Below are positions 1 to 35,091 of a DNA stretch of 35,091 bases, piece by piece. The notes beneath the pieces are model-generated. The model was not told the DNA's origin, searched no databases, and saw only the letters and a list, made by a program, of their open reading frames with translations. The translations under genes and the position numbers were made by a program. The stretch lies in NCBI GenBank assembly GCA_019313915.1, contig JAFDAJ010000027.1, positions 1-35,091 on the forward strand, in the 5' to 3' direction. Each line of letters opens with the position of its first letter. Positions within the stretch are counted from its first letter, which is position 1. The DNA comes from Deltaproteobacteria bacterium. GTDB lineage: Bacteria; Myxococcota_A; Polyangia; Polyangiales; Houyiibacteriaceae.

Positions 1-504
1 TCCGTTCACCTCCAGGACCGACAAGAACGCTTGGTATGCCTCCGCCACCGTCACCTTGGTCGGAGCAAACACGGTCGCCTTGAGTGCGCGAAGCTTCGTC
101 GGCAGGATGAAGCGCCGCCCGGTCATGTTCGAGATCAGCCGAACCAAGTCGGGGAGCGCTGCTTCCTCGAGATTGAAGGTCACGCGGGTTCGCGGTGACA
201 TCGCCTTGAACTCGACCCCAGTCTCGAATTGCGGCAAGTCGTTCTCGAGCTCGTCTTCTTCGTCTGGAGCGGCTTTGGGCGCGGCTTTGGGCGCGGCTTT
301 GGGCGCGGCTTTGGGCGCGGCCTTGGGCTCGGCCTGAGGCTCTGGTGTGACTTTGGGTGCGGGCCGCAGAGGAACAGGCGCACTAGGAAGCCGTGTGGGC
401 GTGGTTTTCGGCTTTGCTTCGTCTTGTTGGGCTATCGCGCCATGTCCCAAGCTCAGCAGCAGCGAGCCAACGACCAAGCAAATGAGCTGTTTTCTAGAAG
501 TCAC
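1..504 (-). CDS. gspD: Type II secretion outer-membrane secretin GspD, N-terminal part (cut by window edge)
   Basis: This is the first 168 codons of the type II secretion secretin, the outer-membrane channel for folded exoproteins; the rest lies outside the window. The GTG start at 504 is chosen because GGAG stands 8 nt upstream and an uninterrupted frame follows. Residues 1-25 form a signal peptide (hydrophobic LICLVVGSLLLSLG, then AIA before QQ). Residues 26-90 are a Pro/Ala/Lys linker with five exact PKAA units (residues 60-79) followed by an acidic DEEDELEND stretch. From about residue 95 the sequence fits a secretin N0 domain (VTFNLEEAALPDLVRLIS, then ATVFAPTKVTVAEAYQAFL). It follows gspC by 35 nt, so the two are almost certainly co-transcribed. 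The long linker is unusual among secretins. The identification rests on the N0-like region and the gspC neighbour. Confidence 0.85.
   Translation of the reverse strand, partial: MTSRKQLICLVVGSLLLSLGHGAIAQQDEAKPKTTPTRLPSAPVPLRPAPKVTPEPQAEPKAAPKAAPKAAPKAAPKAAPDEEDELENDLPQFETGVEFKAMSPRTRVTFNLEEAALPDLVRLISNMTGRRFILPTKLRALKATVFAPTKVTVAEAYQAFLSVLEVNG
268..327 (-). repeat. Five 12-bp tandem repeats encoding PKAA in gspD
   Basis: Five near-identical 12-bp units encode PKAA repeated in the linker between the signal peptide and the N0 domain of the secretin. The units differ by only a base or two, which suggests recent expansion by slippage. Copy number could vary between strains without breaking the reading frame. 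Confidence 0.85.
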
Positions 505-539
505 GTTTCATTCTCCGCCTGAATTTCCCAAGTGGCGTC

Positions 540-1517
540 TCATTCAATGTTGTACTCGATGGCCATCTCTTTGTTCTGCCGTTTGATCGCCAGTGTGAGC
601 TTGTCTGCGGTGCGCAAACGCGAATACGCTTCGAGCGCGGTGTCAGGGCTGGTCATATCGAACCCATTGATCGTTCGGAGCATGTCGCCGTTTCGAACCC
701 CGAGACGGCCGAGCAAGCTAGTGCGGCGAATGCCGTAGAGCTTGACTCCGACGACACGACCATCCTCTTCGTGCGGAATCACCCGCGCCGACTTCATCAG
801 GCTCCCTTGATTCGCCAGGACCTTGTCGACCAAGCTGCGTTGGATGTTGAACTTGGTGTCGCTAATCTTCTCGATGTTTTCGGTGAGCTCTTCATCGCTG
901 AGCCCAGCTTTGCGCGCATCGGCTGGTTTGGCCGCGGCGGTCCTCTTGCTGGCCGTCGACCTCTGCCGCACGGCCTCTTCTTCTTCGAACATCAGCAGTT
1001 GGCACGCGCCGCTCGACCCAGTCATCACGACACTCGAGGACTGAACCGACAAGACCCGGGAGCCATCTACATCGGAGCCCTCGCGGTACAGCATCGTCTT
1101 CCCGTCGGTCGTCCCGGCGATTGCAGCGAACGACCATTCGGGAAAGCCAGCGCTCATCACGCAGCCCACGAGCCGCAGCTTACCTGTACACTTCGGGGGA
1201 GGCTGGTTGGGATCCCACTCGTCGACGGGTTCACCATCGGGGCCCAGCGCCACTTCGGGAAGAGGTTCGGCGGTCAGGTCGCCACGTGCCGAATCGAAGA
1301 TGTTTCTTCGGAGGATGATCGCGGCGTCCCGCTTGCGTTGGAACGGCGCGATCGTGCTGAGAATCGGCTTGCCTGACCGCTTGGCTCCAGCTGGATTCGA
1401 GGCGAGCAGCTCTGAGGCCAGAACACGCGTCGTTCCCTGCGCCAGGAAGAAAGCGCAAAGGGCGAGCGTTGCGAGGATAATCGCTACGGAGAACCGTCTT
1501 TCGCGCGGAGTTGCCAC
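540..1517 (-). CDS. gspC: Type II secretion inner-membrane protein GspC
   Basis: GspC links the inner-membrane platform of the type II secretion system to the secretin. The 325-residue product has a short basic cytoplasmic start (MATPRERR), one membrane segment at about residues 10-27, a periplasmic homology region at about 60-190 (it begins with ILRRNIFD and includes KLRLVGCVMSAG), a charged linker, and a C-terminal PDZ-like domain at about 245-325 (VKLYGIRRTSLLGRLGVRNGDMLRTINGF). This order is the standard GspC plan. Two cysteines in the homology region (CTGKLRLVGC) could form a disulfide. The gene lies directly upstream of gspD, the usual gspC-gspD order, and downstream of an NtrC-type regulator gene separated by 156 bp. 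No gsp genes other than C and D are visible here. Confidence 0.9.
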   Translation of the reverse strand: MATPRERRFSVAIILATLALCAFFLAQGTTRVLASELLASNPAGAKRSGKPILSTIAPFQRKRDAAIILRRNIFDSARGDLTAEPLPEVALGPDGEPVDEWDPNQPPPKCTGKLRLVGCVMSAGFPEWSFAAIAGTTDGKTMLYREGSDVDGSRVLSVQSSSVVMTGSSGACQLLMFEEEEAVRQRSTASKRTAAAKPADARKAGLSDEELTENIEKISDTKFNIQRSLVDKVLANQGSLMKSARVIPHEEDGRVVGVKLYGIRRTSLLGRLGVRNGDMLRTINGFDMTSPDTALEAYSRLRTADKLTLAIKRQNKEMAIEYNIE

Positions 1518-1673
1518 CGCAGGGTACTAGAGCAACCCCCGTGCCGAACTCTATTGGAGAAAACATCAATAATTTCGTGGTCAACGGGGCACTTCAGGCT
1601 GATTGCCATGGACAACGTGGCGGGCTTGATGCCCCCCAATTGACAAAATGACACGGCGAGGGGGCTCGGCCGT

Positions 1674-3032
1674 TCAGGCGCTCTCGTCGCCCTTCTCGGC
1701 GCCGAGTTTGCGATAGATCGTACGCGGCGAAATTCCGAGGAGTTGCGCGGCGAGTTGTTTGTCCCCCGACGTGTGTTTCAGCGTGCCGTGGATGACCCGC
1801 CGCTCGACCTCGCTGAGCGGTGTCCCAACCGGGAAGCTGAAGCTATCGACTTGTGGTTCGGCGCGAGCCACGGGGTCGGGCAGATCGGCGAGCTTGATGA
1901 CGCCGCTCTTGTTCAGAACCACCGCGCGTTCGATCACGTTCTGAAGCTCGCGCACGTTTCCCGGCCAATCGTATGCGATGAGCTGTTGAATCACGTCGCG
2001 TTCGACCGCCAAGGGCTCTTTCTTATTCTTCGCGCAGTAGGTCTCGACGAAGTGCTCGGTCAGCAGCGCGATGTCTTCGCGTCGCGCCCGCAGGGGTGGA
2101 CTGGTAAGCGCGATCACGTTGAGCCGATAGTAGAGATCCTCGCGGAACTCGCCAGCTTCGACCGCGGCATGGAGATCGCGATTCGTTGCGGCGATCAAGC
2201 GGAAGTCAGCCTTCTTGGTTTGGCCGCCAACCGGCTGATACTCACCCTCCTGAAGAACCCGGAGCAGCTTCACTTGCACCGCCGTGGATAGTTCACCGAT
2301 CTCATCGAGGAATAACGTGCCGCCTTCGGCCTCTGCGATGCGGCCGCCGCGTCGCGCGACGGCACCCGTAAACGCCCCCCTTTCATGCCCAAAAAGCTCC
2401 GATTCCACGATCGTTTCGGGGAGCGCGGAGAGGTTGACTCCGACGAATTTGCCTCTCCCACTTCGCTTGTGAATGAACCGGGCGATCAGCTCCTTGCCCG
2501 TCCCACTCTCTCCGAGGATCAACACGTTTGCCGACGAGGGGGCTGCCTGCGTCGCGATCTCGAGCGCGCTCCGAAGCGACGCTGCGGACCCAACGATGCT
2601 CCGGTCGCTCAGCTGTGAGAGTTGTTGCCGTAGGCCCTTGTTCTCGACGACGAGTTGGTGGCGTTCCGCTGCCTTGCGGACGGTCTTGACCATCTGCAAC
2701 CGTTTGAGCGGTTTCTCGACGAAGTCGTAGGCCCCGGCTCGCATGGCTTCGACCGCCTTTTCGACGGTGCCAAACGCCGTCATCAACACGACCTCTGCGT
2801 CGGGGACGACGGTCTTCAGCGCTTTGACGAGCTCGATCCCGTTCATGCCCGGCATCATCAAGTCGCTGACCACCACGTGCACCGGATGGTTCCGGCAAAC
2901 GTCCAGTGCCTTCTTTCCGCTCGTCGCGGTGAGCACGCTGAAATGCTCGCGCTCGAAGATCCGCCGGAGGGAGTCGATGTTGGGAGCCTCGTCGTCGACG
3001 ACGAGCACCGAGATTTCGCCTGAATCAGTCAT
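1674..3032 (-). CDS. NtrC-family sigma-54-dependent response regulator
   Basis: This is a two-component activator of sigma-54 RNA polymerase. The 452-residue product has a receiver domain (acidic pocket Asp13-Asp14, phosphorylation site Asp57 in VVVSDLMMPG, conserved Lys in EKPLK), an AAA+ domain with Walker A GESGTGKE near residue 176, the sigma-54 contact loop GAFTGA near 219 and a Walker B region GGTLFLDEIGE, and a Fis-type helix-turn-helix at the C-terminus (LLGISPRTIYRKL). The ATG at 3032 is chosen because the receiver begins there. The frame stays open a further 99 codons upstream, but that stretch is repeat-coded and has no domain. The conserved GAFTGA means it should be a working sigma-54 activator. 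No sensor kinase gene is adjacent. Its targets are unknown; the adjacent gsp genes are one possibility. Confidence 0.93.
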   Translation of the reverse strand: MTDSGEISVLVVDDEAPNIDSLRRIFEREHFSVLTATSGKKALDVCRNHPVHVVVSDLMMPGMNGIELVKALKTVVPDAEVVLMTAFGTVEKAVEAMRAGAYDFVEKPLKRLQMVKTVRKAAERHQLVVENKGLRQQLSQLSDRSIVGSAASLRSALEIATQAAPSSANVLILGESGTGKELIARFIHKRSGRGKFVGVNLSALPETIVESELFGHERGAFTGAVARRGGRIAEAEGGTLFLDEIGELSTAVQVKLLRVLQEGEYQPVGGQTKKADFRLIAATNRDLHAAVEAGEFREDLYYRLNVIALTSPPLRARREDIALLTEHFVETYCAKNKKEPLAVERDVIQQLIAYDWPGNVRELQNVIERAVVLNKSGVIKLADLPDPVARAEPQVDSFSFPVGTPLSEVERRVIHGTLKHTSGDKQLAAQLLGISPRTIYRKLGAEKGDESA

Positions 3033-3043
3033 GAAGGACTCTC

Positions 3044-3079
3044 TGTCAGCCAATGTTGACATTATGTCACGAGATGACA
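3044..3079. promoter_or_regulatory. Two TGTCA/TGACA inverted repeats before the sigma-54 activator gene
   Basis: Four pentamers alternate here: TGTCA at 3044, TGACA at 3057, TGTCA at 3065 and TGACA at 3075. They form TGTCA-N8-TGACA and TGTCA-N5-TGACA, ending 12 nt upstream of the activator start codon. Dimeric Fis-type activators often bind similar repeats (NifA TGT-N10-ACA, NorR GTCA-N3-TGAC are known examples). Autoregulation by the downstream gene product is a reasonable but untested reading. Confidence 0.4.
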
Positions 3080-3206
3080 AGTCGTCCGAACTTAGTGGCA
3101 TTAGATAACTAGCTGTAATCACTGATTGTATCTCCACGCAAGAGCGAGCGAAGTCGCAGCTCCACTGGAGATCGTTGCAATCTACGGGCCACCTCAAAAG
3201 AGCAGC

Positions 3207-3278
3207 GGCAGTGGCAGCGTCAGTGTCGGTGTCGGTGTCGGTGGCAGCGTCAGCGTCAGGGTCGGTGACGGCGGCGAC
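3207..3278. repeat. Degenerate hexamer array, twelve units
   Basis: Twelve consecutive 6-bp units share the pattern G(G/T)C(A/G)G(C/T), with three adjacent exact GTCGGT copies. The array ends on the first base of an inverted repeat at 3278-3296. A second hexamer array lies at 17816-17863. Both occupy minus-strand intergenic spacers. Confidence 0.8.
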
Positions 3279-3296
3279 ATACGGTTGTCCCGTATG
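3278..3296. promoter_or_regulatory. 7-5-7 perfect inverted repeat, operator-like
   Basis: CATACGG, a 5-nt centre (TTGTC) and CCGTATG make a perfect inverted repeat directly beside the hexamer array. Size and symmetry fit a dimeric repressor of the TetR or MarR type. It is over 240 nt upstream of the nearest start codon, so which gene it would control is unclear. Confidence 0.4.
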
Positions 3297-3463
3297 CATC
3301 GATTGCTCGACGAGGAGTAGAGTCTGCAATTTGGGAGCGCGATCCAGGGCCGACGTGACCGCTGACTTGCTTGCGCGTTAGTCGGACACACGATCAGGGC
3401 CCGAGGCCGCCTCGTACGTGTGGCGAGCCCGAACAGTCCCGTGCCCCGATCGTGCAGTCGCGT

Positions 3464-4573
3464 CTAATCCGCGTATGGAATCGCTTCGCAGGGTTCGTGC
3501 GCACCCTGCCATCTCATCAACGTCGTCTCCGGTTTCCCGTTGTCGTCGTACCCGATCACCGCATACGTCAGCCCGCTGTCCTGTCCCAGGTACTGCAGGT
3601 CCAAGTTGATCATCTTCACCCACGTTCCCGTGTTCACCAAGATGCGATCGTTGGGGAGTTGTAGGAAACGCGGGCCGTGGCTGTGGCCGACGATCAGGGT
3701 GTGGGCGCCTCGTATCTTGTTGAGCGCGCGAATCGCGCGTTCGTCGTAGCCGCCGCTGGTTATCTCGAGGACCTCTTCGCGAACCAGCCGCGGGAAGTTC
3801 ATGATGCGGTCGCGCCAGGCCTGGATCGTGAAGACGCGGTGGCGAAGGAAGTAGACGGTCGAACGCCATAGGAATTTCAACACAAAGCGCGGATCTAAGA
3901 ACGCCGACGACCAGAGGAATCGGCCCAGCGGCTGGATCCGATCGACGTGGCTTCGAATCTCTTTGAGCGGGTTCATCACTTCGAGAATCCACAAGCTTCC
4001 CCACGGCAACGCCAATACTTCGGTGCCGTCCCGCCGTGTGCGCGTTATCTGCGAGTAGTCGACGCGGTGAATGCGCTCGAACTGATGACCGTGTCGGATC
4101 TGGATGCCTTCGGGAAGGTAGTACGTGTCGGACGAGGTCACGAAGTGCACGCGTTCCGCAGCTTCGCCCGGCGCCACATATCGAAGAAAGAGCTCCTGGA
4201 CGCCGGAGAACCAAAGCTCGAGGTCGTGGTTTCCGGGAAGATAGGTCACACGGTTCGTTGGCTTCTGAAGAAACTCGCGGACGGCGAGCACGAACTTCGG
4301 ATGTCCGTCCAGGCATTGTTGTAGCTTGGCGATCGCGATCTCCTCGGTCACCTCGATCGGCCATTCGTCGGCGATCTTCACCTTCAGCAGGTCGAAGATG
4401 TCGCCGTTTAGAATCAGCTCGATACTACCATCCGCGCCTGCAAGCTGATCGTAGTAGGCGAGAAGCTCGACGAGTCGGTCATCGTGGATGAAGTCCTCGA
4501 GAGGATTTAGCTGTCCGCGCCGGGTCCCGGTCCCGAGATGCAGATCGCTGAGCACCAGTCGAAGCAGAGTCAC
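3464..4573 (-). CDS. Calcineurin-like metallophosphoesterase
   Basis: The 369-residue product is a metal-dependent phosphoesterase of the calcineurin-like superfamily. The motif series is complete: Asp10 and His12 in SDLHLG, LNGDIFD, LPGNHDLELW, a middle histidine in RHGHQFER, and the C-terminal VGHSHGPR. These residues normally hold two metal ions in the active site. A region of aromatic and basic residues (KFLWRSTVYFLRHRVF) between the motifs might contact membrane lipid, but there is no signal peptide. It lacks the LpxH-type GNRD motif, having GNHD, so I do not assign UDP-diacylglucosamine hydrolysis. It follows cysH by about 50 nt on the same strand and may be co-transcribed with it. The substrate cannot be read from sequence. 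Confidence 0.85.
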   Translation of the reverse strand: MTLLRLVLSDLHLGTGTRRGQLNPLEDFIHDDRLVELLAYYDQLAGADGSIELILNGDIFDLLKVKIADEWPIEVTEEIAIAKLQQCLDGHPKFVLAVREFLQKPTNRVTYLPGNHDLELWFSGVQELFLRYVAPGEAAERVHFVTSSDTYYLPEGIQIRHGHQFERIHRVDYSQITRTRRDGTEVLALPWGSLWILEVMNPLKEIRSHVDRIQPLGRFLWSSAFLDPRFVLKFLWRSTVYFLRHRVFTIQAWRDRIMNFPRLVREEVLEITSGGYDERAIRALNKIRGAHTLIVGHSHGPRFLQLPNDRILVNTGTWVKMINLDLQYLGQDSGLTYAVIGYDDNGKPETTLMRWQGAHEPCEAIPYAD

Positions 4574-4625
4574 CGTTCGCTACCTCTGGTTGAGGTTAAG
4601 CAATGCGGCGCAATAGGCCAGCTTC

Positions 4626-5378
4626 TTACAAGCCGCTCGATTTGAGGCTTTGGTTTTGCTCTTCGGTCAGGGGAAGGTGCAGCCCGCACTCCCGTGTTTG
4701 GCCGAGAATGCGACCGTCGCGCGGATCCATGTCGGCGGTCGTGGGAATCGTCGAATGATGGTCACCAATTGAGCGGTACCCCTGTTCGAACATCGGATGG
4801 TAGGGCAGATCGTGGCGCTCCATGTAGGAAGTCATCTGCTCGGTGGACCAGTGTAGGATCGGATGGATCTTGACGCGGTCGTCTTGGCGATCGATGCGGC
4901 GCAATCCCGCACGATGCTCGGTTTGCTCGGAGCGCAGCCCCGCCATCCAGCCCTGTGCGCCGAGCTCGCCAAGCGCCCGCTGCATGGGCTCGACCTTGTT
5001 GATCTGGAGGTAGCGTTTCACGCCCTCCTCCCCTTGTTCCCAGAGCTTGCCGTACAGCGCCTCCTGGCGAGCGGGAGACATCTGCGCGGCGTAGAAACGA
5101 ACGTCTAGCTCCAAGCGCTTGATCAGGTCGTCGGCGAATTGATAGGTTTCGGGGAACAGGTAGCCGGTGTCGACGCAGATGATCGTCGTGCGGGGAGCCA
5201 CCTCGTGTACCAGGTGCAGCATCACCGCGGAGGTTGCGCCAAAGCTCGTCGACGCAATCAGCTTGTCGCCGAAGCGTGCGGACGCCCACTTGATGAGCTC
5301 TTCGGGGGTCGACGTTCCGAAGGCTCGATTGTGTTGATCGAGATCGGGATCGACTGAGGCGACGCGGACAGCTTCCAT
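4626..5378 (-). CDS. cysH: Phosphoadenosine phosphosulfate (PAPS) reductase
   Basis: CysH reduces activated sulfate (PAPS) to sulfite in assimilatory sulfate reduction, using thioredoxin or glutaredoxin as electron donor. The 250-residue product has a PP-loop-like TSFGATS, a VDTGYLFPETY motif, INKVEPMQRAL, a WMAGLRSEQTEHR motif and the catalytic cysteine Cys231 in RECGLH. The paired cysteines that bind the [4Fe-4S] cluster of APS reductases are absent: the site reads GYRSIGDHHST, as in the PAPS-type enzyme of Escherichia coli. The substrate should therefore be PAPS. The ATG at 5378 gives the usual family length; a TTG at 5420 in the same frame would add 14 residues. It lies just downstream of a glutathione-reductase-like gene, which suits a thiol-dependent reductase. 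Confidence 0.92.
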   Translation of the reverse strand: MEAVRVASVDPDLDQHNRAFGTSTPEELIKWASARFGDKLIASTSFGATSAVMLHLVHEVAPRTTIICVDTGYLFPETYQFADDLIKRLELDVRFYAAQMSPARQEALYGKLWEQGEEGVKRYLQINKVEPMQRALGELGAQGWMAGLRSEQTEHRAGLRRIDRQDDRVKIHPILHWSTEQMTSYMERHDLPYHPMFEQGYRSIGDHHSTIPTTADMDPRDGRILGQTRECGLHLPLTEEQNQSLKSSGL

Positions 5379-5453
5379 GATGGTTCCGAGTAACTTGACA
5401 AGTCTGGTGCGGGTTTGCAACGCGTCCAGCCTTGAATGGCCACTCTAAACCCC

Positions 5454-5482
5454 CGATTATTCTTGACTGAAATAATCGACAA
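5454..5482 (-). promoter_or_regulatory. Candidate cysH promoter overlapped by an AT-rich inverted repeat
   Basis: A perfect inverted repeat, CGATTATT with its complement AATAATCG across a 9-nt centre (5454-5478), lies between the upstream flavoprotein stop and cysH. On the minus strand the second arm contains AATAAT, one base from the -10 consensus, and TTGTCG stands 15 nt upstream as a possible -35. The spacing is slightly short. A repressor bound to the repeat would block such a promoter, which fits sulfur-dependent control, though the regulator is unknown. The repeat is not followed by a T-run, so a terminator is less likely. Confidence 0.5.
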
Positions 5483-6820
5483 TCATCGGAGTGTGACAAA
5501 TTCCTCGGCCGAAGTTGGGTGAATCCCAATGGTCGCATCGAACTGGGCTTTGGTAGCTCCGGCTTTCATCGCTACCGCTAGCCCCTGGATGATCTCCGCG
5601 GCGCCGTGGCCAGCCATGTGGCAACCGATCACTCGGTCATTGGAGGCATCCACGACCAGCTTCACGATCGTGTGTCCGCTTCGTTCGCTCAGGGCGAGCT
5701 TCAAAGGCGTGAAGACCGACCTGTAGACACGAACGTCTTGGCAGCGGTGCCACGCCTCCGCTTCGGTCAGGCCCACGGTGGCGAGTTCCGGCTGGCAGAA
5801 CACGGCTGTCGGAATACTCGCGTAGTCGATCCGATGCTCACCGCTGCCGTAGAAATGATGCGCAAAGTGCATTCCCTCGGCGACTGCGACCGGAGTGAGC
5901 TGAATGTGATCGGTGACGTCGCCGACGGCGCAAATCGATGGCACCGAGCTCGTGAAGTCATCGTCCACGACGATCCCTCCGCGACGGCCGAGCTCGACCC
6001 CCATGTCGTCGAGCCCCAAGCCTTCGGTGTTGGGCTCGCGTCCAATCGCGAACACGGGAAAGTCGGTCTCTAGGAGTCTGCCGTTGTGTAGCCGCGCTTC
6101 GAATCCCGAGCCGCTCTTTCGAAGCTCCTCGACGCGTGTCTCGAGTAGGATTCGCATGCCTTTCGCTTCGAGCTCGTCGTGAAGGTGGCACCGGAGATCT
6201 CGGTCGAAGCCGCGCAAGATCTCTTCGCCCCGATGAACGAGGGTGACATCTACCCCGAGCGCACACAGCACCGAGCCAAGCTCGAGAGCGACGTATCCGG
6301 CGCCGACCACCATCATGCGGCTGGGTAACTCTTCGAGTGAGAACACCGCATTGGAAGTCAGGGCGTGCTCGCTACCCGGAATGTCCGGCACGATGGCCCG
6401 TCCGCCGGTAGCGATCAGAATCCTTTCCGCGGAGCGCTCCGTACCGTCGATTTCGATCGTATGGGGGCCCAGCAGTTTCGCCTGACCTTTCAATAGGTCT
6501 ACTCCTGCGCGTTCGAGAAGACCCTGGTAGATACCGTTGAGTCGCTCGACCTCACGGTCCTTGTTGGCCTGCAGCGTGGCCCAATCGAATGAGGCTTTGG
6601 TCGACCACCCGTAGCCGCGGGCGTCCGCGAAATCGTACGCATAATGAGAGCCGTATAGGAAGAGCTTCTTCGGAATGCAGCCGACGTTGACGCACGTGCC
6701 ACCCATCCGATCCATCTCGGCAATCGCCACTCGCGCACCGAGCTCGCTCGCCACCCGAGCCGCCCTCACGCCACCCGATCCCGCGCCAACGACGAAGAGG
6801 TCGTAGTCGTATTCAGCCAT
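5483..6820 (-). CDS. gor: Glutathione-reductase-type NAD(P)H disulfide oxidoreductase
   Basis: This cytoplasmic FAD enzyme probably reduces glutathione disulfide with NADPH. The 445-residue product has an N-terminal FAD site (VVGAGSGGVRAAR, residues 10-22), the redox disulfide Cys43-Cys48 in GGTCVNVGCIPKK, a second nucleotide site (VVGAGYVALELGS) followed by basic residues in HRGEEILRGFD that suit the 2'-phosphate of NADPH, the second FAD motif ICAVGDVTD, and the C-terminal active-site HPTSAEE with His434. The arginines after the second site and the HPTSAEE form favour glutathione reductase over dihydrolipoamide dehydrogenase or mercuric reductase. A related disulfide such as trypanothione- or bacillithiol-like thiols cannot be excluded. 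An AGGTGA ribosome site stands before the ATG. cysH follows, 104 nt downstream. Confidence 0.88.
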   Translation of the reverse strand: MAEYDYDLFVVGAGSGGVRAARVASELGARVAIAEMDRMGGTCVNVGCIPKKLFLYGSHYAYDFADARGYGWSTKASFDWATLQANKDREVERLNGIYQGLLERAGVDLLKGQAKLLGPHTIEIDGTERSAERILIATGGRAIVPDIPGSEHALTSNAVFSLEELPSRMMVVGAGYVALELGSVLCALGVDVTLVHRGEEILRGFDRDLRCHLHDELEAKGMRILLETRVEELRKSGSGFEARLHNGRLLETDFPVFAIGREPNTEGLGLDDMGVELGRRGGIVVDDDFTSSVPSICAVGDVTDHIQLTPVAVAEGMHFAHHFYGSGEHRIDYASIPTAVFCQPELATVGLTEAEAWHRCQDVRVYRSVFTPLKLALSERSGHTIVKLVVDASNDRVIGCHMAGHGAAEIIQGLAVAMKAGATKAQFDATIGIHPTSAEEFVTLR

Positions 6821-6871
6821 GCTTGCTCACCTCGAAATCTCGGGCACAGGTATGGCTGAGTGCAGGCCTAG

Positions 6872-7537
6872 TTACCAGCTCGCGAATTCGCGAAGCGCCG
6901 CCACCGCTGAAAGCTCAGTGCATCCGCCTTGCAGCAGGGTCATCGCGCCTTCCTCGGTCACGCCCACATAGAGCTCACGCGACTCGTCCGGCACGAGGGG
7001 AACCAGCCTCTCGCTCACTTCGGCCTTGGCCAAGAGCCCGTTCAGTGCGCGCACCAAAGCTCGTACGGCTACGGTTCCGCTTTCAGCATCCTCATCATCT
7101 TCGTCGGTGACGGCGCTGAAGTGTTCGCCCGCGCGCAAGACGAGCGGCCCTTCGTCGGTGCCAATGCGCTGAAGGTGCACCGGTGCGATCTCTGGATTGA
7201 GATTCGCCAAGGACGAGACGAGTTGATGTGCATTGACTGAGAAGTAGTCGTTGTGCATGAAGAAACGGTCGCTACTGCGACGGCGCGCAGCGGCAGAGGC
7301 ATCGTCGTTTCCGCGATAGTAGAGGCCGAGGATGTCGATGCGCCGTGCGTCGACTCGCGACTCCTCGATGGTGGACGCGATCACCGACAGCTGCCCGGTG
7401 TCGAGCTCATGGGCGAGCCCCGCAGCGTTGAGGAGTCGCACGAAATCCTCATCGCGCTTCGAGTACGGTGCGCTCTGTCCGCGAGGATGCAGCTCCTCGG
7501 CAGGTGGCTCGACCGACTCTTTCAGCGACGCTGTCAT
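6872..7537 (-). CDS. Conserved-looking protein of unknown function
   Basis: I do not recognise this 221-residue protein. It starts at an ATG behind a strong AGGGGG site and shows no signal peptide, membrane segment or metal-binding motif. The N-terminal half contains a Ser/Arg-rich turn (ASAAARRRSSDRFFMHNDYF); the centre has an acidic patch (VTDEDDEDAESG); the C-terminal third reads like a compact alpha/beta fold (ELYVGVTEEGAMTLLQGG). The phrases LYVGVTEEGAM and LVPLVPDESRE hint at a regulatory or scaffold role, but nothing supports a specific function. It lies between the UPF0262 gene and the gor-like gene, on the same strand as both, 51 nt before the gor-like start. Codon use resembles its neighbours, so it is likely a real gene. 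Confidence 0.75.
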   Translation of the reverse strand: MTASLKESVEPPAEELHPRGQSAPYSKRDEDFVRLLNAAGLAHELDTGQLSVIASTIEESRVDARRIDILGLYYRGNDDASAAARRRSSDRFFMHNDYFSVNAHQLVSSLANLNPEIAPVHLQRIGTDEGPLVLRAGEHFSAVTDEDDEDAESGTVAVRALVRALNGLLAKAEVSERLVPLVPDESRELYVGVTEEGAMTLLQGGCTELSAVAALREFASW

Positions 7538-7569
7538 GATCCCCCTGCAATTCAGTGTTCAACAAATGG

Positions 7570-7612
7570 GAAAAAAAATCCAGTAGTGCCAAACCGCACA
7601 GTTGTTCACTGG
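7570..7612 (-). terminator. Candidate intrinsic terminator after the UPF0262 gene
   Basis: On the minus strand CCAGT pairs with ACTGG across a 23-nt loop and is followed by A and eight T residues. It lies just after the UPF0262 stop, and a second inverted repeat (GATTCGC/GCGAATC, 7612-7638) overlaps that stop. The short stem is weak, but the T-run is the longest in this part of the window. If real, the unknown gene downstream has its own promoter. Confidence 0.45.
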
Positions 7613-7628
7613 ATTCGCTTACGACAAA

Positions 7629-8105
7629 CTAGCGAATCGTGCGATGAGCGTGGATGCCGACGAGCCTCGTCGTATCCACCCGCAACGACAGCAACAGGGT
7701 GAAGAGGCGTCTGGCCATCTCCAGGTTGAACCCAAAGTCGCGGAGCTCTCGCTTGAGGACTCGCCCGCCGCGGTCGTGTGTGACCTTCTTCGCCATGTCC
7801 AACGCTTCCATTTGATTGACGCCATCCGCGTCGGCGATTTGGCGGACGATATCGACGTACTCGGTGATGTGCTCGGCGAGCAGCTCATGGGGAATGACGA
7901 TCGACCCGAGCGCGCACTCGCCCTCCTCGCGGAAGTCCAAGACGAATCGCTGTTCGGTGAGGCTCACGTGGAGCGTCGTGAGGTGCTCGACACTACTTTG
8001 GGCTTTCGACAGGAACTCCCGGATGTTGGCGTCCCACTCGACGTGCTGGGCTTCCGAGCCGCGCTGCAACGTGCGCTCATCGATGACCACGGCGTTGAGG
8101 GGCAT
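7629..8105 (-). CDS. UPF0262 family protein
   Basis: The 158-residue product matches the pattern of the uncharacterised UPF0262 family: an N-terminal beta strand with a helix (AVVIDERTLQRGS, then EHLTTLHVSLTEQRFVLDFR), the central VNQMEALDMAKKVTHDRGGRVL, and the signature NLEMARRLFTLLLSL near the C-terminus. Family members have been annotated mainly in Alphaproteobacteria, as I recall, and their function is unknown. The product is soluble with no signal peptide. The ATG at 8105 has no clear ribosome site, so a later start is possible. It begins a minus-strand run and is divergent from the HAD-like gene with only 64 nt between the two starts, so they probably share a regulatory region. Confidence 0.75.
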   Translation of the reverse strand: MPLNAVVIDERTLQRGSEAQHVEWDANIREFLSKAQSSVEHLTTLHVSLTEQRFVLDFREEGECALGSIVIPHELLAEHITEYVDIVRQIADADGVNQMEALDMAKKVTHDRGGRVLKRELRDFGFNLEMARRLFTLLLSLRVDTTRLVGIHAHRTIR

Positions 8106-8169
8106 GCGCCGACCATATCAGCTTCGACTGGGTCTGCATCTGCGGCCCGTTGGCTGCTATGGTCCATCG

Positions 8170-9225
8170 GTGGCCCCCGATCTGAGCGAGCGTAGAGAGC
8201 AGGTCGTCTATCGCTGGGACCTCGACAAGACCTATCTGCGCACGGAGTTCGATACGCTGCGCGACCTGGTGCGCACGGCCTTCGAGCCGGCTTCCCGCAA
8301 GCGCGCCTACCCCGGCGCGGGAACACTACTGAGGGAGATCCGCGCGACCGATCCTGCCGCGATCTTCATCTTATCGGGGAGCCCGGAGCAGATGCGAAGT
8401 GTCCTCGAAGCCAAGCTCAGGTTGGACGGAATTCGGTGGGACGGCTTCACGCTCAAGCCCAGCCTAAAGAACTTGGTCCGAGGAAAATTTCGATTTCTGC
8501 GAGACCAGCTCAGCTACAAGCTCACCGCGTTGCTCCGCTCCCGCACCAACGTGTCCCCCGAGACCGACGAGATCCTCTTCGGCGACGACGCAGAGGGTGA
8601 CGCGTTCATCTATTCGCTTTATGCCGACATCATCGCGGGACGAGTGAGTCAGGAGCTCCTGATGAAAGTCGCAGAAGCGGCGGACGTCTATCCACAGGAC
8701 ATACCGGAGATCGTTCGCATTGCTGCTCGGGTTCCTCGCGGCGACACCGTCCGCCGCATCTTCATCCACCTCGAGCGCGCCTCCTCGACCGCCGGGTTCG
8801 GTGACTTCGGGCGGCGCGTGTGCCCCTTCTACAACTACTTCCAGCCCGCGCTGGTCTTGCTGGAGGACGGCGCGCTCGACGCCCAGGCGGTTCTGCGGGT
8901 CGGCGCCGACTTGGTCGTGGCCCACACGTTCAACCCGGAGGTGCTGGTGGCCAGCTTCGATGACTTGCGAAGGCGGGGATACTTGAGCAAGGGCGTCGTG
9001 GACCGAATTTCCGAGGTTTCCGACAGCATCGAGCCGTCCACGTTTGGGCAGGCGTCGGGCCCGCTCCAGTCGGTGGTTCGCGCAATGCAGGCGGCGCGGG
9101 CCGAGCTTCCGGACGAAGTCGAGGTCGATTTGGTGAAAGAAGACTACCTCACGCTCTTTGCAAAGGACCAAGCGCGGGCGAAAGCCGGCAAACGGCGGGC
9201 CCTCTGGACTCGCGAGAGCACCTAG
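8170..9225 (+). CDS. APP1-like (DUF2183) HAD-fold phosphatase domain protein
   Basis: The 351-residue product resembles the catalytic domain of APP1-type phosphatidate phosphatases, a branch of the HAD superfamily. It has the nucleophile motif Asp17-Leu-Asp19-Lys-Thr21, a Ser motif in IFILSGSPEQM, a Lys-rich region with LVRGKFRFLRDQLSYKL, and the closing acidic motif LFGDDAEGDAFIYSLYADI. Together these are the four HAD motifs in order. The C-terminal half (about 190-351) has no match I recognise; it is helical and mentions no membrane segment. The GTG at 8170 is chosen because the ATG at 8104 would overlap the divergent gene start; neither has a strong ribosome site. The stop TAG at 9223-9225 overlaps that of the convergent HEAT gene. 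The natural substrate, perhaps a phospholipid, is an inference. Confidence 0.65.
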   Translation: MAPDLSERREQVVYRWDLDKTYLRTEFDTLRDLVRTAFEPASRKRAYPGAGTLLREIRATDPAAIFILSGSPEQMRSVLEAKLRLDGIRWDGFTLKPSLKNLVRGKFRFLRDQLSYKLTALLRSRTNVSPETDEILFGDDAEGDAFIYSLYADIIAGRVSQELLMKVAEAADVYPQDIPEIVRIAARVPRGDTVRRIFIHLERASSTAGFGDFGRRVCPFYNYFQPALVLLEDGALDAQAVLRVGADLVVAHTFNPEVLVASFDDLRRRGYLSKGVVDRISEVSDSIEPSTFGQASGPLQSVVRAMQAARAELPDEVEVDLVKEDYLTLFAKDQARAKAGKRRALWTREST

Positions 9226-9869
9226 TCCCCGGCGCTCGGTGTCCCGCCTAGCATCTCGAGCGCGTCCTCCGCCAGCTCACCCAAGGTGGTCTTGGTTTCG
9301 TCTTCGAAGTCCTCGATGATCACGACGCGAGAGTCCCCAATGAAGCGCTCGAGATCTCGAACGGAGTCGGGGTCTCGTAGTTGCGCCAGGGCTTCGATGG
9401 CGGCAGCCGCCACGTCCGAGCTCGGGTGGTCGAGAAACCGGCGAATCAAGGGGAGGGCGCTTGGCTCTGCGATCTCCGCGAGCACCCAGGGCAGCTCGCA
9501 CATTGCCAGCCCGTCGGCACTGCGGTCGAGAGCCCGCTCGATGCCGCGCGCGACCTCGGCGTATCGCTCGTATCCCAAGTCCCGCAGTGCCTCCCCGGCA
9601 GCGACGCGGACACGTGGCTCCCCGTCGTTCAAGATGGCGATCAAGGCGTCGGTCATGCGAGGACCCGGAACTTGCGCGCAGAGGTCGGCGAGTCGTTCGA
9701 GGCGCACCACGCCTTCGTTGCGATCTTCCATCTGGATTGCGTTTTCGGTCTCGTGCTCGAGCAGCGCGATGAGCTCTTTGGAGCTCTTGTTACGAAGCAG
9801 CACGGACTCAGCGTTTCGCAACGCTCGGTCGGCGTCGAAGATGCGTTGAAGCTCATCGGGAAGTGACAT
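9222..9869 (-). CDS. HEAT-repeat protein
   Basis: The 215-residue product is built from helical HEAT or PBS-lyase-like repeats, which usually mediate protein binding. Visible repeats include MTDALIAILNDGEPRVRVAAGEALRDLG, LPLIRRFLDHPSSDVAAAAIEALAQL and DSVRDLERFIGDSR. There is no signal peptide. The ATG at 9869 has AAAGGAC upstream with 10-nt spacing and lies 17 bases inside the end of mfd, so translation is probably coupled to mfd. Its stop shares CTAG with the stop of the convergent HAD-like gene. A role with Mfd is possible from the overlap alone; nothing else supports it. Confidence 0.8.
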   Translation of the reverse strand: MSLPDELQRIFDADRALRNAESVLLRNKSSKELIALLEHETENAIQMEDRNEGVVRLERLADLCAQVPGPRMTDALIAILNDGEPRVRVAAGEALRDLGYERYAEVARGIERALDRSADGLAMCELPWVLAEIAEPSALPLIRRFLDHPSSDVAAAAIEALAQLRDPDSVRDLERFIGDSRVVIIEDFEDETKTTLGELAEDALEMLGGTPSAGD

Positions 9870-12800
9870 CGTTCGAACTGTCCTTTGGGGGCTCTTCCCC
9901 CTTCGCGCGCAGCGCCTCGAGCTCTCGAAGCAAGGATCGTACACGATCCACCGCGTCGCCGGATTCCTCATCTCGATAGCGCCGAGTCAGCTTCATGTCA
10001 GGGGAAAGGCCCCACCCCGCGCCCGGCGTGGCGACGAGGGGCATGAGCCGGGCCGGGTCGAGCGGAGTGTCTTCCCGCAGGTGCAGGGTCACCCGCTTGA
10101 CGTCGGCTTCGCAACCGAGCGCTCGGAGGTCGCGGAGCAGAGGCTTGAGGGACATCACGCGCACGAAGTCGCGGGCTGGTGGTGGAGGAGGCCCAAAACG
10201 CTCTTCCATCTCGGCCGCGAGGTCCTCCACTGCCTGCTCGTCCACCGCCGTGGCGAATCGACGGTACAACGAAAGCCGTAGCCCGATGTCATCGACGTAG
10301 TCTTCCGGAAGGTAGTGCTCGAGCTCGATCGAGAGCTCGGGATCGACTTCCTGCTGGACGTGCTCGCCCTTGAGCTCCGAAACCGCCTCGTCGAGCATTT
10401 GCACGAACATGTCGAAGCCGACGAGTGACGCGTTGCCACTCTGCTCTGACCCGAGGAGGTTGCCGGCGCCTCGAAGCTCCATGTCGAGCGTCGCGACCCG
10501 GAAGCCGGCACCCAAGCCGGAAAAACGTTCGAGCGCTTCCATGCGAACTCGGGATTCCTCGGACATCTGGTGGGGCGGCGGCGTGATGAGGTAACAATAC
10601 GCGCGTTGGTCCGAGCGTCCGACGCGCCCGCGCAGCTGATAGAGCTGCCCCAGCCCCAACGCATCAGCCCGATCGACCAAAATCGTGTTGGCGCGCGGGA
10701 TGTCCAGACCGCTTTCGACGATCGCAGTCGAGCACAAGACATCGTATGCGCCCTCGACGAAGTCGGTCATGGTTTTGTCCAGAAGCGCGGGCTTCATCCG
10801 GCCGTGCGCCACCGCGATCCTCGCGTTCGGAAGGAGGTCCTGAAGGCGTTGGGCGCGCTCGTACAGACCTTCGATGCGGTTGTAGACGAAAAACACTTGC
10901 CCACCGCGACTGAGCTCCCGTTCGATTGCCTCTTTGATCAGATGCTCGTCCCAGCGGCAGACGAAGGTCCGTACCGCACGCCGGTCCTGGGGCGCCGTGG
11001 TGATCAATGAAAGCTTCCGCATTCCTCCCACCGCGAGTTGCAGGGTGCGGGGAATCGGTGTCGCGCTGAGCGTCACCACGTCGACGTTGGTTCGAAGTTT
11101 CTTGATGCGTTCTTTGTGAGTGACGCCAAATCGCTGCTCTTCGTCGACCACGAGGAGTCCGAGATTCGCGAAGTGTACGTCCTTCGAAAGAAGCCGGTGC
11201 GTGCCGATGACAACGTCGACCGTGCCGTCCTTCAGACCGCTCAGAACCTCGATCTGCTTGGTGCGTGAAACGAATCGCGACAGGACTTCGACACGGAGCG
11301 GGTAACCGTCCAAGCGCGAGGAGAACGTCCGGTAGTGCTGTTGCGCCAGCACCGTCGTCGGACACAAGAGCCCGACCTGCCTCCCGCTCATCGCGACTCG
11401 AAACGCGGCGCGAAGGGCGACTTCGGTCTTCCCGAAGCCCACGTCTCCACAGACCAGGCGATCCGTCGGCTGCGGCTCTTCGAGGTCCGCCATCACATCG
11501 TCGATCGCTTTCTCCTGGTCGCGGGTTTCCTCAAACGGGAATGTGGCCTCGAACTCCGCGTACGCCGCTCCCGCGGCTTCGATCGGCTCCCGGCGCGCGG
11601 CCGACCGCTCCGCGTAGAGCTTGAGGAGCTCTTCGGCCATCTGCTGAACCGCCTTGCGGACGCGACCCTTCTTCGTCGCAAACGTCGTCCCGCCGAGTCT
11701 ATCGAGCTTTGGCTGATGCCCCTCACCGCCTTTGAACTTCTGGATGACCCCGAGGCGCGTCACCGGGAGGAACAGCTTGTCGCCGCCCGCATATTCGACG
11801 ACCATCACCTCCACGGTTTGAGCCGTTCGGCCGTGAAGCCGGTCCATTGCCGTGAGGCTCAGCGCCTTGTGCCTGAGCCCGAGGTACTTGCCCACCCCGT
11901 GGTCGGCGTGGACGACGAAGTCACCGAGGCTCAGCTCGCGCAGGTCTTCGAGGAAGCGTTGTTGCTGCCGGCGCGTCTGGCGTTTGCCGCGACGCTGGCG
12001 GACGCGCGCTCCGAAGATCTCCTCTTCCGTGACGTAAGCGATGCCTTCGCTCCACAACACGAACCCGTCCCGAAGCTCGCCCAACCTCACATCGTCCAAG
12101 ACGCGGTCGGCCACCCCGTAGCTTCGCAGCAGGTCGATCAAGCGGTCGGCTTGGTGCTGGGTCCTGCCTACCAAAGAAACTCGCACGCCTTGCTCGGTCC
12201 ATTCTTGGAGCCGATCGGCGAGTGGCTGCAGCCCTCGGTCTCCGTGCGCTTTGTGTGCGCGAAGCTCGGAGATGAGGGCGCGCTGGTCGGATGCATCGAT
12301 GCGGAGGGTCGCCTCGCCCGGGGGTGCGAACGCCGCGACGATTGGACCCTCGTCTTCGCTGGCGGCGCCGTGAACCGCCAGACGATGCGCCACGACGGGG
12401 GCGTACGATTGCAGGCGTTCGCAAAGCTCGTCCTCTGTCATGTAGTACGCCGACAGCTCGAAGGTCGGGCGGTCTCGGCGCGCGGAGTGCTCATCGGTTG
12501 CGTGGTGTTGTTCGTCGCGGACTGCCTCCGCGATGGCCGTCGGGTCTGCCAACACCATCCGGGCGTCTTGCGGGATGTAGTCGAAGAGCGTGTCGAGCGC
12601 CTCGAAGTAGGCTGGCAGCAGTGCGTTGGAGATCAATGCGCCCGAGCCGCGGTCGAGCTCGGCGATGAGCTCCCGTGCTCGCAAGGTCGGCATGTTCATC
12701 TCGTCGCAGAGCTCGCGCACGACGTTCTTCGCCCGAGCGATCGCAGCCGGGGTATCGGGAACCTCTCGCGCAGATGCGAGCTGAACTGCATCCGTTTCGT

Positions 12801-13455
12801 CGGCCGTCTTCTGGTCGTCGGGATTGAAGTGGCGGATTCGCGTGACGAGGTCGTCGTCGAGCTCGATTCGGACAGGTAGCGCGGCATCAGGCCCGTAGAC
12901 GTCGACCAGCGCTCCGCGTGCGGAAAACGTTCCGCGGTCCTCCACCAACGGCACGCGGAGATAGCCGAGCTCGAGCAGTCGTTGCACCAGTTGGTCGCGT
13001 TCGATCTGTTCCGCGATCTCAATCGATAGCACTCCCGACTGGACGTCCTTCATCGGGGGGACGCGTCGCACAAAGGCGGCGGCCGGCACGACGAGCGCCC
13101 GCCAAGGTTGCTGTTCCGCTAGCCGCGCCAGCACGGCCATACGCTGCATTTCGGCCCGCCGATCCGGGACCACATCGAGCAGCGGGCTCGTGTCCGCGGC
13201 GGTGAAGAGTAGGACTTCTCCATTCTCATCCCCGAGGAGGAAGCGGAGGTTCGACTCGTGGCGGTACGCCTCGTCGAGGTTTGCGGTGACGACGATGAAT
13301 CGCCGTTCGGGATGAGCAGCGGCGCACTCCGCTATGGCCCAATCGAGTGCGCCGGTCGGGAGTGACGCGACGTCGACGCGCTCGGCCGAGCCGAGTGCTT
13401 CGACTACGCCACGAATCGATGCGTTCGCATTTTCGAGCGCCGCCTCAAGTGACAT
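9853..13455 (-). CDS. mfd: Transcription-repair coupling factor Mfd
   Basis: Mfd pushes RNA polymerase stalled at DNA damage off the template and recruits UvrA. The 1200-residue product has the full family length. An N-terminal UvrB-like region (with FSARGALVDVYGPD near residue 180) is followed by a CarD-like RNA-polymerase interaction domain around residue 510-580 (LGDFVVHADHGVGKYLGL), the helicase Walker A GDVGFGKTE near 670, Walker B DEEQRFG near 770, SATPIPRTL, the QLRGRVGRS motif, and a C-terminal TRCF domain from about 1040 (DPELSIELEHYLPEDYV). The gene overlaps the antiporter upstream by 11 nt and the HEAT gene downstream by 17 nt, so the three form an operon. The ribosome site before the ATG is weak, consistent with coupling. 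It appears intact. Confidence 0.98.
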   Translation of the reverse strand: MSLEAALENANASIRGVVEALGSAERVDVASLPTGALDWAIAECAAAHPERRFIVVTANLDEAYRHESNLRFLLGDENGEVLLFTAADTSPLLDVVPDRRAEMQRMAVLARLAEQQPWRALVVPAAAFVRRVPPMKDVQSGVLSIEIAEQIERDQLVQRLLELGYLRVPLVEDRGTFSARGALVDVYGPDAALPVRIELDDDLVTRIRHFNPDDQKTADETDAVQLASAREVPDTPAAIARAKNVVRELCDEMNMPTLRARELIAELDRGSGALISNALLPAYFEALDTLFDYIPQDARMVLADPTAIAEAVRDEQHHATDEHSARRDRPTFELSAYYMTEDELCERLQSYAPVVAHRLAVHGAASEDEGPIVAAFAPPGEATLRIDASDQRALISELRAHKAHGDRGLQPLADRLQEWTEQGVRVSLVGRTQHQADRLIDLLRSYGVADRVLDDVRLGELRDGFVLWSEGIAYVTEEEIFGARVRQRRGKRQTRRQQQRFLEDLRELSLGDFVVHADHGVGKYLGLRHKALSLTAMDRLHGRTAQTVEVMVVEYAGGDKLFLPVTRLGVIQKFKGGEGHQPKLDRLGGTTFATKKGRVRKAVQQMAEELLKLYAERSAARREPIEAAGAAYAEFEATFPFEETRDQEKAIDDVMADLEEPQPTDRLVCGDVGFGKTEVALRAAFRVAMSGRQVGLLCPTTVLAQQHYRTFSSRLDGYPLRVEVLSRFVSRTKQIEVLSGLKDGTVDVVIGTHRLLSKDVHFANLGLLVVDEEQRFGVTHKERIKKLRTNVDVVTLSATPIPRTLQLAVGGMRKLSLITTAPQDRRAVRTFVCRWDEHLIKEAIERELSRGGQVFFVYNRIEGLYERAQRLQDLLPNARIAVAHGRMKPALLDKTMTDFVEGAYDVLCSTAIVESGLDIPRANTILVDRADALGLGQLYQLRGRVGRSDQRAYCYLITPPPHQMSEESRVRMEALERFSGLGAGFRVATLDMELRGAGNLLGSEQSGNASLVGFDMFVQMLDEAVSELKGEHVQQEVDPELSIELEHYLPEDYVDDIGLRLSLYRRFATAVDEQAVEDLAAEMEERFGPPPPPARDFVRVMSLKPLLRDLRALGCEADVKRVTLHLREDTPLDPARLMPLVATPGAGWGLSPDMKLTRRYRDEESGDAVDRVRSLLRELEALRAKGEEPPKDSSNDVTSR

Positions 13456-14758
13456 CTTGGAGCTTGCGCGTCACTTGCCGGATGCGCTGGGCCAGCCATG
13501 GAGGTGTTACTACCGTGGTGGCCATCACCATGAGGACGATGGCGGCGTACACCCCGGCCGCGATGAGCGGCTTGCCCTCGATCTGAATGCCGGCGCCGAC
13601 GTTGGCGAAGATCAGGCCGACCTCACCGCGCGGGACCATCCCGATGCCGACGGTGAGTTTGTCTACATTCCCGCCGCGAACGCCCAAGCCCGATACGAGC
13701 TTGCCGATGACCGCGACGACCGTCAGTGCCAGCGCGAGGAGTAGGGGCCCCGTCCCGATACCGCCGAGCTGCACCATCATACCGGTTCGCACGAAGAAAA
13801 TCGGCGCCATGACCGCAACGATCGGGCCGATGAGCTCGTTGAGGTCGCGTGCGGACTTGTGGCCGAAGGGCCTGACGTGGACCTCATCCAAAATGAGTCC
13901 GGCGGCGAATGCGCCGACGATTGGCGCCAGGCCCGCAGCGCCCGAAATGCCTGCGAGAAGGAGGCAGAGACCGATGGCCACCGCCGCCAGGACGTCGGGT
14001 GTGCGGAGCTTCGAAGCCACGCGAAAGACACCCGGCATCACGTAAGCGCCGAGGAGAAGTGCGCCGATGAGGAACCCTCCGGCAAGACCGATGATGACCG
14101 TGAGGTCCATCGGACCGGGAACGGCGCCAAACTCCGCAATGCTCGCGACGACGGCGAGTACGATGAGGCCCAACACGTCGTCGATGACCGCCGCGCCGAG
14201 GATGACGCGGGTCTCAGGACGGGCCATCGCGTCGAGGTCTTTCAATACGCGGGCGGTGATCCCGACGCTCGTCGCGCAAAGCGTTGCGCCGATGAACATG
14301 TGAAGCGAAAACGGCGCGTCTGGGAGTAGCCAGAGGCTGACTCCGTATCCAAGCAGCATGGGTGCCACGACGCCGATGATCGCGACCAGGCCGGAGGTGG
14401 GCGCGACCGCCCGCATCTCCGTGAGCGTCGATTCAAGCCCTACCTCGAACAGCAGAAGAACGACACCAAGCTCTGCGAGGAACTCTACGGGCACGAGCTC
14501 GGCTGCGCCGTCGAAGGTGTGAACGCCAAGCAGGGTTAGATTGCCGAGGACGATGCCGGCGCACAGCTCACCGAGCACTGCCGGCTGATTCAAGCGCACT
14601 GCGATCTCGCCGCCGAGCTTCGCCGCGAGGAGCATTCCTGCGAGAATCAACCAGATGTCGTAGCTCAGCCCGTGCTCGTCACCGCTTGCTAGCGCGGTGG
14701 CGGGAATCGCCGCGAACAAAGCCAGCAGCAGAGAAAAGCGAGCCGGTCGACGCCGCAT
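13445..14758 (-). CDS. CPA2-family cation:proton antiporter
   Basis: This is an inner-membrane monovalent cation/proton exchanger of the Kef/CPA2 type. The 437-residue product has a cleavable-looking signal (MRRRPARFSLLLALFAAIPATALASG) and about 12 membrane segments. The core Asp pair lies in LGAAVIDDVLGLIVL, and the typical PAVLGELCAGIVLGN and LLFEVGLE segments are present. There is no C-terminal TrkA/RCK domain, so it is the short form and unlike KefB/KefC in having no nucleotide gate. The ATG at 14758 is preferred because the signal peptide begins there; the open frame runs 32 codons further up, to within 18 nt of the divergent gene. It overlaps mfd by 11 nt. Whether it carries Na+ or K+ is not readable. 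Confidence 0.9.
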   Translation of the reverse strand: MRRRPARFSLLLALFAAIPATALASGDEHGLSYDIWLILAGMLLAAKLGGEIAVRLNQPAVLGELCAGIVLGNLTLLGVHTFDGAAELVPVEFLAELGVVLLLFEVGLESTLTEMRAVAPTSGLVAIIGVVAPMLLGYGVSLWLLPDAPFSLHMFIGATLCATSVGITARVLKDLDAMARPETRVILGAAVIDDVLGLIVLAVVASIAEFGAVPGPMDLTVIIGLAGGFLIGALLLGAYVMPGVFRVASKLRTPDVLAAVAIGLCLLLAGISGAAGLAPIVGAFAAGLILDEVHVRPFGHKSARDLNELIGPIVAVMAPIFFVRTGMMVQLGGIGTGPLLLALALTVVAVIGKLVSGLGVRGGNVDKLTVGIGMVPRGEVGLIFANVGAGIQIEGKPLIAAGVYAAIVLMVMATTVVTPPWLAQRIRQVTRKLQDVT

Positions 14759-14816
14759 CGCGCGGGACCATAGATACGCGAGCACTGCGGGGCAAGCGCG
14801 CCCCGGCAATTGGATC

Positions 14817-14857
14817 TTGCCTCGGGCCGTGCCCTCGGGTAAATGAATGGTCATTCA
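14817..14857 (+). promoter_or_regulatory. Palindromic operator and weak promoter before the acyl-CoA dehydrogenase
   Basis: TGAATGGTCATTCA (14844-14857) has arms TGAATG and CATTCA around GT. Such arms are typical of TetR-family fatty-acid regulators; the half-sites resemble those of Bacillus FadR (TGAATGA and TCATTCA), which has a longer centre. A weak promoter, TTGCCT (14817) and TAAATG (14840) with 17-bp spacing, would have its -10 overlapped by the palindrome. The start codon follows 14 nt later. No TetR gene is in the window. Confidence 0.6.
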
Positions 14858-14871
14858 GTCAGGGGAGACCA

Positions 14872-16014
14872 ATGGAACGAAGCCTGTTTTCCGAGGAACA
14901 CGACATCTTTCGGCGCAACTTCCGGCAGTTTGCCGAGACCCGCGTCGCGCCCCAGCAAGCCAAATGGCGAGCGCAGGGAGTCGTGGATCGCGAAATCTGG
15001 ATCGAGGCCGGTGAGTTGGGCTTTTTGTGTCCCTGGATGGAGGAGGAGTACGGAGGGGCCGGCGGCGACTTCCTTCATTCGGTGATCGTCATGGAGGAGC
15101 TGTGCCGGGCCTACGAGTCAGGCTGGGCGGCGAGCCTGCACTCCGACATCATCGTTCCCTACATCCATTCGTTTGCTAACGCCGAGCAGAAAGCAAAGTG
15201 GCTGCCTGGTTGCGTCAGCGGCGAGACGATCACCGCGCTCGCGATGACCGAACCGGGGACGGGGTCCGACTTGGCCGGCATAGCGACCACGGCGAAGCGC
15301 GACGGCGACGCGTACGTCATCAACGGGGCCAAGACCTTCATCTCCAATGGGATGTCTTGCGACCTCATCGTGGTCGCAGCACGCACGGAGAACTCCGATG
15401 ATCCGCACCGCAGCTTGTCGTTGCTCGTCGTCGAAGCGGACACGCCCGGATTCATCAAGAGCCGCAAGCTCGAGAAAATGGGCATGGAGAGCCAAGATAC
15501 CGCAGAAATAGCGTTTGACGACTGCCGGGTGCCCGCCACGAACTTACTGGGTCAGGAGGGCGCGGGCTTCATGATGCTGATGCAGAAGCTCCAACAAGAG
15601 CGGCTGTGTGTGGCGATCATGTCGCAGGCGAGTGCGGAGAAAGTGCTGGAGGACGCGATCACATATACGCAGGAGCGCAAGGCGTTTGGGCGATCGATTT
15701 CCAAGTTTCAGAACACGCAGTTCACGCTCGCGCAGTGCGCCACCGAAATCGAGGTTGGCCGCGCCTTTCTGGACAGTCTGGTCGCGCAGCACGTTGCAGG
15801 GAAGTACCTCGTCAAGGAGTGCTCGATGGCCAAGCTTTGGCAGAGCGAGATGCAGGGCCGCGTCGTCGACGCATGCCTGCAGCTTTACGGCGGCTATGGC
15901 TACATGCTCGAGTATCCGATCAGCCGCGCATACGTGGATGCACGCGTCCAACGCATCTACGCGGGCACAAGCGAGATCATGAAGGTGATCATCGCGAAGC
16001 AGATTGGGCTGTAG
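14872..16014 (+). CDS. Acyl-CoA dehydrogenase, LCAD/IVD-type active site
   Basis: This flavoprotein oxidises an acyl-CoA thioester to the 2-enoyl-CoA and passes electrons to an electron-transfer flavoprotein. The 380-residue product has the usual family length and the motifs ALAMTEPGTGSDLAGI, INGAKTFISNG, DDCRVPATNLLGQEGAGF, and RIYAGTSEIMK near the end. Most short- and medium-chain enzymes carry the catalytic Glu in IYEGT; here that position is Ala364. A Glu at 243 (QQERL) sits where isovaleryl-CoA and long-chain enzymes have their base, so the protein should use that alternative. The ATG is preceded by AGGGGAG. A long or branched acyl-CoA substrate is an inference. The crotonase-family gene at 17869 is on the other strand. 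Confidence 0.93.
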   Translation: MERSLFSEEHDIFRRNFRQFAETRVAPQQAKWRAQGVVDREIWIEAGELGFLCPWMEEEYGGAGGDFLHSVIVMEELCRAYESGWAASLHSDIIVPYIHSFANAEQKAKWLPGCVSGETITALAMTEPGTGSDLAGIATTAKRDGDAYVINGAKTFISNGMSCDLIVVAARTENSDDPHRSLSLLVVEADTPGFIKSRKLEKMGMESQDTAEIAFDDCRVPATNLLGQEGAGFMMLMQKLQQERLCVAIMSQASAEKVLEDAITYTQERKAFGRSISKFQNTQFTLAQCATEIEVGRAFLDSLVAQHVAGKYLVKECSMAKLWQSEMQGRVVDACLQLYGGYGYMLEYPISRAYVDARVQRIYAGTSEIMKVIIAKQIGL

Positions 16015-16134
16015 TCTGCGGCACGACCCGCTGCGGCGTGGGTTTGGCGTCAAATGGCCATTGCGGTAAGTTGCGTCGAATGGGTGCCGGCCACGCACTT
16101 GACCATCCCGGGGTCGAATGGTTAGTTGTAGCCC

Positions 16135-16491
16135 GTGACGACAGAGTCTGATCCGAAAAATGGCGAGGGTCTGACTGGCGACGGTGATCCTGCGTTCGAG
16201 TCCGATTCGGACGCTGGGCCACGCGTGAGCCGGATGCGCGTCGGGGGCGAGGATATTCTCGTGCTGAGCGTGCCCCTCCCAAGTTTGCGGTATCCGGACG
16301 GCACGACTCCAGCCGAGCAAGAGATCATCGACGCGGTGTTGCAAGGCCTCACGGTCAAGGAAATCTCTGAGCAACGCGGCGCTTCCTTGCGAACCGTCAC
16401 GACGCAACTCGGCACGATTTTTCGAAAAGCTAACGTCAACTCGCAAGCCGAGTTGATCGCGATCATGACCAGCGATACCGACGAAGCGTGA
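16135..16491 (+). CDS. Small LuxR-type helix-turn-helix DNA-binding protein
   Basis: The 118-residue product is a DNA-binding domain with no visible receiver or sensory domain. The first 40 residues are acidic and probably disordered (it opens MTTESDPKNGEG). A short beta-like stretch (GGEDILVLSVPLPSL) precedes a LuxR-type helix-turn-helix from about residue 60 (TPAEQEIIDAVLQGLTVKEISEQRGASLRTVTTQLGTIFRKANV), whose helix order, the conserved KEI and T-V-T-T-QL recognition helix, and N-V-N-S-Q linker, are typical. Such single-domain LuxR proteins need partner control or bind constitutively. The GTG start has no strong ribosome site. It follows the acyl-CoA dehydrogenase by 120 nt on the same strand and may regulate it. 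Confidence 0.85.
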   Translation: MTTESDPKNGEGLTGDGDPAFESDSDAGPRVSRMRVGGEDILVLSVPLPSLRYPDGTTPAEQEIIDAVLQGLTVKEISEQRGASLRTVTTQLGTIFRKANVNSQAELIAIMTSDTDEA

Positions 16492-16541
16492 CCAGCTGCG
16501 TAGCTGCTGGCTCCGTGCGTTCCGTATCAACTCAATCAATT

Positions 16542-16585
16542 AAAAAAGGACGCGGCCAGCCAGCCCGTTTCCGGCCGGCCGCGTC
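16542..16585 (-). terminator. Intrinsic terminator for the long minus-strand operon
   Basis: GACGCGGCC (16549-16557) pairs with GGCCGCGTC (16577-16585), a perfect 9-bp GC-rich stem; on the minus strand it is followed by CTTTTTTA. This is the textbook arrangement for a Rho-independent terminator reading right to left. It lies about 190 nt past the LLM oxidoreductase stop and probably ends that transcript. Confidence 0.8.
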
Positions 16586-16612
16586 GATGCTCACCCCAAA
16601 GGCCGAGCCAGC

Positions 16613-16649
16613 GGTTGAGCGCACGATTTGGATCTCTGTCTGCTCAACC
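16613..16649. other. Perfect 8-bp inverted repeat with 21-nt loop
   Basis: GGTTGAGC and GCTCAACC are separated by 21 nt. No T-run follows on either strand. It lies in the 283-bp spacer between the small LuxR-type gene and the LLM oxidoreductase gene, 28 nt from the terminator stem. It could fold in RNA or mark a mobile-element edge; nothing more can be said. Confidence 0.45.
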
Positions 16650-16689
16650 ACTCTGAGTATTTAATAGGCTGTCTTGAGCGGTTTATCTA

Positions 16690-16725
16690 TACGTAATAGT
16701 TCACATTCCATACGTAATTGTTCAC
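16690..16725. repeat. Two 15-bp direct repeats, 21 bp apart
   Basis: TACGTAATAGTTCAC (16690-16704) and TACGTAATTGTTCAC (16711-16725) differ at one base and have a period of 21 bp, two helical turns. The stretch is AT-rich in a GC-rich genome. Multiple short direct repeats ending in GTTCAC are reminiscent of IS21-type insertion-sequence ends, but no transposase remnant is next to it. A pair of regulator sites is the alternative. Confidence 0.65.
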
Positions 16726-16774
16726 CCAATTCCACGGGACCTGGGGCTAATGCGTCTGAAGTCGCCTACAGACG

Positions 16775-17782
16775 TTACGCTCGAGCCAAGGCTGTAATGA
16801 AGGCCGCCATGCCTGGCCACGGCATCCCTGGTGGAAGGTTGATGATCGGTTGCTCCATACCGAGGCCGCGGCGTCGGGCGATCTCTCGCCGGCAGTGGAG
16901 CGGATCGCCAGAGATCGTCAGCGCTTCGATCATATCATCGGTCACCGCGTCGGGCGCCATCTTGCGCGTTGCCTTGTCGCCGTAGAGGCGCTCGATTTCG
17001 TTGCACTCCGCTTCGTAACCGAAACCACTGAGAAGCTGTTTGTAATAGTCGCCCATGCCGCCGATGTAGAACGAGATGATCTCGCGCGCTTTGGATGAGG
17101 CCCCCTTGCCCGGGATGGGAATGACCGTGGTGAATGGAGACGTCGCGATCTCGCTCGGGTCGCGACCGGCCTTGGCGGCGCCCTCTGCGATCCATTTCCG
17201 GCCGTCTTCGAGACGGTTGTACGGCCAGAAGATCGGCATCCAGCCGTCCGCCATCTCTCCAACGCTGGTGATCGATTTCTGCTTCAGGGCAGCGACGTAG
17301 ATCGGGATCCGCGGGCGTGTCGGCTCAAAGTCGAGCGTGAAAGGCCGATATCGGCGCAGTTTGGTGTCAGCTTCGCTGAGCGGACGGCGATCGAGCATCG
17401 TGCGTACCACACGGATCACGTCCCGGGTCTGTGTCAGGGGTTTGTCGAAGTCACGGCCGTGCAGCCCCTCGATGACGTTCTTCCCGCTCGTCCCGAGACC
17501 CAGAATGAAACGCCCACCGCTGATTTCGTCGAGCGTCGCCGCCTGCATCGCAATGAGTGCCGGCGATCGGCTGAATACGTTGATGATGCCGGTACCGATC
17601 TTAATCCGCTTGGTCCTGAGCGCGATCTCGGTGAGCAGCGAAAAGACCTCATATCCCCAGACCTCCGGGAGCCAGAACGAGTCGTATCCGAGGCGGTCGG
17701 CCAGGACTGCAGCCTTGACGTATGTTTTGCGATCGTAGTCACGCCAGAAGGCCAGAAGGCCGGTAGATTGCTTGGCTAGCAT
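16775..17782 (-). CDS. LLM-class flavin/F420-dependent oxidoreductase
   Basis: The 335-residue product belongs to the bacterial luciferase-like monooxygenase fold, a TIM barrel that uses FMN or coenzyme F420. Supporting features are the N-terminal [58 protein letters not shown], and the C-terminal [25 protein letters not shown]. The [12 protein letters not shown] motif and family length favour the F420-linked, methylene-tetrahydromethanopterin-reductase-like branch, but no F420 synthesis gene is visible here. There is no signal peptide. The ATG at 17782 has AGGAG with 8-nt spacing. It is separated from the upstream crotonase-family gene by 86 nt holding a hexamer array. Substrate unknown; a role in lipid or xenobiotic oxidation is suggested only by neighbours. 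Confidence 0.88.
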
Positions 17783-17815
17783 CGTAGTGCTCCTCGAGGC
17801 GTCTTAGTCTTAGGT

Positions 17816-17863
17816 CAGTGCCAGTGCCAGTGCCAGTGTCAGTGCCGGTGCCAGTGCCAGTGC
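17816..17863. repeat. Eight-unit CAGTGC hexamer array
   Basis: Eight tandem 6-bp units, six exact CAGTGC and two with one change (CAGTGT, CGGTGC), fill most of the spacer between the crotonase-family gene and the LLM oxidoreductase start. The array ends 34 nt before that start codon on the minus strand. Copy changes would alter spacing in the leader without affecting any reading frame. Confidence 0.85.
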
Positions 17864-17868
17864 AGGCG

Positions 17869-18651
17869 TCACTTGCCCTTGAACCGCGGCTTCCGCTTCT
17901 CCAGAAACGCCGTTACGCCTTCCGCAAAATCCTCGCTCTGGTAGCACTGCTCGATCGATTCCTTGATGCGTGCGGTGTCGTGATCGGCTTCGAGCTTGGC
18001 GAGCTCTTGCAGGGTGATCTTCGCGCTTCGGATCGTGAGGGGTGCGTTGTCCGCGATTGTGTGTGCGATCCGGTCGACGTTCTCGTCCAAGACGTCCTTC
18101 GCGAACACCTCGTTCACCAGTCCGATGTGGCGAGCTTCATCGGCGGCGACGCGTCGCGCTGTGAACAGCAAGTCAGCCGTCTCCGAGAATCCCACGGTGC
18201 GGATCAAGGCCTGAATGCCGGCTGTGTGATAGCCAAGACCGAGGCGAGCGGGAGGGACGGCGAAGCGCGCGTCGTCCGCTGCGTAGCGAAGGTCTGCGGT
18301 CAGCGCGATGGCTGCGCCGCCGCCGATGCAGAAGCCATGAATCGACGCGATGAGCGGCTTTTCGAGCGCTTGCAGGGCGGCGAAGGCCCGCGCGGTCAGC
18401 GCGTCGTACTCCCGTCCCGCGTTCCCGGTTCGCGTTTGCCCGAACTCCGTGATGTCGGCACCTGACACGAATGCTTCAGAGCCCGCACCCCGCATGATGA
18501 CGACGCGAACGCTTGGGTCTTCTTGAACGGTCCGCACCGCCGCGGGGATCGCCGCCCACATGTCGACCGTGATCGCGTTGCGACGCTTTTCGTGATCGAA
18601 CACCAAGCGCGCGATAGGGCCGTCTCGCTCGATTCTAACTTCACCCCTCAT
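17869..18651 (-). CDS. Crotonase-superfamily protein lacking both hydratase glutamates
   Basis: The 260-residue product has the enoyl-CoA hydratase/isomerase fold: SGADI at 63-67 and GFCIGGG at 106-112 make the acyl-CoA oxyanion hole. In hydratases two glutamates flank the substrate (Glu144 and Glu164 in rat). By alignment to the GGGCEL and PEILLG motifs, these positions are Ala114 and Pro134 here. Ordinary 2-enoyl-CoA hydration is therefore doubtful; other superfamily reactions (isomerisation, decarboxylation, thioester hydrolysis) or a different base remain possible. The ATG at 18651 starts just before the domain; a TTG at 18672 would add seven residues. It follows surA-like 18692 by 40 nt and precedes the LLM gene. 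Annotating it as enoyl-CoA hydratase would be an overcall. Confidence 0.85.
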   Translation of the reverse strand: MRGEVRIERDGPIARLVFDHEKRRNAITVDMWAAIPAAVRTVQEDPSVRVVIMRGAGSEAFVSGADITEFGQTRTGNAGREYDALTARAFAALQALEKPLIASIHGFCIGGGAAIALTADLRYAADDARFAVPPARLGLGYHTAGIQALIRTVGFSETADLLFTARRVAADEARHIGLVNEVFAKDVLDENVDRIAHTIADNAPLTIRSAKITLQELAKLEADHDTARIKESIEQCYQSEDFAEGVTAFLEKRKPRFKGK

Positions 18652-18691
18652 CGGTGCCCAGCCTAGCAGCAAAGAGCTTGGATGTTCGACG

Positions 18692-19630
18692 CTAGAGCAT
18701 ACGGTTGATGACGGCCTTACGGCGCATTTCGTCGAGGAAGATATTCTCTTGTCGGACCATCGCAGCGTCCATCATCTCCCGAAAAAGCTCTTGCTTCATC
18801 TCTTCATAGGAAGGGAAACCAGCTCCAACCTGGCGATCCCGAAGAAAGAAGATGTGGAAGCCCGACTTGCCCCTCACCGGGCTGCTGATCTCTCCGGCGT
18901 TGAGCGGCAAGAGCGCGCGTCCCAATTCCTCGGGCAAGTCGCCCTGGGTAAGCCAACCGAGGTCGCCGCCGCCCAATTGTGGTGCGCGCGCGTCGAAATT
19001 TTCCGGTGTGAGCGAGGCCCGGAGTGTCTCTGCCTCTTGACGCTTCGCAGCCACTTGGATTGCCGACGCTCCTTCTCCGACTGGAACCACGACGTTCGAG
19101 ACTTGAAAGCGAAGCTCGCTGCCTTCTTCGCGCGCACGCTGCTCGTACCGAGCCCGCACCTCTTCTTCGGTGACGTTGACCCGTGATCGTACCCGTTCAT
19201 TCATGACCTTGAGGCGGATCAGCTGCCTCTTGAGATCCTTGCGGTACTGGCTTTGGGTAAAGCCCTGTGCGTCGAGTGCCTCTTGGAACTGAGCCTCGGT
19301 CATGTTGTTCTGGAGTCGAAGGTTCTCAATCGCGTTGTCGACGTCTGCGTCCGTCACGCGGATTCCGCTGCCCGAGGCCAACTGGCGAATGAGTTGTTCG
19401 TCGATCAAATGGTCGAGCAACTCCTCGTAGAGATCCTTGAGGCGGGCCATCCGCTCGGTTTCCGTCGATGCATCGGCCACCTGCGGCAGAAACGGAACGG
19501 CACGTTTTCGAAGATCGCTTAGAAAGACCGCTCGGTCGTTAACGGTAGCCACGACGCGTTCGACGACGTCTGCGCTGGCCGAGTTCGCTGTGAGTACGAG
19601 TAGGAGCGTAGCGACGGCGAGGCGAGTCAT
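18692..19630 (-). CDS. SurA-like periplasmic peptidyl-prolyl isomerase/chaperone
   Basis: The 312-residue product resembles SurA, the periplasmic chaperone for outer-membrane proteins. A signal peptide (LAVATLLLVLTANSASA, cleavage before DVVERV) is followed by a SurA N-terminal domain (VVERVVATVNDRAVFLSDLRKRA), a helical region (residues 60-150), and a single parvulin domain at about 170-275 (FQVSNVVVPVG, LGGGDLGWLTQGDLPEELGRAL, GEISSPVRGKSGFHIFFLRD). E. coli SurA has two parvulin domains; this has one. The ATG at 19630 overlaps the TGA of the gene before it by one base, so translation is coupled. Together with that gene it forms a two-chaperone unit after the Bat operon. Confidence 0.88.
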   Translation of the reverse strand: MTRLAVATLLLVLTANSASADVVERVVATVNDRAVFLSDLRKRAVPFLPQVADASTETERMARLKDLYEELLDHLIDEQLIRQLASGSGIRVTDADVDNAIENLRLQNNMTEAQFQEALDAQGFTQSQYRKDLKRQLIRLKVMNERVRSRVNVTEEEVRARYEQRAREEGSELRFQVSNVVVPVGEGASAIQVAAKRQEAETLRASLTPENFDARAPQLGGGDLGWLTQGDLPEELGRALLPLNAGEISSPVRGKSGFHIFFLRDRQVGAGFPSYEEMKQELFREMMDAAMVRQENIFLDEMRRKAVINRML

Positions 19631-20571
19631 CACTGGCCTTGCCGGAAGTCCGGAATCTCGACTTGGATGGCGTTCAGCGCGTCGTAGTCTATTTCGACGA
19701 CGACCTCTTTTCGAAGCCGTTCGGTCAGCGCCTCGATGGCGGCGTCTTTCCGCTGGCGGGTGAGCTTGTGGCGAATCGCCCGCTTGGCCTGCTCGTAGGT
19801 GCGCTTCAGTGCCGCGCGCTTTCCGGTGAGCATGATGATATGGTAGCCGCCGCCTTCTTCGACGAGCTCTGGATAGACGGTGCCCACCTTATCGAGCGAG
19901 AACGCCGCTTCCCGAATTGCTGTTGGTGGCTCACCTTCGCCACTCGCCTCGAAGAAGTGTAGGTCGCCGCCATTGGCTCGGGTCTTGTCGTCCTCGGAAT
20001 CTTCACGAGCCAACTTGCGAAACCCAGCTAGGTCTGCGTTCTTCGCGTGGGCGAGCGTCTTCTTCGCACGCGCGCGGTCCTTGACGAAGATGTGGCTTGC
20101 GCGAACCTGAGCCAGGCGGTCGAACTCGAGCGGGTTCTCGTCGTAGATCGCTTTGACCTCTTCGTCGGTGATCTCCATGCCCTCGAGCGGCGCGTCGACT
20201 TCTTTCTTTATGAGTTGCTGGATCATGGCGTTGCGCCGCGCTCGCACAATCTCCGGCTTGTCCGCGTAGCCGCGCCGCTTCGCCTCGTAAACCAGGAGCT
20301 CAAAGCGAACCAGATTGTCGAGCAGCTCCTTGCGGCGCTCCGGGCTCTCGAAGCGCGCACGCAGATATGGAGACTGAGACGCTAAGCGATCGGCGAGCTC
20401 TCCCACCGTGATCGTGCGATCTCCGACTTTCGCAAGCACCTCGTCCGCCTGAACTTCAGTGAGTCCGTGCTTCGGCCATTGATCTTCGACGACCTGCGCC
20501 TCTTCCGCCTTCTTGGAGCAGTTCGTAGCGGCGAGCGCGAGCACGATGATGACGGCGCGTTTCCAAGACAT
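19630..20571 (-). CDS. Parvulin-type peptidyl-prolyl isomerase lipoprotein
   Basis: The 313-residue product is a membrane-anchored PpiC/parvulin isomerase that should act on extracytoplasmic proteins. A signal peptide ends in a lipobox (LALAATNC, Cys18), so the protein is probably a lipoprotein. The mature part has a helical SurA/PrsA-like region (residues 50-150) and a parvulin domain at about 155-265 (RASHIFVKDRARAKKTLAHAKNADLAGFRKLAREDSEDDKTRANGGDLHFF, with VYPELVEEGGGYHIIMLTGKR). The stop codon overlaps the ATG of the SurA-like gene. 47 nt separate it from the receiver-only regulator before it. The ribosome site is weak. Confidence 0.88.
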   Translation of the reverse strand: MSWKRAVIIVLALAATNCSKKAEEAQVVEDQWPKHGLTEVQADEVLAKVGDRTITVGELADRLASQSPYLRARFESPERRKELLDNLVRFELLVYEAKRRGYADKPEIVRARRNAMIQQLIKKEVDAPLEGMEITDEEVKAIYDENPLEFDRLAQVRASHIFVKDRARAKKTLAHAKNADLAGFRKLAREDSEDDKTRANGGDLHFFEASGEGEPPTAIREAAFSLDKVGTVYPELVEEGGGYHIIMLTGKRAALKRTYEQAKRAIRHKLTRQRKDAAIEALTERLRKEVVVEIDYDALNAIQVEIPDFRQGQ

Positions 20572-20618
20572 CGTCAGCCGGGTAGCATATACCGCATGTG
20601 CGGCAACGAGGCCAAAGT

Positions 20619-21011
20619 TCAGCGGGAGTCTCGGCCTGCGAGGACTTCCCGAACCTTGTCCGTCAGGTCGTCTAGCTCGAAGGGCTTGTCGAGGAATCCG
20701 TCGGCCCCGTAAAGTGGCGACGTCATCTCGTTGAGGCGCTCCCCGATGCCGGTGAGCATGATGACCCCGGTGCCTCCCAACGACTCATCCTCGCGGATCG
20801 CGCGGCACACTTCCCAGCCGCTCATGCCCGGCATCATGACGTCGAGGACGACGAGGGCCGGCTTCTCGCGCCGGGCCAGGCGAAGCGCTTCTTCGCCGTC
20901 CGAAGCCTCCACAATCTCGGCAGGGAGCGAGCTCAAGTGCCGCGCCACCAATGCCAATATTTCCAAGTCATCGTCGGCGACCAAGATCTTGGTCGCGGAG
21001 TCGGTCGTCAT
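20619..21011 (-). CDS. Receiver-domain-only response regulator
   Basis: The 130-residue product is a single CheY-like receiver domain with no output domain. It has the acidic cluster Asp13-Asp15, phosphorylation site Asp57 (VVLDVMMPGMSGWEV), Thr in IMLTGIG and Lys in DKPFELDDL. The ATG at 21011 has AGGAG 10 nt upstream and starts exactly at the domain; the frame is open 25 codons further up. It lies 61 nt after the TPR-SH3 (BatE-like) gene. Single-domain receivers act by protein contact or phosphate transfer. No kinase is nearby, so its partner is unknown. Confidence 0.92.
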   Translation of the reverse strand: MTTDSATKILVADDDLEILALVARHLSSLPAEIVEASDGEEALRLARREKPALVVLDVMMPGMSGWEVCRAIREDESLGGTGVIMLTGIGERLNEMTSPLYGADGFLDKPFELDDLTDKVREVLAGRDSR

Positions 21012-21072
21012 CGCTTTATTGCTCCTGGATTCACCAGTCCGGGCCGCATCCTCGTTCCGTTGACTTGCGTTG

Positions 21073-21888
21073 TCAATGGACACCATCGTTCCGGTCGATG
21101 GCTCCGACCCCAGAGCTCGGCGTCCAACCTTCGAGTCCGCTAACCAGCCGCAATTTCACGAAATCACGATCGCGATCGACAATCTGGCCCCGGTCTCCTG
21201 CCCGCGCTTCGCCGCGCACTTGAGCTCGCGGGTCGGGTCCTTCGCGCAAGATTACGCGGTCGTCGAGCGCCACGGCCCGTGGGCCGTCCCGAAGCAGGCC
21301 GGCTTTCGCGCCAAGGCCGAGAGCACAGAACGTCAGGGCTAGGCCCGACGAGATCAGCAGCGGATAGAGCCAGCGGTTCCTTCGGCGGCCCACTGCGGCC
21401 CACCCGAGAGCGAGAAAGAACAGCAGGTTGGCTACGAGTAGTCCGATCGCGAGCGCGTCCTCCGACAGGCCTCCGAAAATCGCGTCGCTGATCGAGCTGC
21501 TTCGCCGGATCATCGCCTCACCCTCCACCTCGGCTCGTTGCTCCTCCAGCGCCTTTTCTGCAGCCCGCAGATTGTCCGAGGCCTTGCCACCGTCATTCGG
21601 GCGCAGCGAGAGAGCTCGCTCGTAATGGAGAATGGCGCGGGCGTAGTCCCCTGACTGGGCAAACGAGGTCGCCAAGTTGAAGTACACATCGGGGTCGTGG
21701 ACGCCAGCCTCGGTGAGCTTGCGATAGTTGGAGATCGCTCCCGCGTGATCGCCTCGCGAAGCCGCGATGTTTGCCGCCTCGAAGATCGCCGCCAAAGATG
21801 AACCACCGGAGGCTTCCACCGGCTGTTGCGCGGCGACGCCGATGGGTGAGGCGAGCAGCAGGAGGGTGATGTAGCAGGCTCGAATCAC
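21073..21888 (-). CDS. batE: BatE-like TPR, membrane and SH3-domain protein
   Basis: The 271-residue product has a signal segment (CYITLLLLASPIGVAA), TPR-like repeats around 40-110 (DPDVYFNLATSFAQSGDYARAILHYERALSLRPND), two membrane segments (about 140-160 and 170-190) and a bacterial SH3-like C-terminus (LLRDGPRAVALDDRVILREGPDP, RGQIVDRDRDFVKLRLVSGLEGWT). This order is that of BatE proteins, the last member of Bat operons. The GTG at 21888 overlaps the batD stop as GTGA and has GGAGGAAGG upstream. The role is probably to bind partners at the periplasmic face of the membrane VWA complex. Confidence 0.82.
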   Translation of the reverse strand: MIRACYITLLLLASPIGVAAQQPVEASGGSSLAAIFEAANIAASRGDHAGAISNYRKLTEAGVHDPDVYFNLATSFAQSGDYARAILHYERALSLRPNDGGKASDNLRAAEKALEEQRAEVEGEAMIRRSSSISDAIFGGLSEDALAIGLLVANLLFFLALGWAAVGRRRNRWLYPLLISSGLALTFCALGLGAKAGLLRDGPRAVALDDRVILREGPDPRAQVRGEARAGDRGQIVDRDRDFVKLRLVSGLEGWTPSSGVGAIDRNDGVH

Positions 21889-23678
21889 GCCTTCCTCCGC
21901 GACCGCTGGATGCGTTCGACGACCGCGGCGGTCCGTTGCCGACACCGCTCCATTTCGTCCTGGCTCACCCCCGACGCAGCGAACCGCGCAAAGTCGGCGC
22001 CCTCGAGCTCGTTGATCACTCGTTGCACCAAATCGTCATCGAAGCCTTCACTGCCGAGCCGGATCCGGAGCGCTGCATGCGGAAGCCCGCCGACCGGTTC
22101 GCCGAGCCGTGAATCGAGAGCATGTGTCACCGACGCAACGATGCGATCGTAGAAGGACCTCGGGTCGTTGGCCTGAAGGGCGTCCTCTGCGCTGCGGAGC
22201 AGCTGACGTTGAACGGCGCCAGCGGTGGCGCTGCGTTGATCGCGACGCCGCGCGGCGCCCGCTCCCAGGATAAACAGTGCGAACAGGATTGGCGGGAGCG
22301 CTAGAAGCCAAGGGAACCACCGCTCGTCGCGTATGGGGGTTTCATCGCGGGTCAGGGCGCTGTACATCCGGATCGGCCCGAAGATTGCGCCGCTGGGCTT
22401 CGGTCCGGCGTCGACCGGTTCGATGGCGGGTTGCGAAAGTTTGGCGGCACCGTGAGAGGTGAAGGTGAGCGCATCCGTGCTCGCGGAGCCGTACTCTTCG
22501 GTGTCGGGGTCGAAAAAGTGGAGATCGATCGACGGCACCGTGTGCACACCCGGGGTCTCCGCGATCAAGATCCACTCCCACGTCCGCGCGCCGGATAATA
22601 TGGCGCCTTGGAACTGTTGTTGATCTCGGATTACCGGTTGCAGCGTTCGTACGCCCACGATTGGCGGCAGGGTGACGCGAAGCTCTTGGACGTTGCCAAC
22701 GCCCCCTGCATCGACGCGCAAAGTCACGGCATCCCCCGTCCTCACGGTAGTGCGATCGAGCGATGCGCGAATGGAATGCGGCCCGACCACCGCGTCGGGC
22801 GGACCCGGTTGCGGGAGCGGTTTGACGTTCACCGTGACCGGCACCCCGACGCGGTCCAGGCGTCTGCGAGCGTCGAAGAGGCTTCTGCCTCCTGCGTCGA
22901 ACGTGACCTTCGGCGGACCGATCGTCAGCTCGCCCGAGCGTTGCGGGAACGCCGCCGAACGCTGAAGCACGAATGCGCGATAGTGTGCGCCCATCACGGA
23001 AACAGTCTGCGACTGAAGACTCGTCACCGGATCGTCGTGCACCCAGAACCCGTCCATCGACGGCTTGCTCGGAACCACCGACTGTGGGGATAGACCAAGT
23101 CGCACGTAGAGGTACACCGTGACGTTGACTTGCTGACCGATGTAGACCTCCTCCGGCTCGACGACCGTCCGCAGGAATGCGTGCTCGTCGTAGCGGGCGC
23201 CCGATAGGTCGGATTCGATGGTTGCGTCGGTCGCAGCCGCGGAGCCGCCCGTCGCGCCGCCGGAGGCTGGAAGGACGACCAGAGTCAGCGGAGCGCTGCG
23301 ATAGGTCTTTCCATCGACCTTAGCCACCGCCGGCGCGAACTCATACGTGCCCGCGACCAAGGGCTGCAAAATGTAGACGTTGGCGAGGCTGGATTCCTTC
23401 TGAACGCCCGAGCCAAAACCAAAACTGAACTGCATCGGCCGGATGGTCTGATGTGAGACGATTTCCAGCTCCGGATACTTCTCGAGGTCGCTGAGCTCCA
23501 GGTTCTGAATGCTTCCCCCGCGTGCGTGAACGCGAACTTCGAGCCTCGTCGCCTCGCCGATCCTCACTTCGGCCGGCACTGCGCCGAGGGTCACCGTCAC
23601 CTCCGGCTCGGCCGCCGCCGTGGCGGCCCAGGGCAGGGCGGCCATCACGAAGAACGCGAGTGTGAGGAGTCGGATCAC
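21885..23678 (-). CDS. batD: BatD-like membrane protein
   Basis: The 597-residue product matches BatD: signal peptide at the start (IRLLTLAFFVMAALPWAATAAA), a long periplasmic region of beta-sandwich repeats (VTVTLGAVPAEVRIGEATRLEVRV; EDVYIGQQ-like EPEEVYIGQQVNVTVYLYVRL; HSIRASLDRTTVRTGDAVTLRVDAG), one membrane segment near residue 470 (WLLALPPILFALFILGAGAARR), and a helical cytoplasmic tail. BatD proteins are thought to form part of the Bat membrane assembly; the function is not settled. The GTG at 23678 overlaps the stop of the TPR gene before it as GTGA; a TTG three bases earlier is equally in frame. No truncation. Confidence 0.87.
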   Translation of the reverse strand: MIRLLTLAFFVMAALPWAATAAAEPEVTVTLGAVPAEVRIGEATRLEVRVHARGGSIQNLELSDLEKYPELEIVSHQTIRPMQFSFGFGSGVQKESSLANVYILQPLVAGTYEFAPAVAKVDGKTYRSAPLTLVVLPASGGATGGSAAATDATIESDLSGARYDEHAFLRTVVEPEEVYIGQQVNVTVYLYVRLGLSPQSVVPSKPSMDGFWVHDDPVTSLQSQTVSVMGAHYRAFVLQRSAAFPQRSGELTIGPPKVTFDAGGRSLFDARRRLDRVGVPVTVNVKPLPQPGPPDAVVGPHSIRASLDRTTVRTGDAVTLRVDAGGVGNVQELRVTLPPIVGVRTLQPVIRDQQQFQGAILSGARTWEWILIAETPGVHTVPSIDLHFFDPDTEEYGSASTDALTFTSHGAAKLSQPAIEPVDAGPKPSGAIFGPIRMYSALTRDETPIRDERWFPWLLALPPILFALFILGAGAARRRDQRSATAGAVQRQLLRSAEDALQANDPRSFYDRIVASVTHALDSRLGEPVGGLPHAALRIRLGSEGFDDDLVQRVINELEGADFARFAASGVSQDEMERCRQRTAAVVERIQRSRRKA

Positions 23679-24520
23679 CAATCCTTCTCCGGCGGCGGTC
23701 GCCCCGCATTGCGACGGCGCGCGCGCTGCAAAGGAAGGTTCTCTTCACCCTGCTCCAGCGCATCGAGAAAGCGCTGCACCTCATCTCGCGGGATTGGCTG
23801 GGCTTCTTCTTGCCCTCGCGCTTCCCCTTGCTCGTTCTGGGGCGCGTCTTCGTTCTCGTCCCCGTCTTCCTGGCCCTGCTCCTGGTCCTGGTCCTGCTGC
23901 TGGCCCTGCTCCTGGTCCTGCTGCTGGTCCTGCTGCTGGTCCTGCTGCTGGTCCTTCTGCTGGTCCTGCCCCTGGTCTTGGTCCTGTTGCTGGTCCTGCT
24001 CCTGTTGTTGCTCTTGCTGCTTCTCTTCTTCCTCTCGAATTCGCTTCATGGCGTACTCGAGGTTCCATGCTGCGTTGCGGTCCCCGGGGCGCACGCGGAG
24101 GGCTCGTTTGAACGCGTCGGCTGCTTCACGAAACTGTGCCGACGCTTGTTCGTATTCTTCCTGTTGCGCAACCGCGTCCCCTTGCCGGGCGTAGGCGATG
24201 CCGAGGTTGTAGTACGCGTCCGCTCGCGTGCTCGGAGATGCGGCGGGATCTGCCCCGGCTAGCAACGCTTCCTTTGCCTGCTCGCCGAGATCCTGCGCGA
24301 GGAGCGCGAGGCCACGGTTGAGCTGCACAGCGCGCGCGTCTGGCAGCTCCCGCGCCGCTTCGTCGTATGCTTCGAGGGCAGGGCCGTACTGCTCTTGGGC
24401 CATCAACGCGTTGCCCCTCTTCGCGTTGGAGTTTTCCCCTCGAAGAGGGCTCCAGGCGGACGCACTTGCGGGCAAAGCAAGGGTTGCGGCGCAGCACAAG
24501 CACCAGGCAGCAAGTCTCAT
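23675..24520 (-). CDS. batC: BatC-like TPR protein with long Gln/Asp tract
   Basis: The 281-residue product has a signal peptide (LAAWCLCCAATLALPASASA), about three TPR units at 30-150 (ALMAQEQYGPALEAYDEAARELPDA; AYYNLGIAYARQGDA; AADAFKRALRVRPGDRNAAWNLEYAM) and a charged tract of about 80 residues (160-240) rich in Gln, Asp and Glu, ending with a short basic segment. The TPR part and its place between the VWA pair and batD match BatC. The tract is coded by mostly CAG/GAC units and is probably unfolded. Overlaps: ATGA with the VWA gene before it, GTGA with batD after it. Confidence 0.83.
   Translation of the reverse strand: MRLAAWCLCCAATLALPASASAWSPLRGENSNAKRGNALMAQEQYGPALEAYDEAARELPDARAVQLNRGLALLAQDLGEQAKEALLAGADPAASPSTRADAYYNLGIAYARQGDAVAQQEEYEQASAQFREAADAFKRALRVRPGDRNAAWNLEYAMKRIREEEEKQQEQQQEQDQQQDQDQGQDQQKDQQQDQQQDQQQDQEQGQQQDQDQEQGQEDGDENEDAPQNEQGEARGQEEAQPIPRDEVQRFLDALEQGEENLPLQRARRRNAGRPPPEKDW
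23797..24040 (-). repeat. CAG/GAC-rich coding repeat (Gln/Asp/Glu tract) in batC
   Basis: The part of the batC-like gene coding the Gln/Asp/Glu tract is built of related units such as CAGCAGCAGGAC and CAGGACCAG. Units keep a multiple of three bases, so copy changes alter only tract length. The opposite strand shows long open frames of Leu/Val residues, which are shadows of this repeat. Confidence 0.8.
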
Positions 24521-25575
24521 GCTTTCCTCCTTCGCCGGCGTACGATCCAGGCTTCGGGAAGAATCGCCTCGAGAAGAAGCAGCAGAAATCCGGGGAGCAA
24601 CGCCAGCGCAAAGCGATTCTCATGGACCGTTACGCGCCTCGCTTTGCGCTCCGACGCCTGGAGCTTCGCCAGCTCTGCGCGAATCTCGGTCACCCCCACC
24701 GTACCCTCTTCGGCCCTCACGTACCTTCCTCCAGTGATCGACGCGATTTCCTGGAGGGTGTTTTCGTTCTCGGGGCTCAGGGAGGTCATGACCAGGCGGC
24801 CGTCCGGATACTTCATGTGTCCGGTGAGCAAGCCATCGGCAGTGTAGCTCGGAATTGGTTCGCCGCTCCCAGAGCCAATGCCCACTGTGTACACTTTGAT
24901 CCCCCCTGTCTTGAGCTCCTCCGCTGCGGTGATCGGGTCGCCTTCGTGGTCCTCGCCGTCGGTCAGCAGGATCACCACTTTGGAGCGACGGTCGGGGCCG
25001 TTATCATCGACGCGGCCCGCGTTTGAGCTTTCGATCAGTCGTTTCGATGCAATGAGCGCCTTGCCGATCGCGGTGCCGCCTACCGGCATGTCCATTGGAC
25101 CGAGGTCGCGCAAGAACAGGCGCACCGCCGAGTAGTCGACGGTCATCGGGAAGGCCATCGCGTCACCCGCGAACGCGACGAGGCCGACGCGATCGCCGTC
25201 GAGGTCGCTCAAGAGGCGTTCAAGCTCGGCCTTGGCGCGCTTGATTCGGCTTGGGTGCACGTCACGAGCCAGCATGCTCTTCGAAAAGTCGAGCGCGATG
25301 ACGATGTCGATGCCATGTTTGCGAAGCACGCGCGTACGGCTTCCATACTGCGGTCCGGCAAACGCGACGATGACGAACGCAGCGCCAGCGATCATCAAGG
25401 CGGCCCGTGTAATGCGCCACCATTGCGCCCGTCCGGCGATCAAAGGCTCGACCGTCGCGCTCTTCCCGAACCTTTCGGTTGCGCGTTGCCGCCTGGAGGC
25501 GTTCCACGAGAACGCCGCGACGGCGGCAGGCAGCAACGCGAGCAGCCAGAGCACCTCCGGGTCGGCCCAACTCAT
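24517..25575 (-). CDS. batB: Membrane VWA-domain protein (BatB-like)
   Basis: The 352-residue product has an N-terminal membrane pair (DPEVLWLLALLPAAVAAFSW; ALMIAGAAFVIVAFAGPQYG), a von Willebrand factor A domain at about 85-290 with a complete MIDAS site (DFSKS at the start, a later Thr-Asp in VVILLTDGEDHEGD), and a C-terminal membrane segment (FALALLPGFLLLLLEAILP). It is the second VWA gene in the Bat operon. The ATG at 25575 overlaps the stop of the first VWA gene as ATGA and has GAGGAGG upstream. The intact MIDAS suggests metal-dependent ligand binding. Confidence 0.9.
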   Translation of the reverse strand: MSWADPEVLWLLALLPAAVAAFSWNASRRQRATERFGKSATVEPLIAGRAQWWRITRAALMIAGAAFVIVAFAGPQYGSRTRVLRKHGIDIVIALDFSKSMLARDVHPSRIKRAKAELERLLSDLDGDRVGLVAFAGDAMAFPMTVDYSAVRLFLRDLGPMDMPVGGTAIGKALIASKRLIESSNAGRVDDNGPDRRSKVVILLTDGEDHEGDPITAAEELKTGGIKVYTVGIGSGSGEPIPSYTADGLLTGHMKYPDGRLVMTSLSPENENTLQEIASITGGRYVRAEEGTVGVTEIRAELAKLQASERKARRVTVHENRFALALLPGFLLLLLEAILPEAWIVRRRRRKA

Positions 25576-26684
25576 GGCCACCTCCTCAACCACAACAGGA
25601 CCACAAGCTCGATTAACAGGAAGATCAGGGCGGGGCCGACGAACGCAGGAAAAAGCTCGGTATACATGCGCCCGGCATCTTCGATGTCGGTCTTCTCGAG
25701 TTGGTCGAGGATCTCGTGAAAGCTTCGTTCGAGGGCTTCGCGGTCGCTAACCAACGAGAACTCGCCGCCCGTCTTGTCCGCCATCTCTTGCAGCAACTCA
25801 GGGTTGACCGGGTAGCTTGCGGTGCCGAAAATCGCGCGGCCAAAGAGGCCGGTGCCCCGTTGGACTGGTACGTTGTCGGAGACCCCCATCAAGATTGGGT
25901 AGATCTTGACGCCCATGGCGTCGGCGAGGTCTGCTGCCTGCGAGGGAGACACGTTGCCCGCGTTCGATTCCCCGTCGGTCAGAAGAATCATCACCTTGCT
26001 CTTCGCGCGTGAACGCCTCAGCCGGTTGAGGCTGACACCCACCGCGTTGCCGATTGCGGTGCCTTGCCCATCGATTTGATCGAGCTGGAGTCCGCGAAGC
26101 GCGGTTCGGAGCGCTTCGCGATCCGTCGTGAGCGGGAGCAAGGTGTACGCCTCGCGTCCGAACACGACGGCGCCAATCCGGTCGTTCGGTCGGCGATTGA
26201 TGAAGTCGCGCACCACCGATTTCGTCGCCTTGAAGCGCGTTGGCCGGATGTCCGACGCTTGCATGGAGCCAGACATGTCGAGCGTGAGAATGATCTCGAT
26301 CCCGCTGACCTCTGCAGTGTCCCGAGCATGAATGCTTTGAGGGCCGGCGAGCCCCACGACCAGCAGAGCGAGCGCGACAGTCCGTAGGGCGCCCGGCAGA
26401 TCCGCCAAACGACGCCGCCAGCTCCGCGTGGAAACTCGCAACGCAGACGCACGGCTGAAAAGAAGCCGCGGCCTCGACAGCCGCTGCACCCAACCGCGGC
26501 CGAACCACGCCAGTGGCGCCGCGAGCAGCAGCAGTGCGGCCCAAGGGCGTTCGAAGCGTAGCTGCTCGTCCGTAATCAGAAGTTGATACCTCGATTCGAG
26601 GTAACGCAAGCTAACGACGAAGCCCACGAAAGCGACAGCCAACAGCCAACCCACAGCCCATGCACCGCGCCGCGGCGAATTCAT
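25572..26684 (-). CDS. batA: Membrane VWA-domain protein (BatA-like)
   Basis: The 370-residue product carries a VWA domain with an intact MIDAS site (LDMSGSM, then LLTDGESNAG) between membrane segments: one at about 10-27, one near 45-60, one at about 100-116 (RTVALALLVVGLAGPQ) and one at the C-terminus (FVGPALIFLLIELVVLLWL). It has an additional N-terminal segment compared with the next VWA protein. The ATG at 26684 overlaps the preceding stop as ATGA. Placing it as BatA follows operon order: DUF58, BatD-like protein, first VWA, second VWA. Confidence 0.9.
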   Translation of the reverse strand: MNSPRRGAWAVGWLLAVAFVGFVVSLRYLESRYQLLITDEQLRFERPWAALLLLAAPLAWFGRGWVQRLSRPRLLFSRASALRVSTRSWRRRLADLPGALRTVALALLVVGLAGPQSIHARDTAEVSGIEIILTLDMSGSMQASDIRPTRFKATKSVVRDFINRRPNDRIGAVVFGREAYTLLPLTTDREALRTALRGLQLDQIDGQGTAIGNAVGVSLNRLRRSRAKSKVMILLTDGESNAGNVSPSQAADLADAMGVKIYPILMGVSDNVPVQRGTGLFGRAIFGTASYPVNPELLQEMADKTGGEFSLVSDREALERSFHEILDQLEKTDIEDAGRMYTELFPAFVGPALIFLLIELVVLLWLRRWP

Positions 26685-27622
26685 GATTCGCCTCCGTCTT
26701 GGCGGACCACTGCGGGGCGAGTCTGATCGACCAACGCCAGCGCGTCCTCAATTAGCGTCCGCGAAGCTTCGTCGGCCAACGATGCCTTGGCGAATTTCAC
26801 CAGGTCGCATTGCCCGAGAAACCCGACCGCGTCCTGTGGTTCGATCGCTAGAGATTTCGCCCGGCCAAGGTGTTCTGCGATTTCATCCGTGGTGCTTTCG
26901 AGGCCGTGGAAGCCATAGCGGCGCCCGAGGTAGGCGCGGATCGAATCGCTCACCGCGTCAACCCATTGATCCGTGCGGCCTTCGGAGAGTGCGGCCGCGC
27001 GGGCGAGCTCGAGCTCACGAAGCTCGGCGAGGGCGGTTTGCCAGGGGGGTGGGGGTGGCGGCGGCGCAGGCTCCGGCCGGTCTCGTCTCTGCCACCAGCG
27101 CATGAAGAGCCATGCCAACAACGCGCCGAGCGCGATGGCGAGCAATACGCCGACGATGATGAGCAGCCTGTAGTCGTCCTGCTCCACGACCACGGGATCG
27201 GTGGGCGGTTTGAGTTGAGGGTCGGGTTCGTTCGCGAGGAGGGAGTGAACTTCGATGCTCGCGGTGTTCGATGCGAGCTCGACGAGGTCCCCGGCGGCGC
27301 TCGTGAGCCGCACGTGAACCGGACCGAGCTCGTGGGTGCCTGGCTCGAAGCACAAGAGCTGAAGCTCGAACGTGAACGTCTTGGACTCGCCGTCTGGCGA
27401 GGGATCGATCGAAAGCTTCTTGCCGAGGATCTCGAACGGCTCGAAAGGCTGCTCGGGGACCGCTGCCTCGTCCGAAGCGGCCGCGGTCACGGTCACGATG
27501 ACGTCGATAGCGTCGCCGATGGTGGTCTCTGGCGGCGCGTCGAGTGCAATCGTGCGCTCTTGCGCCAGCCCGATTGCTGGCGTGAGCAACGACAACACAA
27601 CGATGGCAGCAGAGCGTCTCAC
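26681..27622 (-). CDS. Membrane protein between DUF58 and BatA, BatD/DUF4381-like
   Basis: The 313-residue product has a signal peptide (SAAIVVLSLLTPAIGLA), a periplasmic beta-rich region (about 20-145), a membrane segment (LLIIVGVLLAIALGALLAWLFMRWW), a Pro-rich linker (PEPAPPPPPPPWQ) and a helical cytoplasmic part (AVSDSIRAYLGRRYGFHGLESTTDEI). Bat operons often carry a small membrane protein of unknown function at this position; this one has the two-part plan of a BatD-like or DUF4381-like protein. The family assignment is uncertain. The GTG at 27622 overlaps the DUF58 stop as GTGA, and the stop overlaps the next ATG as ATGA. Confidence 0.7.
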   Translation of the reverse strand: MRRSAAIVVLSLLTPAIGLAQERTIALDAPPETTIGDAIDVIVTVTAAASDEAAVPEQPFEPFEILGKKLSIDPSPDGESKTFTFELQLLCFEPGTHELGPVHVRLTSAAGDLVELASNTASIEVHSLLANEPDPQLKPPTDPVVVEQDDYRLLIIVGVLLAIALGALLAWLFMRWWQRRDRPEPAPPPPPPPWQTALAELRELELARAAALSEGRTDQWVDAVSDSIRAYLGRRYGFHGLESTTDEIAEHLGRAKSLAIEPQDAVGFLGQCDLVKFAKASLADEASRTLIEDALALVDQTRPAVVRQDGGES

Positions 27623-28506
27623 CGATAGCCCGTGAGTCGCCGTTGCCGGAGTCGAAAGAGCTCCGTCAGCGGCCTGACGAAGTCGCAATCGGTGCTGACT
27701 GTGACGTGATCCAGTTGCAGTCGGCGGAACAGATGCTCGCGGGTCGCGCGTTGGCGCTGTGCCTCGCGCGCGTAGTCTGCACGAACACTCAAGTTGGAGG
27801 TGTCGACTTCGATGAGCTCTCCGGTTTCCAAGTCTTCGAGGAGAGCAAGTCCGACGTCCGGCAGCTCGTCCTCTCGTGGGTCGACGATTTGAATCGGAAT
27901 CAGGTCGTGTTTCGCGGACACTACTTTGAGCTGCTTTTCGTAGTGCTCTGCGATGAAGTCGCTGATCAGAAACGCAACGGTTCGCCGCTTGCCAATGCCG
28001 CCGAGCAAGTCCAACGCCACCCCTATGTCGGTGCCTTCGCCCTTGGGGTCGGCGTTGAGAATCTCCGTAACGACACGCATCACGTGCGAACGACCCTTCT
28101 TCGGGGGTACGAAGCGTTCGACGCGATCGGTGAACAGAATCAACCCGACTCGGTCGTTGTTCTTGATCGCGCTGAACGCCAGAAGCGCCGCCACTTCGGC
28201 AACGGTTTCGATCTTCGGCTTCTCGACGGATCCAAACCTCTCGCTCGCCGAAAGGTCGACGAGCAGCATCACGGTCATTTCGCGCTCTTCGGTGAACACC
28301 TTCACGTAGGTGTCATTCATGCGCGCGCTCACATTCCAATCGATGAAACGAACGTCGTCGCCGGGCTGGTATTGGCGGACTTCGCTGAACGCCATCCCCC
28401 GACCCTTGAACACCGAGTGGTAGCTCCCCGCCAACTGGTCGTTGGCGAGCCTCGACGTGAAGATCTCGATCTTCTTGAGTTTCTTGACGAGCTCGCGAGA
28501 GATCAC
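27619..28506 (-). CDS. DUF58 domain protein
   Basis: The 295-residue product is a DUF58 protein, usually found next to MoxR ATPases. It has the conserved core YQPGDDVRFIDWNVSAR and a VWA-like metal motif in LLVDLSASERFG, followed by LILFTDRVERFVPPKKGR and LLGGIGKRRTVAFLISDF. There is no signal peptide or clear membrane segment. It lies 12 nt after moxR. The C-terminus ends with RRLTGYR and its stop overlaps the next gene start as GTGA. It is presumed to link the MoxR ATPase to the VWA membrane proteins. Confidence 0.92.
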   Translation of the reverse strand: MISRELVKKLKKIEIFTSRLANDQLAGSYHSVFKGRGMAFSEVRQYQPGDDVRFIDWNVSARMNDTYVKVFTEEREMTVMLLVDLSASERFGSVEKPKIETVAEVAALLAFSAIKNNDRVGLILFTDRVERFVPPKKGRSHVMRVVTEILNADPKGEGTDIGVALDLLGGIGKRRTVAFLISDFIAEHYEKQLKVVSAKHDLIPIQIVDPREDELPDVGLALLEDLETGELIEVDTSNLSVRADYAREAQRQRATREHLFRRLQLDHVTVSTDCDFVRPLTELFRLRQRRLTGYR

Positions 28507-28518
28507 GACAGGCCTCGG

Positions 28519-29469
28519 TTACGGAACTTCCACGGTTTCGAAGATGCGGCGCACGATCTGGTCGCTCGTAATCTCCTCCGCTTCCGCCTCGTAGTACCCG
28601 CGGTGCTTCATGAAGGCATGTGCCCGAGACGCGACGTTGAGCGCGATCGATGCGCGCGGGGACGCGCCGTGGGCGACCATGTCCGTCAAGTCGCCGAGGC
28701 CCGCCTGCGCCGGATTGCGCGTCGACGTGACGATCTGGACGATGTAGTCCTTGATCTTCGGGTCGATGTACACGTGCCCGATCGTCTTGCGAGCATCGAG
28801 AAGCTTTGCGGTCGTCGCGACCTGCTGCACGCCCATGCCTGCACCCGCATCTTGGCCGAGCAGGAGGTGGTCTGAGATCTGGTCCATGATTTTCCGCTCT
28901 TCGTCTCGACTTGGGTAGTCGACCCGCACGTGCAGCATGAAGCGGTCGATCTGCGCCTCGGCGAGCGGGTAGGTGCCTTCCTGCTCGATCGGGTTCTGCG
29001 TGGCCATCACCATGAACGGCTCGTCGAGTTTGTGCGTCGTGTCGCCGATAGTGACTTGAAGCTCTTGCATCGCTTCGAGCAGTGCGCTTTGCACTTTGGC
29101 GGGCGCTCGGTTGATCTCGTCTGCCAGGACGAGGTTCGCGAAGATCGGACCCTTCTTGGCCGTAAACTCACCGCTCTGCTGGTTGTAGATGACCGTTCCA
29201 ACGACGTCCGCTGGCAACAAGTCAGGGGTAAACTGCACGCGCTGAAACTTCGCCGCGATCGTCTTGCAGATCGTGTTGACCGTGAGCGTCTTGGCGAGAC
29301 CGGGAACGCCTTCGAGCAGAATGTGCCCCCCGGTGAGAAGCCCAATCAGCACCCGCTCGATCATCACGTCCTGACCCACGACGACCTTGTGGACCTCGTG
29401 AAGAATCGTATCGATAAAAGCGCTCTCGCGCTGAACCATTTCGTTAATGGCACGGACGTCGTTTGACAT
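28519..29469 (-). CDS. MoxR-type AAA+ ATPase
   Basis: The 316-residue product is a MoxR-family AAA+ ATPase, thought to be a chaperone for activation of VWA proteins. It has Walker A GVPGLAKT, Walker B LADEINRAPAK, sensor 1 MATQNPIEQEGTYPL with AQIDRF after it, and a MoxR-type lid at the C-terminus (SPRASIALNVASRAHAFMKHRGY). The ATG at 29469 has GAGGGA with 6-nt spacing; the frame is open a further 20 codons upstream with no motif. As first gene of the Bat series it probably supplies the energy for the downstream VWA complex. Confidence 0.95.
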   Translation of the reverse strand: MSNDVRAINEMVQRESAFIDTILHEVHKVVVGQDVMIERVLIGLLTGGHILLEGVPGLAKTLTVNTICKTIAAKFQRVQFTPDLLPADVVGTVIYNQQSGEFTAKKGPIFANLVLADEINRAPAKVQSALLEAMQELQVTIGDTTHKLDEPFMVMATQNPIEQEGTYPLAEAQIDRFMLHVRVDYPSRDEERKIMDQISDHLLLGQDAGAGMGVQQVATTAKLLDARKTIGHVYIDPKIKDYIVQIVTSTRNPAQAGLGDLTDMVAHGASPRASIALNVASRAHAFMKHRGYYEAEAEEITSDQIVRRIFETVEVP

Positions 29470-29544
29470 AAAAATTCCCTCGGGCCGCTTGGCTAGCACG
29501 CACCCATACCCTCCACCAACAGCCTCCACCCACCCCTTATTCAG

Positions 29545-29567
29545 AAAAAGGGGTCAGACCCCTTCTT
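29545..29567. repeat. GGGGTCAGACCCC palindrome, REP-like
   Basis: AAGGGGTC, a single A and GACCCCTT (29548-29564) make a perfect palindrome, extended to 11-bp arms with one mismatch. From memory, this motif is widespread in bacterial genomes near REP-associated tyrosine transposases. It sits 79 nt upstream of moxR. No transposase gene is present here. It may be a remnant, or form a hairpin in the moxR leader. Confidence 0.6.
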
Positions 29568-29691
29568 GAAAGGGCTAATTTCGCCAGTACCAGTGTCCAC
29601 GCGGACCTTGGCCATGAGGACACTATGCCCGACCCAGGCGACTCGAACGAGGGACCGAGATGGGTTTCCAAACCTGAACCGACACGGAGAC

Positions 29692-29724
29692 GGCCCCGCG
29701 ACCCGTTTCCGGGACCGCGAGGCC
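29692..29724. terminator. GC-rich hairpin after the LVIVD-repeat lipoprotein gene
   Basis: A hairpin with arms GGCCCCGCGACCCG and CGGGACCGCGAGGCC (one mismatch, one bulge) and a TTTC loop lies 20 nt past the stop of the lipoprotein gene. There is no T-run on the minus strand, so intrinsic termination is uncertain. Confidence 0.4.
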
Positions 29725-29744
29725 GCAGTGGCTGCTAGCAGCGA

Positions 29745-32700
29745 CTACTTGAACTGGATGAATCCACCCCCGTGGTCGGCGACGAACACTCGACCGTTGG
29801 CGAGGGCCACCGAGGTCGCTTCCCCCACCGTGGGCGCGACATCAAGAAGCACCGGAGCTGCCGGGTTGGTCCAATCGACTCGGACGAGGCCCGCTTCACC
29901 ATAGGCAACGTAGAACACCAGGCTGTCATTCAGGTTGGTGTACTCCATGTACAGCGCCTCTGCGTCGAGCTCCTCGTAGCCAACCTCATTGGTGAGTCGG
30001 AACTTCGCCAGGTGATCCGGTCGATAGTCATACTCACTCACACCGGTGGAACCGGTCTTCCAGATCTGCAGTGGATCCACACCGTCCGGAACCGGAGCGA
30101 TGAGGTCCGCAATGGTGAACACGACGATGCCAAAGCTGCTGTAGCTCAGGTAGACGTGATCACCGACCACGTGGACATCCACGCTGCGTCCGTCTGCCTT
30201 GATGACCTTGTCATCCTCGACCTTCTTCGGCTCGAAGACCTTGACGAACTTCATGTCGCTTAGGTCGGTGACGTCCACGACGCCGATGCCACTCTGGCTT
30301 GCAGCAATGAAGGCGTACTCCTTGCTATCGGCAGGATTGGTCCACAACCCGATGGCGGCCGCCCGGCCCAGGGGCGGGCGGTTCGAGCCGGCACCGATGT
30401 TCGCAACCAGGAAGCCGGAGGTCATGACTGTGGGGTCCTTGGTCAGATCGTAGACCGTGAGACCGTTACTGCCATCCGCCACGTAAGCCAGGCTTCCCTT
30501 GAGCGCCACGTCGTAGGCGTGATCCTGGTACTGGACCCCATCCACGGTTCCGTAGTCGCCGTTGTGCTCGAAAATGTCCGTCGGCATCGGGTTTAGCATC
30601 AGCGGTGACAGGACCGTCGCCGCACCCGATTCGACGCCGGAGACATCGATCCGCCTGACACCAACGCTCTGGCAGGTGCTCAGAACGGTGTCGGTTGCTT
30701 CGTCGTACACGACTCCCCAGGCGTGAGCCGCGGGATAGAACGTGTCAGTCCCAACGGTGACCGGGTACTCATCCTGGATCGTGTTGGCCACCAGGTGAAT
30801 GTCATCGAGGGGCAAGCCGGCACCATCCAGGAGCTGCCAGGCGGAGACACCGTGAGGACCGTCGGCGACGTACAGATAGCTGTCCGTCGCTACGACGCCC
30901 TGGGTGTGACCGATAGAGATGGTCTGGGTTGCAGTGCCATCCGGTGCTGCCCCGAGCTCATCCGTCGTGGGGAAAAACTGCGCGGCAGTGAAGGCGCCCG
31001 GTGTGACCAAGCTCGAGATGTCGAGGAACACGTTGCCGCCGGATCCGGTGGTCATCACGACATCCACCTCGCCGGCCTGGCCAGTGTTCATCGTGGCGGT
31101 GAGTGCGATCGCATTGCCATGGCCGCCAACTTCGCCTGTGACCAGGAGATTCGGAGGCTCATACATCCAGACGGGCAGCGATTCGTGATCGGACGGATCG
31201 TAAGGACTCATGTCGTAGGAGGTCACGAACTCATAATCCGGCCAGTGGTCGCCCAAGACACCGTCCCCGAGGAGCGGGTCATCATTGTCGTAGGGACCAT
31301 CGTCTCCGGCCCAGTTCGCCGCTGGATCATCGGCGCCGCCCATAACGAGAAGACCGGCAAAGTGATCGGTGAAGTAGACGTTAGTGCCCACGACCTTCAC
31401 ATCAACGGCGCCAGCTTCCTTGAGCATACCGGCCCCGAAGTACGGATAGAGGCTCTTGGATTGCTCGCCAATGGGCTTGTCCGGGCCGTGTGCTGGCACT
31501 GCCGGCGCGTAGCCCAGGTAGGTTGCATCGAGGAAAGTCCCCGTCGTTGCCGTCTCGTAACCAGTCACATCTACGGCAACGAGACCGCCGAGACCATAGG
31601 CGATGTAGGCGATGGACGTGCCGCCCTGGTCGGCCACGGCGACCGAGCGAGAGTTGTAGTAGAACTTGCCGTAGCGGTCGAAATCTGCCCAAGGAGTATC
31701 AGCGACGACGTCGCCCTTCCAAACCTCGAGGATTTCGAAGCTCGCCTGGCGGTAGTCGGGCATGCCGGTCACGTCATCGAGGTAGAGCAGGCCGCCATCA
31801 TCCTGGACCTCGTCCGCCGGGTTGCGCTGGATGAACCAGTCCTCGTGCATGTTGGTGTCGGTGTACATGTTGTAGCGACCGACTTGGTCCAGCGTGGTGG
31901 CATCGAAGATGCCCATGCCCAAGAAGCCCTGGGCCACGAAGATCTTGCCGTTGACCATGCTCATTTTGCGCGGTCCACCCCAGGGGTTTTCCCCCGCGTA
32001 CAAGAGGGTGAACACCTCGGAATCGATCAGCAGGGTGCCATCTAGCTCGAGGGCCGGTCCGCCAACAGCGAGGAGATTGGACAGCTCCGTCTTGTGGATA
32101 CCGTATGCCTCATTAGCAATCCACAGTGAGGTGCCGTCGGTGAGTAGCGAACGTATTTTGCCGCGGGTCCCTTCGATGATGTTGTCGGCGAGAATCGCGC
32201 CTCCACCCTCGGTGAAGGTGATTTCGTCCTCGTAGAAGTTGACGCCAACGGTGGTGACCAGAGAGAGATCAGCAAGGGCAACCACTGCGATGCCCTCCGC
32301 TCCCATAGACACGAGGGCGTAGTCGGTACCCAGGTAGTCCACCACCAAGATGTCCTCTACGAAGCCAGGAAGCGTAAGCGTATCGATGGGCTGACTGGTC
32401 AATCCCACATCCCTCAGGCTCAACCGGTTGCCCACGGCCCATATCGCTTGCTCATTGCCAAAGGCATTGAAGACCTCGACGTCGACGACCGAGCCGCCAA
32501 CCTGAGCTCCGTCGGGAAGCGCGGGTTCAATCGTTGCGGGCAAGACCACGACGCTGACGCTCTCGGTAACGGTCACATCGGCCTTTGGCACGAGGCCGGT
32601 GCTGCTCGGATCGATGCGCGTGACTGACAGTCCGAAGCTGAGCTCGGTCTCCGCAGCCACCTGGATGCCGCTCACGTCGACCGTCATTGAAGTCGCGGTG

Positions 32701-33101
32701 GACGCGCCCAAGCCGCCCTGGGGGCCTCCCATCTGCTGCCACTGGTGCTGTGTCGGCGTGCCCTCATAGGTCGCCGTGAGAGTCACCGACGTGACCGCGC
32801 CCTCCACGAAGACGGCCGGGTCGGCCACAACGTTGAGAATCTGGAAGGCAGAGAGCACACACGCTCCCTCGATGCAAACATTGTCGCCCTCGCAGGTCTC
32901 GGAGAGATCCCAGCCGGTTTCATCTGCCAAGCAGATCTCCACGACATCTCCGGTGCAGCGAGTCTCGCCCGCCGTGCACACCGGTGGGTTGCTATCACCG
33001 CCGCTGCCGCCGTCTCCTCCGCCGTCTCCTCCTCCGCCGCAACCGAGGCCAGCAATCACGAAAATGGCGCTACCAATAAGAACTCTTTTGAGGTCCATCA
33101 T
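29745..33101 (-). CDS. Large LVIVD-repeat lipoprotein
   Basis: The 1118-residue product is a surface or periplasmic lipoprotein. The signal peptide ends with a lipobox (FVIAGLGC, Cys21), followed by a Gly/Asp linker. A cysteine-rich segment at about 37-76 (CTAGETRCTGDVVEIC; CEGDNVCIEGAC) recalls small disulfide-linked modules of myxobacterial surface proteins. The remainder carries many LVIVD-type repeats that build beta-propellers (for example DYALVSMGAEGIAVVALADLS, YLYVADGPHGVSAWQL, AYVADGSNGLTVYDLT, VFVADHGGGF). No catalytic motif is visible. The first ATG at 33101 has AGGAG 8 nt upstream; a second ATG follows directly. It is a single gene facing away from hemL. Binding or adhesion is an inference. 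Confidence 0.88.
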   Translation of the reverse strand: MMDLKRVLIGSAIFVIAGLGCGGGGDGGGDGGSGGDSNPPVCTAGETRCTGDVVEICLADETGWDLSETCEGDNVCIEGACVLSAFQILNVVADPAVFVEGAVTSVTLTATYEGTPTQHQWQQMGGPQGGLGASTATSMTVDVSGIQVAAETELSFGLSVTRIDPSSTGLVPKADVTVTESVSVVVLPATIEPALPDGAQVGGSVVDVEVFNAFGNEQAIWAVGNRLSLRDVGLTSQPIDTLTLPGFVEDILVVDYLGTDYALVSMGAEGIAVVALADLSLVTTVGVNFYEDEITFTEGGGAILADNIIEGTRGKIRSLLTDGTSLWIANEAYGIHKTELSNLLAVGGPALELDGTLLIDSEVFTLLYAGENPWGGPRKMSMVNGKIFVAQGFLGMGIFDATTLDQVGRYNMYTDTNMHEDWFIQRNPADEVQDDGGLLYLDDVTGMPDYRQASFEILEVWKGDVVADTPWADFDRYGKFYYNSRSVAVADQGGTSIAYIAYGLGGLVAVDVTGYETATTGTFLDATYLGYAPAVPAHGPDKPIGEQSKSLYPYFGAGMLKEAGAVDVKVVGTNVYFTDHFAGLLVMGGADDPAANWAGDDGPYDNDDPLLGDGVLGDHWPDYEFVTSYDMSPYDPSDHESLPVWMYEPPNLLVTGEVGGHGNAIALTATMNTGQAGEVDVVMTTGSGGNVFLDISSLVTPGAFTAAQFFPTTDELGAAPDGTATQTISIGHTQGVVATDSYLYVADGPHGVSAWQLLDGAGLPLDDIHLVANTIQDEYPVTVGTDTFYPAAHAWGVVYDEATDTVLSTCQSVGVRRIDVSGVESGAATVLSPLMLNPMPTDIFEHNGDYGTVDGVQYQDHAYDVALKGSLAYVADGSNGLTVYDLTKDPTVMTSGFLVANIGAGSNRPPLGRAAAIGLWTNPADSKEYAFIAASQSGIGVVDVTDLSDMKFVKVFEPKKVEDDKVIKADGRSVDVHVVGDHVYLSYSSFGIVVFTIADLIAPVPDGVDPLQIWKTGSTGVSEYDYRPDHLAKFRLTNEVGYEELDAEALYMEYTNLNDSLVFYVAYGEAGLVRVDWTNPAAPVLLDVAPTVGEATSVALANGRVFVADHGGGFIQFK

Positions 33102-33493
33102 TGTCTTTGCTCCTGGTGAAGGTTCAGGGGACCGGCAAAACAAACGCCCTCTTTCAGTCTCGCAAAGTTAACTTGCCGTGAGGAGATGCTCACCGGGTTG
33201 GAGTTCGTTGTTGCATTCCTCGTGCCAGCACGATTTGGGGCATTCTTCGCGGTTTCGGTAGCGAGGAGGTGAATGCTTTGCGTTGGTGCGGGGCGACTGC
33301 GCAATTGCTTCGCTGGACGGCGGTCACTGTTGCTGTGCGTCCGTCCGGGTGACCCGATCCCTTAGCCCGTTTCCGGTAGAAGCCGCGCAGTGCGCGTGTG
33401 TAGACGGCAAGCACGGCGCGAGCCGTTCTCCGGCCGCGCGGCTTGAGCGAGTCCGGCTTGACAGCGACGCGCAGGATCGGAACGCTGCGGCGC
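33102..33493. other. 392-bp divergent intergenic region
   Basis: This spacer separates the lipoprotein gene (minus) from hemL (plus). It holds a perfect 10-bp palindrome AAGTTAACTT (33165-33174) and, on the plus strand, a perfect TTGACA (33458) without a convincing -10 at normal spacing before the hemL start. I see no small gene, RNA or riboswitch-like structure I can support. Confidence 0.6.
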
Positions 33494-34777
33494 ATGTCCG
33501 ACCCTGTCTCCAAAGAACTCTTCGCCCGCGCCTCCAAGGTCATCCCCGGGGGCGTCAATTCCCCGGTTCGCGCTTTCCGTGCCGTGGGGGGTGAGCCGAT
33601 CTTCATCAAGGAAGCCCACGGCCCGGTCATGGTCGGCGCCGACGGCACGGAGTACGTCGACTACGTCGGCTCCTGGGGACCGATGATCCTCGGTCACACC
33701 AAGTCAGAGGTGGTGGCGGCGATCCAGCAGGCCGCCGAAAAGGGCTCGAGCTACGGCGCACCGACCGAGGCCGAGATCACCATGGCCGAGCGGCTTCGCG
33801 ATGCGGTCCCTTCGATGGAGATGTCGAGATTGGTTTCGAGCGGCACTGAGGCAACCATGGGCGCCCTCCGAGTCGCTCGCGGCTACACGGGACGCGACCT
33901 CATCGTGAAGTGCATCGGTGGCTATCATGGCGGCGCCGACTATCTGCTCGTCAAGGGCGGCAGCGGTTTGGCGACCCTGGGCGAACCCGACAGCGCTGGA
34001 GTGCCCGCCGCGATCGCCGGCACGACGTTGGTCGTTCCCTACAACGACGGCTACGCCCTCGAAAAGATCTTCGCCGAGCGCGGCAACGAGATCGCCGCGG
34101 TGATTTTCGAGCCGGTCGCCGGCAATATGGGCTGCATTCCCCCGGACCCGGTGTGGCTCGCCGCGCTCCGCACGCAGACCCAGAACCACGGCGCCCTTCT
34201 GATCTGCGACGAAGTGATGACCGGCTTCCGCGTCGCCTGGGGTGGCGCCCAAGCCCTCTACGACATCCGGCCCGATCTCACATGCCTCGGCAAGATCATC
34301 GGAGGCGGCCTTCCGGTCGGCGCGTACGGCGGAAAGCGCGAAATCATGGAGAAAGTCGCTCCCCTCGGGCCGGTGTATCAAGCCGGCACCTTGAGCGGAA
34401 ATCCTCTGGCTGTGGCTGCCGGCCTCGAGACCATCGAGCAGCTCCTCCGCCCGGGCGTCTACGAAGACCTCGAACACAAGGGCGATCAGGTCCAGGCGCT
34501 CCTCGAGCAGCACGCTGGCGCGGCGGGCGTCCCGATCACCGTCCAGCGGGTCGGCTCGATGCTGACGGCATTCTTCCGCGACAAGCCGGTTCGCAACTGG
34601 GACGAAGCTTCCGACACCGATCGCGATGCCTTCGCCAAGTGGCACGGCGCCCTCCTCGAACACGGTGTCTATTGGCCTTGTAGCCCGTTCGAGGCCGCGT
34701 TCGTCTCGCTCGCCCACGACGCGGATTCCCTGCAGAAGACGGGTCGGGCATTCAAGGCGGCCTTCGCCGCTCTCTGA
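33494..34777 (+). CDS. hemL: Glutamate-1-semialdehyde 2,1-aminomutase
   Basis: HemL converts glutamate-1-semialdehyde to 5-aminolevulinate, the first dedicated step of tetrapyrrole synthesis by the C5 route. The 427-residue product has the usual length. Visible are the N-terminal SKELFARASKVIPGGVNSPVRAF, EATMGALRVARGYTGRDLIVK, and the PLP-lysine motif LGKIIGGGLPVGAYGG with Lys267, followed by YQAGTLSGNPLA. These identify HemL rather than another class-III aminotransferase. The ATG at 33494 begins the conserved N-terminus; the ribosome site is weak. It is alone, with the AtpZ/AtpI gene starting 123 nt later on the same strand. Codon third positions are strongly C/G, a little more than in the lipoprotein gene beside it. 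Confidence 0.96.
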   Translation: MSDPVSKELFARASKVIPGGVNSPVRAFRAVGGEPIFIKEAHGPVMVGADGTEYVDYVGSWGPMILGHTKSEVVAAIQQAAEKGSSYGAPTEAEITMAERLRDAVPSMEMSRLVSSGTEATMGALRVARGYTGRDLIVKCIGGYHGGADYLLVKGGSGLATLGEPDSAGVPAAIAGTTLVVPYNDGYALEKIFAERGNEIAAVIFEPVAGNMGCIPPDPVWLAALRTQTQNHGALLICDEVMTGFRVAWGGAQALYDIRPDLTCLGKIIGGGLPVGAYGGKREIMEKVAPLGPVYQAGTLSGNPLAVAAGLETIEQLLRPGVYEDLEHKGDQVQALLEQHAGAAGVPITVQRVGSMLTAFFRDKPVRNWDEASDTDRDAFAKWHGALLEHGVYWPCSPFEAAFVSLAHDADSLQKTGRAFKAAFAAL

Positions 34778-34783
34778 AGTCCC

Positions 34784-34798
34784 AAAACCGGTGGTTTT
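34784..34798 (+). terminator. Small hairpin after hemL
   Basis: AAAACC and GGTTTT flank a GGT loop, 6 nt after the hemL stop, with the T residues in the stem. It is a short and weak candidate for a terminator, but its position is right. Confidence 0.35.
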
Positions 34799-34826
34799 CA
34801 TGGGCGGAAATGGTCTTCCACCAACC

Positions 34827-34854
34827 TTGACCCTACATACCTCCGTGCTATACG
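34827..34854 (+). promoter_or_regulatory. Sigma-70-like promoter before atpZ/atpI
   Basis: TTGACC (34827-34832) and TATACG (34849-34854) with 16-bp spacing match the -35 and -10 consensus at five and four of six positions. They stand 46 nt before the atpZ/atpI start. This is the best vegetative promoter seen in the window and probably drives the ATP synthase operon. Confidence 0.6.
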
Positions 34855-34900
34855 CCGCGCGCTCTTTGGGCGCGGATCCTTGGAACTGTAGGGAAACGAT

Positions 34901-35091
34901 GTGCTGGCGATGCTCCTCAACCGGGAACAGCGGGAGCAGCTCAGACAGATGGGCAGCTTCTCGACGATTGGCCTCGAGCTCGGCCTTTCTGTCGCGCTCG
35001 GCTACCTCGGAGGCGAATGGTTAGACGGCAAGCTTGGCACTGAACCTTGGCTCAAATGGATTGGCCTCGGCTTTGGGCTTGCCGCGGGCGC
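34901..35091 (+). CDS. AtpZ/AtpI-type ATP synthase accessory protein, N-terminal part
   Basis: The 63 codons present encode a charged helix (NREQREQLRQMG) and a first membrane hairpin (STIGLELGLSVALGYLGGEWLDGKLG, then WLKWIGLGFGLAAG), the pattern of AtpZ/AtpI proteins that help assemble the F0F1 ATP synthase and may carry Mg2+. The gene runs off the window. The GTG at 34901 is chosen because AGGGA stands 6 nt before it; an ATG at 34910 in the same frame is possible. Since AtpZ and AtpI commonly open the atp operon, further atp genes should follow. Which of the two names applies cannot be decided from this part. Confidence 0.75.
   Translation, partial: MLAMLLNREQREQLRQMGSFSTIGLELGLSVALGYLGGEWLDGKLGTEPWLKWIGLGFGLAAG

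Follow-up and report, generated by a model that had tools for sequence, protein, structure and literature searches.

A candidate FadR-type operator at the acyl-CoA dehydrogenase promoter of a myxobacterial genome

The FadR protein of Bacillus recognizes a box with the consensus TGAATGA-N4-TCATTCA. The Bacillus operon has the order lcfA-fadR-fadB-etfB-etfA (PMC4525379, PMC2743287), and the FadR of B. subtilis is, in the words of a review, a repressor inhibited by C14–C20 acyl-CoA. PMC6449355 describes FadRSa from Sulfolobus acidocaldarius as a TetR-family FadR which represses beta-oxidation genes, is released by acyl-CoA and has both one-dimer and two-dimer operators, while PMC5597230 gives TTRNACYNRGTNYAA as the binding consensus of the FadR from Thermus thermophilus. 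In the examined part of a comparative study of 2016 the name FadR stands for a GntR-family protein, and the table in that part contains no TetR-family FadR (PMC5343134).

The window (the whole 35,091-nucleotide stretch of DNA analysed here) contains, at the position named in the original prediction, a 14-bp palindrome which ends 14 bp before the ATG at position 14872 of an acyl-CoA dehydrogenase gene. Judging from the sequence comparisons described below, it is very probable that this palindrome is bound by a FadR-like repressor whose gene lies at another locus of this myxobacterial genome. FadR dimers would bind the site over the −10/transcription-start region of the dehydrogenase promoter and thus block transcription; a fatty acyl-CoA, probably a long-chain one, would bind FadR and release it from DNA, and this release would switch on the dehydrogenase of the window, a second dehydrogenase, a thiolase, an acyl-CoA carboxylase subunit and fadR itself. 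The blockade of the −10/start region and the release by acyl-CoA are expected because of the homology with the FadR proteins of Bacillus and Sulfolobus, acyl-CoA as the presumed inducer being taken over from characterised FadR proteins; binding, repression, ligand and promoter elements are what we infer. The reading as a whole, namely a YsiA-type FadR operator, a −10/start block, acyl-CoA release and the joint switching-on of these genes, is proposed with high confidence, and we regard it as a new and well-supported case of a switch already known, here in a phylum other than that of Bacillus. A literature search, a weak one as most subscription papers lay outside its reach, found no published description in the phyla treated below.

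Operator and promoter of the dehydrogenase gene

The features discussed are listed in Table 1. The top PDB match of the dehydrogenase is the acyl-CoA dehydrogenase 2pg0 (E 3e-137), followed by the mitochondrial long-chain acyl-CoA dehydrogenase 8w0t (E 3e-107); no NCBIfam model scored above its cut-off against the 380-aa protein.

Table 1 Features of the candidate operator region and of the predicted regulator gene. Positions are those of the window, except for the last line.
Feature	Position	Strand	Basis or remark
−35-like hexamer TTGCCT (putative promoter)	14817–14822	+	CTTG in the region in 17/17 genus loci
−10-like hexamer TAAATG (putative), overlaps the operator	14840–14845	+	TAAATG in 14/17 genus loci
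18-bp FadR-type box TAAATGA-ATGG-TCATTCA, holds the 14-mer	14840–14857		one mismatch to the consensus
14-bp palindromic operator (candidate) TGAATG-GT-CATTCA, TGAATGGTCATTCA	14844–14857		kept in 17/17 genus loci and in G011
Second overlapping 18-bp register TGAATGGTCATTCAGTCA	14844–14861		two mismatches; genome consensus scan
Ribosome-binding-like GGGGAG	14862–14867	+	by eye
Acyl-CoA dehydrogenase, 380 aa, long-chain type	14872–16014	+	PDB matches
tetR-family fadR homologue (P0002)	G000:C194:1708-2319	−	site match and homology

The promoter is placed here from the conservation of the −35-like and −10-like hexamers, which are 17 bp apart when read by eye, and is therefore a putative one; a formal scan of positions 14700–14950 for sigma-70 promoters and terminators gave no match, and an Rfam search of the whole window returned nothing at gathering scores. 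The palindrome had been placed between a possible promoter and the ribosome site. It does precede GGGGAG, but it overlaps the −10-like hexamer, so that it is not wholly downstream of the promoter.

The resemblance to Bacillus FadR operators proposed at the outset is borne out by the box at 14840–14857, whose left end doubles as the −10-like hexamer. The centre had been described as shorter than that of FadR operators, which holds for the 14-mer taken as a register of its own but not for the 18-bp FadR-type box containing it, the registers being overlapping; on this comparison the site is better read as that 18-bp box with the 14-mer inside. Within one mismatch of the consensus, the genome has four 18-bp boxes and the reversed control has none; the four lie at the promoter of the window dehydrogenase, at a second dehydrogenase, at a carboxylase and at fadR. 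Two mismatches add two places, the shifted copy at the window promoter and one at C397, which lies inside a LepA gene and is taken as chance.

Palindromes with 6-bp arms and a 2-bp centre number 11 in the window, and about 8.6 would be expected if all four bases were equally frequent; this is near chance, so symmetry by itself proves nothing and was not used as evidence. Over the genome, 51 places lie within two mismatches of the pattern and 18 do so for the control, while the exact sequence TGAATGNNCATTCA has a single place in 4.41 Mb and its reversed-pattern control none. The window site scores 26.3 bits with a matrix that includes the site itself, and a 24-bit site is expected about once per 100,000 upstream regions (one match in 20 million simulated positions). 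Under a first-order chance model of the whole genome a 24-bit site would occur 0.2 times and a 15-bit site about 18 times, so lone weak sites mean little and weight was placed on conservation.

A search of 57 genomes (the window's own and its relatives) for the dehydrogenase gave a match at 1e-100 in 35. It was matched in 18 of the 19 genomes of the genus, and all 18 of these keep the site; the two outcomes named beforehand as speaking against an operator, occurrence at chance frequency and lack of conservation before orthologues, were not borne out by the single exact occurrence and by this count. The site lies 13–14 bp before the start in all 17 genus loci and, in the eighteenth genome (G011), 14 bp before the dehydrogenase match. 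The letters TGAATG and TTCA do not vary in the genus alignment, whose anchoring on the motif excluded no locus of the 17; of 60 upstream columns, by contrast, 3 are invariant, two in the −35 CTTG block and one in the −10-like hexamer. Among 13 dehydrogenase loci fetched and scored outside the genus, nine have a site of at least 21 bits, and in the other four orthologues (L051, L053, L057, L059) there is none within 200 bp.

Further upstream, in the intergenic region shared with a divergent Na+/H+ antiporter gene (14758–14810), the blocks GACCATAGA... and GGCAAG recur by eye in genus loci L032–L048; GGCAAG is the mirror of the −35-like CTTGCC, and the recurrence suggests a divergent promoter. 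Short tandem repeats were also seen in the window at 3211–3275, 17814–17863 and 23868–24035, with CAGTGC repeat units located between genes for a luciferase-like monooxygenase and an enoyl-CoA hydratase.

The FadR homologue and its neighbourhood

The genome has 31 TetR_N matches, 30 of whose loci were scanned (C274 was left out, and eight of the 30 were below full length) with a matrix made from the dehydrogenase-upstream sites only and with flanks of up to 1.5 kb per side, some of them cut. Only one locus, L004 on G000:C194, carries the site (20.1 bits; the runner-up has 8.8), and its product, P0002, agrees with the prediction of a TetR-type, FadR-like repressor encoded elsewhere. It contains the Pfam domains TetR_N (PF00440, 63.2 bits with a cut-off of 24) and YsiA-like C-terminal (PF08359, 58.4 bits with a cut-off of 21). 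The four best of its 181 PDB matches are 1vi0, 3whb, 5gp9 and 5gpa (E 8e-33 to 1.5e-30, the first two both at 8e-33), of which 1vi0 and 5gpa are FadR proteins. As for the others, 3whb is the FadR of B. subtilis and 5gp9 that of B. halodurans, as given in PMC6449355. The Thermus FadR structure 3ang is more distant (E 1.6e-10), and the PsrA model matches at E 1e-4 over residues 15–80 only. FadR ranks first among 22 NCBIfam families, with 159.7 bits for the equivalog NF053878, below its cut-off of 200; the short name of this model ends in 'Bac', which we read as Bacillus, so the shortfall would argue against a Bacillus orthologue and not against a FadR homologue. By these matches the C194 protein is classed as a TetR-family FadR/YsiA homologue.

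A fadR homologue is present in 17 of the 19 genus genomes, and the operator site lies across its start codon in all 16 genus loci with upstream DNA, a count that leaves out L097, which is cut off, and a second copy in G005, which has no locus. Outside the genus, where 140 bases per locus were inspected by eye, the site was seen at the FadR homologue in 10 of 13 further loci. With regard to the dehydrogenase loci described above, FadR was found in seven of the nine genomes having the site and in three of the four without it. The two former genomes in which no FadR was found at 1e-30 are those of L056 and L060 (G029 and G056, 93% and 87% complete). The site and the regulator therefore do not always coincide outside the genus, and their co-occurrence is not clean.

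In L004 (1675–1692) and genus loci L081–L096 the start codon of fadR is inside its own operator, which spells the first codons as MAVHS, MAIHS or MVVHS; from this position the fadR mRNA may be almost leaderless.

A scan of named genomes was performed with the regulator alignment, and the best 80 of 574 relatives were considered. Most of these are MAGs that bear the titles Myxococcales, Myxococcota or Deltaproteobacteria; a few belong to Desulfobacterales, Calditrichota and KSB1. The GVADGTIY helix served as a search seed and is partly present by construction in the 80 loci, so its conservation was not used. Two of the 80 were dropped for short upstream DNA; in the remaining 78, a 14-mer within one mismatch of a degenerate consensus, itself drawn from the same data, lies upstream of the FadR homologue in 69 (0.2 for single-base shuffles), an 18-mer within one mismatch in 47 (none for shuffles), and neither of the two in seven.

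Among the best 80 of 574, loci whose FadR is less than 50% identical to that of the window's genome fit both registers within one mismatch in 37 of 45 cases, and those at 50% or more fit the 14-mer only in 21 of 33, this being a count over related sequences and not a phylogenetic test. We suggest tentatively, and with more doubt than conviction, that FadR homologues read two nested registers, the distant relatives keeping the composite box and the close ones mostly the bare 14-mer. Such a split could reflect the evolution of a one-dimer operator out of a two-dimer one, and operators of the two kinds could give the promoters of one regulon responses of differing steepness; if true, natural variation would here test how a TetR repressor shifts between one-dimer and two-dimer binding.

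In 44 of the best 80 of 574, the FadR homologue is followed downstream by an EtfB gene of the same strand; a dehydrogenase follows in seven and a thiolase in four, some loci being cut. Within the genus, 12 of the 15 genomes having both fadR and etfB carry them on one contig at a distance of 1.5–3.7 kb, and three, including the window's own genome, have them on separate contigs. In L127 (3331–8574), the locus of the CP070713.1 orthologue, the order is plsY-like, fadR, GMC-oxidoreductase-like, a further stretch and etfB; three of the best 80 of 574 gave a match to the GMC-like gene, each with a FadR 90–92% identical to that of the window's genome.

Predicted targets and alternative readings

The search for the motif near other lipid genes and near a tetR gene, recommended together with the prediction, led to a second dehydrogenase, a thiolase, a carboxylase and fadR. 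Forty regions around most of the listed places with at most two mismatches were inspected with crude gene calling, and four places are located just before acyl-CoA metabolism genes, coding for a second acyl-CoA dehydrogenase, a thiolase, an acyl-CoA carboxylase carboxyltransferase and EtfB. The later regulon matrix was built from the sites of the first dehydrogenase and the fadR homologues, those of the other targets being kept out. For the second dehydrogenase, all 16 genus loci keep the site and TAAATGAACGTTCATTCA is invariant (two paralogues at 46% identity left out); for the thiolase, all 19 loci keep it (further copies, about 50% identical and without a locus, left out). The carboxylase site, about 46–53 bp before its ATG, was found in all 15 genus loci with upstream DNA as a 14-mer of at least 15 bits or an 18-mer with one mismatch, three of 18 loci having been dropped (two cut, one partial). 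The etfB site exceeds 11 bits in only five of 16 genus loci and is mostly eroded. A site at every acyl-CoA dehydrogenase was rejected: the domain has 36 matches in the genome, and only two of the 30 loci fetched have a site of at least 10 bits, so FadR would control only a part of beta-oxidation. Weaker operator-like sequences were seen in the own genome before genes for a citrate/sodium-sulfate-type transporter (L226:2003), a phosphate acetyltransferase (L242:1492), an AAT-family protein (L213:1877) and an acyltransferase (L217:1466), and these are not claimed as targets.

The same target list bears on the identity of the inducer, as the site before the acyl-CoA carboxylase subunit would also suit propionyl-CoA or methylcrotonyl-CoA metabolism, and the regulator falls short of the cut-off set for the NCBIfam FadR model. 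Release of the FadR-like repressor by a branched, short-chain or aromatic acyl-CoA is nevertheless unlikely, given the inhibition of B. subtilis FadR by C14–C20 acyl-CoA as stated in the review and the long-chain enzyme as the second-best PDB match of the dehydrogenase.

It is considerably less probable that the site is read by a paralogue, another TetR-family protein acting on lipid or branched-chain acid genes, and that FadR merely has a similar one. Room for such a protein is left by the 31 TetR_N matches with C274 outside the scan, by the two FadR-like copies of G005 and by the two genomes having the site and no FadR at 1e-30, but all except one of the 30 scanned TetR loci lack a site of at least 10 bits, fadR has it in every genus locus with upstream DNA (16 of 16), and FadR homologues of other phyla carry a related box.

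The end of the palindrome is 4 nt before the ribosome-binding-like sequence, as would suit a hairpin in the mRNA, but this is very improbable: a loop of 2 nt is too short to close a 6-bp stem, a single arm is changed in four of 17 genus loci (L037, L038, L041 and L043, of which L041 could retain a G-U pair), and a similar site is found over the fadR start codon and about 46–53 bp before the carboxylase ATG. A chance palindrome, compatible as it is with the near-chance number of such palindromes in the window, is refuted by the fact that all 18 genus genomes having the gene, and nine of 13 loci beyond the genus, conserve the site.

Comparison with known systems

Under the preferred FadR reading, fatty-acid degradation in Myxococcota and related 'deltaproteobacterial' genomes would have a candidate regulator together with an operator and a list of targets. 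Other regulators of Proteobacteria, namely PsrA and FadP of the TetR family and LiuR of the MerR family, likewise control fatty-acid or branched-chain acid degradation but differ from the FadR homologue described here. The FadR of T. thermophilus is similar in being a TetR-family regulator of fatty-acid degradation, whereas its consensus TTRNACYNRGTNYAA is unlike the window site. FadRSa differs, according to PMC6449355, in being archaeal, in acting on one 30-kb cluster and in having its own 16-bp motif.

Among the closest systems is FadR (YsiA) of B. subtilis, which shares with the one proposed here a TetR-family FadR with a YsiA-like C-terminal domain, a palindromic box of the TGAATGA...TCATTCA type, sites at fadR and beta-oxidation genes, and the location of fadR near etfB. 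The fadR-etfB neighbourhood and a related operator are thus common to both. In contrast to Bacillus, the phylum is another one, the operators are found before single genes scattered over the genome and are often a 14-bp palindrome nested in an 18-bp box, and most members of the genus have an eroded site at etfB.
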